64,000 bases of DNA. Source: Microbacterium sp. nov. GSS16 (lineage in GTDB: Bacteria > Actinomycetota > Actinomycetes > Actinomycetales > Microbacteriaceae). The position numbers and the translations under genes are program-made. The notes below the pieces were generated by a model. The model saw only the letters and a list, made by a program, of their open reading frames with translations, was not told the origin of the DNA and did not search any database. Below are positions 1 to 64,000 of the stretch, piece by piece. Every line of letters starts with the position of its first letter. Within the stretch, counting starts at the first letter, position 1. Where the stretch lies: positions 1,860,001-1,924,000 of the forward strand of contig NZ_CP116338.1 in assembly GCF_028198145.1 (NCBI RefSeq), given 5' to 3'.

Positions 1-4196
<4,196 letters not shown>

Positions 4197-4218
4197 ACAC
4201 CTCTTTCTGCGAGATGAA

Positions 4219-4239
4219 CGCGTCCACTTTGTGGTTCTC
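4219..4239 (+). other. Right arm of 23S pre-rRNA processing stalk
   Basis: Complement of 1014-1034 (see that entry). It lies in the 23S-5S spacer, just after the mature 23S 3' end. Confidence 0.75.
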
Positions 4240-4305
4240 GACGTACGGTCGGAACCAAACAACACACTCCACGCGAGTGATGTTGCCGATGAACATGTCA
4301 ATAGT

Positions 4306-4423
4306 GTTACGGCGGCCATAGCGTGAGGGAAACGCCCGGTCACATTCCGAACCCGGAAGCTAAGCCTCACAGCGCCGATGGTACTGCAGGGGGGACCCTG
4401 TGGGAGAGTAGGACACCGCCGGA
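4306..4423 (+). rRNA. rrf: 5S ribosomal RNA
   Basis: About 117 nt starting GTTACGGCGGCCATAGCG and ending GACACCGCCGGAC, so the terminal helix closes (GGCGG with CCGCC). The conserved loop CCGAACCCGGAAGCTAAG is present. It follows 23S after about 110 nt, completing a standard 16S-23S-5S operon. Confidence 0.97.
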
Positions 4424-4435
4424 CTTCTCTTAAGT

Positions 4436-4467
4436 AAAATGGCCACCCAGAGCTGGGTGGCCATTTT
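4436..4467 (+). terminator. rRNA operon terminator (perfect hairpin)
   Basis: Left arm AAAATGGCCACCCAG (4436-4450) and right arm CTGGGTGGCCATTTT (4453-4467) form a nearly continuous stem with a minimal loop. A T-rich stretch follows. It lies 13 nt after 5S and just before the next gene. The ATG inside the left arm (4439) is in frame with the downstream gene but is not the likely start. Confidence 0.9.
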
Positions 4468-4495
4468 GCGTTTTGCAGCAGAACAGGGAGTCAGA

Positions 4496-6523
4496 ATGTC
4501 AGATGAGCAGCGGGATCGCCGTAACGAGGGCGAAGACGCGCAGAACAGACGTTCCGGCTCCGACCGCAAGCCTCGCTACAGCGACTCCTCGTCTCGAGGA
4601 CCGCGCCGCGATGGTGAGCGCCGTCCGTACGGCGACCGCAGCCAGTCGAGTGAGCGTCCCCCGTATCGTGACCGTGACCAGGGTGAGCGCCGTCCCTATG
4701 GTGACCGCAACCGGTCGGGTGAGCGTCGCCCGTATGGTGACCGTAACCAGTCCGGGGAGCGTCGCCCGTATGGCGACCGTAGCCAGTCCGGGGAGCGTCG
4801 TCCGTATGGTGACCGTGACCAGGGTGAGCGTCGTCCCTACGGCGATCGCAACCAGGGTGAGCGTCGTCCCTACGGCGATGGCAACCAGTCCGGGGAGCGT
4901 CGTCCCTACGGTGACCGGAACCAGTCCGGCGAACGTCGTTCGTACGGTGACCGGAACCAGTCGGGTGAGCGCCGTCCGTACGGCGACCGGAACCAGTCGG
5001 GTGAGCGTCGTCCCTATGGTGACCGGAACCAGGGTGAGCGTCGTCCGTATGGTGACCGGAACCAGGGTGAGCGTCGTCCGTACGGTGACCGGAACCAGTC
5101 GGGTGAGCGTCGTTCGTATGGTGACCGGAACCAGGGTGAGCGTCGTCCGTACGGCGACCGGAACCAGTCGGGTGAGCGTCGCCAGTATGGTGACCGGAAC
5201 CAGGGTGAGCGTCGCCCGTATGGTGACCGGAACCAGTCCGGTGAGCGTCGCCCGTATGGTGACCGCAATCAGTCCGGTGAGCGTCGCCAGTATGGTGACC
5301 GGAACCAGGGTGAGCGTCGTCCGTACGGTGACCGGAACCAGTCGGGTGAGCGTCGTCCCTATGGTGACCGGAACCAGGGTGAGCGTCGTCCGTACGGCGA
5401 CCGGAACCAGTCGGGTGAGCGTCGCCCGTACGGTGACCGGAACCAGGGTGAGCGTCGCCCCTACGGTGACCGCCCGCGGCAGGACCGCGATCAGGGCGAG
5501 CGCGCGTCCTACCGCGACCGTCCCCGTGGTGGCGTCGACCGACCTGTCAACGAGTACGCCCCGGTTCGCGAGCGCGTTCCCGAGCCTCCGCTGCCCGACG
5601 AGATCACCGCGCGCGACCTGCATCCTGCTGCGCGCAACGAGCTGAAGACCCTCAGCAAAGAGAACGCCGAGCAGGTCGCACGACACCTTGCAATGGTCGC
5701 GCAGCTGATCGACGACGACCCCGCCCGTGCGCACGAGCACGCCCTGGCCGCATCGCGCCGTGCCGGGCGCGTCGCCGTCGTGCGCGAGACCCTCGCGATC
5801 ACCGCCTACGGCATCGGTGACTTCGCCCTCGCGCTGCGGGAGCTGCGCACATACCGTCGCATCTCCGGAAACGACGATCAGATCGCCCTCATCGTCGACA
5901 GCGAGCGCGGTGTCGGCCGGCCGGATCGCGCACTCGAGGAGGGACGGGCGGTCGATCGTGCCGCCCTTGCTCCCGCCGTGCGCGTGGCTCTGGCCATCGC
6001 GATGTCAGGCGCCCGCCTCGATCGCGGAGAGACCGAACTCGCGCTCGGAGAACTCGAGATACCCGAGCTCGACCCCGACCGCGCTTTCGAGTGGAGTCCC
6101 GCTCTCTTCTCGGCCCGGGCAGCCGTGCTCGAAGACCTCGGTCGCACCGAAGAGGCGACCTTCTGGACGCAGCGCGCTGAAGTGGCCGCCTCCGCCCTCG
6201 GGCACGACGGCGAGTTCGACGAGATCATCGTCGAAGACGGCATGATCGAGGCCTTCGACGACAACGACGGTGCGCATACCGCCGATGACTCCGCCGACGC
6301 CGCCGAGCCGCAGCCTGCGTCGGAGGCGGATGCGGATGCGGATGCGGATGCAGATGTCGCCGAGCCGCAGCTCCTGGCGGATGCGGATACTTCGGATGCG
6401 GATGCTCCGAACGCAGCCGTTCCGAACGCCGCCGTCCTTGACGCTTCGGACGCCCCCGGTGGGGATGACACATCCCCCGACGAGGCCTCCTCCGCGTCCG
6501 ACGTCGCGGAGTCCGATCGCTGA
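4496..6523 (+). CDS. Arg-rich repeat / TPR-like protein (Rv1691-type)
   Basis: 675 aa from ATG 4496, which has an AGGGAG ribosome site 5 nt upstream. A longer reading from 4439 would start inside the rRNA terminator and is rejected. Residues about 40-326 are some 24 tandem copies of GERRPYGDRNQ(S), predicted disordered and very basic. Residues about 372-567 form an alpha-helical, TPR-like domain (LHPAARNELKTL onward, with AHEHALAASRRAGR and ALRELRTYRRI helices), the conserved part of the family. The tail (about 585-675) is acidic (DADADAD, PNAAVPNAAV). The stop overlaps the next ATG (TGATG). It occupies the Rv1691 place upstream of the HAD phosphatase. Function is unknown; the Arg-rich repeat and rRNA-adjacent position suggest RNA or ribosome contact, which is inference only. 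Confidence 0.85.
   Translation: MSDEQRDRRNEGEDAQNRRSGSDRKPRYSDSSSRGPRRDGERRPYGDRSQSSERPPYRDRDQGERRPYGDRNRSGERRPYGDRNQSGERRPYGDRSQSGERRPYGDRDQGERRPYGDRNQGERRPYGDGNQSGERRPYGDRNQSGERRSYGDRNQSGERRPYGDRNQSGERRPYGDRNQGERRPYGDRNQGERRPYGDRNQSGERRSYGDRNQGERRPYGDRNQSGERRQYGDRNQGERRPYGDRNQSGERRPYGDRNQSGERRQYGDRNQGERRPYGDRNQSGERRPYGDRNQGERRPYGDRNQSGERRPYGDRNQGERRPYGDRPRQDRDQGERASYRDRPRGGVDRPVNEYAPVRERVPEPPLPDEITARDLHPAARNELKTLSKENAEQVARHLAMVAQLIDDDPARAHEHALAASRRAGRVAVVRETLAITAYGIGDFALALRELRTYRRISGNDDQIALIVDSERGVGRPDRALEEGRAVDRAALAPAVRVALAIAMSGARLDRGETELALGELEIPELDPDRAFEWSPALFSARAAVLEDLGRTEEATFWTQRAEVAASALGHDGEFDEIIVEDGMIEAFDDNDGAHTADDSADAAEPQPASEADADADADADVAEPQLLADADTSDADAPNAAVPNAAVLDASDAPGGDDTSPDEASSASDVAESDR
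4617..5480 (+). repeat. 33/36-bp in-frame tandem repeat array, about 24 units
   Basis: Units of 33 or 36 bp encode GERRPYGDRNQ or GERRPYGDRNQS. Most copies differ only at synonymous sites or at single codons (P to S or Q before Y), so expansion looks recent. The array is coding and has no spacers, so it is not a CRISPR. Confidence 0.95.
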
Positions 6524-7572
6524 TGGCCCTGTTCCGCCGCGCCAAGACGGCCGCCAAGCCGGCCGCCACCCCGCTCGCCGGCCGCGACGCGATCCTCGCC
6601 GATCTCGACGGGGTCGTCTACGCCGGGCCGAACGCGCTGCCGCATGCGATCGACAGCCTGAACAGGGCTGCGCAGACCGCTCGTCTCGGGTACATCACCA
6701 ACAACGCGGCGCGTACCGACGCGTCGGTCGCCGAGCATCTCACCGGTCTCGGATTGACCGTCGCGGCCGACGACGTGGTCACCAGCCCGCAGGCCGCGAT
6801 GCGACTGCTCGCGACGATGGTCCCGGCCCCGGCCACGATCCTGATCGTCGGAGGAGAAGGGCTCGTCGTCGAGGCCGAGAAGGCCGGGTACACCGTCACT
6901 CGCAGCGCGGAGGATGCGCCCGCCGCCGTCGTGCAGGGCTTCAGCCCGGACGTCGCGTGGACCGACCTGGCCGAAGCCGCGTTCGCTCTCAAGGTGCCGG
7001 AAGATGAGGGCGGAATCCCGTGGATATCCACCAACACCGACTGGACCATCCCGCGCGAGCGGGGCGTGGCGCCCGGCAACGGCACGCTTGTGTCTGCGGT
7101 GCACACCGCGATCGGCCGGCTGTCGACAGTGGCGGGCAAGCCCGAGACGCCCATCTTCGAAGAGGCCATCGCGCGCTTCGACGCCCAGCGTCCGCTCTTC
7201 CTCGGCGATCGCCTAGACACCGACATCATGGGGGCGGTGCGGGCGGGCATTGACTCGGCGCTGGTGCTCACCGGCATCGACCGGCCCAAGCACGTGCTCG
7301 CCGCCCCGCAGGGTTCTCAGCCCGACTACATCCTCGCCGATCTGCGCGACCTGCACGAGCCGTACCCCGAGACGACCGCAAAAGACGGTGTCTTCACTGT
7401 GAACGGCGCATCGGTGCGCATCGTGAACGGCGATGTGCAGATCCTGTCGGAGGGCTCGGCGCAGATCGACCTGTTGCGCGCTGGAGCCGCTGCGATCTGG
7501 GCCACGGGCCTGGCGATCTACGCCTTCCGGGTGCCCGAGAAGCTGTACGCCGATCCTTTCCACAGGCCCTGA
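6523..7572 (+). CDS. HAD-superfamily phosphatase, NagD-like (Rv1692-type)
   Basis: 349 aa. The HAD nucleophile motif is in ILADLDGVVYAG (Asp27 and Asp29). Motif II lies in the GYITNNAAR segment, and the Lys/Asp motifs in KPETPIFEEAI and FLGDRLDTDIMGAVRAG. This matches the NagD/pNPPase branch with a C2-type cap. The extra C-terminal part (about 266-349, VNGASVRIVNGDVQI) resembles the Mycobacterium Rv1692 extension; Rv1692 is described as a D-glycerol-3-phosphate phosphatase acting in phospholipid recycling. The ATG overlaps the upstream stop by one base, so it is translationally coupled. Exact substrate here is inferred from family and synteny. Confidence 0.9.
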   Translation: MALFRRAKTAAKPAATPLAGRDAILADLDGVVYAGPNALPHAIDSLNRAAQTARLGYITNNAARTDASVAEHLTGLGLTVAADDVVTSPQAAMRLLATMVPAPATILIVGGEGLVVEAEKAGYTVTRSAEDAPAAVVQGFSPDVAWTDLAEAAFALKVPEDEGGIPWISTNTDWTIPRERGVAPGNGTLVSAVHTAIGRLSTVAGKPETPIFEEAIARFDAQRPLFLGDRLDTDIMGAVRAGIDSALVLTGIDRPKHVLAAPQGSQPDYILADLRDLHEPYPETTAKDGVFTVNGASVRIVNGDVQILSEGSAQIDLLRAGAAAIWATGLAIYAFRVPEKLYADPFHRP

Positions 7573-7603
7573 GAGTCGCGGCTGCCGCACCGGTGGCCCG
7601 GGC

Positions 7604-7609
7604 TACAGT
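7604..7609 (+). promoter_or_regulatory. -10 hexamer TACAGT for a leaderless start
   Basis: TACAGT ends 6 nt before ATG 7616. The spacing fits transcription starting at the start codon. Confidence 0.5.
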
Positions 7610-7615
7610 TGACGG

Positions 7616-7786
7616 ATGGAGCACACGCGAGACGAGCCGACCGATGCGCTCTGGAGCAGACTGCGCCTGATCGAAAGTCAGCCGCTCGCCGACCGGGCCG
7701 AGGCCTACGGCGCGATGCACGACGAGCTGATGAAGCGTCTCGAGAGCACCCCGCGCACCGGCGACTCGGCGCACAGCACCCGATGA
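7616..7786 (+). CDS. Small conserved protein upstream of tlyA (Rv1693-type)
   Basis: 56 aa, starting MEHTRDEPTDALWSRLRLIE and ending GDSAHSTR. It reads as a single amphipathic, charged helix (ESQPLADRAEAYGAMHDELMKRLE). Its stop overlaps the tlyA ATG (ATGA), which supports real translation, and M. tuberculosis has a similarly small ORF (Rv1693) in the same place. A TACAGT hexamer 6 nt upstream suggests a leaderless promoter for the tlyA group. Function unknown. Confidence 0.75.
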   Translation: MEHTRDEPTDALWSRLRLIESQPLADRAEAYGAMHDELMKRLESTPRTGDSAHSTR

Positions 7787-8580
7787 CCCGCCTCGACGCC
7801 GCCCTCGCCGCCCGGGGCCTCGCGCGTTCGCGCACCCATGCGGCATCGCTCATCGCCGACGGACTGGTGAGCGTCGACGGCCGCACGATCATCAAGGCCT
7901 CCACCTCTGTCGCCGATGAGGCCGACCTGCAGGTCGACGGCGGCGACCACTACGTCAGCCGGGCCGCACACAAGCTGATCGCCGCGCTCGACGGATTCCA
8001 GATCCGCGTCGAGGGGCGCCTGGCGCTCGACATGGGTGCCTCGACCGGGGGGTTCACGCAGGTGCTGCGCGAGCGCGGTGCACGCCGCGTGCTCGCCGTC
8101 GACGTCGGCCACGGTCAGCTCGCGCCGCAGATCGCCGCCGACCCGGGTGTCACGAGCGTCGAGGGATTCAACGTCCGCCACATGACCGCCCGATCGCTCG
8201 CAGACGCCACCGGCGAGCCGCAGCGACCGGATCTCGCCGTCGGCGATCTATCGTTCATCTCTCTGGATCTCGTGCTGCCGGCGATCGCCGAGACGATTGC
8301 GCCCGCGGCCGACGTCGTTCTGCTCGTCAAACCGCAGTTCGAGGTGGGCCGCACCGCTGTGAAGGGCGGGCTCGTGACCAGCGTCGACGCCAGACTCGAT
8401 GCCGTCGAGCGCACCCTGTGGAGCGCCCACGACGCGGGGCTCGGGATGCTCGGCATCCTGCCCTCGCCGATCCTCGGCACCCACGGCAACGCCGAGTATC
8501 TCGCGCACCTCGCGCCCGGTCGCGGAACGGATCCGTCAGAATGGTCGGAGCAGATCGCACACGTGGCAGGAGGACGATGA
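7783..8580 (+). CDS. tlyA: TlyA family rRNA (cytidine-2'-O)-methyltransferase
   Basis: 265 aa. An N-terminal S4 RNA-binding domain (RLDAALAARGLARSRTHA, residues 1-60) is followed by an FtsJ/RrmJ Rossmann methyltransferase with SAM motif LDMGASTGGFTQ and a catalytic-Lys region VLLVKPQFEVG. TlyA 2'-O-methylates cytidines in 16S and 23S rRNA, affecting capreomycin sensitivity in mycobacteria. The start is the ATG that overlaps the upstream TGA; an upstream in-frame ATG would run through the small gene. The downstream nadK ATG overlaps its stop, so this is an operon. Confidence 0.92.
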   Translation: MTRLDAALAARGLARSRTHAASLIADGLVSVDGRTIIKASTSVADEADLQVDGGDHYVSRAAHKLIAALDGFQIRVEGRLALDMGASTGGFTQVLRERGARRVLAVDVGHGQLAPQIAADPGVTSVEGFNVRHMTARSLADATGEPQRPDLAVGDLSFISLDLVLPAIAETIAPAADVVLLVKPQFEVGRTAVKGGLVTSVDARLDAVERTLWSAHDAGLGMLGILPSPILGTHGNAEYLAHLAPGRGTDPSEWSEQIAHVAGGR

Positions 8581-9482
8581 ACGCGCGCCCCATCCTGGTC
8601 GTCGCCCACGCCAAACGGGAGGACACGGTCGTCGCGGCGCTGCGCGTCGTCGAGGCGCTGCGAGGCGCCGGCGCGACCCCCGTGCTGCCGGCCGACGAGC
8701 ACCACGAGTTCGTCGCACTCGACCAGCGCTTCGCCGACGTCGCGCTGCTGGGGGCGGATGTCTCGGCCGACGACCTCGAGCTGGCCATCGTCCTCGGCGG
8801 CGACGGCACCATCCTGCGTGCGGCCGAGCTCGTCCGCGGGTCAGGCGCGCCGGTTCTGGGCATCAACATGGGCCACGTCGGATTCCTCGCCGAGATCGAT
8901 CGCGACGACATGGACGACGCTGTGGCCCGCGTGATCGAGCGCGACTACGACGTCGAAGAGCGCCTCGCGCTCTCGGTGCGTGTGAAGGATGCCCACGGCA
9001 CCGTCGTGTACGAGACGTGGGCGCTCAACGAGGCGACAGTCGAGAAGGCCAGCCGTGAGCGCATGATCGAGGTCGTCATCGAGATCGACGGTCGTCCGCT
9101 GTCGAGCTTTGGCTGCGACGGCATGGTCGTCTCGACGCCGACGGGGTCGACGGCATACAACTTCTCCGCCGGCGGACCGGTCATCTGGCCGACGGTCGAG
9201 GCCATCGCGGTGGTGCCGCTCTCGGCGCACGCGCTCTTCGCCAAGCCTCTGGTGGTGGGCCCCGAGGCATCGGTCGCCATCGAGATGCTCGAGCGCACCG
9301 ACGGCAGCGGCATCCTCTGGTGCGACGGTCGCCGCTCGCACGAGCTGCCCCCGGGGGCGAGGGTGGTCGTTCGCCGCTCGTCGCGCCCGGTGCGGCTCGC
9401 CCGCCTGCATCCGACCGCCTTCACCGACCGCCTGGTGCGCAAGTTCCAGCTCCCGGTCGCAGGATGGCGAGGCGCGTCATGA
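8577..9482 (+). CDS. nadK: NAD kinase
   Basis: 301 aa; ATP/polyphosphate-dependent phosphorylation of NAD to NADP. Diagnostic motifs are VLGGDGTILRA (GGDGT), INMGHVGFLAE, and the NE/D and TGSTAYNFSAGGP loops. The ATG at 8577 overlaps the tlyA stop and is preceded by AGGAGG with good spacing. Cytoplasmic, probably a homotetramer by family. Confidence 0.95.
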   Translation: MNARPILVVAHAKREDTVVAALRVVEALRGAGATPVLPADEHHEFVALDQRFADVALLGADVSADDLELAIVLGGDGTILRAAELVRGSGAPVLGINMGHVGFLAEIDRDDMDDAVARVIERDYDVEERLALSVRVKDAHGTVVYETWALNEATVEKASRERMIEVVIEIDGRPLSSFGCDGMVVSTPTGSTAYNFSAGGPVIWPTVEAIAVVPLSAHALFAKPLVVGPEASVAIEMLERTDGSGILWCDGRRSHELPPGARVVVRRSSRPVRLARLHPTAFTDRLVRKFQLPVAGWRGAS

Positions 9483-11176
9483 TCGATGAGATGCGCATCC
9501 GCGGTCTCGGCGTGATCGACGACGCCGTGCTGCCGCTCGGCGCGGGCTTCACCGCGGTGACCGGCGAGACCGGCGCGGGCAAGACCATGGTCGTCACCGG
9601 GCTCGGTCTGCTGCTGGGGGCACGAGCCGATTCCTCGGCGATCCGTGCCGGTGCGGCGCAGGCATCCGTCGCGGGCGTCTGGATGGTTCCCCCGACAGGA
9701 CCCGTCGCCGACATCGTCACCGACGCCGGGGGAGACCTGGAACCCGCCGGCGACGTGGCAGAGCTCTACGTGTCGCGCACGCTCAGCGCCGAGGGACGCA
9801 GCCGCGCCAGCGTCGGCGGACGCCCGGCGCCGGCCGGTGTGCTGTCGTCGCTCGCCGAGGAGCTCGTGGTGGTGCACGGGCAGTCCGATCAGCTGCGTCT
9901 GCGCTCGGCCGCCGCCCAGCGGGACGCGCTCGACCGCTTCGGCGGCGAGCGGATCGCCGCCGCCCTGGCGGGGTATCGCGAGTGCTTCACCCGGTGGCGT
10001 GAGCTGGATGCCGAGATCACCGAGCTCACCGAGAACCGCGACCGGCGCGCCGCCGAGGCCGCGCTGCTGCGCGACCAGCTCGCCGAGATCGAGCAGCTCG
10101 ACCCGCAGCCGGGCGAAGACGTCGAGCTGAACGAGCGCGCAGAGCGTCTCGCGAACGCCGAGGAGCTGCGCCTGTCGGCATCCGTCGCCCGCTCGGCGCT
10201 GTCGAGTGAGGAGGGCGACCCCGACGTCGCGGCCCTGCTCGCCGAGGCCCGCCGCTCACTCGAGCGCAGCGCCGATCCGAAGCTCACCGAGATCTCCGAG
10301 ACGCTCGCCGACCTCGGCTATCGCGCGGCCGATCTCGCGCAGCAGCTCTCGGGGTATCTCGCCGACCTCGACGAGTCGGGGCCGCACGAGCTCGCCGCCG
10401 TCGAGGAGCGCCGCGCGGCCCTCGGCGGACTGATCCGTCAGCACGGCTCGCTCGACGACGCCCTGCAGATCTGGCAGACCGGATCGCTGCGTCTTGCCGA
10501 GCTCGACGACGACGGCGACCGCATCGAGCGTCTGACAGCCGAGGCCGACAGCGCCCGCGACGCCCTCGACGCTGCGGCCGCAGCCCTCACCGAGGTGCGC
10601 ACGGCAGCGGCGGTGCGGCTCTCCGCCGCCGTGACCGATGAGCTGCACGCCCTCGCGATGCCGGATGCCACCCTCGAGGTGCGCGTCTCACCCGGCGCCG
10701 AGTCCGCGCACGGGCGCGACGACGTCGCCATCCTGCTCGCACCGCACCCCGGCGCGGAGCCGCGGTCGGTGTCGAAGGGCGCCTCGGGCGGTGAGCTCTC
10801 GCGGGTGATGCTCGCGATCGAGGTCGTCATCGCCGAGACCGATCCGGTGCCGACCTTCGTCTTCGACGAGGTGGACGCCGGGATCGGCGGTGCGGCGGCC
10901 ATCGAGGTCGGCCGCAGGCTCGCGCAGCTCGCCCGGAACTCCCAGGTCATCGCCGTCACGCACCTTGCGCAGGTGGCGGCCTTCGCGAACAACCACCTCT
11001 CGGTGGTCAAGTCGAACGACGGCGCCGTGACCGCGTCGAGCGTCACCAGGCTCGAGGGCGCCGAACGCGAGGCCGAGATGGCCCGGCTGCTCTCCGGACT
11101 CGCCGATTCCGACGCCGCTCTCACCCATGCCCGCGAACTGCTGAGCCTCGGCGCCGGCGATCAACTGATAGGATAA
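9479..11176 (+). CDS. recN: DNA repair protein RecN
   Basis: 565 aa SMC-like ATPase involved in double-strand break repair. Walker A GETGAGKT lies near residue 30. A coiled-coil middle (about 150-370) holds long Leu/Glu/Ala heptads. The ABC signature ASGGELSRVMLA and Walker B FVFDEVDAGIGG are C-terminal. The start is the ATG overlapping the nadK stop (ATGA); an alternative in-frame ATG lies 15 nt upstream. No SOS box is visible directly upstream, so expression probably follows the operon. Confidence 0.95.
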   Translation: MIDEMRIRGLGVIDDAVLPLGAGFTAVTGETGAGKTMVVTGLGLLLGARADSSAIRAGAAQASVAGVWMVPPTGPVADIVTDAGGDLEPAGDVAELYVSRTLSAEGRSRASVGGRPAPAGVLSSLAEELVVVHGQSDQLRLRSAAAQRDALDRFGGERIAAALAGYRECFTRWRELDAEITELTENRDRRAAEAALLRDQLAEIEQLDPQPGEDVELNERAERLANAEELRLSASVARSALSSEEGDPDVAALLAEARRSLERSADPKLTEISETLADLGYRAADLAQQLSGYLADLDESGPHELAAVEERRAALGGLIRQHGSLDDALQIWQTGSLRLAELDDDGDRIERLTAEADSARDALDAAAAALTEVRTAAAVRLSAAVTDELHALAMPDATLEVRVSPGAESAHGRDDVAILLAPHPGAEPRSVSKGASGGELSRVMLAIEVVIAETDPVPTFVFDEVDAGIGGAAAIEVGRRLAQLARNSQVIAVTHLAQVAAFANNHLSVVKSNDGAVTASSVTRLEGAEREAEMARLLSGLADSDAALTHARELLSLGAGDQLIG

Positions 11177-12883
<1,707 letters not shown>

Positions 12884-12888
12884 TCCCC

Positions 12889-13464
12889 GTGCCCCTGGAA
12901 GACGAGCCGTTCGAGCCCGAGGTCATCTCCAGCGACCTGGCCTTCCATGGTGCCGTCTGGGACGTGCGCGACGACCGGGTGCGCTACGGCGACGGCGAGA
13001 TCCGCCGGCAGTACGTCGCGCACACCGGCGCCGTGGCGGTCGTCGCACTCGACGAGCAGGAGCGGGTGTTGCTGATCCAGCAGTACCGGCACCCGATCCG
13101 CCACCGCGACTGGGAACTGCCCGCGGGCCTGCTCGACGTCGCCGGCGAGGAGCCGGCGCACGCCGCCAGGCGCGAACTCGCCGAGGAGGCGGACATCGTC
13201 GCCGAGCATTGGGAGCACCTCGTATCGGCGTGGACGACCCCCGGCGGCAACGACGAGATGATCCACGTGTACCTGGCGACCGGGCTGTCGGACGCCGACG
13301 CCCATGACCGCCAGGACGAGGAGGCCGACATCCGCGTGGAGTGGGTGCCGCTGGCCGATGCGGCGGACGGCGTGATGGCCGGGCGGCTGCACAACGGCAT
13401 CCTGAGCATCGGCGTGCTCGCCGCCGAGCGGCGCCTGCGCGCGCAGCGACGCGACGAGCGCTGA
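12889..13464 (+). CDS. Nudix hydrolase, ADP-ribose pyrophosphatase type (Rv1700-type)
   Basis: 191 aa from a GTG start. The Nudix box region reads LPAGLLDVAGEEPAHAARRELAEEADI: the catalytic REL-EE core is present, but the usual Gly near the box end is Asp. The preceding VLLIQQYRHPIRHRDWELPAG and the downstream TTPGGNDEMIHVYLA are typical of ADP-ribose diphosphatases (NudF branch). It lies between pyrG and xerD, as Rv1700 does. Confidence 0.88.
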   Translation: MPLEDEPFEPEVISSDLAFHGAVWDVRDDRVRYGDGEIRRQYVAHTGAVAVVALDEQERVLLIQQYRHPIRHRDWELPAGLLDVAGEEPAHAARRELAEEADIVAEHWEHLVSAWTTPGGNDEMIHVYLATGLSDADAHDRQDEEADIRVEWVPLADAADGVMAGRLHNGILSIGVLAAERRLRAQRRDER

Positions 13465-13465
13465 G

Positions 13466-14368
13466 GTGCGGCTCGACCGGGCGCTGGACGCGTACGTGCG
13501 TCACGTCACGATCGAGCGCGGGCTCTCCGCGCACACCGTCGCCGCCTACCAGCGCGACCTGGCCGGATACGTCGCGTGGCTGGGGGAGCAGGGCATCGTG
13601 ACGACGGACGCGATCGACCCTCGCACCGTGACGGCGTTCATCGCCGATCGTGCGAGCGCCGACCCGCCACCGGCGGCGACGAGCCTTGCGCGGCTGCAGT
13701 CGGCCGTTCGCGGATGGCACCGCTTCCTCGTCAGGGAGGGGATCGAGAGCGCCGACCCGACCGGTCGGCTGCGGCCGCCGAAGACGCCGCAGCGCCTGCC
13801 CAAGGCACTCACCATCGAGCAGGTCGAGCGACTGCTCGCGGCCCCGTCGGCGGACGAGCCGATCGGGATGCGCGATCGCGCGCTGCTCGAACTGCTGTAC
13901 GCGACGGGGGCCCGGGTCTCGGAAGCCGTCTCGCTCGACGTCGACGACCTGGCCTACGGTGACGTGCTGCGCCTGCGCGGCAAGGGCGACAAGGAGCGCA
14001 TCGTGCCCGTGGGGTCGTTTGCGCGGGACGCCGTCGACGCCTACTTGACGCGCGTGCGTCCTGGACTTGCGGCCAGGGGCCGCGCGACCGCTCGGCTGTT
14101 CCTCGGAGCGCGAGGGGCGCCGCTGTCGCGGCAGAGCGTGTGGCTGGTCATCCGCGCCGCCGCCGAGCGCGCCCAGATCGACGCCGACGTGTCTCCGCAC
14201 ACCCTGCGGCACAGTTTCGCGACGCATTTGCTGCAGGGCGGCGCCGATGTGCGCGTCGTGCAGGAGCTGCTCGGCCACGCGTCGGTGGCGACCACTCAGA
14301 TCTACACGCACGTGTCGGTGGATGCCCTGCGCGACGTCTATGCGACGTCCCACCCCCGGGCGCGCTGA
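13466..14368 (+). CDS. xerD: Site-specific tyrosine recombinase XerD
   Basis: 300 aa. The N-terminal SAM-like core-binding domain is residues 1-90 (YVRHVTIERGLSAHTVAAYQRDL). The catalytic domain has Arg in ATGARVSEA, the Lys hairpin GKGDKERIVPVG, HTLRHSFATHLL, LLGHASVATTQIYTHVS with the Tyr nucleophile. With XerC it would resolve chromosome dimers at dif with FtsK. GTG start, 1 nt after the Nudix stop. It is a housekeeping member of the conserved cluster, not a sign of an integrated element. Confidence 0.93.
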   Translation: MRLDRALDAYVRHVTIERGLSAHTVAAYQRDLAGYVAWLGEQGIVTTDAIDPRTVTAFIADRASADPPPAATSLARLQSAVRGWHRFLVREGIESADPTGRLRPPKTPQRLPKALTIEQVERLLAAPSADEPIGMRDRALLELLYATGARVSEAVSLDVDDLAYGDVLRLRGKGDKERIVPVGSFARDAVDAYLTRVRPGLAARGRATARLFLGARGAPLSRQSVWLVIRAAAERAQIDADVSPHTLRHSFATHLLQGGADVRVVQELLGHASVATTQIYTHVSVDALRDVYATSHPRAR

Positions 14369-14432
14369 GCGCGGCGGATCCGGGCTGGAGCGCGCGCCGC
14401 GTGCCGCCCGGTGCCGTGCGGCGGCCTGCGGC

Positions 14433-14438
14433 TAGAAT
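14433..14438 (+). promoter_or_regulatory. Possible -10 hexamer (TAGAAT) upstream of parA
   Basis: TAGAAT lies 22 nt before the parA ATG, in the 92-nt gap between xerD and parA. No convincing -35 is seen. AAGGAG at 14451-14456 is the ribosome site. Confidence 0.45.
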
Positions 14439-14460
14439 CGAGCGAGCACGAAGGAGAAGG

Positions 14461-15351
14461 ATGGCGGACAAGGTGACGAAGAGCAGGTCGAAGGCGACGA
14501 AGGGTGACGACACCCCCATCGGCCCGACCGGTCGTCCCTATCAGGGGTTCCCCACGCCCGCGCCGCTCGCCTCGCACGGCCCGGCGCGCATCATCGCGCT
14601 GTGCAACCAGAAGGGCGGAGTCGGCAAGACGACGACCTCCATCAACCTCGCCGCATCTCTCGCCGAGTACGGCCGGCGTGTGCTCGCCGTGGACTTCGAC
14701 CCGCAGGGCGCGCTGTCGGCGGGCCTGGGCATCCAGACCCACGACGTGCCCACCGTGTACGACCTGCTGCTGGACACCAAGCGCGACCCGCGCGAGGCGA
14801 TCGTGCAGTCGTCGGTCCCCAACCTCGACGTCCTGCCGGCGAACATCGACCTCTCGGCAGCCGAGGTGCACCTCGTCAACGAGGTGGCCCGCGAGACGAT
14901 CCTCTCCCGGGTGCTGCGGCACGTGTCGGGCGAGTACGACGTCATCCTCATCGACTGCCAGCCGTCGCTCGGCCTGCTCACGGTGAACGCGCTGACGGCG
15001 GCGCACGGCGTGCTCATCCCTCTGGAATGCGAGTTCTTCGCCCTGCGCGGTGTGGCGCTGCTGATCGAGACCATCGACAAGGTGCGCGACCGGCTCAACC
15101 CCGCCATCGAGCTCGACGGCCTGCTCGCCACCATGTACGACCCGCGCACGCTGCATTCGCGCGAGGTGCTGGAGCGCGTCGTGGAGGCCTTCGGTGACGA
15201 CGTCCTCGAAACCGTGATCGGTCGCACCGTGAAGTTCCCCGACGCGTCTGTGTCGGGCGTTCCCATCACCGAGTTCGCGCCCGAGCACGCCGCAGCACAG
15301 GCGTACCTGCGACTGGCGCGGGAGCTGGTCGCCCGTGGCGCCGTCGCCTGA
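14461..15351 (+). CDS. parA: ParA/Soj-family ATPase
   Basis: 296 aa. A basic, probably disordered N-terminus (MADKVTKSRSKATKGDD, Pro-rich to residue 45) precedes the deviant Walker [12 protein letters not shown], Walker A' VLAVDFDPQGAL and Walker B DVILIDCQPSLG. ATG 14461 has AAGGAG upstream; an upstream frame-open ATG lies within xerD and is rejected. Being immediately upstream of scpA/scpB, as Rv1708 is, it probably acts in chromosome organisation rather than being the oriC-linked ParA. No parB is adjacent. Confidence 0.9.
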   Translation: MADKVTKSRSKATKGDDTPIGPTGRPYQGFPTPAPLASHGPARIIALCNQKGGVGKTTTSINLAASLAEYGRRVLAVDFDPQGALSAGLGIQTHDVPTVYDLLLDTKRDPREAIVQSSVPNLDVLPANIDLSAAEVHLVNEVARETILSRVLRHVSGEYDVILIDCQPSLGLLTVNALTAAHGVLIPLECEFFALRGVALLIETIDKVRDRLNPAIELDGLLATMYDPRTLHSREVLERVVEAFGDDVLETVIGRTVKFPDASVSGVPITEFAPEHAAAQAYLRLARELVARGAVA

Positions 15352-16201
15352 GTCGGTCGAGCGCGCTTCGACAGGCTCAGCGCCCCAGCCAGACGAGCCC
15401 GGCCGCCGCGCCGAGCCGCCTGACGCGTTCCGGGTCTCCCTGTCGAATTTCGACGGACCGTTCGACCTGCTGCTCACCCTCATCTCCAAGCACGAGCTCG
15501 ACATCACCGAGGTCTCGCTGAGCCGGGTCACCGATGAGTTCATCTCGTACCTGAAAGAGCTCGACGGCGACGCCGAGCTCGACCAGGCGTCGGAATTCCT
15601 CGTCGTGGCGGCCACCCTGCTCGACATGAAGATCGCGGGACTCCTGCCGCAGGGCGAGCTGGTGGATGCCGAATCCGTCGCCCTGCTCGAGGCGCGCGAC
15701 CTGCTGTTCGCGCGGCTGCTGCAGTACCGCGCGTTCAAGGAGGTCTCGGCGTGGTTCGCGCGGTGCCTGCAGCGGGAGGAGCGCCGGCATGTGCGCGCCG
15801 TGCCGCTCGACGAGAAGCACCGAAGTCGGACGCCCGAGCTGGTGTGGACGCTGACGCCCGCCGACTTCGCCGCGCTCGCGCTGATGGCGCTCACGCCGAA
15901 GGAGCTGCCGAGCGTCGGACTCGATCACCTGCACGCGCCGCTGGTGAGCATCCGCGAGCAGGCCGCGATCGTCGTGACGCTGCTGCGCAGCACCGAATCG
16001 CTGACCTTCCGCGAGCTCGTCGCGGGAATCAGCGAGCCGGGCATCGTGGTGGCGCGCTTCATCTCGGTGCTCGAGCTGTATCGCCACGCCGCGCTGTCGT
16101 TCGAGCAGCTCGAGCCGCTCGGCGAGCTGACCCTGCGCTGGTCGGCCGAGAGCTGGTCGGACGAGCAGCTGGCCACGTTGGGAGCAGACTATGACCGATG
16201 A
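15335..16201 (+). CDS. scpA: Segregation and condensation protein A
   Basis: 288 aa kleisin that bridges the SMC heads with ScpB. The family start FRVSLSNFDGPFDLLLTLISKHELDI begins near residue 32. The C-terminal winged-helix part is VTLLRSTESLTFRELV. GTG 15335 is the only plausible start and overlaps parA by 17 nt. Residues about 7-20 are encoded by a sequence matching a widespread actinobacterial REP-like element (15354-15384), so the N-terminus is probably a late addition. Confidence 0.92.
   Translation: MAPSPESVERASTGSAPQPDEPGRRAEPPDAFRVSLSNFDGPFDLLLTLISKHELDITEVSLSRVTDEFISYLKELDGDAELDQASEFLVVAATLLDMKIAGLLPQGELVDAESVALLEARDLLFARLLQYRAFKEVSAWFARCLQREERRHVRAVPLDEKHRSRTPELVWTLTPADFAALALMALTPKELPSVGLDHLHAPLVSIREQAAIVVTLLRSTESLTFRELVAGISEPGIVVARFISVLELYRHAALSFEQLEPLGELTLRWSAESWSDEQLATLGADYDR
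15354..15384 (+). repeat. REP-like palindromic element inside scpA 5' end
   Basis: GCGCGCTTCGACAGGCTCAG within 15361-15380 and its flanks match the TTCGACAGGCTCAGCG core that I know as an intergenic repeat in Microbacteriaceae and relatives. Here it is read in frame as VERASTGSAP. A diverged relative occurs at 53250-53290. Confidence 0.6.
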
Positions 16202-16934
16202 GATTGATGCCCGCACAGCGGCGCGGCCTGCTGACACGGACACCGCCGACGCAGACGCCGCCGCTGCCATCGCCGACGCGGACATCGCCGACGCGGACAT
16301 CGCCGACGCGGACATCTCCGACGCGGACACCGCCGACGCAGACACCGCCGACGCCGCCGGCGCCGCCGCGACAGCCGTGTCGCCGCTGGCCGAGCGCGTC
16401 GAGGCGATTCTGCTGATCGTCGACGAGCCGATCGGTGTCGTCGCCCTGGCCGCCGCCGTGCACGCGCCCGTTCCGGCGGTACGGCAGGTGCTCGGGCAGC
16501 TGGCGGACGACTATGACGGGCGCGGCACCGGGCCGCGCCGCGGCTTCGAGCTGCGCGAGGTCGGGGGTGGCTGGCGGCTGTACGTGCGCGATGACCACGA
16601 CGACCTCGTCGCGGACTTCATCGGCGGGCAGGCGCCGGCCCGGCTCTCCCAGGCCGCGCTCGAGACCCTCGCCGTCATCGCGTACAAGCAGCCCGTGACG
16701 CGCGGCCAGGTGGCATCCATCCGCGCCGTCAACGTCGACTCGGTCGTGCGCACCCTGCTCGCGCGCGGGCTCATCACCGAGCTGTTCGCCGACTCCGAGA
16801 CCGGCGCGATCAACTACGGCACCACCGACCAGCTGCTGCAGCACCTCGGCATCAACTCGATCGACGATCTGCCGCCCATCTCGCCGCTGCTCGACGACGG
16901 CGCCGACGGATTCGAAGAGGGAATCATCCGATGA
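16191..16934 (+). CDS. scpB: Segregation and condensation protein B
   Basis: 247 aa; the ScpB dimer binds the ScpA middle region to regulate SMC. The paired winged-helix core starts near residue 64 (LAERVEAILLIVDEPIGV) and includes LSQAALETLAVIAYKQPVTRGQVASIRAVNVDSVVRTL, the family signature. It is preceded by an unusual acidic tract of five DADIA/DADTA pentapeptides (residues about 28-52), encoded by 15-bp repeats. The ATG overlaps the scpA stop by 11 nt. Confidence 0.93.
   Translation: MTDEIDARTAARPADTDTADADAAAAIADADIADADIADADISDADTADADTADAAGAAATAVSPLAERVEAILLIVDEPIGVVALAAAVHAPVPAVRQVLGQLADDYDGRGTGPRRGFELREVGGGWRLYVRDDHDDLVADFIGGQAPARLSQAALETLAVIAYKQPVTRGQVASIRAVNVDSVVRTLLARGLITELFADSETGAINYGTTDQLLQHLGINSIDDLPPISPLLDDGADGFEEGIIR
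16272..16346 (+). repeat. Five 15-bp tandem repeats in scpB
   Basis: Units GCCGACGCGGACATC at 16272, 16287 and 16302, then two variants to 16346. Each unit encodes ADADI or a close variant. They expand the acidic N-terminal linker of ScpB. Confidence 0.92.
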
Positions 16935-17749
16935 GCACAGACCGGCCCCCCATGGACCAGCCCGAGGGCATCCGGCTGCAGAAGGCGCTCGCGAACGCCG
17001 GGGTGGCGTCGCGCCGCGTCATCGAGCAGTACATCGTCGAGGGGCGCATCCGCGTCAACGGCAGGACGATCACCGAGCTCGGCACCCGCATCGACCCCGA
17101 GACCGACCTCATCGACGTCGACGGCACCGCGGTGCAGCTCGACGTCTCGAAGCGCTACGTGATGCTGAACAAGCCCACCGGCGTGGTCAGCACCATGAAG
17201 GACGAGAACGGTCGTCCCGACCTCCGCCGCTTCACCAAGGACTGGCCCGAGCGGCTGTACAACGTCGGTCGGCTGGATGCCGAGACCAGCGGCCTGCTCA
17301 TCCTCACCAACGACGGCGATCTCGCGCACGTGCTCGCGCATCCGTCGTTCGGCGTCACCAAGGTGTACATCGCCAAGGTGTCCGGCTCCGTCACCGCGCA
17401 GACGATCGCTCAGCTGACACGCGGCGTCGACCTGGAGGACGGACCGATCAAGGCCGATAAGGCCCGGCTCCTCGACACTTCCCGCGGGTCGAGCCTGGTC
17501 GAGCTCACCCTGCACTCTGGGCGCAACCGGATCGTCCGTCGCATGATGGCGGCGGTCGGGCATCCGGTCGACGAGCTGGTGCGCCGCCAGTTCGGGCCGC
17601 TGCACCTGGGAACCCTCCCGGTCGGCAAGGCGCGCGAGCTGACTAAAATCGAACGAGGCGCACTGCTGACTCTGTCGCGCCAGGATTCCCCGGCGCCCGC
17701 TGCCTCCGAGCAGCGCCCCGCCGACGACAGCCCTCAGGAGAACGAGTGA
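16931..17749 (+). CDS. rluB: 23S rRNA pseudouridine synthase, RluB family
   Basis: 272 aa. An S4 domain (IRLQKALANAGVASRRVIEQYI) is followed by the RsuA/RluB catalytic domain, with the catalytic Asp in VGRLDAETSGLLILTNDG and the LTLHSGRNRIVRRMM motif. RluB makes pseudouridine 2605 (E. coli numbering) in 23S rRNA. The ATG overlaps the scpB stop by 4 nt. The C-terminal 30 residues are low-complexity. RluB versus RsuA or RluE is decided mainly by synteny with scpB. Confidence 0.9.
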   Translation: MSTDRPPMDQPEGIRLQKALANAGVASRRVIEQYIVEGRIRVNGRTITELGTRIDPETDLIDVDGTAVQLDVSKRYVMLNKPTGVVSTMKDENGRPDLRRFTKDWPERLYNVGRLDAETSGLLILTNDGDLAHVLAHPSFGVTKVYIAKVSGSVTAQTIAQLTRGVDLEDGPIKADKARLLDTSRGSSLVELTLHSGRNRIVRRMMAAVGHPVDELVRRQFGPLHLGTLPVGKARELTKIERGALLTLSRQDSPAPAASEQRPADDSPQENE

Positions 17750-18870
17750 CCGATTCGCACGGAGCGCGTGCGGCCCAGAACGCCGCACGGCTCTCGGGCA
17801 CGGTGCGTGTCGTGGGGGCAGGACTCCTCGGCTCGAGCATCGGGCACGCCCTCAGCGCCAAGGGCGTCGATGTCGTGCTCGCCGACGCGTCGCCGTCGCA
17901 GCTTCGGCTCGCCATCGACTATGGCGCCGGCCGGCCCGCGCGTGACGATGACGCACCACGCCTGATCGTCGTCGCCGTCCCGCCGGATGTCACCGCCGAC
18001 GTCATCGAGGCCGAGCTGACCGCGTATCCGGATGCCGTGGTCACCGACGTCGCGAGCGTCAAGCTCGAGCCGTTCGACGAGCTGCGCCGCCGCGGCGTCG
18101 ATCTGACCCGCTACATCGGCTCGCACCCGCTCGCCGGGCGCGAGCGCGGGGGAGCGATCTCGGCGCGCGCCGACCTGTTCATCGGGCGCCCCTGGGTGGT
18201 CTGCCGCGACGAGCAGACACGGGCCGCAGACCTCGCGCTGGTCGAGGCGCTGGCGCTCGACGTCGGCGCGATGCCGCTCGAGATGACCCCCGACGAGCAC
18301 GACCGCGCCGTCGCGCTCACCTCGCATGTGCCGCAGGTCGTCGCGAGCCTGCTCGCCGGTCGTCTGGCGCAGGCCGACGAGGGGTCGCTGCGTCTCGCCG
18401 GCCAGGGGGTGCGCGACACCACCCGCATCGCCGCGTCGGCGCCCGAGCTGTGGGTACAGATCCTCGGTGCGAACGCCGCGCCGGTCGTCGAGCTGCTCGA
18501 TGCTCTGGCCGTCGACCTCAGCGATGTCGCCGAGGCCCTGCGCGAACCCCAGGCGCCCGGTGCGCGCCGGACGGTGGCGGATGCCATTCGCCAGGGCAAC
18601 GAGGGCGTGGAGCGCCTGCCGGGCAAGCACGGCCAGAACCGCCGGTTCGAGACGATGGTCGTCATGGTCGACGACACCCCCGGTCAGCTGGGTCGCCTGT
18701 TCGGCGAACTGGGCGAGCTGGGTGTGAACGTGGAGGATCTGCGTCTGGAGCACTCGCCCGGCGCCCAGTTCGGTCTCGCCGAGATCAGCGTCGCGCCAGC
18801 AGCGCTGCGCGGTGCGATCGAAGGACTGGAAGAGCGCGGCTGGCGGATTGCGGGGAACACCAATGACTGA
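17746..18870 (+). CDS. tyrA: Prephenate dehydrogenase
   Basis: 374 aa from GTG 17746, overlapping the rluB stop by 4 nt. The NAD(P)-binding fingerprint [10 protein letters not shown] begins near residue 26. [11 protein letters not shown] is the TyrA prephenate-binding segment. A C-terminal ACT-type domain ([28 protein letters not shown]) suggests allosteric control, probably by tyrosine. It oxidises prephenate to 4-hydroxyphenylpyruvate. The stop overlaps cmk by 8 nt. Confidence 0.92.
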
Positions 18871-19549
18871 TGCTTCGAAGTTCATCGCGATCGACGGACC
18901 GGCCGGCTCCGGCAAGTCCAGCGTCTCGAAGGAGATCGCGCGTCGCGAGGGCTATGGCTACCTCGACACCGGTGCCGCATACCGCGCGCTGGCCTGGCAC
19001 GTGCTCGACCGTGGCGACGACACGGCCGATGCCGACGCGGTCCGCGCGGCGGCATCCGACTTCCCCTTCTCGCAGGGACTCGACCCCGACGACCGGATCG
19101 TGCGCGTCGGTGACGCCGACGTGACCGCGGCCATCCGCGAGCCACGGGTGTCGAGCGCGGTCAGCGGGGTCGCCCGGGTGCCCGAGATCCGGGTGCAGGT
19201 GAACGAGATGTTCCGCCGCATCGTCGCCGAGTCCGACTACCCGGCCGTGATCGTCGAAGGACGAGACATCACCACCGTCGTGGCGCCGGACGCGCCCGTG
19301 CGGATTCTGCTCACCGCCGCGCCGGAGGTGCGCGCCGCCCGGCGCGCCGGCGAGCTCGCGGGCGAGAACGCCGCCGCTGTCGCGGACGCGCTGCACAAGC
19401 GCGACGCATCCGACAGCGCCGTCGTCGACTTCCTCAACGCCGCAGAGGGCGTTGACGTGGTCGACTCCACCGAACTTGATTTCGCGCAGACCATCGACGC
19501 CGTGCTCGCGGTGATCGCCCAGCGGCGCGACGCTGACAGAGGAGCTTGA
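18863..19549 (+). CDS. cmk: Cytidylate kinase
   Basis: 228 aa NMP kinase with P-loop [31 protein letters not shown] (CMP-binding region) and [16 protein letters not shown]. It phosphorylates CMP/dCMP. ATG 18863 is chosen because the family starts about six residues before the P-loop; an ATG 51 nt upstream would add an unrelated N-terminus. It feeds the same pyrimidine pool as pyrG, 6 kb upstream. Confidence 0.95.
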
Positions 19550-19551
19550 AC

Positions 19552-21072
19552 ATGGCCGATGAAGAGTACACCGGCGCCCCCGACGATCTCGCCGAGAAGA
19601 TGGCCTCGCTCGACGAGGACTTCGCCGAGCAGCGCGCCACCGCGATGCGCGCATCGCTCAGCGACTACGAGCTGGAAGAAGACGACGCCGCGCTGCTGGA
19701 GGGCATCGCCCTCGGCGAGGACGGCATCGAGTACTCGCCCGCCCTGCCCGTGGTGGCGATCGTGGGCCGCCCGAACGTCGGCAAGTCGGCGCTGGTGAAT
19801 CGCATCCTCGGCCGCCGTGAAGCGGTCGTCGAAGACACCCCCGGTGTTACGCGTGACCGCGTGACGTACAAGGCCGAGTGGAGCGATCGTCGATTCTCGC
19901 TCGTCGACACCGGTGGCTGGGAGCCGGATGCCAAGGGCATCGACCGCTCGGTCGCAGCGCAGGCCGAGGTCGCGATCGACCTCGCCGACATGGTGCTGTT
20001 CGTCGTCGACGCGAAGGTGGGCGCCACCTCGACAGACGAGCACGTCGTGAAGCTGCTGCGCAAGAGCGGCAAGCCGGTGTTCCTCGTCGCGAACAAGATC
20101 GACGACGCGCGCCAGGAGCCGGAGGCGGCGCCGCTGTGGAACCTGGGTCTCGGCGAGCCGCATCCCGTCTCGGCCATCCACGGCCGCGGCGTGGCCGACC
20201 TGCTCGACCTCGTCATCGCGAAGCTGCCCGAGGTGTCGGCCGTCGCGAAGGCGGAGATCGGCGGTCCGCGCCGCGTCGCGATCATCGGCCGCCCGAACGT
20301 GGGCAAGTCGTCGCTGCTGAACAAGGCAGCCGGCGAGGAGCGCGTGGTCGTGAACGACCTGGCCGGCACCACCCGCGACCCGGTCGACGAGATCGTCGAG
20401 CTGGGCGGCAAGATGTGGCGTCTGGTCGACACCGCGGGCATCCGCCGCCGTGTGCACCTGCAGCAGGGGGCTGACTTCTACGCGTCGCTGCGCACCTCGG
20501 CCGCGCTCGAGAAGGCCGAGGTCGCCGTCGTCGTGCTCGACGTGTCGCAGCCGATCAGCGTGCAGGACCTGAACATCATCGACATGGTGCTCGAGTCGGG
20601 GCGCGCGCTCGTGCTCGCGTTCAACAAGTGGGATCGTCTGTCGGACGACGACATGGAGAACAGCGACCGTCGCCGCTACCTCGAGCGCGAGATCGAGCAG
20701 GACCTCGCGCACGTGGCCTGGGCGCCGCGCGTGAACATCTCGGCGAAGACCGGGCGGCACCTCGACAAGCTCGTGCCCGCCCTCGAGCAGGCGCTCGAGA
20801 ACTGGGACCGGCGCATCCCGACCGGCAAGTTCAACGCGTTCATCACCGAGCTCGTCGCCGCGCACCCGCACCCGCTGCGCGGAGGCAAGCAGCCGCGCAT
20901 CCTGTTCGGCACCCAGGCGTCGACGCGCCCGCCGACGTTCGTGCTCTTCACGACCGGGTTCCTCGACCCCGGCTACCGCCGCTTCGTGCAGCGGCGTCTG
21001 CGCGAGCTGTACGAGTTCGAGGGCACGCCGATCGTCATCAACATGCGCGTGCGGGAGCGTCGCCAGCGCTGA
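19552..21072 (+). CDS. der: Ribosome biogenesis GTPase Der (EngA)
   Basis: 506 aa with two tandem GTPase domains: G1 motifs [12 protein letters not shown] and [13 protein letters not shown]4 motifs NKID and NKWD, and a C-terminal KH-like domain ending [11 protein letters not shown]. Der acts in 50S subunit assembly. ATG 19552 has AGAGGAG at 8-nt spacing; an in-frame TTG at 19546 sits too close to that site. The N-terminal 55 residues are an acidic extension common in Actinobacteria. The gene closes the conserved run. Confidence 0.95.
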
Positions 21073-21100
21073 CAGTTGGCTTCCCCAGCATCCCGAGCGG

Positions 21101-21106
21101 GATAAT
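21101..21106 (+). promoter_or_regulatory. Possible -10 hexamer GATAAT before the amino-acid dehydrogenase
   Basis: GATAAT resembles TATAAT. TTGGCT (21076-21081) could be a -35, although the spacing is long at 19 bp. Transcription from here would place the 14-bp hairpin at 21108-21141 in the 5' leader. Confidence 0.4.
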
Positions 21107-21107
21107 G

Positions 21108-21141
21108 GCGTCGGATGCCGCAACACCGCGGCATCCGACGC
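21108..21141 (+). terminator. Perfect 14-bp hairpin after der
   Basis: GCGTCGGATGCCGC (21108-21121) pairs with GCGGCATCCGACGC (21128-21141) around a 6-nt loop. No T-tract follows. It may terminate the der operon, or be a leader structure of the next gene. Confidence 0.5.
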
Positions 21142-21175
21142 ACCGCCCACGAGGCCCGCACGATTCGAGGATGCA

Positions 21176-22246
21176 ATGTCGCACACCCTGCCCCTGCCCG
21201 ATTTCACCCACGAGCGTGTGGAGGTGATCACCGGTCAGCGCAGCGGGCTGTTCATCGCCGTGGCGCTGCATTCGTCGGTGCTCGGCTCTGCCCTCGGCGG
21301 CGCGCGCCTGTGGACCTACCCGCACTGGAGCGACGCTCTCGGCGACGCGCTGCGGCTCTCGGCGGCGATGACGCTGAAGAACGCAGCCGCAGGGCTGGAT
21401 GCCGGCGGCGGCAAGTCGGTGATCGGGCTTGCACCCGGCGAGAATCTCGACGCCGATCGCAGGCGTGACGCGTTCCTCGACCTCGGCGACGCCGTCGAGT
21501 TGATGGGCGGCCTGTACCGCACGGCGGAGGATGTCGGCTCGACCACCGACGACATGCTCACGGTCAGCGAGCGCACGCAGCACGTGGTCGGACTGCCGTC
21601 GACCGTGGGCGGCTCGGGCGAGCCGGCCGGCCCCACCAGCCTCGGCGTGTACGCGTCCCTGCAGGCCGTGCTCGAGCGGGTCACCGGCTCGGCGGAGGCC
21701 GCGGGCCGTCGCATCACGATCTCGGGTCTCGGACAGGTCGGTGGTCGACTGGCCTCCCGTCTCGCCGAGCAGGGAGCGCAGCTGACGGTGACCGACATCA
21801 ACCCCGCCCGCCGGGCTTTCGCCGAGGAGATCGGGGCCACCTGGGTCGAGCCCGGCACCGAGCATCTGATCGCCGGCGACGTGTTCGTGCCGGCTGGCAT
21901 CGGCGGAGTGCTCACCGACGAGGTCATCGACGCCCTCGAGGTGAAGGCCGTGTGCGGTCCCGCGAACAACCCGCTCGCCGATCGATCGGGTGCCGACCGT
22001 CTCGCGCAGCGCGGTGTGCTGTACGCGCCGGACTTCGTGGTGAACGCCGGTGGCGTCATCTACCTCGACCTCGAGGCGAAGCGCATCGGGTCGAGCGAGG
22101 AGATCATGCAGCGCGTGGCTGGGATCGGCGGCACCGTTCGCCGGATCCTCGACGACGCCGAGACCCGGGGCGTGACGCCGCTGCTCGCCGCCGAGGAGCT
22201 CGCCGCGTCACGGCTGCGGGCAGGGGCCGCGGTCGCCGCACGCTGA
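21176..22246 (+). CDS. Leu/Val/Phe-type amino-acid dehydrogenase (Glu/Leu/Phe/Val family)
   Basis: 356 aa. The N-terminal substrate domain has LGGARLWTYPHWSDALGDALRLSAAMTLKNAAAGLDAGGGKSVI, with the conserved active-site lysines (LKNA, GGGKS). The C-terminal NAD domain has ISGLGQVGGRLASRLAEQGA and the CGPANNPLAD motif. It oxidatively deaminates a branched-chain or aromatic amino acid with NAD; the exact substrate cannot be told. GAGGA upstream of ATG 21176 is the ribosome site. Confidence 0.9.
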   Translation: MSHTLPLPDFTHERVEVITGQRSGLFIAVALHSSVLGSALGGARLWTYPHWSDALGDALRLSAAMTLKNAAAGLDAGGGKSVIGLAPGENLDADRRRDAFLDLGDAVELMGGLYRTAEDVGSTTDDMLTVSERTQHVVGLPSTVGGSGEPAGPTSLGVYASLQAVLERVTGSAEAAGRRITISGLGQVGGRLASRLAEQGAQLTVTDINPARRAFAEEIGATWVEPGTEHLIAGDVFVPAGIGGVLTDEVIDALEVKAVCGPANNPLADRSGADRLAQRGVLYAPDFVVNAGGVIYLDLEAKRIGSSEEIMQRVAGIGGTVRRILDDAETRGVTPLLAAEELAASRLRAGAAVAAR

Positions 22247-22299
22247 TCTTCTCGGCGTCCGTCGCGCCTGTGGGCGTCGCGGCATGAAAGGCTGGGGGA

Positions 22300-23226
22300 G
22301 TGACGATCGTTCCCCCGGGCCCCGATGAGCCGCGTCGCCCGCACGGGCCGCAGGACCCGGGAGACGCGTGGGTCGTCGCGGAGACGGGTGAGAAGTACTG
22401 GGGGCGCTACGGCGCGGCCGGGGTTCTCGCCGTCGACTCGTCGCGTGGCGTGCTGCTGCAGCATCGAGTCGGTTGGAGTCACTTCGGCGGCACCTGGGGG
22501 ATCCCCGGTGGGGCGCTGCACCGGGACGAGACGGCGCTCGACGGTGCTCTGCGCGAAGCGCAGGAAGAGGCCGGCATCCCCGACGGCGCGTTGCACGCCC
22601 GGTTCGCGCGGGTGCTCGACCTGCGGATCTGGTCGTACACCACGGTCGTCGCCGATGTGCTCGCCCCGTTCGATCCGGTGATCAGCGATCCCGAGAGCCT
22701 CGCCCTGGAATGGGTTGCGATCGACGAGGTCGATCAGCGGCCGCTGCACCCGGGTTTCGCCGCGTCGTGGCCGCTGCTGCGCTCGCTGCTGACCGTGCAC
22801 CCGGCGATCGTGGTCGACGCGGCGAACGTCGTCGGCTCGGTGCCGGACGGCTGGTGGAAGGACCGCGCGGGTGCCGCCTCGCGGCTGCACGCCCGGCTGT
22901 CGGCCTGGGTCGCCGCCGGGGTGGAGGCCGATGACCTGAGCCTCGAAGCCGATCGCTGGTTCCCCCCGGTGTCGATGGTCGTGGAGGGAGCCGCCCGCGA
23001 CATCCCGGATGCCCGCCACCAGACGCACGGCGCCCGCGTCGCCATCGTCCGCGCCGAGGGGGCCGGGGACGATGCGATCGTCGCAGAAGCCCGCCGCCTC
23101 GGCGTCGACGGGGCCGAGGTGATCGCGGTGACCAGCGACCGAGGACTCGCCGCGCGGCTCGACGATGTCGGCGCGCGGGTCGAGCCGGCCGGCTGGCTGC
23201 TGCGCCAGATGGATGCCCGCCCCTGA
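22300..23226 (+). CDS. Nudix hydrolase fused to a YacP-like NYN (PIN-type) domain
   Basis: 308 aa from GTG 22300. Residues about 45-165 are a Nudix domain with Nudix box GGALHRDETALDGALREAQEEAG. Residues about 166-308 are unlike ordinary Nudix C-termini: IVVDAANVVGSVPDGWWKDRAGAASRL and VIAVTSDRGLAARL carry the conserved acidic positions of NYN/PIN ribonucleases of the YacP (Rae1) type. The product would join nucleotide or cap-like pyrophosphate hydrolysis to RNA cleavage. Domain assignment is by pattern; the joint function is inference. Confidence 0.75.
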   Translation: MTIVPPGPDEPRRPHGPQDPGDAWVVAETGEKYWGRYGAAGVLAVDSSRGVLLQHRVGWSHFGGTWGIPGGALHRDETALDGALREAQEEAGIPDGALHARFARVLDLRIWSYTTVVADVLAPFDPVISDPESLALEWVAIDEVDQRPLHPGFAASWPLLRSLLTVHPAIVVDAANVVGSVPDGWWKDRAGAASRLHARLSAWVAAGVEADDLSLEADRWFPPVSMVVEGAARDIPDARHQTHGARVAIVRAEGAGDDAIVAEARRLGVDGAEVIAVTSDRGLAARLDDVGARVEPAGWLLRQMDARP

Positions 23227-23308
23227 CCCGACGGCAGCTGGTCAGAACGGCGGCTGCTGCGCCAGATGGATGCTCGCGGCTGACCCTACGGCAGCTGGTC
23301 AGAACGGA
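23195..23308 (+). repeat. 57-bp tandem duplication at convergent gene ends
   Basis: Copy 1 (23195-23251) includes the last 32 nt of the Nudix-NYN gene and its stop. Copy 2 (23252-23308) repeats it with a few substitutions. A third copy begins (GGCTGCT) and then diverges. The HNH gene's stop and last codons on the other strand lie inside copy 2. Confidence 0.92.
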
Positions 23309-24825
23309 GGCTGCTCCGGTGGATCGCCCGAGTCGAGCCAGTCCGGCGGACCCGGTGGCTCGACCGAGGACACGAACATCACCCGACGGTTCGGCCTGTC
23401 GCGATAGCGCCGCCCGTTCGGGCTGACCCATTCGACCGAGCGGTCGGGAAGCTGGCGGGCGTACCACCGATGGCTATCGGGGATGTCGGGGTGCTTGAGC
23501 GGGTGATGTCTGGCGCAGAAGTGCGCGAGGTTGTCGATGTGGGTCTTTCCGCCCAGCGCCCAGTCCTCATTGTGATCGATCTCGCACCGGTGGATCGGAG
23601 CACGGCATCCGGGGAATCGGCAGTGCTGATCCCGGGCCCGCAGGAACCGGCGCATCTGCTCGGTGGGCGTGTAGGTGTCGGTCTCGACGACCATGCCGGC
23701 GGGGTCGAGGAACAGCCTCGTCCAGCCCGTGCGGAGACCGGAGAGCGAGCGGGCGACGGCCGGATCCAGCGGCCCGCGTCCGTCCAGTTCGGCGGGGAGG
23801 TCGTCCTCTCCGACGAGGGTCGTGGCGGCGACCGTCACCTGGATGGTGGCGTGGATGTTCTCCAGCCCCGTTCCGTGTGCCTCGGTGGGGATCGACGCGA
23901 GCAGCAGGTCGGTGAACAGGTCGGTGCGCAGCTGATCCATCGTCCTCGTGTCGGCGGGGACGTGGGTGATGCAGGGGCTGTCATCGCGGAACTTCGGGTC
24001 GAGAGGCGGCTCGAACGGGTCGGCCGTGAAGGTGTGCGATCCGAAGATCGCGCTCTCCATCAGATCGCCGTCGGCATGCGGCGTGCGGTCGTCCAGCGGC
24101 AGCAGGGTCTCGGGGTCGAGCCCGACGTCCTCCGGCTCCGACGGGCCGAGGTCTGGACCGCGGTCTTCAGGGTGCTTCTGCATGTGCCGGGCCATCTTGG
24201 TGAGCCGGTCGACGATGGCGACTCCCAGATGCTCCGGAAGCACCGCCTGAAGCAGCACGAGCCCGTCGCCGATCGAGCGCACCGTGACCGTGCGCTCGGC
24301 CGCAGCGCGCTCATGCTGCTCGACGACCGTCGACCCGGCCAGCGCTGCGGCGATGCGACGCGCCTGTGCCCGGGTGCGCGCCGCGGTGTCGTTCTCGGCT
24401 GTCTCGAGGGCCGCAGCCTCGTAGAGCAGCAGGGTGCCGGCCTCGACCGCGCCCGTCTCGATCGCCTCGCGCACCGGCCGGGCTTCGCGCAGGATCTCGC
24501 GCACGTGGTGAGGGGTGATGCGCCCTGCGGCGAACGATGCACGCACCGTCTCGAACTCCGTCGCCAGCAGATGAGCGTCGGTGAACGCGAACGTCATCGA
24601 TCCCTGCGCGACACGGCCCGCTGCGGCGTATTCGGCCATCATCGACCGCTCGATGGCATCCCGGTGCTGCGGTGCGGCCGACACCTCGTCCTGCCACAGC
24701 TCCCACCGACGAGCGAGCAGGTCCGACGCCTCGGCCTGCAGCGCCGCGATCTCACGCTGCTTCGCCGCCCACTCGTCGAGCAGCGCGATGCGCCGTTCGA
24801 TGAGAGCCTGCATCTCGTCCGCCAT
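23299..24825 (-). CDS. HNH endonuclease of the DUF222 / 13E12 repeat family
   Basis: 508 aa. A long N-terminal DUF222 domain is followed by a Cys-containing HNH motif near the C-terminus: CRFPGCRAPIHRCEIDHNEDW then LAHFCARHHPLKH. These genes are repeated in actinobacterial genomes; several in M. tuberculosis (13E12 family) are reported in the LexA regulon. I choose ATG 24825 (MADEMQAL) rather than ATG 24843, because the latter lies inside an SOS-like box. Its 3' end lies in a 57-bp duplication. Biological role unknown; it may be a homing-type or damage-induced nuclease. Confidence 0.88.
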   Translation of the reverse strand: MADEMQALIERRIALLDEWAAKQREIAALQAEASDLLARRWELWQDEVSAAPQHRDAIERSMMAEYAAAGRVAQGSMTFAFTDAHLLATEFETVRASFAAGRITPHHVREILREARPVREAIETGAVEAGTLLLYEAAALETAENDTAARTRAQARRIAAALAGSTVVEQHERAAAERTVTVRSIGDGLVLLQAVLPEHLGVAIVDRLTKMARHMQKHPEDRGPDLGPSEPEDVGLDPETLLPLDDRTPHADGDLMESAIFGSHTFTADPFEPPLDPKFRDDSPCITHVPADTRTMDQLRTDLFTDLLLASIPTEAHGTGLENIHATIQVTVAATTLVGEDDLPAELDGRGPLDPAVARSLSGLRTGWTRLFLDPAGMVVETDTYTPTEQMRRFLRARDQHCRFPGCRAPIHRCEIDHNEDWALGGKTHIDNLAHFCARHHPLKHPDIPDSHRWYARQLPDRSVEWVSPNGRRYRDRPNRRVMFVSSVEPPGPPDWLDSGDPPEQPPF

Positions 24826-24835
24826 GTGTTCAGAG

Positions 24836-24851
24836 TAGAACATACGTACGA
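24836..24851 (-). promoter_or_regulatory. SOS (LexA)-like box upstream of HNH/DUF222 gene
   Basis: TAGAAC-ATAC-GTACGA matches the actinobacterial SOS consensus TCGAAC-N4-GTTCGA at 10 of 12 half-site positions. It lies 10-26 bp before ATG 24825 on the minus strand, consistent with overlapping the promoter. Confidence 0.6.
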
Positions 24852-24893
24852 CATTCAGGCGGTGTCCGGTCCGTCTGTGGATAACTCGGCGAG

Positions 24894-25274
24894 TCAGCCG
24901 TCTTGCGGATCGCGACCGCGCAGCCGGTCGATCTCACGGCGCTCGCGCTTGGTCGGCCGGCCCGCTCCGCGATCGCGCACGGCGAGCATGGCCGACGGCT
25001 CACGCGGGGGAGTGCGGTCTTCGTACGCCGTCACCGCGACCGGGGCGCCGACGCGCTTCGACAGGGTCTGCTTGACGATGAGGATGCGGTCGAATCCCGA
25101 CATCCGCACTCTCACCTCGTCGCCGGGCTTGACGGTCTGCGCGGCCTTGGTGCGCTCGCCGCCGATCCGCACGTGCCCGGCACGGCACGCGGTGGTGGCG
25201 GCGGCGCGGGTCTTGTAGATGCGGATCGCCCACAGCCAGCTGTCGACGCGCACGGGCTTCATGGCATCCATCAT
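24894..25274 (-). CDS. S4-domain RNA-binding protein, HslR/RqcP-like
   Basis: 126 aa. An N-terminal S4 domain (RVDSWLWAIRIYKTRAAATTACRAGHVRIGGERTKAAQTVKPGDEV) is followed by a basic tail (GRPTKRERREIDRLRGRD). This is the Hsp15 (HslR) group, which binds 50S subunits carrying stalled nascent chains; RqcP is the Firmicute relative. The start is the ATG overlapping the upstream YhhN stop (ATGA at 25274-25271), so the two are coupled. A later Met (25262) is possible. Confidence 0.85.
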   Translation of the reverse strand: MMDAMKPVRVDSWLWAIRIYKTRAAATTACRAGHVRIGGERTKAAQTVKPGDEVRVRMSGFDRILIVKQTLSKRVGAPVAVTAYEDRTPPREPSAMLAVRDRGAGRPTKRERREIDRLRGRDPQDG

Positions 25275-25939
25275 CCGTCCTTCTCCGAGCGCAGGGCGCG
25301 GATCACACCGGCGATGATCAGCCCCTGCCCGAGGGTGTAGGTGAGCATCACGGCGGGGCTGGTCCAGGCCGGCATCGCGTCGGGGAGGAAGAGGCGGAAG
25401 GCGAGGATCGAATCGCTGGCGAGGAAGAACGCGCCACCTGTGGCGATGACCGCGTTGCCGCGGGCGGAGGTCGCGGCCGTGCCGGCGAGCACCAGGCCGT
25501 ACGCCGCCACGGCGAAGAACAGGTTGCCGACGTGCGGACCGACGACGGCCAGCATCCCGATCCACCAGGCGGCGTAGAGCAGCGTCCACCGCGGCAGTCG
25601 GCGGATCGAGGCGAATCGCAGGAAGACGACGATGTAGACGACGTGCGCGAGGCCGAAGAAGAGCAGCATGAGCGGCAGCTCGGGGCCGCCGGGGAAGAAC
25701 GCGCCGGCCCCATCGCCGAGCCACGAGAGCAGCAGCGCGGTCAGCAGAAGCGCGACGGTGACGCGCGGACGCAGCCGCGGGGCTGCGGCGGCCACGGGCA
25801 GCGCGAGCAGCGGCATGAGGGTCAGCTTCGTCGGCGCCGCGAGCGGGCTCTGGGCCGACAGTGCGATGACGTGGATGACCGCCAGAACGACGTACGGCGT
25901 CCAGACGGCGATGTCGAGCGGACGGATGCTGCGGGGCAT
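25271..25939 (-). CDS. YhhN family membrane protein (lysoplasmalogenase-like)
   Basis: 222 aa with about eight hydrophobic segments. The TMEM86/YhhN signatures are SWLGDGAGAFF and GGAFFLASDSILAFRLF, with conserved Asp residues. Eukaryotic TMEM86B hydrolyses lysoplasmalogen; bacterial activity is known in a few cases only, so the substrate is uncertain. A TACGAT hexamer 6 nt upstream of ATG 25939 indicates a leaderless start for this two-gene unit with the S4 protein. Confidence 0.85.
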   Translation of the reverse strand: MPRSIRPLDIAVWTPYVVLAVIHVIALSAQSPLAAPTKLTLMPLLALPVAAAAPRLRPRVTVALLLTALLLSWLGDGAGAFFPGGPELPLMLLFFGLAHVVYIVVFLRFASIRRLPRWTLLYAAWWIGMLAVVGPHVGNLFFAVAAYGLVLAGTAATSARGNAVIATGGAFFLASDSILAFRLFLPDAMPAWTSPAVMLTYTLGQGLIIAGVIRALRSEKDG

Positions 25940-25945
25940 CCACCC

Positions 25946-25951
25946 ATCGTA
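25946..25951 (-). promoter_or_regulatory. -10 hexamer TACGAT for YhhN gene
   Basis: TACGAT, then 6 nt, then ATG 25939 on the minus strand. Predicts leaderless transcription. Confidence 0.55.
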
Positions 25952-25959
25952 TTCAGCGG

Positions 25960-26412
25960 TCAGCCCTCGACCGTGACCTCGCCGATGTTGCCGTCGAGCC
26001 CGAGATGCACGGCCGGCCAGTACCCGTCGGGGAAGTGCCGCCCGCAGGAGTCGGTGAAGTGCAGCACGGTCGCGTCATCGGTGATCTCGAGGGTGTCGAG
26101 CACGAGATCGGCGGATCCCGTCTCCAGCTCGTCTGGCGAGGGCTCGCCGTCGCTGAAGTGAGTGATGATCGCATCGGATGCCCGGCGGCGGATGCCGTCG
26201 AGGTCGGCCACGACCGCGTGGACGCGAGGGATGAGGCTGCCCACCTGGTCGACATCGGCCCCGTCGATCATCAGCTCGAGTTCGCGACCGTCGATCGTCA
26301 GCGCGCCCGAATACCAGTCGTGCGTGACGACGTCGCCATCGTCGAGCGTCGTCTCGGCGCGGGAGAGGGTGCCGAGTTGCGGGTCTTCGATGGCCGCGTG
26401 CTGGGTGCTCAT
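25960..26412 (-). CDS. Conserved hypothetical protein, 150 aa
   Basis: Not recognised. It is acidic (many Asp/Glu), lacks a signal or membrane segment, and alternates short beta-like strands (GALTIDGRELELMIDG; DLVLDTLEITDDATVLHFTDSCGRHFPDGYWPAVHLGLDGNIGEVTVEG). That suggests a small cytoplasmic beta-rich fold, perhaps a DUF2262-like protein (weak). A TACGGT hexamer 6 nt before the ATG supports the start. Confidence 0.7.
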   Translation of the reverse strand: MSTQHAAIEDPQLGTLSRAETTLDDGDVVTHDWYSGALTIDGRELELMIDGADVDQVGSLIPRVHAVVADLDGIRRRASDAIITHFSDGEPSPDELETGSADLVLDTLEITDDATVLHFTDSCGRHFPDGYWPAVHLGLDGNIGEVTVEG

Positions 26413-26418
26413 GCGGTT

Positions 26419-26424
26419 ACCGTA
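26419..26424 (-). promoter_or_regulatory. -10 hexamer TACGGT for 150-aa hypothetical gene
   Basis: TACGGT, then 6 nt, then ATG 26412 on the minus strand. Confidence 0.55.
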
Positions 26425-26443
26425 GCGCCGAAGCGGCCGGCGA

Positions 26444-27028
26444 TCAGTCGGCCAGACCGCGCGTCACGAGTACTCGTCCTGCGGTCAGCGTCGGACCGAG
26501 CTCGAATCCAGCCGCGAGGAAGGTGGAGACGGTGCCGTGGTAGAGGTCGTTCGACCGGTGGGAGCCGGTGGAGGTGTCGACCGGGTACGCCTCGAGCAGG
26601 CGTGCGCCGGACTCGCGCGCGTAGTCGAGAGCGGATGCCAGCAGCCGGCCGTTCAGCCCCTGCCCGCGGTGCTCCCTGCGCACCACGAAGCAGGTCACCG
26701 CCCAGACGGAGTCGTCGTCGAGCGGTTCGGCGGTCGCGGCGGCGATGGCTCGGGTGTGCAGGATGCGCTGCTGCACGGTGCGTGGTCCGACGCGGATCCA
26801 TCCGGCAGCCTCATCGTCGACGTAGGCGATGAGGCCAGGGGGAGGGCCGGCCGCGATCTCGGCCTGGAGCATGTCGCGTCGCTCGTCGAGCGTCGTCGTC
26901 TGCCAGACCTTGTTGCGCACGACGGGCCAGATGCATTGGCAGCTGCGCCCGTCGCCGCCGCCCGAGAGTGCATGCTGAACGTCGTCCCAGCGGGGGCTCG
27001 TCGCCGGTTCGATGGTGATCGTCGCCAT
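26444..27028 (-). CDS. GNAT family N-acetyltransferase
   Basis: 194 aa. The acetyl-CoA motif A is VWAVTCFVVRREHRGQGLNGRLLASALDYARESGA (R-x-x-G-x-G form, with QGL in place of the usual GIG). The N-terminus has a CQCIWPVV segment typical of one actinobacterial GNAT subgroup. The substrate is unknown. A TAGCGT hexamer 6 nt before ATG 27028 suggests a leaderless mRNA. Confidence 0.85.
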   Translation of the reverse strand: MATITIEPATSPRWDDVQHALSGGGDGRSCQCIWPVVRNKVWQTTTLDERRDMLQAEIAAGPPPGLIAYVDDEAAGWIRVGPRTVQQRILHTRAIAAATAEPLDDDSVWAVTCFVVRREHRGQGLNGRLLASALDYARESGARLLEAYPVDTSTGSHRSNDLYHGTVSTFLAAGFELGPTLTAGRVLVTRGLAD

Positions 27029-27034
27029 GTCGGC

Positions 27035-27040
27035 ACGCTA
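27035..27040 (-). promoter_or_regulatory. -10 hexamer TAGCGT for GNAT gene
   Basis: TAGCGT, then 6 nt, then ATG 27028 on the minus strand. Confidence 0.55.
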
Positions 27041-27169
27041 CGCGGGGGCGCGGACATCGGCAACCGCCGCGTCGACGGGTGGTGCGCCACGCCCGGCGGT
27101 GCCGGTTCGCGGTGGCCGAATCGTTCGGCTACGATAGTGGAGTTGCCCGCGCTTCGGTGCGGACTGCCA

Positions 27170-27243
<74 letters not shown>

Positions 27244-27258
27244 CGTAGACGTAGACGT

Positions 27259-27310
27259 AGAAATGACGAAAGGGCCGGATCCGCCAGGATCCCGCCCTTT
27301 CGTCATTTCT
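27259..27310 (+). terminator. Terminator after tRNA-Pro, also serving the convergent DUF2254 side
   Basis: AGAAATGACGAAAGGGC (27259-27275) pairs perfectly with GCCCTTTCGTCATTTCT (27294-27310). An inner GGATCC/GGATCC pairing extends the stem. T-rich on the plus strand and, by symmetry, on the minus, so it can act on both strands. Between the tRNA and this stem lie three GACGTA units (27243-27260). Confidence 0.88.
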
Positions 27311-27403
27311 GCTCGCGCCCGTGAAGCGGGGCCACACGCCGCTCTACTATGGCCCGATGCGAATGCTCCTCACGTATTCGCGATCCGGCATAGGAGTCGA
27401 CCG

Positions 27404-28666
27404 TCATATCGTCTGGCCAGTGGCGGCGTCACGCACTGCGGCCCGCTCGCGTCGCGGCAGAGCCTCTCGGGCTCGTGCGTTCACCTCCCCGCTCAGCTCG
27501 CGCAGGAGCGCTCGATGCTCGGGAGCCGTCTCGGCGAGCGCGGCGAGGCACTTCTGAACACGGATGAGGACTTCGACGAATCCGGCGCCGTCTCGAGCGA
27601 GAGGCCGAAAGGCATCGGTGAGGAGGTCGCGCGTCTGCGCGCGTGGCATCCAGACGCGATCGTGGTCGATCTGCGAGGCGTGATCGGTGTCGGTCGTGAA
27701 CGCCCTGCTGAAGACTCGCTGCAGGGCGGCGGTCACCTCGATCGCGGTTCCGGGGTCGTTGGTTCCAGGTGACAGGGCGCGGCTGCCGATCTCGGCGAGA
27801 GCGATGACGCCCAAGCGGGGGTCCTGTTCGTAGTCGCGGTGGCGTCCGAGAGTGAACGCGGCCGAAAGCTGGTCGCGCAGCGACTGCGAGGGTGGCACGC
27901 TCACATGAGCCAGCGGATGCAGGGCGTCGGCGATGGTGCCGGGCGTCGCTGCGACGTAGACCTCGCAGTCGTGCTCATGCGCCAGAGCGTCGAGTCGTGC
28001 GACGTCGATCGCGAGCACGTAACGAGCGTCGGTGACGGCGATGGGGAAACTGGCCGCAGGCACGCGTGTGAGCTCGCGGGCGCCGAGCGTCGGGCGGCGC
28101 ATGTGGGCGATCAGCGCCGAGGCCGCAGCATCTTCGACCCGGTCGATGACGTCGGCCATTCGCCCGAACCGGGCGAGGTGACCGATCCAGCGCAGCAGGG
28201 TGATCACGACGACGCCGATGACCACCAACGTGCCGAAGAACAGGATCGTGCGGCCCTGTTCGGTGTAATACCCCGTGGACAGGGCGATTATCCCGACGAG
28301 GGCGAACACGAACGCGCCGGTGAACGTCGAGAGCGCCGTCTGCGAGGTCGGGTCGGCGATGAGCAGCTTGGTCGACCGCGGCGTGGCGATCGTCGTCGCC
28401 GACGAGTATGCGGTCACCATCGCGGTGATGGAAAAGGTCGTCGCGGTGAGCATCGCGGTTGCGATGATCTGCAGGATCGAGTCGACCGAATTCTGGCCGA
28501 GCTCCACCGTCACTTCGAACGGGATCCAGGCGCCGACGACGCCGGCCGCCAACGCGAACAGCACCGCGACCACGGTGAACGCGATCGCCCTGGCCCATAC
28601 GGTGCGCAGCGCGCGCTGCGCGTGAACCAGAAGACTCCCGCCAGAGGTGCTCGCCATGCGCCTCAT
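27404..28666 (-). CDS. DUF2254 family integral membrane protein
   Basis: 420 aa. Four or five transmembrane segments lie in the first 180 residues (AIAFTVVAVLFALAAGVVGAWI; ALVGIIALSTGYY; ILFFGTLVVIGVVVITLL). A long cytoplasmic part follows, with the family-typical GVIALAEIGSRALSPGTNDPGTA. The family is widespread and uncharacterised; the membrane half loosely resembles channel-type proteins. ATG 28666 is used; ATG 28657 is an alternative. It follows the marR-type gene on the same strand after about 48 nt. Confidence 0.85.
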   Translation of the reverse strand: MRRMASTSGGSLLVHAQRALRTVWARAIAFTVVAVLFALAAGVVGAWIPFEVTVELGQNSVDSILQIIATAMLTATTFSITAMVTAYSSATTIATPRSTKLLIADPTSQTALSTFTGAFVFALVGIIALSTGYYTEQGRTILFFGTLVVIGVVVITLLRWIGHLARFGRMADVIDRVEDAAASALIAHMRRPTLGARELTRVPAASFPIAVTDARYVLAIDVARLDALAHEHDCEVYVAATPGTIADALHPLAHVSVPPSQSLRDQLSAAFTLGRHRDYEQDPRLGVIALAEIGSRALSPGTNDPGTAIEVTAALQRVFSRAFTTDTDHASQIDHDRVWMPRAQTRDLLTDAFRPLARDGAGFVEVLIRVQKCLAALAETAPEHRALLRELSGEVNARAREALPRRERAAVRDAATGQTI

Positions 28667-28714
28667 TCAACACGGTCGAACGCGCCGTCGTGACCGCGCC
28701 GCACCGCGATGTCG

Positions 28715-29152
28715 TCAGCCGACCAGCAGGGCGTCTCTGCATCGAGTCAGAAGCTCATGAAGACGAGCGCGCTCCACAGGCTCGACCTGCGCGGTCATGG
28801 CCTGAACGACCGAGGAGACCTCGTCATGCGCGCGGGCGAGGAGCGGCTCTGCGGCGGCGCTCAGAACCACGCCCCGCTCTCGCCGGGGCCCTGGATGGGT
28901 CGAACGCGTCACCAGCCCGCGCTTCTCCAGGCCCTGCAGAAGCACGTTCATCGACTGGCGGGAGACGAACGCCCGTCGGGCAAGCTCGGAACCGGTGATG
29001 CCCGGGGTGCTCTGCAGTGCGGTCAAGCACGCGTACTGCGGCACGCTCAGCGAGAGCGGGCGAAGCCGGTCATCCATCCGCTGATTCAACAGCGACTGCG
29101 TCTCCTTGATCAGCACGCCCAGCGCCTCCGGGCTTCGGTCCGATGCATCCAT
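28715..29152 (-). CDS. MarR family transcriptional regulator
   Basis: 145 aa with a winged-helix core: LSVPQYACLTALQSTPGITGSELARRAFVSRQSMNVLLQGLEKRGLVTRSTHP, then wing and C-terminal dimerisation helix. Start MDASDRSPEAL at 29152 is taken; an upstream ATG (29191) would run through both operator-like palindromes. It is divergent from a glyoxalase-fold gene, with two copies of TGTCAA-N4-TTGACA between them, so autoregulation and control of that gene are likely. Confidence 0.88.
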   Translation of the reverse strand: MDASDRSPEALGVLIKETQSLLNQRMDDRLRPLSLSVPQYACLTALQSTPGITGSELARRAFVSRQSMNVLLQGLEKRGLVTRSTHPGPRRERGVVLSAAAEPLLARAHDEVSSVVQAMTAQVEPVERARLHELLTRCRDALLVG

Positions 29153-29167
29153 GTCAATAGTTTGACA
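29152..29167. promoter_or_regulatory. Operator palindrome 1 of the MarR/VOC intergenic region
   Basis: TGTCAATAGTTTGACA: perfect half-sites TGTCAA and TTGACA around 4 nt. It overlaps the first base of the marR-type start codon. Confidence 0.75.
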
Positions 29168-29182
29168 CATGACTACGCGGAG

Positions 29183-29198
29183 TGTCAGCATATTGACA
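29183..29198. promoter_or_regulatory. Operator palindrome 2 of the MarR/VOC intergenic region
   Basis: TGTCAGCATATTGACA differs from palindrome 1 by one half-site base. Its centre is 31 bp from that of palindrome 1, close to three helical turns, so both sites face the same side of the DNA. Confidence 0.75.
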
Positions 29199-29229
29199 CA
29201 TGGCCATCGAACAGAACAGGAGCTCGCTC

Positions 29230-29604
29230 ATGGCAGCAACCACCTCCGGACCCGATTTCGTCTCGTTCCAGGTACGAGATCGGGCGGCCTCCGCGAAGTT
29301 CTACCAGGAGCTCGTCGGACTCACCCCGCTCCCGGGCTTGAACCCCGCCGCGACCGTGTTCTCCGCAGGAGATGTCGCGTTCGCTGTCCGCGACCCGTTC
29401 CCAGGTGTGGAACTCGATGCGATCCCTCAGCTCGGCGCAGGCATCGGCGTCTGGTTCCACAGCGCCGACGCGGCGGGCGTGCATGCACGACTGGTCGATG
29501 CGGGAGTCGAGGTCGTGCAGGAGCCAATCGGGGGGCCGTTCGGCCTGCAGTTCTCCTTTCGTGATCCCGATGGCTATGTCGTCACCGTTCACGCCGGCGG
29601 CTGA
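29230..29604 (+). CDS. VOC (glyoxalase/bleomycin-resistance fold) protein
   Basis: 124 aa with two beta-alpha-beta-beta-beta modules: VSFQVRDRAASAKFYQELVGLTPL and GVWFHSADAAGVHARLVDAGVEVVQEPIGGPFGLQFSFRDPDGYVVTV. ATG 29230 has AGGAG upstream at 8 nt; ATG 29200 lies beside operator 2 and lacks a ribosome site. It is divergently transcribed from the MarR regulator and is probably its main target. Possible roles are reactive-compound detoxification or drug binding; substrate unknown. Confidence 0.85.
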   Translation: MAATTSGPDFVSFQVRDRAASAKFYQELVGLTPLPGLNPAATVFSAGDVAFAVRDPFPGVELDAIPQLGAGIGVWFHSADAAGVHARLVDAGVEVVQEPIGGPFGLQFSFRDPDGYVVTVHAGG

Positions 29605-29625
29605 GTGCCGTGAGGCGAGCGCCCG

Positions 29626-30027
29626 TCAGGGCGTCACCAGCACCGAGATCACGTTGCCGGCCGGGTCCGTGAACCATGCGATCTCCGGGCCCGACGCGCC
29701 GTCCGGGCCCATCCGTGCGATTCCCTTCTCGTCAGTGCCGAAGTCGGGGTCGGTGTAGATCTTGGTGACCACACCGCGGGCGTTCAGATCATCGACGGCG
29801 GCATCGATGTCAGCCACCTCGAAGTTCAGAACGGTGTACGTCGCCGGCACATGGTCCGGCTTGTCGTACACGAGGATCGAGCCGCCCTGCGGCAGACCGA
29901 TCTCGAGGAAGCCCATCGGGTTGCTCGAGACCGGCATGCCGAGCGTCTCGCCGTAGAACGTGCGGGCGACGTCGAGATCGTCGACGCTGAAGCCGCTGAA
30001 GACCCGCTCGGGGTCGAATGCGCTCAT
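29626..30027 (-). CDS. Second VOC-fold protein
   Basis: 133 aa from ATG 30027 (MSAFDPERVFSGFSVDDLDVARTFYGETLGMPV). Metal-ligand-like positions and the terminal motif EIAWFTDPAGNVISVL fit the glyoxalase/dioxygenase superfamily. It is convergent with the first VOC gene (22-nt gap). Sequences differ enough that this is not a recent duplication. Function unknown. Confidence 0.85.
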   Translation of the reverse strand: MSAFDPERVFSGFSVDDLDVARTFYGETLGMPVSSNPMGFLEIGLPQGGSILVYDKPDHVPATYTVLNFEVADIDAAVDDLNARGVVTKIYTDPDFGTDEKGIARMGPDGASGPEIAWFTDPAGNVISVLVTP

Positions 30028-30096
30028 GAGGCAATGGTGCGCTCGCCGCCGGCGCATTTCCACTGCTTCTGCGACCGCTGCGCGCGACCGCCGACA

Positions 30097-31083
30097 TCAG
30101 ACGCGATCCACCGCCGACCGGTCGTCGACCCGCGTCTTCCTGAGGCTCGCGACCGTCGCCACCGCGATCGTGCCCGCGATGAACAGCAGTGACAGCCAGA
30201 TCGGGATCTCGGGGATCACGGTGATCGGCTCGCCGCCGTTGATGAACGGCAGCTCGTTCTTGTGCAACGCGTGGATGAGCAGCTTCACGCCGATGAAGGC
30301 GAGGATCACCGCGAGTCCCTGGGCGAGGTACACGAGGCGCTCGAGCAGGCCGCCGATCAGGAAGAAGAGCTGCCGCAGTCCCATCAGGGCGAACACGTTG
30401 GCGGTGAAGACGAGGTACGCCTCCTCGGTCAGCCCGTAGATCGCGGGGATGGAGTCGACGGCGAAGATGAGGTCGACGAAGCCGATGGCGACGATGGTCA
30501 GCAGCATCGGCGTCACCCACCGGCGGCCGTCCTTGCGCACGGTCAGCTTGTCTTGGTGGTACTCGTCCGTCACCGGCAGATGCCTGCGGACGAAGCGCAT
30601 GAACCGGCCGTCGACGACGTTCGAGTCGCCGTGTGAGAACGCCTGGTGCCAGGCGAGCACGAGCAGCAGTGCTCCGAATAGGTAGAAGACCCAGGTGAAG
30701 TTCTCGATCAGCGCTGCACCGACCGCGATGAAGACGCCGCGCAGGATGAGCGCGATCACGATGCCGATCATCAGCACCTTCTGCTGATAGATCTTCGGCA
30801 CGGCGAAGCTCGACATCACCAGCAGGAACACGAAGAGATTGTCGACCGACAGTGCCTTCTCGGTCAGGTAGCCCGCGAAGTATTCACCGCCGAACGTCCA
30901 TCCTGAGACCACACCCACGCCGACACCGAACACCAGCGCGAGGGCGATGTAGAACGCCGACCAGCGCGCTGATTCGGCGATCGTCGGCTCGTGTGGTTTG
31001 CGGACATGCGTGAAGAACTCGTAGATGAAGAAGGCGACGGTCACCGCGACCGTGATCATCCAGACGAGGGGGCTGACTTCCAA
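30097..31083 (-). CDS. TerC family membrane protein, probable manganese exporter
   Basis: 328 aa with eight or nine transmembrane segments. Acidic in-membrane motifs typical of TerC/Alx/MeeF are SVDNLFVFLLVMSSF and IFAVDSIPAIYGLT. Start TTG 31083 (MEVSPLVW) is chosen from AGGAG 5 nt upstream; longer readings run through a riboswitch. The leader carries a yybP-ykoY aptamer, which senses Mn2+ and switches on efflux genes, so manganese export, perhaps to metallate secreted proteins, is the likely role. Confidence 0.92.
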   Translation of the reverse strand: MEVSPLVWMITVAVTVAFFIYEFFTHVRKPHEPTIAESARWSAFYIALALVFGVGVGVVSGWTFGGEYFAGYLTEKALSVDNLFVFLLVMSSFAVPKIYQQKVLMIGIVIALILRGVFIAVGAALIENFTWVFYLFGALLLVLAWHQAFSHGDSNVVDGRFMRFVRRHLPVTDEYHQDKLTVRKDGRRWVTPMLLTIVAIGFVDLIFAVDSIPAIYGLTEEAYLVFTANVFALMGLRQLFFLIGGLLERLVYLAQGLAVILAFIGVKLLIHALHKNELPFINGGEPITVIPEIPIWLSLLFIAGTIAVATVASLRKTRVDDRSAVDRV

Positions 31084-31115
31084 GGGGTCTCCTGACCTGA
31101 GGCGAACGAATCGAC

Positions 31116-31210
31116 GCCAAGGTCTTCTCCATTCCCGAATCGGGAACCGGTGGACCGGGATGCGAATGCATCCGTGGTGACGACCCACCGCGCGGGAGTA
31201 CTCCCCTTGC
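31116..31210 (-). ncRNA. yybP-ykoY manganese riboswitch aptamer
   Basis: Reading the minus strand: GCAAGGGGAGTACTCCCGC, then GGTCGTCACCACGG, a GGATGC/GCATCC hairpin arm, CGGTCCACCGG, and a closing AGACCTTGG. P1 forms between CAAGG (31205-31209) and CCTTG (31118-31122). These are the conserved core elements of the class (Rfam RF00080). The expression platform covers 31084-31115 and includes the terC AGGAG site, so control at translation or termination is possible. Confidence 0.88.
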
Positions 31211-31310
31211 GGTGACCAGTGTAACGGCTCCCGCAATGCATCTTGAATGCCCTCCTCACACCCTGCGATCCTCACCTGCGAGACGACGAAGTTCGATAAG
31301 AGGAGTGTCA

Positions 31311-34300
31311 ATGGAGATCTCACGACGCGGATTCCTGGTGGCGGGCGCAGCCTTCGGCAGCGCCGCACTGATCGCAGGCGGTGCGCAGCCGGCCGTGGCA
31401 TCCGCTCCGCGCCCGGCGGGTGCTCTCGATCCGGCGGATGTCGAGGCGCGCGCTCTCGCGCTGTCGCCGCCTGTCTTCCTGCTCGAGACCCACGTGCCGC
31501 GCCAGTTCTCGACCGGCAAGGGAAGCGCGATCTCGATCAGCGCCGAGCGCGGCAAGGTGGGCGCCCACAGCCTGAAGTGGCAGCACGCGCCCGGCGGCGT
31601 GCTCACCATCAAAGAGCCGCTGCGGTATCAGGCCAGCCGCTACACCGCGGGCATGGACCAAGCGCTGATGGGCACCGTCGACACCTTCTCGATGTGGGTT
31701 TACAACGCAGAGCCCACCACCGATCGCCTGCGCGTCGAGTTCGGCCGCGGCGCGACCACCGACACGGCCTTCGAGTTCGGGCTCGACTTCACCGGCTGGC
31801 GCACCTGCTGGGTGCGCCTGGGCTATGACACCGAGGGCACCCCGCATCAGGCGATGAACCGGGTGCGCTTCATCGCGCCGCGGCGTTCGGGCACCCTGTT
31901 CATCGACCAAGTGGTGCTCAACACCGAGATGCGTCCCGACCACCCGACACCCGACCGGCAGGCCCCGTTCGTGCAGCCCGAGATCGCCGAGGCCGACAAC
32001 CGGCACTGGCTCGACCTGATGCGCTTCGATGACGACCTCGCCGCGGCATCCTTCCCGCCTGCCGAAGGGAGCGGCGATCTCGCCGGCATCTGTGCCGCGC
32101 TGCTGAAGTCCGCGACGGTAGCAGCCGACGTGACCACCGCCGGGCTCGCGAAGGCGAAGGAGCAGGTCGCCGAGCTGGGCGTACCCGAACGGGCATCCGG
32201 AATCCCCGCCGCACCGGGCTCGTACATCAACGGCTACCAGTCGGCGATCCTCCCGGCTGAGATCCGCGCCGACGTGATGACTCTCGCATCGGCGGTGGCA
32301 CTGCGCGCGTACGGCACCCGGATGCGCGCGATCGCCGCGGCGTCGGCGAAGGCGCGCAGCGCCGGGGCCGCGACGTCGGCAGAGTTCGACGAGCTCTACC
32401 TGCGCATGTACGCCCACCTCGAGGACCAGGGATTCGCGAAGGGCAGCGCGCAGGGCACGATCCACCACATCGGGTACCAGTACCGCGAGGCAGCCGACTC
32501 GTTCCTCGTCGCGCAGCCGCTGCTCGCCGAAGCCGGGCTGTGGCGGCGCGCCATGGACAACCTCGCCTGGTTCGTCGGGCTGGGCCGGCTCACGCACGAC
32601 TTCAGCGACCCGGCCAAATACGGCGGCATCATCGACGTGCAGAACACCCTGCTGAAGCCGATGGCGATCTGCGCCGTCGGCGCCGAGACCGACGACGAGA
32701 AGTGCCGGCTGCTGGCCGCCCTCACCCGCTTCACCGAGCGCTCGCTGAGCACCTCGCCCGGGATCGAGGGCGGGCTCAAGCCCGACGGCACGATCTTCCA
32801 CCACATGGGCCCCTACCCGGACTACGGCCGTGACGCACTGGTCGGGATGGCTCCGGTCGTGGCGCTGCTGCACGGCACCGCCTTCGGCCTCAGCGCGCCC
32901 GCCCGCGCGTCGCTGCGTCGGGCGCTGCTCACCCAGCGCCTGCACGCCAACACCACGCAGTGGCCGATCGCGCTCACCGGTCGCCACCCCGACGGTGAGC
33001 AGGGGCTCTCGCTGAATCCGTTCGCCGCGCTCGCGGCGACGCCGATGCCGGGGGAGGGTGGCGCATTCGACCCGATGGTCGGAGCGGCGTTCCTGCGGCT
33101 GCTGCCGCCCAACCCCTCCGCCGCGCAGCGCAGCCTCGCCGCCGATCTGCGTGAGGCGGGAATCGAGGCCGAGCCCGCGCCGAACGGACACTGGGCCCTG
33201 GGCTATGCCGCCTGCGGACTCCATCGCCGTGATGAATGGCTGGTCGCGTTGCGCGGGCACAACCGCTACCTGTGGTCGAGCGAGATCTACGCCACGGACA
33301 ATCTCTACGGCCGCTACCTCGCTTACGCGTCGGTCGAGGTGCTCGCGCGCGCCGACGGCACCGGGCAGATCACGCATCCTGCGAACGGGTATGTGCACCC
33401 CGGCTGGGACTGGAACCGCATCCCCGGCGCGACGACCAAGCACCTGCCCTGGGAGCTGCTCAAGGGCGACCTGAGCGACACGATCGAGATCATGCCCTTG
33501 ACCCGCTCGGCGTTCGGCGGGGCCGGTTCGTTCCAGGGCGAGCACGGCATCTTCGGGATGCACCTGATCGAGCATCCGAAGTTCGACCCCACCCACACGG
33601 CAAAGGTGTCGCGATTCAGCTTCGACGACGTCATCGTGTGTCTGGGCAGCGACATCGCGAACGACGACCCACAGCACAGCACCGAGACCACGCTGTTCCA
33701 GGTCGCCGTGCCGACCGCCGACGGCACCGACGACGCGACGCAGCTGACCCGGCCCACCGGTGTCGTCGACCCGCTCGGGAACGGCTTCCACCTGCCCGCC
33801 GGGCAGCGACTGCGGCGCATCAGTGCGGTGCAGACCGCACCCGACGAGAAGGACACCACGACGGCATCCGTTCCCTACGCCACCGCGCTGATCGACCACG
33901 GCACGGCGCCCACGGGCGCCGGATACGAGTACGCCCTGCTCGTGGGCGCGGGGGAGCAGCGCACGGCAGACTTCACGAAGCGGATGGGCTCGGACGATGC
34001 ACCCTACGCGGTCGTGCGCAAAGACGCCACGGCGCACGTGGTGCACCATCGAGACACCGGCATCACCGGGGCCGTCGTCTTCGCGAATGCAACGGGCATC
34101 GACGAGACCATCACCGCCGTGGACGCGGCGTGCCTGCTGATGTGGCGGAGCGAGCATCAGACGCTCACCTTGTCGGTGACCGACCCCGACCTGCACCTGT
34201 ACGAGGGGGACGACCCCGACCAGTTCGCCCCCGACGGCACTTACGTCGGCGCCAACACGAGCTACTCCCGGCCATGGCGGCGCAGCGCCAGTGCGCCGTC

Positions 34301-34442
34301 TCGGGTGAGCATCACCGTGCAGGGGCGGTGGTCGTGCGACGCGGACGACGTGATGGTGATGCTCGCGGGCGACACGACGAGGGTCACCGTGACCTGCCGC
34401 GACGGCGCCTCGCGGGATCTCACCATGACCGCCATCGGGTGA
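31311..34442 (+). CDS. Tat-exported polysaccharide lyase, PL8, chondroitinase ABC-like
   Basis: 1043 aa. The N-terminus MEISRRGFLVAGAAFGSAALIAGG is a twin-arginine signal followed by an Ala-x-Ala type cleavage region (AVASA). Residues about 45-215 form a jelly-roll lyase N domain (VFLLETHVPRQFS; FGLDFTGWRTCWVRLGYD). The alpha/alpha catalytic domain has IHHIGYQYREAAD and PDGTIFHHMGPYPDYGRDA; LAGRHP-like LTGRHPDG and YLWSSEIYATDNLYGRYLAY follow; then beta-sandwich C domains. Such enzymes cleave chondroitin/dermatan sulfate or hyaluronan by beta-elimination. AGAGGAG precedes ATG 31311. The gene stands alone, with no transporter or hydrolase partners; true substrate uncertain. Confidence 0.87.
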   Translation: MEISRRGFLVAGAAFGSAALIAGGAQPAVASAPRPAGALDPADVEARALALSPPVFLLETHVPRQFSTGKGSAISISAERGKVGAHSLKWQHAPGGVLTIKEPLRYQASRYTAGMDQALMGTVDTFSMWVYNAEPTTDRLRVEFGRGATTDTAFEFGLDFTGWRTCWVRLGYDTEGTPHQAMNRVRFIAPRRSGTLFIDQVVLNTEMRPDHPTPDRQAPFVQPEIAEADNRHWLDLMRFDDDLAAASFPPAEGSGDLAGICAALLKSATVAADVTTAGLAKAKEQVAELGVPERASGIPAAPGSYINGYQSAILPAEIRADVMTLASAVALRAYGTRMRAIAAASAKARSAGAATSAEFDELYLRMYAHLEDQGFAKGSAQGTIHHIGYQYREAADSFLVAQPLLAEAGLWRRAMDNLAWFVGLGRLTHDFSDPAKYGGIIDVQNTLLKPMAICAVGAETDDEKCRLLAALTRFTERSLSTSPGIEGGLKPDGTIFHHMGPYPDYGRDALVGMAPVVALLHGTAFGLSAPARASLRRALLTQRLHANTTQWPIALTGRHPDGEQGLSLNPFAALAATPMPGEGGAFDPMVGAAFLRLLPPNPSAAQRSLAADLREAGIEAEPAPNGHWALGYAACGLHRRDEWLVALRGHNRYLWSSEIYATDNLYGRYLAYASVEVLARADGTGQITHPANGYVHPGWDWNRIPGATTKHLPWELLKGDLSDTIEIMPLTRSAFGGAGSFQGEHGIFGMHLIEHPKFDPTHTAKVSRFSFDDVIVCLGSDIANDDPQHSTETTLFQVAVPTADGTDDATQLTRPTGVVDPLGNGFHLPAGQRLRRISAVQTAPDEKDTTTASVPYATALIDHGTAPTGAGYEYALLVGAGEQRTADFTKRMGSDDAPYAVVRKDATAHVVHHRDTGITGAVVFANATGIDETITAVDAACLLMWRSEHQTLTLSVTDPDLHLYEGDDPDQFAPDGTYVGANTSYSRPWRRSASAPSRVSITVQGRWSCDADDVMVMLAGDTTRVTVTCRDGASRDLTMTAIG

Positions 34443-34525
34443 GAGCCGGCGAGGGTGCGTCGTTGGGGATGCGGTGAACCGCGGCGACACACTCGGCTCG
34501 GCGTCGGTGGGATACTGGCGGCATC

Positions 34526-35032
34526 ATGACGACGACGATGCTGCTGCTCGCCGACACGCACGTCCCGGCGCGGGCGAGACGACTGCCGCGCGCTGTGCTC
34601 GACGCGATCGACGTCGCGGACGTCGTGGTGCACGCGGGGGACTGGGTCGACATCGCCACCCTCGATCTCATCGAGTCGAGATCCCGAGATTTCCACGGCG
34701 TCTACGGCAACAACGACGGGCCCGAGCATCGCGAGCGGCTCCCTGAGATCGCGCGCTTCACCGTCGGGAACCTGCGCTTCGCGGTCATCCATGAGACGGG
34801 CCCGGCGGCGAAGCGCGAGCAGCGCATGGATCAGGCGTTCAGCGACACCGACGTGCTGGTATTCGGGCACTCGCACATCCCGTGGGACACCGTCACGCCA
34901 GGCGGCCTGCGTCTGCTCAATCCCGGGTCGCCGACCGATCGGCGCCGTCAGCCGGCGTGCACGATGATGAGCGTGCGCATCGACGGGGAAGCGCTCGACG
35001 TCACGCTGATCCCGGTGAACCGCGACGAGTGA
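34526..35032 (+). CDS. Metallophosphoesterase, YfcE/MJ0936 family
   Basis: 168 aa with the ordered metal-binding motifs LADTHVPAR (D-x-H), HAGDWVD, VYGNNDGPE (GN[H/N]D), a lone His in VIHETG, GHSHIPW and LLNPGSPTD. This family hydrolyses phosphodiesters in vitro and its physiological substrate is usually unknown. The compact length is normal for the family. No ribosome site is clear and the leader is short. Confidence 0.88.
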   Translation: MTTTMLLLADTHVPARARRLPRAVLDAIDVADVVVHAGDWVDIATLDLIESRSRDFHGVYGNNDGPEHRERLPEIARFTVGNLRFAVIHETGPAAKREQRMDQAFSDTDVLVFGHSHIPWDTVTPGGLRLLNPGSPTDRRRQPACTMMSVRIDGEALDVTLIPVNRDE

Positions 35033-35221
35033 ACCGGGTGAACTGCTGAGAGCGCGGCGAACCATATCGCCGCGGGTTATTCCGGGAGAATGGTCGCCGG
35101 AACTCGTCCTCGCCGAATAGGCTCCAAGAAGCGGAGCTTTCTCGAGCCGCTCCGCATCTGTTTCGCGCTTCCGGGGGATGGTCACACCCGCGTCTCTCCT
35201 GCGCGGGTGATAGGCGGACCG
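35033..35221 (+). other. 189-nt intergenic region with hairpins before DUF998-type gene
   Basis: Contains TAGGCT near 35118 (a possible -10). A stem GCGGAGC/GCTCCGC follows, then CACCCGCG (35185-35192) pairing with CGCGGGTG (35202-35209), ending 12 nt before ATG 35222. A structured leader is possible. I do not recognise a known riboswitch. Confidence 0.35.
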
Positions 35222-36355
35222 ATGAGTGGACAAGCTCTGCTGACAGTACCGGTGATCGGCGTGCGCGCCGCGCACATCCGAGCGGAAGACCCGCCGGTCC
35301 GGAGGGAAGGCGCGGTGCCCCGGCTCACGTGGGTGCTGTGCGCCGCGCTGCTGCTCTGCGGGTGCATCCTTGTGTCGGCGGCGACCACGACCGACGCGGA
35401 CTGGTGGCGACTGTACTTCAGCAGGCTCGGCATGATGGGCGACTTCTCCAGCTTCGCGTTCAACGGAGGGCTCGTCGCGAGCGGGGCGATCATCGCCGGC
35501 TCGTCGTGGATGCTGCGGATCCGCCTGACCGGAGTGATGCCGCACTCGTGGCGTTCACGGGTCGCGATGCGTGTGATGCCCCCGGCGATCGCCGGCCTCG
35601 GCATCAGCCTGCTCGCGATCGGCGCCTACCCGCTGTCGGTCGACCCGATCGCCCACGAGCGGGCCACCAACGGCGCGGTGCTCTCGTTCGCTTTCCTGCT
35701 GCTCTCGCACCGTGTTCTGCTCTGGCAGCTCGAAGGAACGCTCCGCCGAGCCACGATCATCAGCGGCGTCACGATGATCATCGCGCTCGCCGCGTTGAAG
35801 GCCGAGGTCATCTCGCTCACGGTCTTCGAGGCGATCGCCTTCGCGATCATCCTGTGGTGGGTGCACCTGCTCGAGCAGATCGCCCACCGTCACGCCTCTC
35901 CCGCCCCGTCCGACGGGTCGATGTGGTCGCGGCGCCGGCGCCGGCGCCGCGCCGAGACGGATGCCCGGCCCGCGGCCATCCGTCGGCGTGCAGGCGCCGC
36001 GAGGGTCCGTCGTCAGGATCGCGCGGAACGTCTCGCGCGTGCGACGACGATGCCGCGCCGCGACGTCTCGAACCCATCGAGCATCTCGCGCAGCTCATCA
36101 GCGCCGACGTCGGCGCCGAAGGCGTCGGCACCCGGCTCGAGCATGATGCCGGATGCCAGTGGGCCGGCGATCACCGGATCGAAACCGAGGTCGTCGATCA
36201 GTCGCGACACGACATCGAGATCGTCGGCTGCATCCCCGGCGATCGCGATGGCCTTGCGCCCCGGTGCTCCGGCTGGGCGAGCCTCGTCCTCCATGTCGTG
36301 GTACCCCATGTGCCCCAGCCCCTTCACGACGCGCGCGCCCGCGAGGTGCCGCTGA
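35222..36355 (+). CDS. DUF998-type membrane protein with overlong C-terminus
   Basis: 377 aa as read. Residues about 34-225 contain six hydrophobic segments (LTWVLCAALLLCGCILVSA; FNGGLVASGAIIAGSSW; AIAGLGISLLAIGAY; AVLSFAFLLLSHRVLL) and the SRLG...FSSFAFNGG motif resembling DUF998. After residue about 235 the reading frame enters an Arg/Ser/Pro low-complexity tail. That tail is antisense to the F420-reductase-like gene and overlaps it by 343 bp. The native stop was probably near 35930, lost by mutation or frameshift in a GCC/GGC repeat, or the tail is a real oddity. ATG 35222 is preferred to upstream starts. Confidence 0.6.
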   Translation: MSGQALLTVPVIGVRAAHIRAEDPPVRREGAVPRLTWVLCAALLLCGCILVSAATTTDADWWRLYFSRLGMMGDFSSFAFNGGLVASGAIIAGSSWMLRIRLTGVMPHSWRSRVAMRVMPPAIAGLGISLLAIGAYPLSVDPIAHERATNGAVLSFAFLLLSHRVLLWQLEGTLRRATIISGVTMIIALAALKAEVISLTVFEAIAFAIILWWVHLLEQIAHRHASPAPSDGSMWSRRRRRRRAETDARPAAIRRRAGAARVRRQDRAERLARATTMPRRDVSNPSSISRSSSAPTSAPKASAPGSSMMPDASGPAITGSKPRSSISRDTTSRSSAASPAIAMALRPGAPAGRASSSMSWYPMCPSPFTTRAPARCR

Positions 36356-36708
36356 ACGAGCTCGCTGGTCGAGGTGCGCGGGTCATCGAGGTCGGGCCGG
36401 TCCCCGTCGGCACCCCACCAGTAGTTCATGGCGTCGACGACCAGCATCCCGCGCATCAGCTCCGCCGGCAGCGTGCGGTACCGGCCGAGCGGCAGCGCCA
36501 GCACCACGACGTCCGACATCGCGACCAGGTCGGAGACGCTCATCGCCTCGGCTCCGATCGCGGCGATCGCGCGGGCGATGGGAGCGGGATCGCCCGAACG
36601 CGCGACGACCACCCGGTATCCGGCATCCACCGCGAGCGCTGCCAGCACACGCCCCAGCCGGCCGGCGCCGATGATGCCGAGCGTCCGGATCGGCGAGGTG
36701 ACAGTCAC
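36013..36708 (-). CDS. F420:NADP oxidoreductase-like / NADPH-binding protein
   Basis: 231 aa. The Rossmann fingerprint is TLGIIGAGRLGRVLAALAVDAGYRVVVARSG, with VVVLALPLGRYRTLP and VVDAMNYWWGADG; the C-terminal half has LGHMGYHDMEDEARP. This is the NADPH-dependent F420 reductase (Fno-like) fold. Whether F420 is the partner is unknown, since no F420 biosynthesis genes are in the window. GTG 36708 lies 6 nt after TACGAT, so the mRNA is likely leaderless. Confidence 0.82.
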   Translation of the reverse strand: MTVTSPIRTLGIIGAGRLGRVLAALAVDAGYRVVVARSGDPAPIARAIAAIGAEAMSVSDLVAMSDVVVLALPLGRYRTLPAELMRGMLVVDAMNYWWGADGDRPDLDDPRTSTSELVQRHLAGARVVKGLGHMGYHDMEDEARPAGAPGRKAIAIAGDAADDLDVVSRLIDDLGFDPVIAGPLASGIMLEPGADAFGADVGADELREMLDGFETSRRGIVVARARRSARS

Positions 36709-36714
36709 CCCGTC

Positions 36715-36720
36715 ATCGTA
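36715..36720 (-). promoter_or_regulatory. -10 hexamer TACGAT for F420-reductase-like gene
   Basis: TACGAT, then 6 nt, then GTG 36708 on the minus strand. Confidence 0.55.
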
Positions 36721-36752
36721 CGGCGGCCCGCTCGGGCGCCGGCGCGGCGTGC

Positions 36753-37013
36753 TCAGTGGTCGCGCAGCATGTCGATGAGCTCGGCCTTGCGCTTGCCGGA
36801 GTAGCCCTCGATGCCGAGCTCCTTCGCGCGCTTCTTCAGCTCCTCGACCGTCCAGTCGTCGTAGTCACCGGATCTGCCTCCCCGGCGACCGACGGCTGAG
36901 CGACCGTCGCGGGCGGCCGCGTTCGAGATGCGTGCCGCCTTCTCCTTCGATGCGCCGTCATCGCGCAGCTTCTCGTACAGCTCTTCGTCCTTGAGCTCTG
37001 GCTGGTTCGGCAT
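36753..37013 (-). CDS. Small SAP/Rho-N domain protein (DUF7218-like)
   Basis: 86 aa from ATG 37013 with GGAGG upstream. A charged N-terminal part (ELKDEELYEKLRDDGASKEKAARISNAAARDG) resembles the Actinobacteria ChaB/DUF7218 segment. It is joined by a GR-rich linker to a SAP-type helix-extended loop-helix, WTVEELKKRAKELGIEGYSGKRKAELIDML, as in the Rho N-terminal domain. Such small proteins probably bind nucleic acid; the role is unknown. Confidence 0.85.
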   Translation of the reverse strand: MPNQPELKDEELYEKLRDDGASKEKAARISNAAARDGRSAVGRRGGRSGDYDDWTVEELKKRAKELGIEGYSGKRKAELIDMLRDH

Positions 37014-37148
37014 CGCCGCCTCCTCGGATCTTCGGACGTCGCGGTCCGCGACTGGGGACGACCGTACGCGCGACACTGCGGCAGTCGAACGGCCTTGACA
37101 CGCCGACGGAGGCGGCCTATCCGCGCACCTTCGACAACCGCCGGCCGC

Positions 37149-37277
37149 TCAACCCCAGGCGGCTTCGTCGATGCCCGGCGGATGCTCGCCCGCGGTCTGC
37201 GGATGCTCGCGGATGTGGCCCACCTCGCGCGAGTCACGGGCCGCGTTGAAGAGCTTGATCAGACGGCCCGCTCCCAC
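37149..37277 (-). CDS. Possible 42-aa small protein after the dimer glycosylase
   Basis: From GTG 37277, overlapping the upstream gene's stop, the frame reads MGAGRLIKLFNAARDSREVG and ends GEHPPGIDEAAWG. The composition looks protein-like: a short amphipathic helix and a conserved-looking PPGIDEAAWG tail. A GGAG stretch sits just upstream. Not recognised; could be chance in high-GC DNA. Confidence 0.4.
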   Translation of the reverse strand: MGAGRLIKLFNAARDSREVGHIREHPQTAGEHPPGIDEAAWG

Positions 37278-37690
37278 AGCTCCACCGGCCCGGGCACGAC
37301 GGTGAACAGCGGGTGTGCCGTGGGCGTCGTCGCTCGCCATCGCACCGCATCCGCCGGACTGCGCTGGGTGAGCTTCGCGCCCAGGTGCTGCCACTCCAGC
37401 ATCAGCTGGCCGTCGGTGACCGGGATGACCTCCACCGGCGATCGGGGCGTGATGATCCGCCCACGGTCGAAGCGGTAGCCACGGGCATCCGCTTCATCCG
37501 CGACCGAAGACAGGTACGCTCCGACCGACGCGAGCGGCTCGGCCTGCGCGCGGAACCGCTCGAGCTGGGGATGCCTGGTGTATCCCTTCGTGCGCCCCGC
37601 GAGAACCGCCTGAGCGAGCAGCGTCTCGCGCCAGCAGGCGACGAGAGCCGCTCGATCGAGGTGAGCGGGGTGCAACGACCAGATCCTCAC
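37259..37690 (-). CDS. Pyrimidine dimer DNA glycosylase (endonuclease V type)
   Basis: 143 aa from GTG 37690, which overlaps the MMPL stop (GTGA). MRIWSLHPAHLDRAALVACWRETLLAQAVLAGRTKGYTRHPQLERF is the pyr_excise family signature. T4 endonuclease V of this family removes UV-induced cyclobutane dimers with AP-lyase activity. An unrelated 530-codon open frame upstream is antisense-like reading of MMPL and is not part of it. It lies 2.7 kb from the SOS mutasome operon. Confidence 0.88.
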   Translation of the reverse strand: MRIWSLHPAHLDRAALVACWRETLLAQAVLAGRTKGYTRHPQLERFRAQAEPLASVGAYLSSVADEADARGYRFDRGRIITPRSPVEVIPVTDGQLMLEWQHLGAKLTQRSPADAVRWRATTPTAHPLFTVVPGPVELWERAV

Positions 37691-39933
37691 CCGCGGCCCG
37701 GCTCCTCCGTGCGGACGGCGCTGACGGCCTGCTCGTCGTCCCGGTCGGCAGTCGGCTCGGCATCGCGGCGGCTGAGCTTCGACGGCCACCAGATCGCCCT
37801 GCCGATGTCGTAGCTGAGCGCCGGCACGAGCAGCGAGCGCACGACGAACGTGTCGAGCAGCACGCCGAAGGCGACGATGAACGCCAGCTGCACGAGGAAC
37901 AGGATGGGGATCACCGACAGCGCCGCGAACGTCGCCGCCAGCACGAGCCCGGCGGAGGTGATCACACCGCCCGTCACCGCGAGCCCGCGCAGGATGCCCT
38001 CGCGTGTGCCGTGACGCGTCGACTCCTCGCGCACCCGGGTCATCAGGAAGATGTTGTAGTCGATGCCCAGAGCGACCAGGAACACGAAGCCGAACAGCGG
38101 CACCGCCGGGTCGGCCCCCGGGAACCGGAAGACGCCGTTGAACAGCAGCGCAGCCACGCCCATCGCCGAACCGAACGACAGCACCGTGGTGAGGATCAGC
38201 AGCACGGGTGCGAGCACCGCGCGCAGCAGCAGCATGAGGATCACCAGGATCACGCCGAGGATGACGGGGATGATCAGGTTGCGATCGTGGATCGAGGCGG
38301 TGTTCGTGTCGACGGCCGTCGCGGTGACGCCGCCGATCTTGGCTCCGGTCTCGTCGAGCTCGGCGCGCAGCCGGTCGACCGTCGCCTCGGCATCCGCCGA
38401 GTCGGCAGCGTCGGTGAGGGTGCCCTGCAGCAGCACACGCCCGTCGATGACCGTCGGCTCCGGCGCGGCGGTTCCCGGAGGGCCGAAGGCGGTGATGCCG
38501 TCCTCGGTGACCGGGGCGCTGCCCGACGGCGAGTCCTCCGCGGTCACGCTGACACCGTCGACGCCGTCGTCGGAGAGCAGCACGTCGGCAGCATCCTGCA
38601 GCCGGTCCTCGTCGACGAGCACGTACGCGGGGCTGCCGGATCCGCCCGGGAAGTGCTCGCCGAGCACCTTCTGGCCGTCGCGGGCCTCGGAGGCGCCGAG
38701 CACGAGATCGGACTGCGGCACGCCCTTGGCGTCCAGCTGCACGAGGCCCACCGCGGCGATCGCCAGCACGATCGCCGTCGAGATCCAGATGAGGCGCGGG
38801 CGAGTGCGGATGCCGCGCGCGAGCCTCGGCCACAGTCCGCGTCCCTCCAGCGGGCTCGCGTCGGCCACCCGCTCGGGCTCGTACTTCGGGCGCTTGGGCC
38901 AGAACGCGGCCCGGCCGAACAGGCCGAGCAGGGCGGGAAGCAGAGTGAGTGCGGCCAGCATCGCGAAGACGATGCCGATCGCGGCCACCGGACCGAGCGT
39001 GCTGTTCGACTTCAGGTCGCTCAGCAGCAGGCACAGCAGGCCGGCGATCACCGTGCCGCCGGAGGCGAGGATCGGCTCGAACGAGCCGCGCCAGGCCGCC
39101 GCGACCGCCGTCCACCTGTTCTCGGTGATGTGCAGCTCTTCGCGGAAGCGCGCGACCATCAGCAGCGAGTAGTCGGTCGCGGCGCCGATGACGAGGATGA
39201 AGAGGATGCCCTGCGTCTGACCGCTCAGCAGCAGGATGCCGAACTTCGCCGCCCACCACACGGCCAGCAGAGCCACGCACAGCGCGAACAGGCTGGTGCT
39301 GAGCACGACGAGGGGAAGCAGCAGTGAGCGGTACACGATCACGAGGATGACGAGCACGGCGGCGAGAGCGACGAGCAGCAGGATGCCGTCGATGCCGGCG
39401 AATCCGGCGACGAGGTCGGCGGTGAAGCCGGCAGGTCCTGTGATGTACACGTCGATGCCGTCGGGCACGCTTTCGCGCAGGTCGGCCGAGAGCGCGCCGG
39501 AGATCTCGCCGATGTCGGCGTCGGCGTCGATGGGCACGAACGCCTGGGCGGCGAGTGCGTCGTCGGAGACGATCACGGGGGAGGAGCCGTCCTTCACGCC
39601 CTCGGCGGTCGTCGCCTTCTCGAGCGCGGATGCCAGGTCGTCCCGCAGCGCGTCATCGATCTCGTCGTCGGAGTCGAAGACCACCACCGCCGGGATCGAA
39701 TCGGAGCCGAGGAAATCGTCGAGAGCGGATTGCACCTCTGTCGCGTCGGCCGATTCGGGCAGGTAGGCCGTGCGGTCGTTCGAGGAGACCTCGTCGATCT
39801 TGCCGAACAGCGGTCCGCCGAGGCCGGCGCCGGTGAGCCAGAGGAGGATGAGCGCGGCCGAGATCAGCACGCGCAACAGCGTCTTCGGCTTCTTCTGCTG
39901 CTGCTGCTGGCGGAGCTGCGCTCGCGTGTTCAT
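37687..39933 (-). CDS. MMPL-family (RND superfamily) membrane transporter
   Basis: 748 aa with two repeats of one plus five transmembrane segments. TM1 is LLRVLISAALILLWLTGAGLGG. A large periplasmic-side loop follows (about 45-195). TM2-6 include ILLLVALAAVLVILVIVYRSLLLP, and GAATDYSLLMVARFREEL is the conserved MMPL element, repeated as FLVALGIDYNIFLMTRVREE. These carry lipids or hydrophobic compounds outward. Start ATG 39933 has GAGAGG upstream. The N-terminus has a poly-Gln run (QQQQQ) from CTG/CAG repeats. Confidence 0.92.
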   Translation of the reverse strand: MNTRAQLRQQQQQKKPKTLLRVLISAALILLWLTGAGLGGPLFGKIDEVSSNDRTAYLPESADATEVQSALDDFLGSDSIPAVVVFDSDDEIDDALRDDLASALEKATTAEGVKDGSSPVIVSDDALAAQAFVPIDADADIGEISGALSADLRESVPDGIDVYITGPAGFTADLVAGFAGIDGILLLVALAAVLVILVIVYRSLLLPLVVLSTSLFALCVALLAVWWAAKFGILLLSGQTQGILFILVIGAATDYSLLMVARFREELHITENRWTAVAAAWRGSFEPILASGGTVIAGLLCLLLSDLKSNSTLGPVAAIGIVFAMLAALTLLPALLGLFGRAAFWPKRPKYEPERVADASPLEGRGLWPRLARGIRTRPRLIWISTAIVLAIAAVGLVQLDAKGVPQSDLVLGASEARDGQKVLGEHFPGGSGSPAYVLVDEDRLQDAADVLLSDDGVDGVSVTAEDSPSGSAPVTEDGITAFGPPGTAAPEPTVIDGRVLLQGTLTDAADSADAEATVDRLRAELDETGAKIGGVTATAVDTNTASIHDRNLIIPVILGVILVILMLLLRAVLAPVLLILTTVLSFGSAMGVAALLFNGVFRFPGADPAVPLFGFVFLVALGIDYNIFLMTRVREESTRHGTREGILRGLAVTGGVITSAGLVLAATFAALSVIPILFLVQLAFIVAFGVLLDTFVVRSLLVPALSYDIGRAIWWPSKLSRRDAEPTADRDDEQAVSAVRTEEPGRG

Positions 39934-39998
39934 CGGGGTCCTCTCGTCAGAGCAACGGTACCGGGCAGGAGAAAGGTCGCCGGAGGACTTGACAGGCC

Positions 39999-40004
39999 TA
40001 GCAT
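39999..40004 (+). promoter_or_regulatory. -10 hexamer TAGCAT for 121-aa hypothetical gene
   Basis: TAGCAT, then 6 nt (GAGGGC), then ATG 40011. It could be leaderless, or GAGGG could serve as a ribosome site of a longer mRNA. Confidence 0.5.
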
Positions 40005-40010
40005 GAGGGC

Positions 40011-40376
40011 ATGCAGAGAACACTCGTCATCGCGGCATCCGCGCCGGTGCCGAGGGGGAATCGCGTCGAGATCGCGCAGGCGGTCGACGGGACGGTGATC
40101 GCCGTGCGCGACCTCGACCGGAGCATCCAGTACGAGGTGCGCGACGTCGCGCAGGAGCAGGTCGATGTCTGGCGGGCCGTCGTGCGCGACTGCCGCGTCA
40201 CCGAGTCGATCCGCCACCCGCACACGACTCTCGTCGTCGGATTCTCGGACGCGGTCTCAGCCGCAGAGGAGGCGCTCAGCGAGGCGGATGCCGCGGCCGC
40301 GGCGGCCAAGGCGGAGTCGGACCGCTGGGGCGGCGCCGACAAGCCGCCCGCCGAGGTGCCGGAGCGGTTCTGGTGA
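40011..40376 (+). CDS. Conserved hypothetical protein, 121 aa
   Basis: Not recognised. The first 75 residues are beta/alpha mixed (TLVIAASAPVPRGNRVEIAQAVDGTVIAVRDL). They are followed by a helical Ala/Glu-rich segment (AAEEALSEADAAAAAAKAESDRW) and a Pro-rich end. No signal peptide or membrane segment. Divergent from the MMPL gene and convergent with dnaE2. Confidence 0.65.
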   Translation: MQRTLVIAASAPVPRGNRVEIAQAVDGTVIAVRDLDRSIQYEVRDVAQEQVDVWRAVVRDCRVTESIRHPHTTLVVGFSDAVSAAEEALSEADAAAAAAKAESDRWGGADKPPAEVPERFW

Positions 40377-40408
40377 TCGCCGGCTCGGCGCGGATCGCGG
40401 ACTGACGC

Positions 40409-43400
40409 TCAGCGGAAGTCGCGGGAGCGGTGCGCGAGGCCGGTGCGCAGGTCTTCGAACGCGTCGGCGAGCACGTTCGTGACACCCTCCGGGGAGCGCT
40501 CCAGGAGCCCTCGGACGATGAGCGCGGGGGAGTCGCGGGCCACCCGGCGATAGCGGGCCCAGACCCCCGTCGAGCAGATGACGTTCACCAGCCCGTGCTC
40601 GTCCTCCAGGTTCAGGAAGGTGACGCCGCTGGCCGTCGCCGGACGCTGCCGGTGCGTGACCACTCCGGCGACCTCGATGCGCCGCCCGGTCTCGTGAGTG
40701 CGCAGCCGGGCGGAGGTGAGCACGCCCCGCTCGTCGAGCGCGGCCCGCAGGTGCGACATCGGATGATCGTCGATCGAGACGCCCGTCGCCCACAGGTCGG
40801 CCGCCAGGCGCTCGTACCCCGACTGGTCGGAGAACAGCGGCGGCTGCACCGACAGGGCGGTGCCGGGCAGGAAGCGCGCCCGGTCTTCGGCGGCGGCACC
40901 GGCGAGCCAGATGGCCTCACGTCTGCTGAGCCCCAGGCACTCGAAGGCTCCGGCTGTGGCCAGCGCCTCGATCTGCGCCGTCGTGGCGTCGGTGCGGCGC
41001 ACCAGATCATGCAGGTCGCGGAACGGCCCGTGCTCGTCACGTGCCGCCACGATCCGCTCGGCGAGCTTCACGCCGATCCCGCGCACCCCCGACAGGCCGA
41101 GTCGCACGGCGAACCGGCCGTCGCGTCGGTGCGCGGCCGACTCGTCCGGGGCGGAGATGTCGAACCGCAGGGGAGCCGGCTGATCGAATGACGCGCAGGA
41201 ATCCCGCCCGGTGGGCCCCGGCCCGCCGCCCGGTCCTGAACTGCCGACCGACCCGGTTCCGGCGTCCGGCCCGGTTCCGGCATCCGGCCCGGTTCCGCTG
41301 TCCGGCCCGGTTCCGGCATCCGGACCCGCGTCGATCGGCTCCAGGCCGTCCATCACGCCGGACGCGTGCAGGTCGGGCCTGCGCACCTGCACGCCGTGAT
41401 GGCGGGCGTCCGCCGTGAGGGAGGCCGCCGAGTAGAACCCCATCGGCTGCGCCCGCAGCAGCCCTGCCAGGAACGCCGCCGGATAGTGCAGCTTGATCCA
41501 TGAGCTGGCGTAGACGAGCAGCGCGAACGACAGCGAATGCGACTCGGCGAAGCCGAAGTTCGAGAAGGCCTGGATCTGCGCATAGATCCGATCCGAGACC
41601 TCCGCGCTCAGACCCCGCCGACCCATCCCGGCGTACAGCTTCGCCCTGACCTTCTCGATCTTCTCCAGACCGCGCTTCGAACCCATCGCCCGGCGCAGCA
41701 GATCCGCCTCGTCGGCGGTGCAGTCGCCGATCGCGGTGGCCATCTGGATCAGCTGCTCCTGGAAGATCGGCACGCCCAGCGTGCGCTTCAGGATCGGCTC
41801 CAGGTCGCGGTGCGGGTAGGGGATGTCGAAGGGCACAGGCTGTTCGCCCCGGCGCACGCGCTCGCGGTTCTCGGCATCCACCCTGTCTTTCTCGAGCTTG
41901 CGACGCACGAACGGATGCACCGCACCGCCCTGGATGGGCCCTGGCCGGATGAGGGCGATCTGGATGGCGAGGTCGTAGAAGCAGCGCGGCTGCAGCCGGG
42001 GCAGCAGACCCATCTGCGCCCGCGACTCGACCTGGAACACCCCGATCGAATCGGCCCGGCAGAGCATGTCGTACACCCCCGGCTCTTCCTTGGGGATCGT
42101 CTCGAGCGTCCAGTGCTCCCCGGTGGACGCACGGATGAGATCGAAGCAGTGCTGGAGAGCGGCGAGCATCCCGAGTCCCAGCAGGTCGAACTTCACCAGC
42201 CCCATCGAGGCCGCGTCGTCCTTGTCCCACTGGATCACCGTGCGCTTCTCCATGCGGGCGTGCTCGACCGGCACCACCTCGCCCACCGGACGATCGGTGA
42301 GCACCATCCCGCCGGAATGGATGCCGAGATGCCGCGGCGCTCGCAGCAGGTCATCGGCATAGCCCAGCACGTCATCGGGGATGTCGTGACCCTCCACCGG
42401 CTGCAGCCCCGAGCTCCACCCGTCGACCTGCTTCGACCAGGCATCCTGCTGACCGGGGGAGTATCCCAGTGCCCGCGCCATGTCGCGCACGGCGTTCTTC
42501 GGGCGGTACTGGATCACGTTCGCGACCTGGGCGGCGCGCTCGCGGCCGTAGGTCTCGTACACCCACTGGATGATCTCCTCACGGCGGTCGGAATCGAAAT
42601 CCACGTCGATGTCGGGCTCCTCGGTGCGGGTGGTGGCGAGGAAGCGCTCGAACGGCAGTCCGTACAGGATCGGATCGACCGCGGTGATGCCCAGCAGATA
42701 GCAGACCGCGCTCGCCGCGGCCGACCCCCGGCCCTGGCACAGGATGCCGCGCCGTCTGGCCTCCTGCACGATGCCGTGCACGATGAGGAAGTAGCCGGGG
42801 AAGTCCTTCTCTTCGATGACGTCGAGTTCGCGCTCGATCCGCGCCCACCCCGCTGCGTCGATACGCGGGTACCGCTCGGGCACCGCCTGCCGGACGAGGC
42901 GGCGCAGCCAGGTCATCGGCGTGTGTCCGTCCGGCACCTCCTGCTTCGGCAGCGCAGGGCGTGCGGATCGCAGCGGGAAGGCGCACTCGGCGGCGAGCCG
43001 CAGCCCGTGCTCGATCGCCCCCGGATAGCGGCGGAACCGGGCGGACATCTCGGCGCCGCTGCGCAGATGCGCCCCGCCGTGCGCGGGCAGCCAGCCGTCG
43101 AGGTCGTCCATGCTGCGCACCGCCCGCACCGCGGCCACAGCCTCGGCCAGCCGCGCCGTCTCGGGTGAGGCGTAGTGCGCATTGCTCGTCGCCACCACGG
43201 GCAGCCGCAGGCGCGCGGCGAGCTCGGCGAGGGCATCGTTGCGGCGGGTGTCGAGCGGGTCGCCGTGATCGAACAGCTCGACCGCCACCCGATCGTGCCC
43301 GAACAGATCGACGAGCCGCCGCAGCGGCGTCTCCGCATCGCCGAGCTCCAGCCCGCGGCGCACGGCTCCCTTGCGGCATCCGGTCAGCACCGTCCAGTGC

Positions 43401-43990
43401 CCGTCCGCCCGCGCGGCGAGCTCTTCGAGATCGTAGACCGGACGGCCCTTCTCGCCGCCGCGCAGCTGGGCGGCCGAGATGGCGCCGGAGAGGCGGTGAT
43501 AGCCCTCGGTGCCGCGAGCCAGCACGAGCAGGTGATCGCCCTCCGGATCGGGAGTGCCGGCCCGTGCACGGGAGCGGGTGCGAGCCGGGTTCTCGGCGAT
43601 GCCGAGCGAGAGCTCGGCGCCGTACACGGTCTGCACCCCGGCATCCATCGCCTCGGCCACCTCTGCGAAGCGGGACGCCCCGTAGAAGCCGTCGTGATCG
43701 GTGATCGCGAGGGCGCTGAGGCCGAGGCGCTCGGCCTCGGCGAGCAGGTCTTCGGGAGAGGAGGCGCCGTCGAGGAACGAGTACCACGAGTGCGCATGCA
43801 GCTCGGCGTAGGGCACGGCATCAGCCGGCCGCTGCACCTCGAGGTGAGCCGTCGTGCGGCGACGCCGGCTCACCGGACCTGGATCGGCTCGAGGGCGCAC
43901 CGGTTCGCTCTGCACCGGAGCAGGACGCTGCAGATCGAGGGTGCGCTCGAGCTGATGCCACGTCTGGCCGGGATTATTGTGCCAGTTCAT
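40409..43990 (-). CDS. dnaE2: Error-prone DNA polymerase III alpha subunit DnaE2 (ImuC)
   Basis: 1193 aa, about 110 longer than M. tuberculosis DnaE2. Residues about 65-300 are the PHP domain (YAELHAHSWYSFLDGASSPEDLL). Polymerase catalytic carboxylates lie in EEPDIDVDFDSDRREEII and near GLVKFDLLGLG. Later come helix-hairpin-helix (GVRGIGVKLAERIV) and OB-fold (RIEVAGVVTHRQR) regions. Extra length comes from a basic N-terminus (MNWHNNPGQTWHQLE onward) and a GPDAGT tandem-repeat linker. The start abuts the imuB stop (TGATG). It performs translesion synthesis with ImuA' and ImuB after DNA damage. Confidence 0.95.
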   Translation of the reverse strand: MNWHNNPGQTWHQLERTLDLQRPAPVQSEPVRPRADPGPVSRRRRTTAHLEVQRPADAVPYAELHAHSWYSFLDGASSPEDLLAEAERLGLSALAITDHDGFYGASRFAEVAEAMDAGVQTVYGAELSLGIAENPARTRSRARAGTPDPEGDHLLVLARGTEGYHRLSGAISAAQLRGGEKGRPVYDLEELAARADGHWTVLTGCRKGAVRRGLELGDAETPLRRLVDLFGHDRVAVELFDHGDPLDTRRNDALAELAARLRLPVVATSNAHYASPETARLAEAVAAVRAVRSMDDLDGWLPAHGGAHLRSGAEMSARFRRYPGAIEHGLRLAAECAFPLRSARPALPKQEVPDGHTPMTWLRRLVRQAVPERYPRIDAAGWARIERELDVIEEKDFPGYFLIVHGIVQEARRRGILCQGRGSAAASAVCYLLGITAVDPILYGLPFERFLATTRTEEPDIDVDFDSDRREEIIQWVYETYGRERAAQVANVIQYRPKNAVRDMARALGYSPGQQDAWSKQVDGWSSGLQPVEGHDIPDDVLGYADDLLRAPRHLGIHSGGMVLTDRPVGEVVPVEHARMEKRTVIQWDKDDAASMGLVKFDLLGLGMLAALQHCFDLIRASTGEHWTLETIPKEEPGVYDMLCRADSIGVFQVESRAQMGLLPRLQPRCFYDLAIQIALIRPGPIQGGAVHPFVRRKLEKDRVDAENRERVRRGEQPVPFDIPYPHRDLEPILKRTLGVPIFQEQLIQMATAIGDCTADEADLLRRAMGSKRGLEKIEKVRAKLYAGMGRRGLSAEVSDRIYAQIQAFSNFGFAESHSLSFALLVYASSWIKLHYPAAFLAGLLRAQPMGFYSAASLTADARHHGVQVRRPDLHASGVMDGLEPIDAGPDAGTGPDSGTGPDAGTGPDAGTGSVGSSGPGGGPGPTGRDSCASFDQPAPLRFDISAPDESAAHRRDGRFAVRLGLSGVRGIGVKLAERIVAARDEHGPFRDLHDLVRRTDATTAQIEALATAGAFECLGLSRREAIWLAGAAAEDRARFLPGTALSVQPPLFSDQSGYERLAADLWATGVSIDDHPMSHLRAALDERGVLTSARLRTHETGRRIEVAGVVTHRQRPATASGVTFLNLEDEHGLVNVICSTGVWARYRRVARDSPALIVRGLLERSPEGVTNVLADAFEDLRTGLAHRSRDFR
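41252..41323 (-). repeat. Four 18-bp tandem repeats within dnaE2
   Basis: CCCGGTTCCGGCATCCGG-type units at 41252, 41270, 41288 and 41306 (plus-strand coordinates) encode GPDAGT/GPDSGT. The linker sits between the polymerase thumb/finger region and the HhH domain. Confidence 0.92.
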
Positions 43991-45561
43991 CAGCGGTACC
44001 GGCCCTCCGCCCACCAGCCGTCCGCCGAGTGGAACACCAGCCAGGCGCGGTGCCCGGCATCGAGCAGCTGGAAGCGGTGCCCGGAGCGGGCGCGCTCGGC
44101 ATCCCACCGGTGCTCGTGCACCGGCCACGGACCCGCCCAGCCCACCACCTCGCTGTCTTCGATCAACGCGGGCGGTGTCGACAGGGCGCCGCGCTCGTCG
44201 ATGCGGATCTCGGCGCCCTCCGCGCCGCTCACCCGCACCGGGCGCATCGGCGTGTACACCTCGGTCGGCAGCGGATCGGGCAGGTGGCCGGGCCAGGGCT
44301 GCGAGGGATCGCGCTGCACGAGCGGTCGCTCGCCCCACGGCGTGAGCACCTGACGGTCGGCCAGCATGCGCCCGCCCGACATCGCGGCCGTGCTCACCCC
44401 GCGATGTCCGAGCAGCGTCTGCACGCGCGAGACGGCATGGTGCAGCCGCTCGTCGGTGCCCGAGCCGAACAGACCGGGCTGATGATGGGCGGCGTCATCG
44501 ACTGCGACCGGGGCGAGCCGCACCCCGACGATGCCGCGGAAGGCGTGAGCGGCATCGTCGGGCGCGTCATCGACGATCGTCTCGAGCTGCCAGCGCACCC
44601 GATCGACCAGGTCGCCGGCATCGAAGCAGGTCGGATGCAGCCAGGTGCGCGAGAACACCGCGCCGTCGTCGTCGGTGAGGTCGATGCGCACCTCGGTGCA
44701 CACGGCCGAGACGTCGGCGAGCGCGAGCAGCACGGCATCCGCCGTCTGCCGCACGGCGAAGGCGATCTGATCGGACTGTCCGAGCGGGGTCTCGAACTGC
44801 ACCTCGCGTGTTAGCTGCGGGTCGGGCGGCCGCGGGGTGATCGGTCGGGAGTCGGCTCCGGATGCCAGGTCGTGCAGGCGCGCGCCGTGCTCGCCGAAGC
44901 GCGAGCGCACCGAGAGGGCATCGAGGGCCGCGAACTCGCCGAGCGTCGACACTCCCAGTCGCCGCAGCAGGTCGGCGAGCTCGGACTCGCCGAGCGCGTG
45001 CAGAGGAAGCGGGGCGAGGAATCGGCGGGACGCCCCCGGCGGGATCACCGCCCAGGGGTCGATCCCGTCACCACCGGGGGGAGCGGCCCGAGCGGCGAGC
45101 TCGGCGGTGAACATCCCGTCGCCCACGCCGATGCGCACTTCGCCAAATCCGGCATCCGAGAGCATCCGCACCAGCGCGGCCGCAGCCCCCTCCTCCCCGT
45201 CGTGGTAGCGCGAGATGCCCCGCGAGCGCAGCGCGGCGAGCCCGGGGCGCAGCAGGTGCGCGCCGGGTGCGTGCGCCTCGATCAGCCGCAGCACGGGCAG
45301 GAAGGCGCGCTCGTCTGCGGTCTCGTCGTGCGGCAGCATGCGCAGCGACGGCAGGCTGCTCTGCGCCTGCCGCTTGCGCTGCCCGACCCGCACACCGTGC
45401 GCTCTGGCGGAGTCGGTGCAGGCCGAGACGACGCCGGCGCGCACGAGGGCGGTGGGCGGATGCGGGGGTGCGGTGCCCAGCGCGGCGCGCAGCGGCCAGT
45501 CGGGGAACCACAGCACGTGCACGCGCATCGTCTCACTCGGCGTGGAGGCGTCGATGCTCAT
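43990..45561 (-). CDS. imuB: ImuB, catalytically inactive Y-family polymerase-like mutasome hub
   Basis: 523 aa. The Y-family fold is visible (VLWFPDWPLRAALG at the start; HhH-like LADLLRRLGVSTLGEFAAL), but the acidic active-site residues are not conserved, as in known ImuB. QPGLFGSG near residue 365 matches a QxxLF beta-clamp binding motif. ImuB links DnaE2 to the clamp and ImuA'. ATG 45561 overlaps the imuA stop (ATGA), so translation is coupled. Confidence 0.92.
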   Translation of the reverse strand: MSIDASTPSETMRVHVLWFPDWPLRAALGTAPPHPPTALVRAGVVSACTDSARAHGVRVGQRKRQAQSSLPSLRMLPHDETADERAFLPVLRLIEAHAPGAHLLRPGLAALRSRGISRYHDGEEGAAAALVRMLSDAGFGEVRIGVGDGMFTAELAARAAPPGGDGIDPWAVIPPGASRRFLAPLPLHALGESELADLLRRLGVSTLGEFAALDALSVRSRFGEHGARLHDLASGADSRPITPRPPDPQLTREVQFETPLGQSDQIAFAVRQTADAVLLALADVSAVCTEVRIDLTDDDGAVFSRTWLHPTCFDAGDLVDRVRWQLETIVDDAPDDAAHAFRGIVGVRLAPVAVDDAAHHQPGLFGSGTDERLHHAVSRVQTLLGHRGVSTAAMSGGRMLADRQVLTPWGERPLVQRDPSQPWPGHLPDPLPTEVYTPMRPVRVSGAEGAEIRIDERGALSTPPALIEDSEVVGWAGPWPVHEHRWDAERARSGHRFQLLDAGHRAWLVFHSADGWWAEGRYR

Positions 45562-46286
45562 GACGCCACCGCCCAGCTCGGGTGCGTCGGCAGCGCCTCG
45601 CGCGGATCGAGCGCGGGCTCGGCCGCGGTGTCGATACGGCCCAGGTCATCGGGCAGGCGCACGCGCAGGCTCTTCGGCACCGGCGTGGAGCGGGTCTGCG
45701 CGGTGACGGTGACCGTGCGATCCGACAGCAGCCCCCACCCCTCGCCGAGCCCCTCCCAGTGCGGGTCGTGCAGCGTGATCAGACCCTCGCCCTGCGGCCA
45801 GGGGGATGTGGTGAGCAGCGTGCAGCCGCGGTCGCGCAGTCGCGCCGCGAGGCGAGCGGCATCGGCATCCCGCACGCGGGAGCCGGGATTCATCGCGATC
45901 AGCGGCACGACCTCGGCCAGCGCCGAGACGACGGCGAGCCAGCGCTCGCCCGGCTCGGGTACGAGGATCAGCCGTGACAGATCGATGCCGAAGGCGGTCG
46001 CCGCCTCGAGCCCGAGCGTGGGCATGCCCACCGCAGCGCACCAGCCGCCACGCTGGGAGAGCGCGCTCATCAGCGCGAAGATCAGGCTCGGCGAGGGCGA
46101 CACCGAGTACACGGTGCCCGTCTGCAGCCCGCCCTGGGGCAGCAGATCCTGCAGCGCGGCAGGCATCGGCAGATGCGCGTCGTCGCTGCGGCGGCGCTGC
46201 ATGCGTCCGATCTCGCGGCGCAGGCGCAGAATGTCCCCTGCCCGTTCGTCGGCGGGGGAGAGTGCCGCGGTCGTTCTGATCCCCAT
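45558..46286 (-). CDS. imuA: ImuA' mutasome accessory protein (RecA-like)
   Basis: 242 aa. A degenerate RecA-like core is present: LLPQGGLQTGTVYSVSPSPSLIFALMSALSQRGGWCAAVG in place of an intact Walker A. Walker B-like RLILVPEPGERWLAVVSALAEVVPLIAM follows. First gene of the SOS mutasome operon. ATG 46286 is preceded by GAGGAT and, 11 nt upstream, by an SOS-like palindrome. An upstream ATG (46361) would run through that site. Confidence 0.9.
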   Translation of the reverse strand: MGIRTTAALSPADERAGDILRLRREIGRMQRRRSDDAHLPMPAALQDLLPQGGLQTGTVYSVSPSPSLIFALMSALSQRGGWCAAVGMPTLGLEAATAFGIDLSRLILVPEPGERWLAVVSALAEVVPLIAMNPGSRVRDADAARLAARLRDRGCTLLTTSPWPQGEGLITLHDPHWEGLGEGWGLLSDRTVTVTAQTRSTPVPKSLRVRLPDDLGRIDTAAEPALDPREALPTHPSWAVAS

Positions 46287-46296
46287 GCATCCATCC

Positions 46297-46312
46297 TCGA
46301 ATAGATCTTCGA
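46297..46312 (-). promoter_or_regulatory. SOS (LexA)-like box before imuA-imuB-dnaE2
   Basis: TCGAATAGATCTTCGA carries both TCGAA and TTCGA half-sites at exactly the spacing of the actinobacterial SOS consensus TCGAAC-N4-GTTCGA, with one change in each half. Damage-inducible control of the operon is expected from the family. Confidence 0.72.
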
Positions 46313-46429
46313 ACACTTCAAGTCGTCCTGCGAGGCTAATTCGGACATCCGACATCGCCACGCACGCGTCATCCCACAGCCCCCGCGACGTTCTCCACAG
46401 CCCCTCGACGACGTCTGCCGCTTCTCGCC

Positions 46430-46435
46430 TAGCCT
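46430..46435 (+). promoter_or_regulatory. -10 hexamer TAGCCT for A24 peptidase gene
   Basis: TAGCCT, then 6 nt, then GTG 46442. Predicted leaderless. Confidence 0.55.
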
Positions 46436-46441
46436 GCGAGC

Positions 46442-46912
46442 GTGACTGCTCACTCCGTCGCCGTGCTGATCGTGCACCTCGGGCTCGCCGCGGTCGGCGC
46501 CTGGCTCATCGCGATCGATGCGCGCACGCACCGGCTGCCGAACCGCATCGTGCTGCCCGCGCTGGGCGCCCTGATCCTGCTCGTCGTCGTCGAGGCGCTG
46601 GCGACGGGCGACGGACAGCGGCTGACGCGATCCCTGCTCGGCGCCCTCGCACTCGGCGCGTTCTTCGCCGTGCTGCGCCTCGCGTCGCGACGGGGCATGG
46701 GCGGGGGAGATGTGAAGCTGGCCGCCGTGATCGGGCTGGTGCTGGCCTGGCACGGCTGGCAGAGCCTCGCGCTCGGCGCAGCTGCGGCATTCCTGCTCGG
46801 CGCTCTGCACGCGCTGGTCCTGATGGGGCTGCGGCGGGCCACCCGGCACACGCAGATCGCGTTCGGGCCGTGGATGATCATCGGCGCAGCCCTCGCGATC
46901 GGGCTCTCGTGA
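46442..46912 (+). CDS. Prepilin peptidase-like A24 family membrane protease
   Basis: 156 aa, the short form lacking the N-terminal methylase domain. The two catalytic Asp motifs are AIDARTHRLPNRIVLP and GMGGGDVKLAAV (GxGD). Four or five transmembrane segments. Such enzymes cleave type IV pilin/Flp or pseudopilin leaders. No pilin or secretion genes are visible nearby, so the substrate lies elsewhere. Start chosen from the leaderless TAGCCT promoter. Confidence 0.88.
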   Translation: MTAHSVAVLIVHLGLAAVGAWLIAIDARTHRLPNRIVLPALGALILLVVVEALATGDGQRLTRSLLGALALGAFFAVLRLASRRGMGGGDVKLAAVIGLVLAWHGWQSLALGAAAAFLLGALHALVLMGLRRATRHTQIAFGPWMIIGAALAIGLS

Positions 46913-46942
46913 GCGCATCGGACGTGTGTCGGCGCAGGGGGA

Positions 46943-46948
46943 TAGGGT
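46943..46948 (+). promoter_or_regulatory. -10 hexamer TAGGGT for 71-aa gene
   Basis: TAGGGT, then 6 nt, then ATG 46955. Confidence 0.55.
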
Positions 46949-46954
46949 GAGCAC

Positions 46955-47170
46955 ATGGCTATCGCACGACTTCACGGCGGCCCGCTCGACGGGCAGATCA
47001 TCCCGCTCGACGATGCAGATCAGGATTCCCTGATCCTGCCCTACAGCGAGACCCAGCTCACCTACCGGCGTGAGGGCGAGGCGTCCAACACCGGCGAGCA
47101 CGACGGTCCCACCGAGACCGTCTTCTGGTTCGTCGAGGCGGGCGACGACATCAGCCCCGGCGACGACTGA
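46955..47170 (+). CDS. Conserved hypothetical protein, 71 aa
   Basis: MAIARLHGGPLDGQIIPLDD begins it. The HGGPLDGQ motif recurs in small actinobacterial and phage proteins that I cannot name further. It is acidic, beta-rich, and ends in GDDISPGDD. Followed after 13 nt by the CYTH gene. Function unknown. Confidence 0.75.
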   Translation: MAIARLHGGPLDGQIIPLDDADQDSLILPYSETQLTYRREGEASNTGEHDGPTETVFWFVEAGDDISPGDD

Positions 47171-47183
47171 CCGCGCGACGCAC

Positions 47184-47801
47184 GTGAGTGCAGAGCCGCA
47201 GCGCTCGTTCGAGGTCGAGCGCAAGTACGACGCGGGTGCCGACACGCGACTGCCGGACTGGTCGGACGTCCCCGGCGTCGTCGCGGTGACGGACGGCGAG
47301 CCGCGAGAGCTCGACGCCCGGTACTTCGACACGGCGGACGCCGCGCTCGCACGTGTCGGCGTCGCCCTGCGCAGGCGCACCGGAGGGCCGGACGCCGGCT
47401 GGCACATCAAAGGGCCGCGGCAGGGCGACGGCCGGCTCGAACTCGGCTGGCCGCTCGGCGAGACCGATCGGCTGCCCGATGCGGTCGCCGAGACCGTCGC
47501 GCAGTGGACGGATGCCGAGCTGCAGCCGCTCGCGCGCATCGAGAACTCCCGCACCGCCTTCCACCTGCTGGGCGCGGACGGCGTGATCGCCGAGTTCGTC
47601 GACGACCACGTGCGGGCGACGGATCTGCGCACCGGGACGCGCCGCGAATGGCGCGAGTGGGAGATGGAGCTCGGTCCGGCCGCTCCCGGTGATCCGGCTC
47701 GACGGGAGGCGTTCTTCGCGGCGGTCGAGACGGCCGTGAGGAAGGCGGGCGGTCGCGAGCCGTCGTCCGGATCGAAGCTCGCCAGGGCGCTCGGTCACTG
47801 A
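47184..47801 (+). CDS. CYTH domain protein (triphosphate tunnel metalloenzyme)
   Basis: 205 aa from GTG 47184. The N-terminal FEVERKYD is the ExExK signature of CYTH/TTM proteins. RYFDTADAALARVGVALRRRTGG and GWHIKGPRQGDGRLELGWPL supply the other basic and acidic tunnel residues; EWEMELGP follows. Bacterial members hydrolyse tripolyphosphate or thiamine triphosphate. The usual C-terminal CHAD domain is absent. Substrate not determinable. Confidence 0.9.
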   Translation: MSAEPQRSFEVERKYDAGADTRLPDWSDVPGVVAVTDGEPRELDARYFDTADAALARVGVALRRRTGGPDAGWHIKGPRQGDGRLELGWPLGETDRLPDAVAETVAQWTDAELQPLARIENSRTAFHLLGADGVIAEFVDDHVRATDLRTGTRREWREWEMELGPAAPGDPARREAFFAAVETAVRKAGGREPSSGSKLARALGH

Positions 47802-47863
47802 CCGAACACCAACGGCTGCGCAACCCCTTTCATCGGCCTCGCCCGACGTGCTTGAGTCGCATC

Positions 47864-49099
47864 ATGAATCATGCTGTGCAGCTGCGCTCCATCCAGACGC
47901 TCGTACCCGATGTGACGCTCGAACAGCACACGATCCGCGACATGTTCGCCGCGCAGCCCGGCCTGTCCCGGCTCGCGCAGCGACTGATCGCGACCTCTTT
48001 CGACGGCGCCGGGGTCGAAACGCGACACACCGTGCTCGCAGAGCTCGACCCCGCGGCCGAGATCGACGCACCGCAGTTCCTCGAACGCACCACCGGTGAG
48101 CTGCTCGAACCCGGCACCGCGGTGCGCAACGACATCTACGCGCGCGAGGCCGACCGGCTCTTCATCGAGGCCGCCGGGCGCACCCTCGCGGCCGACCCGG
48201 ACCTCTCGGCATCCGACGTCACGCACGTCGTCACCGTCTCGTGCACCGGCTTCCACGCGCCCGGACCCGATTACGCCATCGTCCGCGCCCTGGGGCTCTC
48301 CGCCGCCGTGCAGCGCTACCACCTCGGGTTCATGGGCTGCTACGCCGCCCTGCCGGCGCTGCGCGCCGCCGCCCAGTTCTGCCGGGCCGACCCCGATGCG
48401 GTCGTGCTGGTGGCCAGCGTCGAGCTGTGCACCCTGCATCTGCGCTCGTCGGACGACCCCGACGCGATCATCGCCTCGTCGCTGTTCGCCGATGGGGCCG
48501 CTGCCGCCCTCGTCACCGCTCGTCGTCTGCCGACCGACGCTCCTGGATTCGTCATCGACGCATTCCACACCGCGCTCATTCCGGACGGGGAGGCGGACAT
48601 GGCGTGGACGGTGGGCGACACGGGGTTCGAGATGGTGCTCTCGACGCGGGTGCCGCAGCTGATCGGAGCGCACATCGACGACGCGCTAGGCGCTCTGTGG
48701 CAGGGGGACGAGGGCATCGCGGGCGGGCTCGGCCGGCATCCGATCGGCGAGCTGGTGCGGCACTGGGCGATCCATCCGGGCGGGCGCAGCATCCTCGATC
48801 GCGTGCAGGAGCGACTCGGGCTCGACGACGGTCAGCTGGCGCCGGCGCGCGAGGTGCTGCGCACGCGCGGCAACATGTCGAGCGCGACGGTGCTGTTCGT
48901 GCTGCAGCGCATTCTCGAGCACGAGTCGCCGCAGCCGGGCGAGCGCGTCGCCGCGATGGCGTTCGGGCCGGGTCTCACCGCCGAGAGCGCGCTGATGACG
49001 ATCGCCGGTCGTGACGCCGTCGCCGGTCGCGACGCCGCGTCCGGTCGCGACGCCGCCGCCGGTCGTGATGCCGTCGCCGGTCGCGGCGATGAGCGCTGA
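47864..49099 (+). CDS. Type III polyketide synthase
   Basis: 411 aa from ATG 47864 (TTG 47852 is an alternative). The thiolase fold has nucleophile Cys127 in VTVSCTGFHAPGPDY, His in AIHPGGRSILD and Asn in RGNMSSATVLFVL. GFMGCYAALPALRAA and MAFGPGLTAE are typical of bacterial alkylresorcinol/alkylpyrone-type synthases (PKS11/ArsB-like). The C-terminus carries four 6-residue repeats (GRDAVA type). It overlaps a methyltransferase by 11 nt, so the product is probably a methylated resorcinol, pyrone or quinone precursor. Confidence 0.9.
   Translation: MNHAVQLRSIQTLVPDVTLEQHTIRDMFAAQPGLSRLAQRLIATSFDGAGVETRHTVLAELDPAAEIDAPQFLERTTGELLEPGTAVRNDIYAREADRLFIEAAGRTLAADPDLSASDVTHVVTVSCTGFHAPGPDYAIVRALGLSAAVQRYHLGFMGCYAALPALRAAAQFCRADPDAVVLVASVELCTLHLRSSDDPDAIIASSLFADGAAAALVTARRLPTDAPGFVIDAFHTALIPDGEADMAWTVGDTGFEMVLSTRVPQLIGAHIDDALGALWQGDEGIAGGLGRHPIGELVRHWAIHPGGRSILDRVQERLGLDDGQLAPAREVLRTRGNMSSATVLFVLQRILEHESPQPGERVAAMAFGPGLTAESALMTIAGRDAVAGRDAASGRDAAAGRDAVAGRGDER
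49004..49075 (+). repeat. Four 18-bp tandem repeats at the type III PKS 3' end
   Basis: GCCGGTCGTGACGCCGTC-type units at 49004, 49022, 49040 and 49058 encode AGRDAV/AGRDAA, followed by a partial unit. They extend the PKS beyond its conserved fold. Confidence 0.92.
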
Positions 49100-49823
49100 G
49101 CGCGGCTCCGTCATCGATCTGCGCCGGCGCGCGATCGATCTGCCCGAGCGGATGGATGCCGACGACGCCGACCCCGAGATGCTCGCGCGAACCTACGCGC
49201 GCTTCCCGTACGTCAACGCGATCCTGGCGGGCAGGCGCGGCCTGCACAGCCGCGAGATCGACCCGCGCGCGCGGCACGGCCGGATCCGCGTGCTCGACAT
49301 CGGCTGCGGGGGAGGTGACATCGCCAGGTACGTCGCTCGCCGGCTGCGCAGAGACGGCATCCGCGCCGAGGTGATCGGCGCCGACATCGACGCGCGGGCG
49401 GTGCGCTGGGCGTCGGATGCCGACGACGAGGGGCTCGTGCGCTGGCGCTGCGTGTCGAGCGCGCAGCTCGTCGCGGAGGGGGAGTCGTTCGACGTCGTGC
49501 TCTCCAACCACGTGCTGCACCATCTCAGCGCGTCGCAGCTGGCTGACCTGCTCAACGACTCCACGCGCCTGACCGCCCCGGGCGGCATCGCCGTCCACGG
49601 CGACATCGCCCGAAGCCGGACGGCCTACGCGCTCTTCGACGCGCTCACCCGGCCGATCGCCGACACCCTGCTGAAGAACTCGTTCATCCGCGAAGACGGG
49701 CTGCTCAGCATCCGCCGCTCGTACACCGCGGCGGAGCTCGCCGCCGTCGCGCCGCCGGGATGGCGCGTCCAGCGGCGGTTCCCGTCGCGGCTCCTGCTGG
49801 TGCACGCCGGCCACCTGTACTGA
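49089..49823 (+). CDS. Class I SAM-dependent methyltransferase
   Basis: 244 aa from ATG 49089, which overlaps the PKS stop by 11 nt; longer in-frame starts lie in the PKS repeat tract. SAM motifs are VLDIGCGGGDIARYVARRL, VIGADIDARAVRWA and FDVVLSNHVLHHLS. It resembles UbiE/tailoring methyltransferases paired with type III PKS genes. In related genomes an FAD oxidoreductase often completes this set (recalled, not checked); none is seen here. Confidence 0.88.
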   Translation: MSAERGSVIDLRRRAIDLPERMDADDADPEMLARTYARFPYVNAILAGRRGLHSREIDPRARHGRIRVLDIGCGGGDIARYVARRLRRDGIRAEVIGADIDARAVRWASDADDEGLVRWRCVSSAQLVAEGESFDVVLSNHVLHHLSASQLADLLNDSTRLTAPGGIAVHGDIARSRTAYALFDALTRPIADTLLKNSFIREDGLLSIRRSYTAAELAAVAPPGWRVQRRFPSRLLLVHAGHLY

Positions 49824-49840
49824 AACGGGCCCACAATGGG

Positions 49841-49876
49841 GAAGGAGGCCCGGTCCGACCGGACCGGGCCTCCTTC
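49841..49876. terminator. Bidirectional terminator between methyltransferase and lpdA
   Basis: GAAGGAGGCCCGGTCC (49841-49856) pairs perfectly with GGACCGGGCCTCCTTC (49861-49876) around GACC. It separates two convergent genes. Confidence 0.85.
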
Positions 49877-49889
49877 TCGAGACGGGATG

Positions 49890-51287
49890 TCACATGTTGA
49901 TCATGTGACCGGCGAGACCGTGGAAGGCCTCCTGCAGCGCCTCCGACAGCGTCGGGTGGGTGTGCACGTTGCGTGCGGCCTCGAGCGCGGTGAGGTCCCA
50001 CTTCTGCGCGAGGGTCAGCTCGGGCAGCAGCTCCGACACATCGGGTCCGATGAGGTGGCCGCCGATGAGCTCGAGGTGCTCGGCGTCGGCGATCAGCTTG
50101 ACGAAGCCGACGGGCTCGCCCAGGCCGTTGGCCTTGCCGTTCGCGCTGAACGGGAACTTGGCGACCTTGATCTCGCGACCCTCGGCCTTCGCCTGCTCCT
50201 CGGTGAGGCCGAAGCTGGCGACCTGCGGCTGGCAGAACGTGGCGCGCGGCATCATGCGGTAGTCGCCCAGCGTCTGGGTCTCGGCCTTGCCGATGGTCTC
50301 GGCCGCGACGACCGCCTGCGCCTCGGCCACGTGGGCCAGCTGCAGCTTCGCCGTGACGTCGCCGATCGCGTAGATGCCCTCGACGTTGGTGCGCATGTGG
50401 TCGTCGATGTCGATCGCGCCGCGCTCGGTGAGCTTCACACCGGTCTTGTCGAGGCCGAAGCCCTCGATGTTCGGCGCGAAGCCGACCGACATGAGCACCT
50501 TGCCCGCGGTGATCTCGCCCGGCTGGCCGTCGCGGGTCTCGTAGGTCACGACGACCTCGGAGCCCTTGTCGGTGACGGTCTTCACCGCGGTGGAGGTGAG
50601 GATGTCGACGCCGAGCTTCTTGTACTGACGCTGGATCTCCTTCGAGACCTCGGGGTCCTCGTTGGGGAGTGCACGGTCGAGGAACTCGATGATCGTGACC
50701 TTGACGCCGTAGTTCGTCATCACGTAGCCGAACTCCATGCCGATGGCGCCGGCACCGACGATGACGATCGACTCGGGAAGCTCGCGCGAGAGGATCTGCT
50801 CCTCATAGGTGACGACGTTGTCGCTGAGCTCGACGCCGGGCAGCAAGCGCACGGTCGAGCCGGTGGCGATGATCGCGTTGTCGAAGGTGATCTCCTCCGA
50901 CGACCCGTCGCTCTTCGCGACGGAGATCGCCTTCGGGCCGGTGAAGGTGCCGCGACCCTCGTACTCGGTCACCTTGTTCTTCTTCATCAGGAAGTGGATG
51001 CCCTTGACGTGCGTCTCCGCCACCTTGCGGCTGCGGTCGAACGCGGCGCCGAAGTCGAAGCTCACGTCCCCCGAGATGCCGAAGAAGTCGGCCTTGTGGG
51101 TGAAGGTGTGGGCGACCTCGGCATTCTTCAGGAGCGACTTCGAGGGGATGCATCCGACGTTCAGACACACACCGCCCCAGTACTTCTCCTCGATGATCGC
51201 GGTGGACAGACCGAGCTGGGAGCTGCGGACGGCGGCGACGTATCCGCCAGGGCCCGCGCCGAGGATGACGACATCGTAGTGTGGCAT
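49890..51287 (-). CDS. lpdA: Dihydrolipoyl dehydrogenase
   Basis: 465 aa E3 flavoenzyme of 2-oxoacid dehydrogenase complexes. FAD site [17 protein letters not shown], redox disulfide [17 protein letters not shown] site [13 protein letters not shown], and the C-terminal His-Glu dyad region [19 protein letters not shown] 51287 follows a TAGGCT hexamer by 6 nt, so it is likely leaderless; GTG 51293 is less likely. Next door, head to head, is the FHA protein that in relatives (GarA/OdhI) controls 2-oxoglutarate dehydrogenase, which uses this E3. Confidence 0.95.
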
Positions 51288-51293
51288 GCCCAC

Positions 51294-51299
51294 AGCCTA
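51294..51299 (-). promoter_or_regulatory. -10 hexamer TAGGCT for lpdA
   Basis: TAGGCT, then 6 nt, then ATG 51287 on the minus strand. Predicts a leaderless lpdA mRNA. Confidence 0.6.
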
Positions 51300-51390
51300 A
51301 TCCCTGGCCGAAGGTGCGAGCGGGCGCGGGACCCGACAGAAAGTGACGGGCGGGCCTGTATCGGGCCTCCTTCCTGGTCCGCGCATCAGA

Positions 51391-51396
51391 TAGTCT
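51391..51396 (+). promoter_or_regulatory. Possible -10 hexamer TAGTCT upstream of FHA gene
   Basis: TAGTCT lies 24 nt before GTG 51420, leaving room for the GAGGAGGGAG ribosome site; a short-leader promoter fits. Confidence 0.45.
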
Positions 51397-51419
51397 GGAG
51401 TGCCGGAGGAGGGAGACCC

Positions 51420-51902
51420 GTGACAGACGACAGCATCGGCGCCGGAGGCGCTATCCACCGCAGCGGCGGCGAGAAGCGCCACGACGTGACACAGACGTTC
51501 GGGCACGACTCCGATCTGTCCTTCGTGCCCTTCGGCGCCGACCTCACCGAGCCCGAGGCGGCCGCGATCTCCGCACTGCCTTCGGGGTCCGCGCTGCTGC
51601 TCGTGCGAGCCGGTGCTCTGGCGGGTGCCCGCTACCTGCTCGACTCCGACGTCACCACTGTGGGGCGCCACCCCGAGGCGGACATCTTCTTCGACGACGT
51701 CACCGTCTCCCGTCGTCACGCCGAGATCACCCGCTCGGGAACGGCGTTCGAGATCGTCGACCAGCGCTCGCTGAACGGCACCTACGTCAACGGAGAGCGC
51801 GTCGACCGCAGCGAGCTCGCCAACGGCTACGAGCTGCGCATCGGCAAGTTCCGGATGAACTTCTTCGCGTCGCCGATCGACCTCGCGACGGCGATCGACT
51901 GA
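51420..51902 (+). CDS. garA: FHA-domain signalling protein, GarA/OdhI-like
   Basis: 160 aa from GTG 51420 (GGAGG upstream). The FHA domain is C-terminal (LLDSDVTTVGRHPEADIFFDDVTVSRRHAEITR; SLNGTYVNGERV). The N-terminal region has VTQTFGHDSDLSF at the place of the GarA/OdhI phospho-Thr motif (ETTSVF), though the sequence differs. In relatives, kinase PknB/PknG phosphorylates it to switch its binding to 2-oxoglutarate dehydrogenase and glutamate dehydrogenase. A PASTA kinase lies 10 kb away. Its stop overlaps the next ATG. Confidence 0.88.
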   Translation: MTDDSIGAGGAIHRSGGEKRHDVTQTFGHDSDLSFVPFGADLTEPEAAAISALPSGSALLLVRAGALAGARYLLDSDVTTVGRHPEADIFFDDVTVSRRHAEITRSGTAFEIVDQRSLNGTYVNGERVDRSELANGYELRIGKFRMNFFASPIDLATAID

Positions 51903-52591
51903 TGGCGGCGGCCGGCGCCGCCAGGGACCGCTCCGCATCCGCGGGTCTTCTGAGCATCGGTCAGGTCCTTGCTCGGCTCACCCCCGAGTTCCCCCAGCTC
52001 ACCTCCAGCAAGCTGCGCTTCCTCGAGGTGCAGGGCATCGTCACTCCGTCGCGCACCGAGTCCGGCTACCGGAAGTTCTCCGCCTCGGACCTCGAGCGTC
52101 TGCGTGCGGGCCTCACCCTGCAGCGCGACCACTACCTCCCGCTCAGCGTCATCCGCGAGCAGCTCGATGAAGCCGAGGCGAAGGGCGAGGGATGGGGCAG
52201 CATCGCTCCTCCGTCGATCTCGCCGCCGGCCCGCCGCCGTCGACGCGAAGAGCTGCTGCTGCACACGGGTGCGACTCCGCAGCTGCTCAACGACGCGATC
52301 AGCGCCGGGCTGATCGTGGCGGCCGAACACTACACCGATCAGGCGGCCACGATGCTGTCGGGCCTGGTGACGCTCGCCCGCCACGGCATCGAACCTCGCC
52401 ACCTGCGCAGCATGCGTCAGAACGCCGAGCGCGAGGCGGCGCTGATCGAGTCGGCGCTGTCGACGCTGCTGCGTCGCACCGACGCGGCATCCCGGGGGAG
52501 GGCGGCGGAACTCGCCCCCGAGCTCGCCACGCACATCGACGAGGTGCGCCGCCAGCTCGTGACCCAATCGCTCGAGCGCGTGCTTTCGTAA
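51902..52591 (+). CDS. ftsR: MerR family regulator, FtsR-like (Rv1828-type)
   Basis: 229 aa. MerR winged helix: LLSIGQVLARLTPEFPQLTSSKLRFLEVQGIVTPSRTESGYRKFSASDLERLRAGLTLQRDHYLPLSVIREQLDE. Orthologue place and sequence type match Rv1828, called FtsR in Corynebacterium, where it activates ftsZ. A long helical C-terminal part (about 95-225) is the family's effector/dimer region. ATG overlaps the FHA stop by one base. Confidence 0.88.
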   Translation: MAAAGAARDRSASAGLLSIGQVLARLTPEFPQLTSSKLRFLEVQGIVTPSRTESGYRKFSASDLERLRAGLTLQRDHYLPLSVIREQLDEAEAKGEGWGSIAPPSISPPARRRRREELLLHTGATPQLLNDAISAGLIVAAEHYTDQAATMLSGLVTLARHGIEPRHLRSMRQNAEREAALIESALSTLLRRTDAASRGRAAELAPELATHIDEVRRQLVTQSLERVLS

Positions 52592-52691
52592 CGAACGGAT
52601 TGCGACACACCTTCCCCGCGGGTCGGATGTCGTTGCCGGGGCAGGGGTCCTGCTCTACCGTGGGGGATAAGCCGTTCAGGAGGGACAGAGT

Positions 52692-53237
52692 ATGAGTGCG
52701 GATGGGCTTGCAGGCAACCCGCGGTTCGTGACCGAACTTCTGTTCACCGACGGTCTGCCGGCGATGGACGACGAGGTCGGATACCGCGGTGCCGTCGCCG
52801 CTCGCGCTGCGGGCATCACGTACCGCCAGCTCGACTACTGGGCGCGTACCGAACTGGTCGTCCCGACCGTGCGCGGCGCCTCCGGATCCGGCTCCCAGCG
52901 CCTGTACGGCTTCCGTGACATCCTCGTCCTCAAGCTCGTGAAGCGACTGCTCGACACCGGTATCTCGCTGCAGCAGATCCGCACCGCGGTCGAGCAGCTC
53001 CGCGCAGCGGGCATCCGTGATCTCGCCGGAACCACGCTGATGAGCGACGGCGCGTCGGTCTACCTGTGCACCTCGAACGACGAGGTGATCGACCTCGTCA
53101 GCCGCGGACAGGGCGTCTTCGGCATCGCCGTCGGCAAGGTCCTGCGCGAGGTCGAGTCCACGCTCGTCGAGTTCGACCCCACCGCGCCCGACCCGGTCGA
53201 CGAACTCGCCGCGCGTCGGTCCAAGCGCACCGCCTGA
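52692..53237 (+). CDS. MerR family regulator (Rv1830-type)
   Basis: 181 aa with AGGAGGGACAG upstream of ATG 52692. DNA-binding part GYRGAVAARAAGITYRQLDYWARTELVVPTVRGASGSGSQRLYGFRDILVLKLVKRLLDTGISLQQIRTAVEQL. The C-terminal half (GTTLMSDGASVYLCTSNDEVIDLVSRGQGVFGIAVGKVLREVE) is the conserved Rv1830-type domain. In Mycobacterium a DUF151 nuclease gene lies between the two MerR genes; here there is only a 100-nt gap. Confidence 0.88.
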   Translation: MSADGLAGNPRFVTELLFTDGLPAMDDEVGYRGAVAARAAGITYRQLDYWARTELVVPTVRGASGSGSQRLYGFRDILVLKLVKRLLDTGISLQQIRTAVEQLRAAGIRDLAGTTLMSDGASVYLCTSNDEVIDLVSRGQGVFGIAVGKVLREVESTLVEFDPTAPDPVDELAARRSKRTA

Positions 53238-53247
53238 GTCTCCACGT

Positions 53248-53292
53248 CGACTCGCTGCGCTCGCTCAGTGCAAGCGCCAGGCTCAGGGACCC
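53248..53292. repeat. Diverged REP-like element after second MerR gene
   Basis: CGACTCGCTGCGCTCGCTCA and, nearby, AGGCTCAGGGACC resemble halves of the actinobacterial GGTCGCTGAGCCTGTCGAAGCG repeat. Copy is degenerate. Compare 15354-15384. Confidence 0.5.
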
Positions 53293-53304
53293 ATCTGGTG
53301 TAGA

Positions 53305-53338
53305 CGAAGAGAGCCGCCCCGAGGGGCGGCTTCTCTCT
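53305..53338. terminator. Bidirectional terminator between MerR and ParA genes
   Basis: AGCCGCCCC (53311-53319) pairs with GGGGCGGCT (53322-53330); flanking GAAGAG and CTCTTC extend the stem. Pyrimidine-rich tail TCTCTCTTC. Lies between convergent genes. Confidence 0.8.
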
Positions 53339-53355
53339 TCTGTGCGCTGGGGCTT

Positions 53356-54168
53356 TCAGGCCGTCGCGCCGCTCTCGGGCACGGGCACACGGCCGGTGCG
53401 GATGATGCGATCGAGCAGCGCGTCGAAGTCGGCCGCGAGCTCCTGGGCGGAGTCGCCCGGCCAGATGTGCAGCGGCTTCGCGGCGCCCTGCGCCTGCTGC
53501 AGCGACGTGCGCTCGGGCAGCTGAGGCGACAGCACGAGGGGGCCGAACATGTCGCGCAGCTCTTTGATGCGGAACTGGTGCTCGATCGACTGCGGACGCA
53601 CGCGGTTCACGACGATGCCCAGTGGCTGGAGTCGAGGGGAGAGGCCGCGGCGGATCTCCTCGATGGCGCGCAGCGCGCGGTCGGCGGCGGCGACTGAGAA
53701 GAGGCCGGGCTCGGTGACGACCATCACGCGGTCGCTGGCAGCCCAGGCGGTGCGCGTGAGGGCGTTCAGCGACGGGGCGCAGTCGATCAGCACGAGGTCG
53801 TACTCGCTCTCGACGGTCGCCAGAGCCTCTTCCAACTTCCAGACGTCGCGCACGCTCGGATGCGGTCCGTCGAAGTTGATCGCCGACGGGCTCCCGATCA
53901 GCACATCGATCGTGCCGGGGTGCACCTTCGCCCACCCGCTGGTGGTGATCGCCTGGCGCACCACCTTCTCCTTGGGATTGCCGAGGACGTCGGCGATGTT
54001 CAGCCGTCCGGCGATCTGAAGGTCCATGCCGGTGGACACGTCGGACTGCGGATCGAGGTCGACGACCAGGGTCCGTATGCCACGGGCGAAGGCGGCGGAG
54101 GCGAGACCGAGAGTCACGGTCGTCTTTCCGACGCCTCCCTTTAGGGAGCTGACGCTGAGTACGTGCAC
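53356..54168 (-). CDS. ParA-family ATPase (solitary)
   Basis: 270 aa. Deviant Walker [20 protein letters not shown], Walker A' LVVDLDPQSDVSTGMDL, Walker B YDLVLIDCAPSLNALTR. C-terminal helices LDRIIRTGRVP end it. No parB or centromere-like repeats are seen. It is divergent from a second, larger MinD/ParA-type gene 142 bp away, and the two may work together in polar or division-site positioning (inference). GTG 54168 follows TAACGT by 7 nt. Confidence 0.88.
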   Translation of the reverse strand: MHVLSVSSLKGGVGKTTVTLGLASAAFARGIRTLVVDLDPQSDVSTGMDLQIAGRLNIADVLGNPKEKVVRQAITTSGWAKVHPGTIDVLIGSPSAINFDGPHPSVRDVWKLEEALATVESEYDLVLIDCAPSLNALTRTAWAASDRVMVVTEPGLFSVAAADRALRAIEEIRRGLSPRLQPLGIVVNRVRPQSIEHQFRIKELRDMFGPLVLSPQLPERTSLQQAQGAAKPLHIWPGDSAQELAADFDALLDRIIRTGRVPVPESGATA

Positions 54169-54175
54169 GACCTAC

Positions 54176-54181
54176 ACGTTA
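54176..54181 (-). promoter_or_regulatory. -10 hexamer TAACGT for ParA gene
   Basis: TAACGT, then 7 nt, then GTG 54168 on the minus strand. Confidence 0.5.
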
Positions 54182-54310
54182 CCGTGCGCTTCTTCGGGCG
54201 GCGCTCAGCGTCGGGCGGTGCGTCCGAGCCAGACCGTGCTTTTGCCGGGGATCAGGCGGGCGCACTAACCTTGTCGGGCGCCCACAAGGGTTGCGAGCTG
54301 GGAGTGAACC

Positions 54311-56385
<2,075 letters not shown>

Positions 56386-56386
<1 letters not shown>

Positions 56387-56877
56387 TGACCGTCCGCGAG
56401 ATCCGCCTCTACGGCGACCCGGTGCTGCGCACGGTCTGCGAACCGATCGGCGAGATCGACGACGGCGTTCGCGCCCTCATCACCGACCTCATCGACACCG
56501 TCGAACTGCCCGGTCGCGCCGGAGTGGCGGCGAACCAGATCGGCTTCGCTCTGCGCGCCTTCAGCTACAACGTCGACGGTGAGATCGGCTACGTCATCAA
56601 CCCGGTGCTCACCGAGGTGCGCGGCGAGGCCGTGCCGACGGGGGAGGGATGCCTGTCGGTGCCCGGGCTGTGGCACGACACCCCTCGGCATCCGTGGGCT
56701 CGTGTCGAGGGCATCGACCTCGACGGCCAGCCGGTCGTGCTCGAGGGTGACGGTCTGCTCGCGCAGGCGCTGCAGCACGAGACCGACCATCTCGACGGAC
56801 GTGTCTATCTGAGCCGGCTGGAGGGCGAGACCCGCAGACTCGCCATGCGGCAGGTGCGTGAGAGCGACTGGTTCTGA
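56386..56877 (+). CDS. def: Peptide deformylase
   Basis: 163 aa with all three class I motifs: GVAANQIGF (motif 1), EGCLSVPGL (motif 2, metal Cys) and QHETDHLDG (motif 3, HExxH-like). Removes N-formyl from nascent peptides co-translationally. ATG overlaps the upstream stop (TGATG). The coupling of def to a MinD-type gene is unusual but may just reflect a shared operon. Confidence 0.95.
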
Positions 56878-56893
56878 CGGCGAGGTCCTCGGA

Positions 56894-56960
56894 ACGTCGA
56901 CGCCCCCTCTCGGGCCCATCGCCCCGATGGGGCGCGGACACTCAGAGGGGGCGTCGACGT
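56894..56960. terminator. Two-tier hairpin between def and fadD
   Basis: ACGTCGACGCCCCCTCT (56894-56910) pairs perfectly with AGAGGGGGCGTCGACGT (56944-56960). Inside it, CCCATCG and CGATGGG form a second stem. It separates convergent genes and has no T-tract. Confidence 0.7.
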
Positions 56961-56967
56961 GTGAAGG

Positions 56968-58794
56968 TCAGCCCAGCGGCGTCGTGGTCGTCTGGACGGG
57001 GGTGTCGTAGATCTCGGCCACCGCGTCGGCGAAGTCATCGAGGATGACGTTGCGCTTGATCGACATCTTCGGTGTCAGGTGGCCGCTCGCCTCGGTCCAC
57101 TCCACCGGCAGGATCGTGAACTTGCGGATCGACTCGGCGCGGGAGACCGTCTTGTTCGCGCGGTCGACCGCACGCTGCACCTCTTCGCGCACCGCCGCGT
57201 TGCGGCTGGCCTCGCTCAGCGACATGTCGGCCGGAAGACCGTTGTTCGCCAGCCAGGTCGGCAGCATCTCGCTGTCGAGGGTGACCAGGGCCGAGATGAA
57301 CGGCTTCTGATCGCCCAGCACGACGACCTGGCTCACGATGGGGTTCGAGCGGATCGGATCCTCGAGCATCGCCGGGGCGACGTTCTTGCCGCCCGCCGTG
57401 ACGATGATCTCCTTCTTGCGACCGGTGATCGTGAGGAAGCCCTCCGAGTCGAAGCTTCCCAGATCGCCGGTGCGGAACCAGCCGTCGTCGAAGGCGGCCT
57501 CGGTGGCCTCGGGGTTGTTCCAGTACTCCTTGAAGACGTTGATGCCCCTGACCTCGATCTCGCCGTCGTCGGCCAGCCGCACGCCCACGCCGGGCAGTGC
57601 GGGGCCGACCGTGCCGATCTTCGACTTGTGGGCGAGGTTGACCGTCGCAGGGGCGGTCGTCTCGGTCAGGCCGTAGCCCTCGAGGATCACCACGCCGAGA
57701 CTGTGGAAGAAGTGTCCGAGGCGGGCGCCGAGGGGCGCCGAGCCCGACACGGCGTAAGAGACGTTGCCGCCCATGGCCTCACGCAGCTTGCTGTAGACGA
57801 GCTTGTTGAAGAGCGCGAACTTCATCCGCAGGCCGAACGGGATCGGCTTGCCCTCCTCGAGCAGGGTGGAGTGCTCGATCGCCGCCGCGGCCGCTGCGCG
57901 GAAGATCTTGCCCTTGCCGCCTGCCTCCGCCTTCTGCTCGGCGGAGTTGTAGACCTTCTCGAACACCCGGGGCACGGCGAGCAGGAACGTCGGCTTGAAC
58001 GAGCCGAGCGCGGGAAGCAGCTGCTTCGTGTCGGGCTGGTGCCCGGTGCGCACACCCGAGTGCACGGCCAGGATCGAGATGAACCGTGCGAACACGTGCG
58101 CGGTCGTGATGAACAGCAGGGTCGAGGCGCCGGGCGCCGAGACGACCTCGTCGAGGGCCTTCGCGGAGTTGCGCGAGAGCTCGACGAAGTTGCTGTGCGT
58201 GAGCACGCAGCCCTTCGGGCGACCGGTCGAGCCGGAGGTGTAGATCAGCGTGGCGATGTCGGAGCCGACGGCGATGCCGCGACGGCGCTCGATCTCAGCG
58301 TCGTCCACCTCGGCGCCGCGTGCGGTGAGGGTGTCGATCGCGCCGAGGTGCAGCTGCCATATCTCGCGCACGAGCGGCAGGTCACCGCGCACCTCGTCGG
58401 CGCGGGTGAAATGCTCGGCGGACTCGACGATCAGGGCGGTCGCCCCGGAGTCCTCCATGATCCACTGGATCTGAGCGGGGGAGCTGGTCTCGTAGATGGG
58501 GACCATCACCGCGCCCGCGTAGAACAGCGCGAAGTCGATCAGCGTCCAGTCGTAGGTCGTCTTCGCGATGAAGCCGACCTTCTCACCGGGCTGGATGCCG
58601 GCGGCGACGAATCCCTTGGCGAGAGCGATCACCGCGGTCTCGAAGTCCTTCGCCGAGATATCGCGCCATCCGCTGCCCTCCGGCACGCTGAACAGGGCGA
58701 GGTCGGGGGACTTCTTGACCCGCTCGGCGAGCAGGTCGCTGACATTTCCCTCGGGGTCGGCAGGGACGATTGCGGGGACTTCGAACTGGGCCAC
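56968..58794 (-). CDS. Long-chain acyl-CoA synthetase (FadD15-type)
   Basis: 608 aa ANL-superfamily enzyme. P-loop ATLIYTSGSTGRPKGCVLTHSNF, A5 motif EGYGLTETTAPATVN, A7/A8 region GWFRTGDLGSFDSEGFLTITGRKKEII. It activates long-chain fatty acids with ATP and CoA. GTG 58794 has AAGGAG at 5-nt spacing; a TTG 36 nt upstream lacks one. Divergent from an acyltransferase gene, so the two probably share a lipid-synthesis role, as the FadD15/Rv2182c region does in M. tuberculosis. Confidence 0.92.
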   Translation of the reverse strand: MAQFEVPAIVPADPEGNVSDLLAERVKKSPDLALFSVPEGSGWRDISAKDFETAVIALAKGFVAAGIQPGEKVGFIAKTTYDWTLIDFALFYAGAVMVPIYETSSPAQIQWIMEDSGATALIVESAEHFTRADEVRGDLPLVREIWQLHLGAIDTLTARGAEVDDAEIERRRGIAVGSDIATLIYTSGSTGRPKGCVLTHSNFVELSRNSAKALDEVVSAPGASTLLFITTAHVFARFISILAVHSGVRTGHQPDTKQLLPALGSFKPTFLLAVPRVFEKVYNSAEQKAEAGGKGKIFRAAAAAAIEHSTLLEEGKPIPFGLRMKFALFNKLVYSKLREAMGGNVSYAVSGSAPLGARLGHFFHSLGVVILEGYGLTETTAPATVNLAHKSKIGTVGPALPGVGVRLADDGEIEVRGINVFKEYWNNPEATEAAFDDGWFRTGDLGSFDSEGFLTITGRKKEIIVTAGGKNVAPAMLEDPIRSNPIVSQVVVLGDQKPFISALVTLDSEMLPTWLANNGLPADMSLSEASRNAAVREEVQRAVDRANKTVSRAESIRKFTILPVEWTEASGHLTPKMSIKRNVILDDFADAVAEIYDTPVQTTTTPLG

Positions 58795-58896
58795 GGCAGC
58801 TCCTTCGGCACCGATCGGACGGGTGTGCAAGAAGTCTATGGCATGAGACCCAGTCGCATCGTTGAAGAAACTCGGTCGCCGATGTCGCCTCGGCGC

Positions 58897-58902
58897 TAGA
58901 CT
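58897..58902 (+). promoter_or_regulatory. -10 hexamer TAGACT for plsC
   Basis: TAGACT, then 7 nt, then ATG 58910. Confidence 0.55.
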
Positions 58903-58909
58903 TCCCTCG

Positions 58910-59608
58910 ATGTTCTACTGGCTGATGAAGTACGTCGCGATCGGTCCGCTGGTCAAGGCGATCTTCCGACCCTGGATCGTGGGGCGCGACAACGTCCCCA
59001 CCAGCGGCGCGGCCATTCTGGCGAGCAATCATCTGTCCTTCGCCGACTCGATCTTCCTGCCGCTGCTCATCGACCGACCGATGTCGTTCCTCGCCAAGAG
59101 CGACTACTTCACCGGGCGGGGTCCGAAGGGGTGGGCGACCCGGGTCTTCATGAAGGGCACCGGGCAGATCCCCATCGACCGCTCCGGAGGGAAGGCATCC
59201 GAGGCCTCTCTGAACACCGGCCTGCAGATTCTCGGACGCGGCGATCTGCTGGGCATCTACCCCGAGGGCACGCGGAGCCCCGACGGACGGCTCTACCGCG
59301 GGCGCACGGGCATCGCACGCATGGCGCTCGAGGCGAAGGTCCCGGTCATCCCGGTGGTCATGGTCGACACCGACACGGCGATGCCGATCGGCCAGCGCAT
59401 CCCGAACATCATGCGCGTCGGCATCGTGATCGGTGAGCCGCTCGACTTCTCGCGCTACGAGGGCATGGAGAACGACCGGTACATCCTCCGAGCGGTCACC
59501 GACGAGATCATGATCGCGCTGCAGCGCCTCGGCGCCCAGCGCTACGACGACGTGTACGCGTCCACCGTGAAGGACCGTCTGCCGCCCGGCGCACCGGGGC
59601 GTCCCTGA
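58910..59608 (+). CDS. plsC: 1-acyl-sn-glycerol-3-phosphate acyltransferase
   Basis: 232 aa. HX4D motif NHLSFADS (residues about 39-46), the GTGQIPIDRSG substrate motif, and GIYPEGTRSPDG. Makes phosphatidic acid from lysophosphatidate. Start at MFYWLMKYVAIGPL fixed by the leaderless TAGACT promoter; an earlier in-frame ATG would cover that promoter. Rv2182c place by synteny. Confidence 0.92.
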   Translation: MFYWLMKYVAIGPLVKAIFRPWIVGRDNVPTSGAAILASNHLSFADSIFLPLLIDRPMSFLAKSDYFTGRGPKGWATRVFMKGTGQIPIDRSGGKASEASLNTGLQILGRGDLLGIYPEGTRSPDGRLYRGRTGIARMALEAKVPVIPVVMVDTDTAMPIGQRIPNIMRVGIVIGEPLDFSRYEGMENDRYILRAVTDEIMIALQRLGAQRYDDVYASTVKDRLPPGAPGRP

Positions 59609-59669
59609 CCGACCGACCCGCTTCTCCGCGTCGCCCGTCACAGGGCCGATCCGCATGGTCGGCGGACAC

Positions 59670-59675
59670 TAAGCT
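59670..59675 (+). promoter_or_regulatory. -10 hexamer TAAGCT for the DAHP synthase gene
   Basis: TAAGCT, then 7 nt, then ATG 59683. Confidence 0.5.
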
Positions 59676-59682
59676 TGGGCTC

Positions 59683-61020
59683 ATGCTTCCCTCGCACCCC
59701 GAACTCGACGCGTGGCGATCCCTTCCCATCAAGCAGCAGCCGCAGTGGCCCGATGCAGAGCGTGTCGCCGAGGTGTCGACGCAGCTCGCCGCCCTCCCGC
59801 CGCTCGTCTTCGCGGGAGAGGTCGACAACCTCCGCGCGCGGCTCGCCCGTGCGGCATCCGGAAACGCCTTCCTCCTGCAGGGCGGCGACTGCGCCGAGAC
59901 CTTCGCGGGGGCGACGGCCGACCAGATCCGCAACCGGATCAAGACGGTGCTGCAGATGGCGGTCGTGCTCACGTACGGGGCGTCGATGCCCGTGGTGAAG
60001 ATGGGCCGCATGGCCGGCCAGTTCGCCAAGCCGCGCTCCAGCGACACCGAGACCCGCGGTGAGGTGACGCTGCCCGCGTACCGCGGAGACATCGTCAACG
60101 GGTACGACTTCACCGAGAACTCGCGTCAGGCCGACCCCGGTCGCCTGCTGCAGGGCTACCACATGGCCGCGTCGACACTGAATCTGATCCGCGCGTTCAC
60201 GCAGGGTGGCTTCGCCGACCTGCGTGAGGTGCATTCGTGGAACAAGGGCTTCGCTCAGAACCCTGCCAACCAGCGCTACGAGCGCATGGCGGCCGAGATC
60301 GACCGTGCGATCAAGTTCATGGAGGCGGCCGGCGCCGACTTCGAAGAGCTCAAGCGCGTCGAGTTCTTCACCGGCCACGAGGGTCTGCTCATGGACTACG
60401 AGAGCCCGATGACCCGCATCGACTCGCGCACGGGGACCCCGTACAACACCTCGGCGCACTTCCTGTGGGTGGGCGAGCGCACGCGTGAGCTCGACGGTGC
60501 GCATGTCGACTACTTCTCGCGCATCCGCAATCCCATCGGCGTCAAGCTCGGCCCGACGACGACGCCCGAGACCGCGCTCGCGCTGATCGACAAGCTCGAC
60601 CCGAACCGCGAGCCCGGGCGGCTCACCTTCATCACCCGCATGGGTGCGGGGAAGATCAGGGATGCTCTTCCTCCGCTGCTCGAGGCGGTCAAGGACTCCG
60701 GCGCCACACCCCTGTGGGTCACCGACCCCATGCACGGCAACGGGATCACCACGCCCAGCGGTTACAAGACGAGGCGCTTCGACGACGTGGTCGACGAGGT
60801 GCGCGGCTTCTTCGAGGCGCACCGCGCCGTGGGCACGTTCCCGGGCGGCATCCACGTCGAGCTCACCGGCGACGACGTCACGGAATGCCTGGGCGGCTCG
60901 GAGCAGATCGACGAGGCCGGCCTCGCGACCCGTTACGAGAGCCTGTGCGACCCGCGTCTGAACCACATGCAGAGCCTCGAGCTCGCATTCCTCGTCGCCG
61001 AGGAGCTCGAGAAGCGCTGA
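59683..61020 (+). CDS. aroG: Class II 3-deoxy-7-phosphoheptulonate synthase (DAHP synthase)
   Basis: 445 aa, plant-like class II enzyme. Signature stretches: FLLQGGDCAETF (metal Cys), KMGRMAGQFAKPRSS, GFEELKRVEFFTGHEGLLMDYE-like region with HEGL, and WVTDPMHGNG. First step of the shikimate pathway, feeding tyrA at 17.7 kb. Equivalent to Rv2178c, next to the PknL-type kinase as in M. tuberculosis. Confidence 0.95.
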   Translation: MLPSHPELDAWRSLPIKQQPQWPDAERVAEVSTQLAALPPLVFAGEVDNLRARLARAASGNAFLLQGGDCAETFAGATADQIRNRIKTVLQMAVVLTYGASMPVVKMGRMAGQFAKPRSSDTETRGEVTLPAYRGDIVNGYDFTENSRQADPGRLLQGYHMAASTLNLIRAFTQGGFADLREVHSWNKGFAQNPANQRYERMAAEIDRAIKFMEAAGADFEELKRVEFFTGHEGLLMDYESPMTRIDSRTGTPYNTSAHFLWVGERTRELDGAHVDYFSRIRNPIGVKLGPTTTPETALALIDKLDPNREPGRLTFITRMGAGKIRDALPPLLEAVKDSGATPLWVTDPMHGNGITTPSGYKTRRFDDVVDEVRGFFEAHRAVGTFPGGIHVELTGDDVTECLGGSEQIDEAGLATRYESLCDPRLNHMQSLELAFLVAEELEKR

Positions 61021-61035
61021 GGCCCTGCCTGAGGA

Positions 61036-61063
61036 GCGGCCGTCCGGATCACCGGGCGGCCGC
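61036..61063. terminator. Terminator between aroG and the kinase gene
   Basis: GCGGCCGTCCGG (61036-61047) pairs with CCGGGCGGCCGC (61052-61063), one T-G wobble, loop ATCA, followed by TTTC on the plus strand. Confidence 0.75.
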
Positions 61064-61154
61064 TTTCATCTGCATGCCGGCCGGTGTATAAGCAGCCGAA
61101 GCCGCTCAGTGGACCATCTTCCAGCCGACCAACACGCTCAGCAGAGGAGAGCCG

Positions 61155-63104
61155 TCAGCAGAAGAATCCCGGGGTGAGCGTGACCGTCGTGCCGCGGGCG
61201 GCGCTGCCGCTCGGGTCGTAGCTGCACACCTTGTAGACGTCCCAGTACTTGCCGCCGAGGGGCAGCCCGATGTCTTCGATGGTGGGGTTCACCTTGAAGC
61301 CGGCGCCCTTCAGGGCATCGACCGCCTGGCGCACGGTCTTGCCCTTGACGTCGGGGATGGGCAGCGGCTGCGGACCCTTCGACACCGTCAGCGTCACCGT
61401 GTCGCCGGGGCGCCAGGGGCCGCCGTCCGGGCGCTCGGCGCTCTGCGAGATGACCGATCCCTTGGCGACCGAATCGCTCCAGTCCTCGGGGCGCTCATCA
61501 GCGACCTGCAGACGGGCGTCCTCGAGCAGGCGCACTGCCTCGTCGAGCGGGCGGCCGGTGACGTCGGGCACGGCGCCGAGCGAGAGCTGGATGAGGGCCG
61601 TGTCGTCTTCGAACACCTCGCAGCCGTCGGCGCAGCCGTATGCGTCGCCCTCGTCGCGCGGCGTGACGCGCACGTTCAGCACGAGCCCCGCGTCGAGCTC
61701 GTCGAAGTACTCCTCGACGTCGTCCGAGACGTTCACGCGGTTGTCGGCGAGGATGCTGCGCACCTCGTCCGCGCTCTTGCCGCGCAGCGCCGGCAGCTGG
61801 TGTCTGGCAGGCCCCGTGGATACGACGAGCGAGACCGTGCTGTCCTTCTCGACGCGCTGGCCTTCGCCGGGAGCCGACTCGATCACGAGTCCCGCGTCGA
61901 CGTCGATCGATGACTGCTCGGCCCTCTCGGGAACCAGGCCCTCTGACGTGACGGCGGCGGCGGCATCCTCGTAGGTCATTCCCGCGACCGTCGGAACGGC
62001 GATGAGCGAACCGGGGCCCGACCCGAACCACCATCCGACGCCGCCCGCGAGGACCGCGAGCAGAAGCACCACGGTGAGCAGCGCCGCACCGGTCGAGCGA
62101 CGGCGCGCCGTGCGCCGACGAAGGCGAGTGGCGTTGTCGACCGGTTCGCCGACCTCCTCGACGGGCGTCGGCAGCAGGGCCGTGCCCGGCAGGATCTTGG
62201 TGACCGAACCGGAGTCGTATTCGCGAGCGGGTGCGTCGGTCGCGGTCGGTGCGGGCGCGACGCCGATCTCGCGCTCGATCTCCCGCAGACGCGTGAGCAT
62301 GGCCTTCGCGTCGAGCGGACGGTCGTCGGGTGACTTCTCGGTGGCCCAGAGCACCAGTTCGTCGAGCGGCCCGGGAACGGAGGGGTTGCGTGCGCTCGGC
62401 CGCGGCACCTGCTCGGTGGCGTGCTGGAAGGCGATCTGCATCGGCTGCTCGCCCTTGTAGGGCTGCTCGCCGACGAGCATCTCGTACAGCATGATGCCGA
62501 GGGCGTAGATGTCGCTGCGGGCGTCGGCCGTGCCGCGGGTGACCAGCTCGGGGGCGAGGTAGGCGATGGTGCCGAGCAGCTGGGCGCCGGTGGCGGTGTT
62601 CGCCGTCGTCGCCCTCGCCAGTCCGAAGTCGCCGATCTTGATCCGGCCGTCCTCGGCGAGCAGAACGTTCTCGGGCTTCACATCGCGGTGCACGATGCCG
62701 GCCGCGTGGGCGGCGGCGAGACCCGACAGGATCGCATCCATGATCGTGATCGTCTGTGTGATCGTGAGCCGCTTCTGCTCTCGCATCAGCTCGCGCAGAG
62801 TGATTCCCGGGAGGTACTCCATCACCAGGTAGGCGAGCTCGCCGTCTTGACCCTGGTCGAAGACGTTCACCACGTGCGGATCCGCAAGCCGTGCTGCGGC
62901 TCTCGCCTCCTGGATGAAGCGACTCTGAAACGCCGAGTCGTCGCTGAGATGCGCGTGCATCACCTTGAGCGCGATGCGCCGCTCCAGGCGCATGTCCGTC
63001 GCCACATAGACGGTGGCCATGCCGCCGCGCGCGATCCGTGCGCGAACGCGGTACCTGCCGTCGACAAGCCGCCCGATGAGCGGGTCGGCCTGCGGAGTGT
63101 TCAC
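61155..63104 (-). CDS. pknL: PASTA-containing Ser/Thr protein kinase (PknL/PknB-type)
   Basis: 649 aa. Kinase domain 1-275: ARGGMATVYVAT (P-loop), ALKV (Lys), IVHRDVKPENVLL, KIGDFGLAR, APEL. A juxtamembrane linker holds basic residues before one transmembrane helix (ALLTVVLLLAVLAGGVGWWFG, about 340-360). Four extracellular PASTA repeats follow, with extra Cys in YGCADGCEVF and at VCSYD and the C-terminal Cys, perhaps disulfide-bonded. PASTA domains bind peptidoglycan fragments. Adjacent to aroG as pknL is; M. tuberculosis PknL lacks PASTA, so naming rests on position. GTG 63104 is 6 nt after TAGACT. Confidence 0.92.
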   Translation of the reverse strand: MNTPQADPLIGRLVDGRYRVRARIARGGMATVYVATDMRLERRIALKVMHAHLSDDSAFQSRFIQEARAAARLADPHVVNVFDQGQDGELAYLVMEYLPGITLRELMREQKRLTITQTITIMDAILSGLAAAHAAGIVHRDVKPENVLLAEDGRIKIGDFGLARATTANTATGAQLLGTIAYLAPELVTRGTADARSDIYALGIMLYEMLVGEQPYKGEQPMQIAFQHATEQVPRPSARNPSVPGPLDELVLWATEKSPDDRPLDAKAMLTRLREIEREIGVAPAPTATDAPAREYDSGSVTKILPGTALLPTPVEEVGEPVDNATRLRRRTARRRSTGAALLTVVLLLAVLAGGVGWWFGSGPGSLIAVPTVAGMTYEDAAAAVTSEGLVPERAEQSSIDVDAGLVIESAPGEGQRVEKDSTVSLVVSTGPARHQLPALRGKSADEVRSILADNRVNVSDDVEEYFDELDAGLVLNVRVTPRDEGDAYGCADGCEVFEDDTALIQLSLGAVPDVTGRPLDEAVRLLEDARLQVADERPEDWSDSVAKGSVISQSAERPDGGPWRPGDTVTLTVSKGPQPLPIPDVKGKTVRQAVDALKGAGFKVNPTIEDIGLPLGGKYWDVYKVCSYDPSGSAARGTTVTLTPGFFC

Positions 63105-63110
63105 AGGTCG

Positions 63111-63116
63111 AGTCTA
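63111..63116 (-). promoter_or_regulatory. -10 hexamer TAGACT for kinase gene
   Basis: TAGACT, then 6 nt, then GTG 63104 on the minus strand. Confidence 0.55.
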
Positions 63117-63186
63117 TGAAGAACAGGCTGGGTGAACGGGCAATGGCGCACCGCAGACGGGTTTCGATCCGGTGACGATGGGCGCG

Positions 63187-64000
63187 TCATCGCAGTGCGG
63201 TGAGCCACTGGTTCGCCTGCTGCTCCCACATGCCGTAGCGGTCGGGGTACGCCGAGACCTGCACCGCCTGCGCAGCGTCGGTGAACGGCATGTTCTGCCA
63301 GTCGGGGATGTCGAGCAGTCCTCGGGTCGTGCCGCCGTTGGGATTCGCTGCGCCGCCGTAGAACGCGCGGATGCTGCGGTCGGCGTCCATGGCCTGCTCA
63401 GGCGTGCCCCAGCCCTGGCTCGGGCGCTGCTGGAACAGGCCCAGCGAGTCCCGGTCGCCGTGGTCGAGGTTGCGCATCGAGGACTCGACCATCGCGGTGG
63501 CCAGCGCGATCGCGATCCCGCGATCGGGAACGCCGAGTTCGCGTCCGATCCGGACGATGTGTGCGGCGTGAGCGGTCTGGGTGGCGTCCAGCGCTGCCGA
63601 GCGCTGCCCGGCCGCCGCCGGTGCGGGCGCCGGGACGGACAGCCGGAGAGTCTGACCCGGATAGATGATGCTGCCCTCGCCCATGCCGTTCGCCTGCAGC
63701 AGGGCGGAGACACTCGTGCCGTGCTTCCTCGCGATCCCGAAGAGGGTGTCGCCGGCTGCGACGATGTGCGAGGCGGGTGCCGCGGCCGGTGGAGCGGTGG
63801 GCGCGACGGCGGAGACGGGCGCAGCCGCCGGAGCCGCGGCGACGCGCAGCGTCTGCCCGGGCGTGATCATGGCCGAGCCGCCGAGGCCGTTGCTGGTCAT
63901 GATCGCCGAGACCGTCGTGCCGTACCTCTTCGCGATGGCGAACACGGTGTCGCCGGGGACGACCGTGTGGACGGCGGCCGGGGCGGGAGCCGCCGGGCTC
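63187..64000 (-). CDS. LysM-repeat secreted cell-wall protein with transglycosylase-like domain (partial)
   Basis: At least 271 aa; the 5' end lies beyond the window. Visible order: LysM 1 (HTVVPGDTVFAIAKRYGTTVSAI...ITPGQTLRV), Ala/Pro linker, LysM 2 (HIVAAGDTLFGIARKHGTSVSALL...IIYPGQTLRL), Ala/Pro linker, then a C-terminal domain (IVRIGRELGVPDRGIAIALATAMVESSMRNLDHGDRDSLGLFQQRPSQGWGTPEQ) with the likely catalytic Glu in VESS and the GLFQ motif of lytic-transglycosylase-like folds. LysM binds peptidoglycan GlcNAc. A signal peptide is expected outside the window. Adjacent to the PASTA kinase. Confidence 0.88.
   Translation of the reverse strand, partial: SPAAPAPAAVHTVVPGDTVFAIAKRYGTTVSAIMTSNGLGGSAMITPGQTLRVAAAPAAAPVSAVAPTAPPAAAPASHIVAAGDTLFGIARKHGTSVSALLQANGMGEGSIIYPGQTLRLSVPAPAPAAAGQRSAALDATQTAHAAHIVRIGRELGVPDRGIAIALATAMVESSMRNLDHGDRDSLGLFQQRPSQGWGTPEQAMDADRSIRAFYGGAANPNGGTTRGLLDIPDWQNMPFTDAAQAVQVSAYPDRYGMWEQQANQWLTALR

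Follow-up and report, generated by a model that had tools for sequence, protein, structure and literature searches.

Organization of the locus

The window, that is the whole stretch of 64,000 nucleotides from Microbacterium sp. nov. GSS16 that was analysed, contains an ORF on the forward strand (22300-23226), confirmed in the window sequence, which starts with GTG and codes for 308 aminoacids followed by a stop codon. As judged from sequence comparisons and a predicted model, its product is an old, conserved protein of two domains: a Nudix domain of the RenU type, whose Nudix box is complete, followed after a link of about four residues by an NYN domain of the YacP/Rae1 type that carries predicted metal-binding acids. 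The features of the gene are listed below; counts out of 81 refer to the window protein plus the best 80 of 542 relatives.

22290..22299, + strand: purine-rich stretch before the GTG, seen by eye; possible ribosome binding site
22300..23226, + strand: whole fusion gene, encoded by all of the best 80 of 542 relative loci
22300..22356, + strand: N-terminal extension, residues 1-19, in common with stand-alone Nudix of family f2 (L017)
22357..22800, + strand: RenU-type Nudix domain, residues 20-167
22510..22578, + strand: Nudix box, residues 71-93, motif present in the sequence; E77, R85, E86, E89 and E90 in 81/81
22789..22800, + strand: link of about 4 residues (164-167) from the last Nudix helix to the first NYN strand in the predicted model
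22801..23223, + strand: YacP/Rae1-type NYN domain, residues 168-308, from the profile match to Rae1 and the predicted fold
22816..22827, + strand: D173 to N176, putative first active-site motif, in 81/81, in 37/37 intact fusions and in 21/21 stand-alone NYN proteins
22843..22866, + strand: PDGWWKDR signature, residues 182-189, typical of the actinobacterial NYN subfamily; W185 and W186 in 37/37 and 21/21
22984..22986, + strand: E229, putative second acid, aligned with an aspartate of Rae1; from alignment and conservation
23068..23073, + strand: D257-D258, both in 81/81; D257 corresponds to a conserved aspartate of Rae1 in the alignment
23137..23139, + strand: D280 in TSDRGL, putative last active-site aspartate, from the Rae1 alignment and conservation

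The end of the gene, with its stop codon, lies in a 57-bp tandem duplication (23190-23315; 2.2 copies, 91% matches); in three related loci (L031, L032 and L033) a single copy of the unit was seen by eye in the 160 bases examined.

The surroundings of the fusion gene were compared in 30 Microbacterium loci, i.e. 29 of the best-80 loci plus L186, some of them short. Relatives of five upstream ORFs (16191-16931, 16931-17746, 17746-18867, 18812-19546 and 19546-21069) occur in 28-30 of these loci and in 0 of the 19 loci of other families. The gene adjoining the fusion upstream, a Glu/Leu/Phe/Val dehydrogenase (21176-22246, + strand), has relatives in only 9 of the 30, against 28-30 for the genes that precede it, and because of this rarity it may be a variable insertion. 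In the other families few neighbours are common to two families (e.g. f11/f31, f23/f27 and f19/f30) and, apart from the fusion itself, none is common to more than two. On the opposite strand a DUF222 protein (23299-24843), with an HNH-like end by eye, converges on the fusion gene; in five loci of family f22 (L171, L172, L173, L185 and L189) another gene does so, presumably Ku-like from its sequence.

The Nudix half

The N-terminal half had been predicted to hold a full Nudix box; indeed, the motif GX5EX7REUXEEXGU is complete at residues 71-93, and Pfam NUDIX (PF00293) is matched on residues 39-151 with E 8.4e-16 and 58.6 bits, versus a cut-off of 21.1. Among the sequences of solved structures, the best match is RenU of M. 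smegmatis (E 1.8e-33), with the runner-up at 6.8e-5; the Nudix half is nearest to RenU in both sequence and fold, a finding supported by a profile (A5) built on fused together with stand-alone members. RenU, formerly named MutT3 (PDB 6uuf), is a stand-alone Nudix protein, with 167 residues in the PDB chain, and lacks the NYN half. It uses ADP-ribose, FAD and NADH as substrates but leaves NAD+ unhydrolysed, is much less active on the NTPs tested, and is part of a redox system in which it associates with ribosomal protein L13 (PMC4401782). The original suggestion was removal of a 5' pyrophosphate or an NAD-type cap; these properties speak against a 5'-triphosphate or an NAD+ cap as the obvious substrate and, with NAD+ not being hydrolysed by RenU, make an NAD+ cap unlikely. 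By analogy with the same enzyme, RNA ended by FAD, NADH or ADP-ribose would be a possible substrate.

The host genome holds 12 Nudix matches, and a second Nudix gene is present in the window itself (12889-13464, + strand), near the mycobacterial ADP-ribose pyrophosphatase 1mk1 (E 1.3e-41); it is immediately followed by an ORF (13466-14368) that appears tyrosine recombinase-like by eye. The presence of a separate ADP-ribose pyrophosphatase-like gene and of the 12 matches suggests that the fusion probably does not exist simply to clear ADP-ribose.

The NYN half

In the C-terminal half the motifs VVDAANVV (171-178), KDRAG (187-191) and TSDRGL (278-283) are all present, as first noticed, and the proposal that they belong to a YacP/Rae1-type NYN domain was borne out, although not by the direct domain search: the window protein is unlisted for PF05991 (NYN_YacP) at E up to 10, and in the genome search it reaches 10.3 bits versus a cut-off of 24.6. 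The assignment derives instead from the relatives, where PF05991 is matched at E<=0.01 by 15 of the 26 members of one profile (A2) and by 6 of the 42 fused proteins of another (A3), from the match of a profile to Rae1, whose structure is solved, and from structure prediction, which gives a Rae1 fold for this half. Thus, on sequence and modelling grounds, it is best regarded as having a YacP-like fold and belonging to this subfamily, rather than as a scored PF05991 member. No better match to any non-nuclease fold was found for the C-terminal half, and the putative acidic site of this NYN/PIN-like fold (D173, E229, D257 and D280) is conserved in 81/81 proteins, in 37/37 intact fusions and in 21/21 stand-alone NYN proteins; so the domain assignment withstands both of the objections foreseen for it at the outset.

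Two other candidates were considered for this region and rejected. RedAm-like_C (PF21761) on residues 204-277 scores 21.8 bits, below its cut-off of 27, is seen in only 1/26 and 1/42 members, and the predicted fold is that of Rae1; the match to AlBeta86 (9vgj), initially at E 0.012, weakened to E 0.28 with a better profile and was taken as chance.

Rae1/YacP of B. subtilis (PDB 5mq8/5mq9) is a stand-alone protein with only 20% identity to the NYN half. It differs from the fusion in having an aspartate in place of E229 and in lacking the PDGWWKDR signature in the alignment. Furthermore, the alignment stops at Rae1 residue 132-133, and the Rae1 tail past residue 133, with the R166 region, is absent from the fusion. 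Rae1 is described as an endoribonuclease that acts in the ribosomal A site, and in B. subtilis its R166P allele acts as a suppressor (PMC6613710); an NYN nuclease of B. fragilis cuts RNA only with Mn2+, an activity abolished by changing the first aspartate (PMC11346440). Stand-alone actinobacterial NYN proteins (e.g. P0204, P0208 and P0214) have the subfamily motifs of the fusion, PDGWWKDR included, but no Nudix half. Those of one family, f6 (L127, L128 and L129), keep PDGWWKDR and have VFE for VEG and ADD for GDD; their genomes encode a RenU-type Nudix elsewhere.

Conservation and selection

A scan of genome contigs yielded 542 relatives, and all of the best 80 encode the two-domain protein. 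E77, R85, E86, E89 and E90 in the Nudix half, and D173, N176, E229, D257, D258 and D280 in the NYN half, are each found in 81/81 proteins. Only 30 of the 141 NYN columns reach at least 98% conservation and all six NYN residues are among them (P 6e-5, for residues chosen as known motifs). Outside this close group, 37 intact fusions from several families retain D173, N176, E229, D257 and D280 in 37/37 and D258 in 36/37; in 21 stand-alone NYN proteins the first five are present in 21/21 and D258 in 15/21. Chance motifs or a misread frame are ruled out by these relatives, with the two-domain protein at the best 80 of 542 loci and unchanged catalytic residues. Both halves look to be under purifying selection, with a median dN/dS of 0.195 for Nudix and 0.42 for NYN, calculated on the 905 pairs, out of 3240, for which each half has a dS of 0.05-1.0.

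The connection between the halves is also constant, the spacing from W157 to D173 being 13, 15 or 16 residues in 44/44 fusions; the predicted model of the fusion protein has a high pTM, with the two halves closely packed.

Distribution and history

The fusion is an old and widespread actinomycete protein. In a sample of 246 genomes of the class, for which completeness of at least 90% was asked, RenU-type Nudix was counted at E<=1e-27 (147/246 genomes) and NYN at E<=7.8e-18 (131/246 genomes; 19 genomes with weaker matches are omitted, 150 being obtained at E<=1e-6); where a hit was split its second piece was not counted, nor was a weak second Nudix hit (G166), and seven fusions with a degraded NYN half, discussed below, were scored as Nudix only. 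The two halves are fused in 56 genomes (12 families), both present but apart in 25, and represented by Nudix only in 66 and by NYN only in 50, while 49 have neither. Across these genomes the two halves are found together no more often than expected by chance (Fisher p 0.52; 81 genomes with both, against 50 with NYN only, 66 with Nudix only and 49 with neither), and 0 of the 25 genomes with separate halves have both within 10 kb on one contig. In the genus of the window the fusion was found in 8/8 sampled genomes, the window's own included. Among 198 genomes drawn from the phylum there are 13 matches at E<=1e-40, of which only the window's own spans both halves. Named relatives include Microbacterium, and distant fusions occur in Planomonospora, Microbispora, Planotetraspora, Microtetraspora, Streptosporangium and Planobispora. 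The source annotations read NUDIX hydrolase, 8-oxo-dGTP diphosphatase, NTP pyrophosphohydrolase or similar, and among the matches listed PF05991 is annotated in 0/120 relatives of one set, which includes the distant fusions, and in 2/120 of another, which includes Microbacterium; public annotation thus names the Nudix half and hides the nuclease half.

Phylogenetic analysis gave different patterns for the two halves. The tree of the Nudix half mixes fused with stand-alone rows and rejects a single fused clade (p-AU 2.5e-65 with the degraded rows, 1e-68 without), whereas the NYN tree does not reject one (p-AU 0.256); both trees omit the duplicates L001, L148 and L149, and the NYN tree also omits the seven degraded rows. 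One old fusion, followed by repeated loss of the NYN half, would be the simplest account; since deep branches are weak in both trees, several separate fusions may also have occurred.

A possible series of nuclease decay, with loss of the NYN half under way, is suggested by family f19. Seven fusions (L143 and L157-L162) have an intact Nudix box and a degraded NYN site, where in a rough row alignment N176 is found in 0/7, E229 in 1/7, D257 in 2/7, D280 in 3/7 and D173 in 5/7; the related Nudix proteins L141 and L169 have no NYN tail. As far as this alignment goes, these proteins show that an intact nuclease site can be dispensable in some lineages, and they offer a natural contrast to the intact fusions.

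Proposed function

The best overall explanation, which we consider reasonably probable, is that of a bifunctional enzyme, with an ADP-X-cleaving Nudix and an endoribonuclease NYN, even if the missing Rae1 tail past residue 133 counts against it. Quite likely, the Nudix half acts on ADP-X compounds, hydrolysing ADP-ribose, FAD and NADH as RenU does, and the NYN half cuts RNA internally in a metal-dependent way. That both serve one pathway, RNA turnover, is put forward more tentatively; in the most plausible form of this idea the Nudix half would take a 5' end of ADP-X type (FAD, NADH or ADP-ribose) off an RNA that the NYN half also cuts.

Alternatively, the chain could combine two housekeeping functions that are largely independent of each other, an RNase and a Nudix that clears coenzymes, fused once and kept in some lineages with no substrate coupling. 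This account, possible if not very likely, agrees with the lack of excess co-occurrence, the 66 Nudix-only genomes (degraded f19 fusions included) and 50 NYN-only genomes, and with the two trees, whose p-AU values fit one fusion with repeated NYN loss; however, the short constant link and the high pTM suggest more than a loose tether, and the fusion persists in 12 families.

The bifunctional enzyme could be a one-chain machine for RNA decay, a rather unlikely elaboration. In it, the stripping of redox-coenzyme ends (FAD, NADH or ADP-ribose) by the Nudix site and the cleavage of the same transcripts by the NYN site would tie RNA turnover to redox state. The lack of excess co-occurrence, the absence of a widely common neighbour and the f19 fusions with a degraded nuclease site are all points against obligate coupling.

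A sensor role for the Nudix half is improbable: when it binds or hydrolyses ADP-ribose, FAD or NADH it would switch the NYN nuclease and tie RNA cutting or translation to redox state. The close packing of the halves in the predicted model is consistent with it, as are the link of RenU to a redox system with L13 (PMC4401782) and the ribosomal A-site activity described for Rae1 (PMC6613710), but the Nudix box is kept as in a working enzyme in 81/81 and the Rae1 tail is absent. Finally, a non-catalytic NYN appendage shaping or stabilising the Nudix enzyme, to which the degraded f19 tails beside intact Nudix boxes (in the rough alignment) and the sub-threshold PF05991 score could be referred, is very improbable, given the conservation of all six NYN motif residues in a half with few such columns, and of five of the six in every intact fusion.

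A link between coenzyme hydrolysis and RNA cutting in the proposed bifunctional enzyme would be plausible. If both sites work, a single chain would tie the hydrolysis of coenzymes to RNA decay across a large class of bacteria; if true, this would open to direct test the questions of which enzymes take metabolite caps off RNA in actinobacteria and what cleaves the RNA afterwards.

Comparison with known systems

Both domain families are known and their combination is new against the literature searched: no Nudix-NYN fusion is described in its titles and abstract openings, although earlier papers on Rae1 and on NYN or PIN domains may mention one, and a survey of the Nudix clan (PMC5389931) contains 0 occurrences of an NYN or PIN domain.

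Another Nudix protein with two domains is found in mycobacteria. MutT1 (5gg6, 9cxx) likewise has an N-terminal Nudix plus a C-terminal domain, but the latter is of another kind, a histidine phosphatase, and superposition on the fusion protein is poor (rmsd 5.8).

In eukaryotes, DCP2 is a Nudix-type decapping enzyme. The NYN endoribonuclease MARF1 binds DCP1:DCP2 (PMC6294520), and decapping proteins are interaction partners of DNE1 (PMC10226599), so that in both an NYN endoribonuclease is partnered with decapping, as proposed here. However, these systems consist of separate proteins with NYN domains of other subfamilies, and the resemblance of the fusion to eukaryotic NYN nucleases working with decapping factors is by analogy only. 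Such analogies make a decapping-plus-cutting role worth testing; if true, the fusion would be the equivalent, in actinobacteria, of the pairing of a Nudix decapping enzyme with an NYN endonuclease in eukaryotes.
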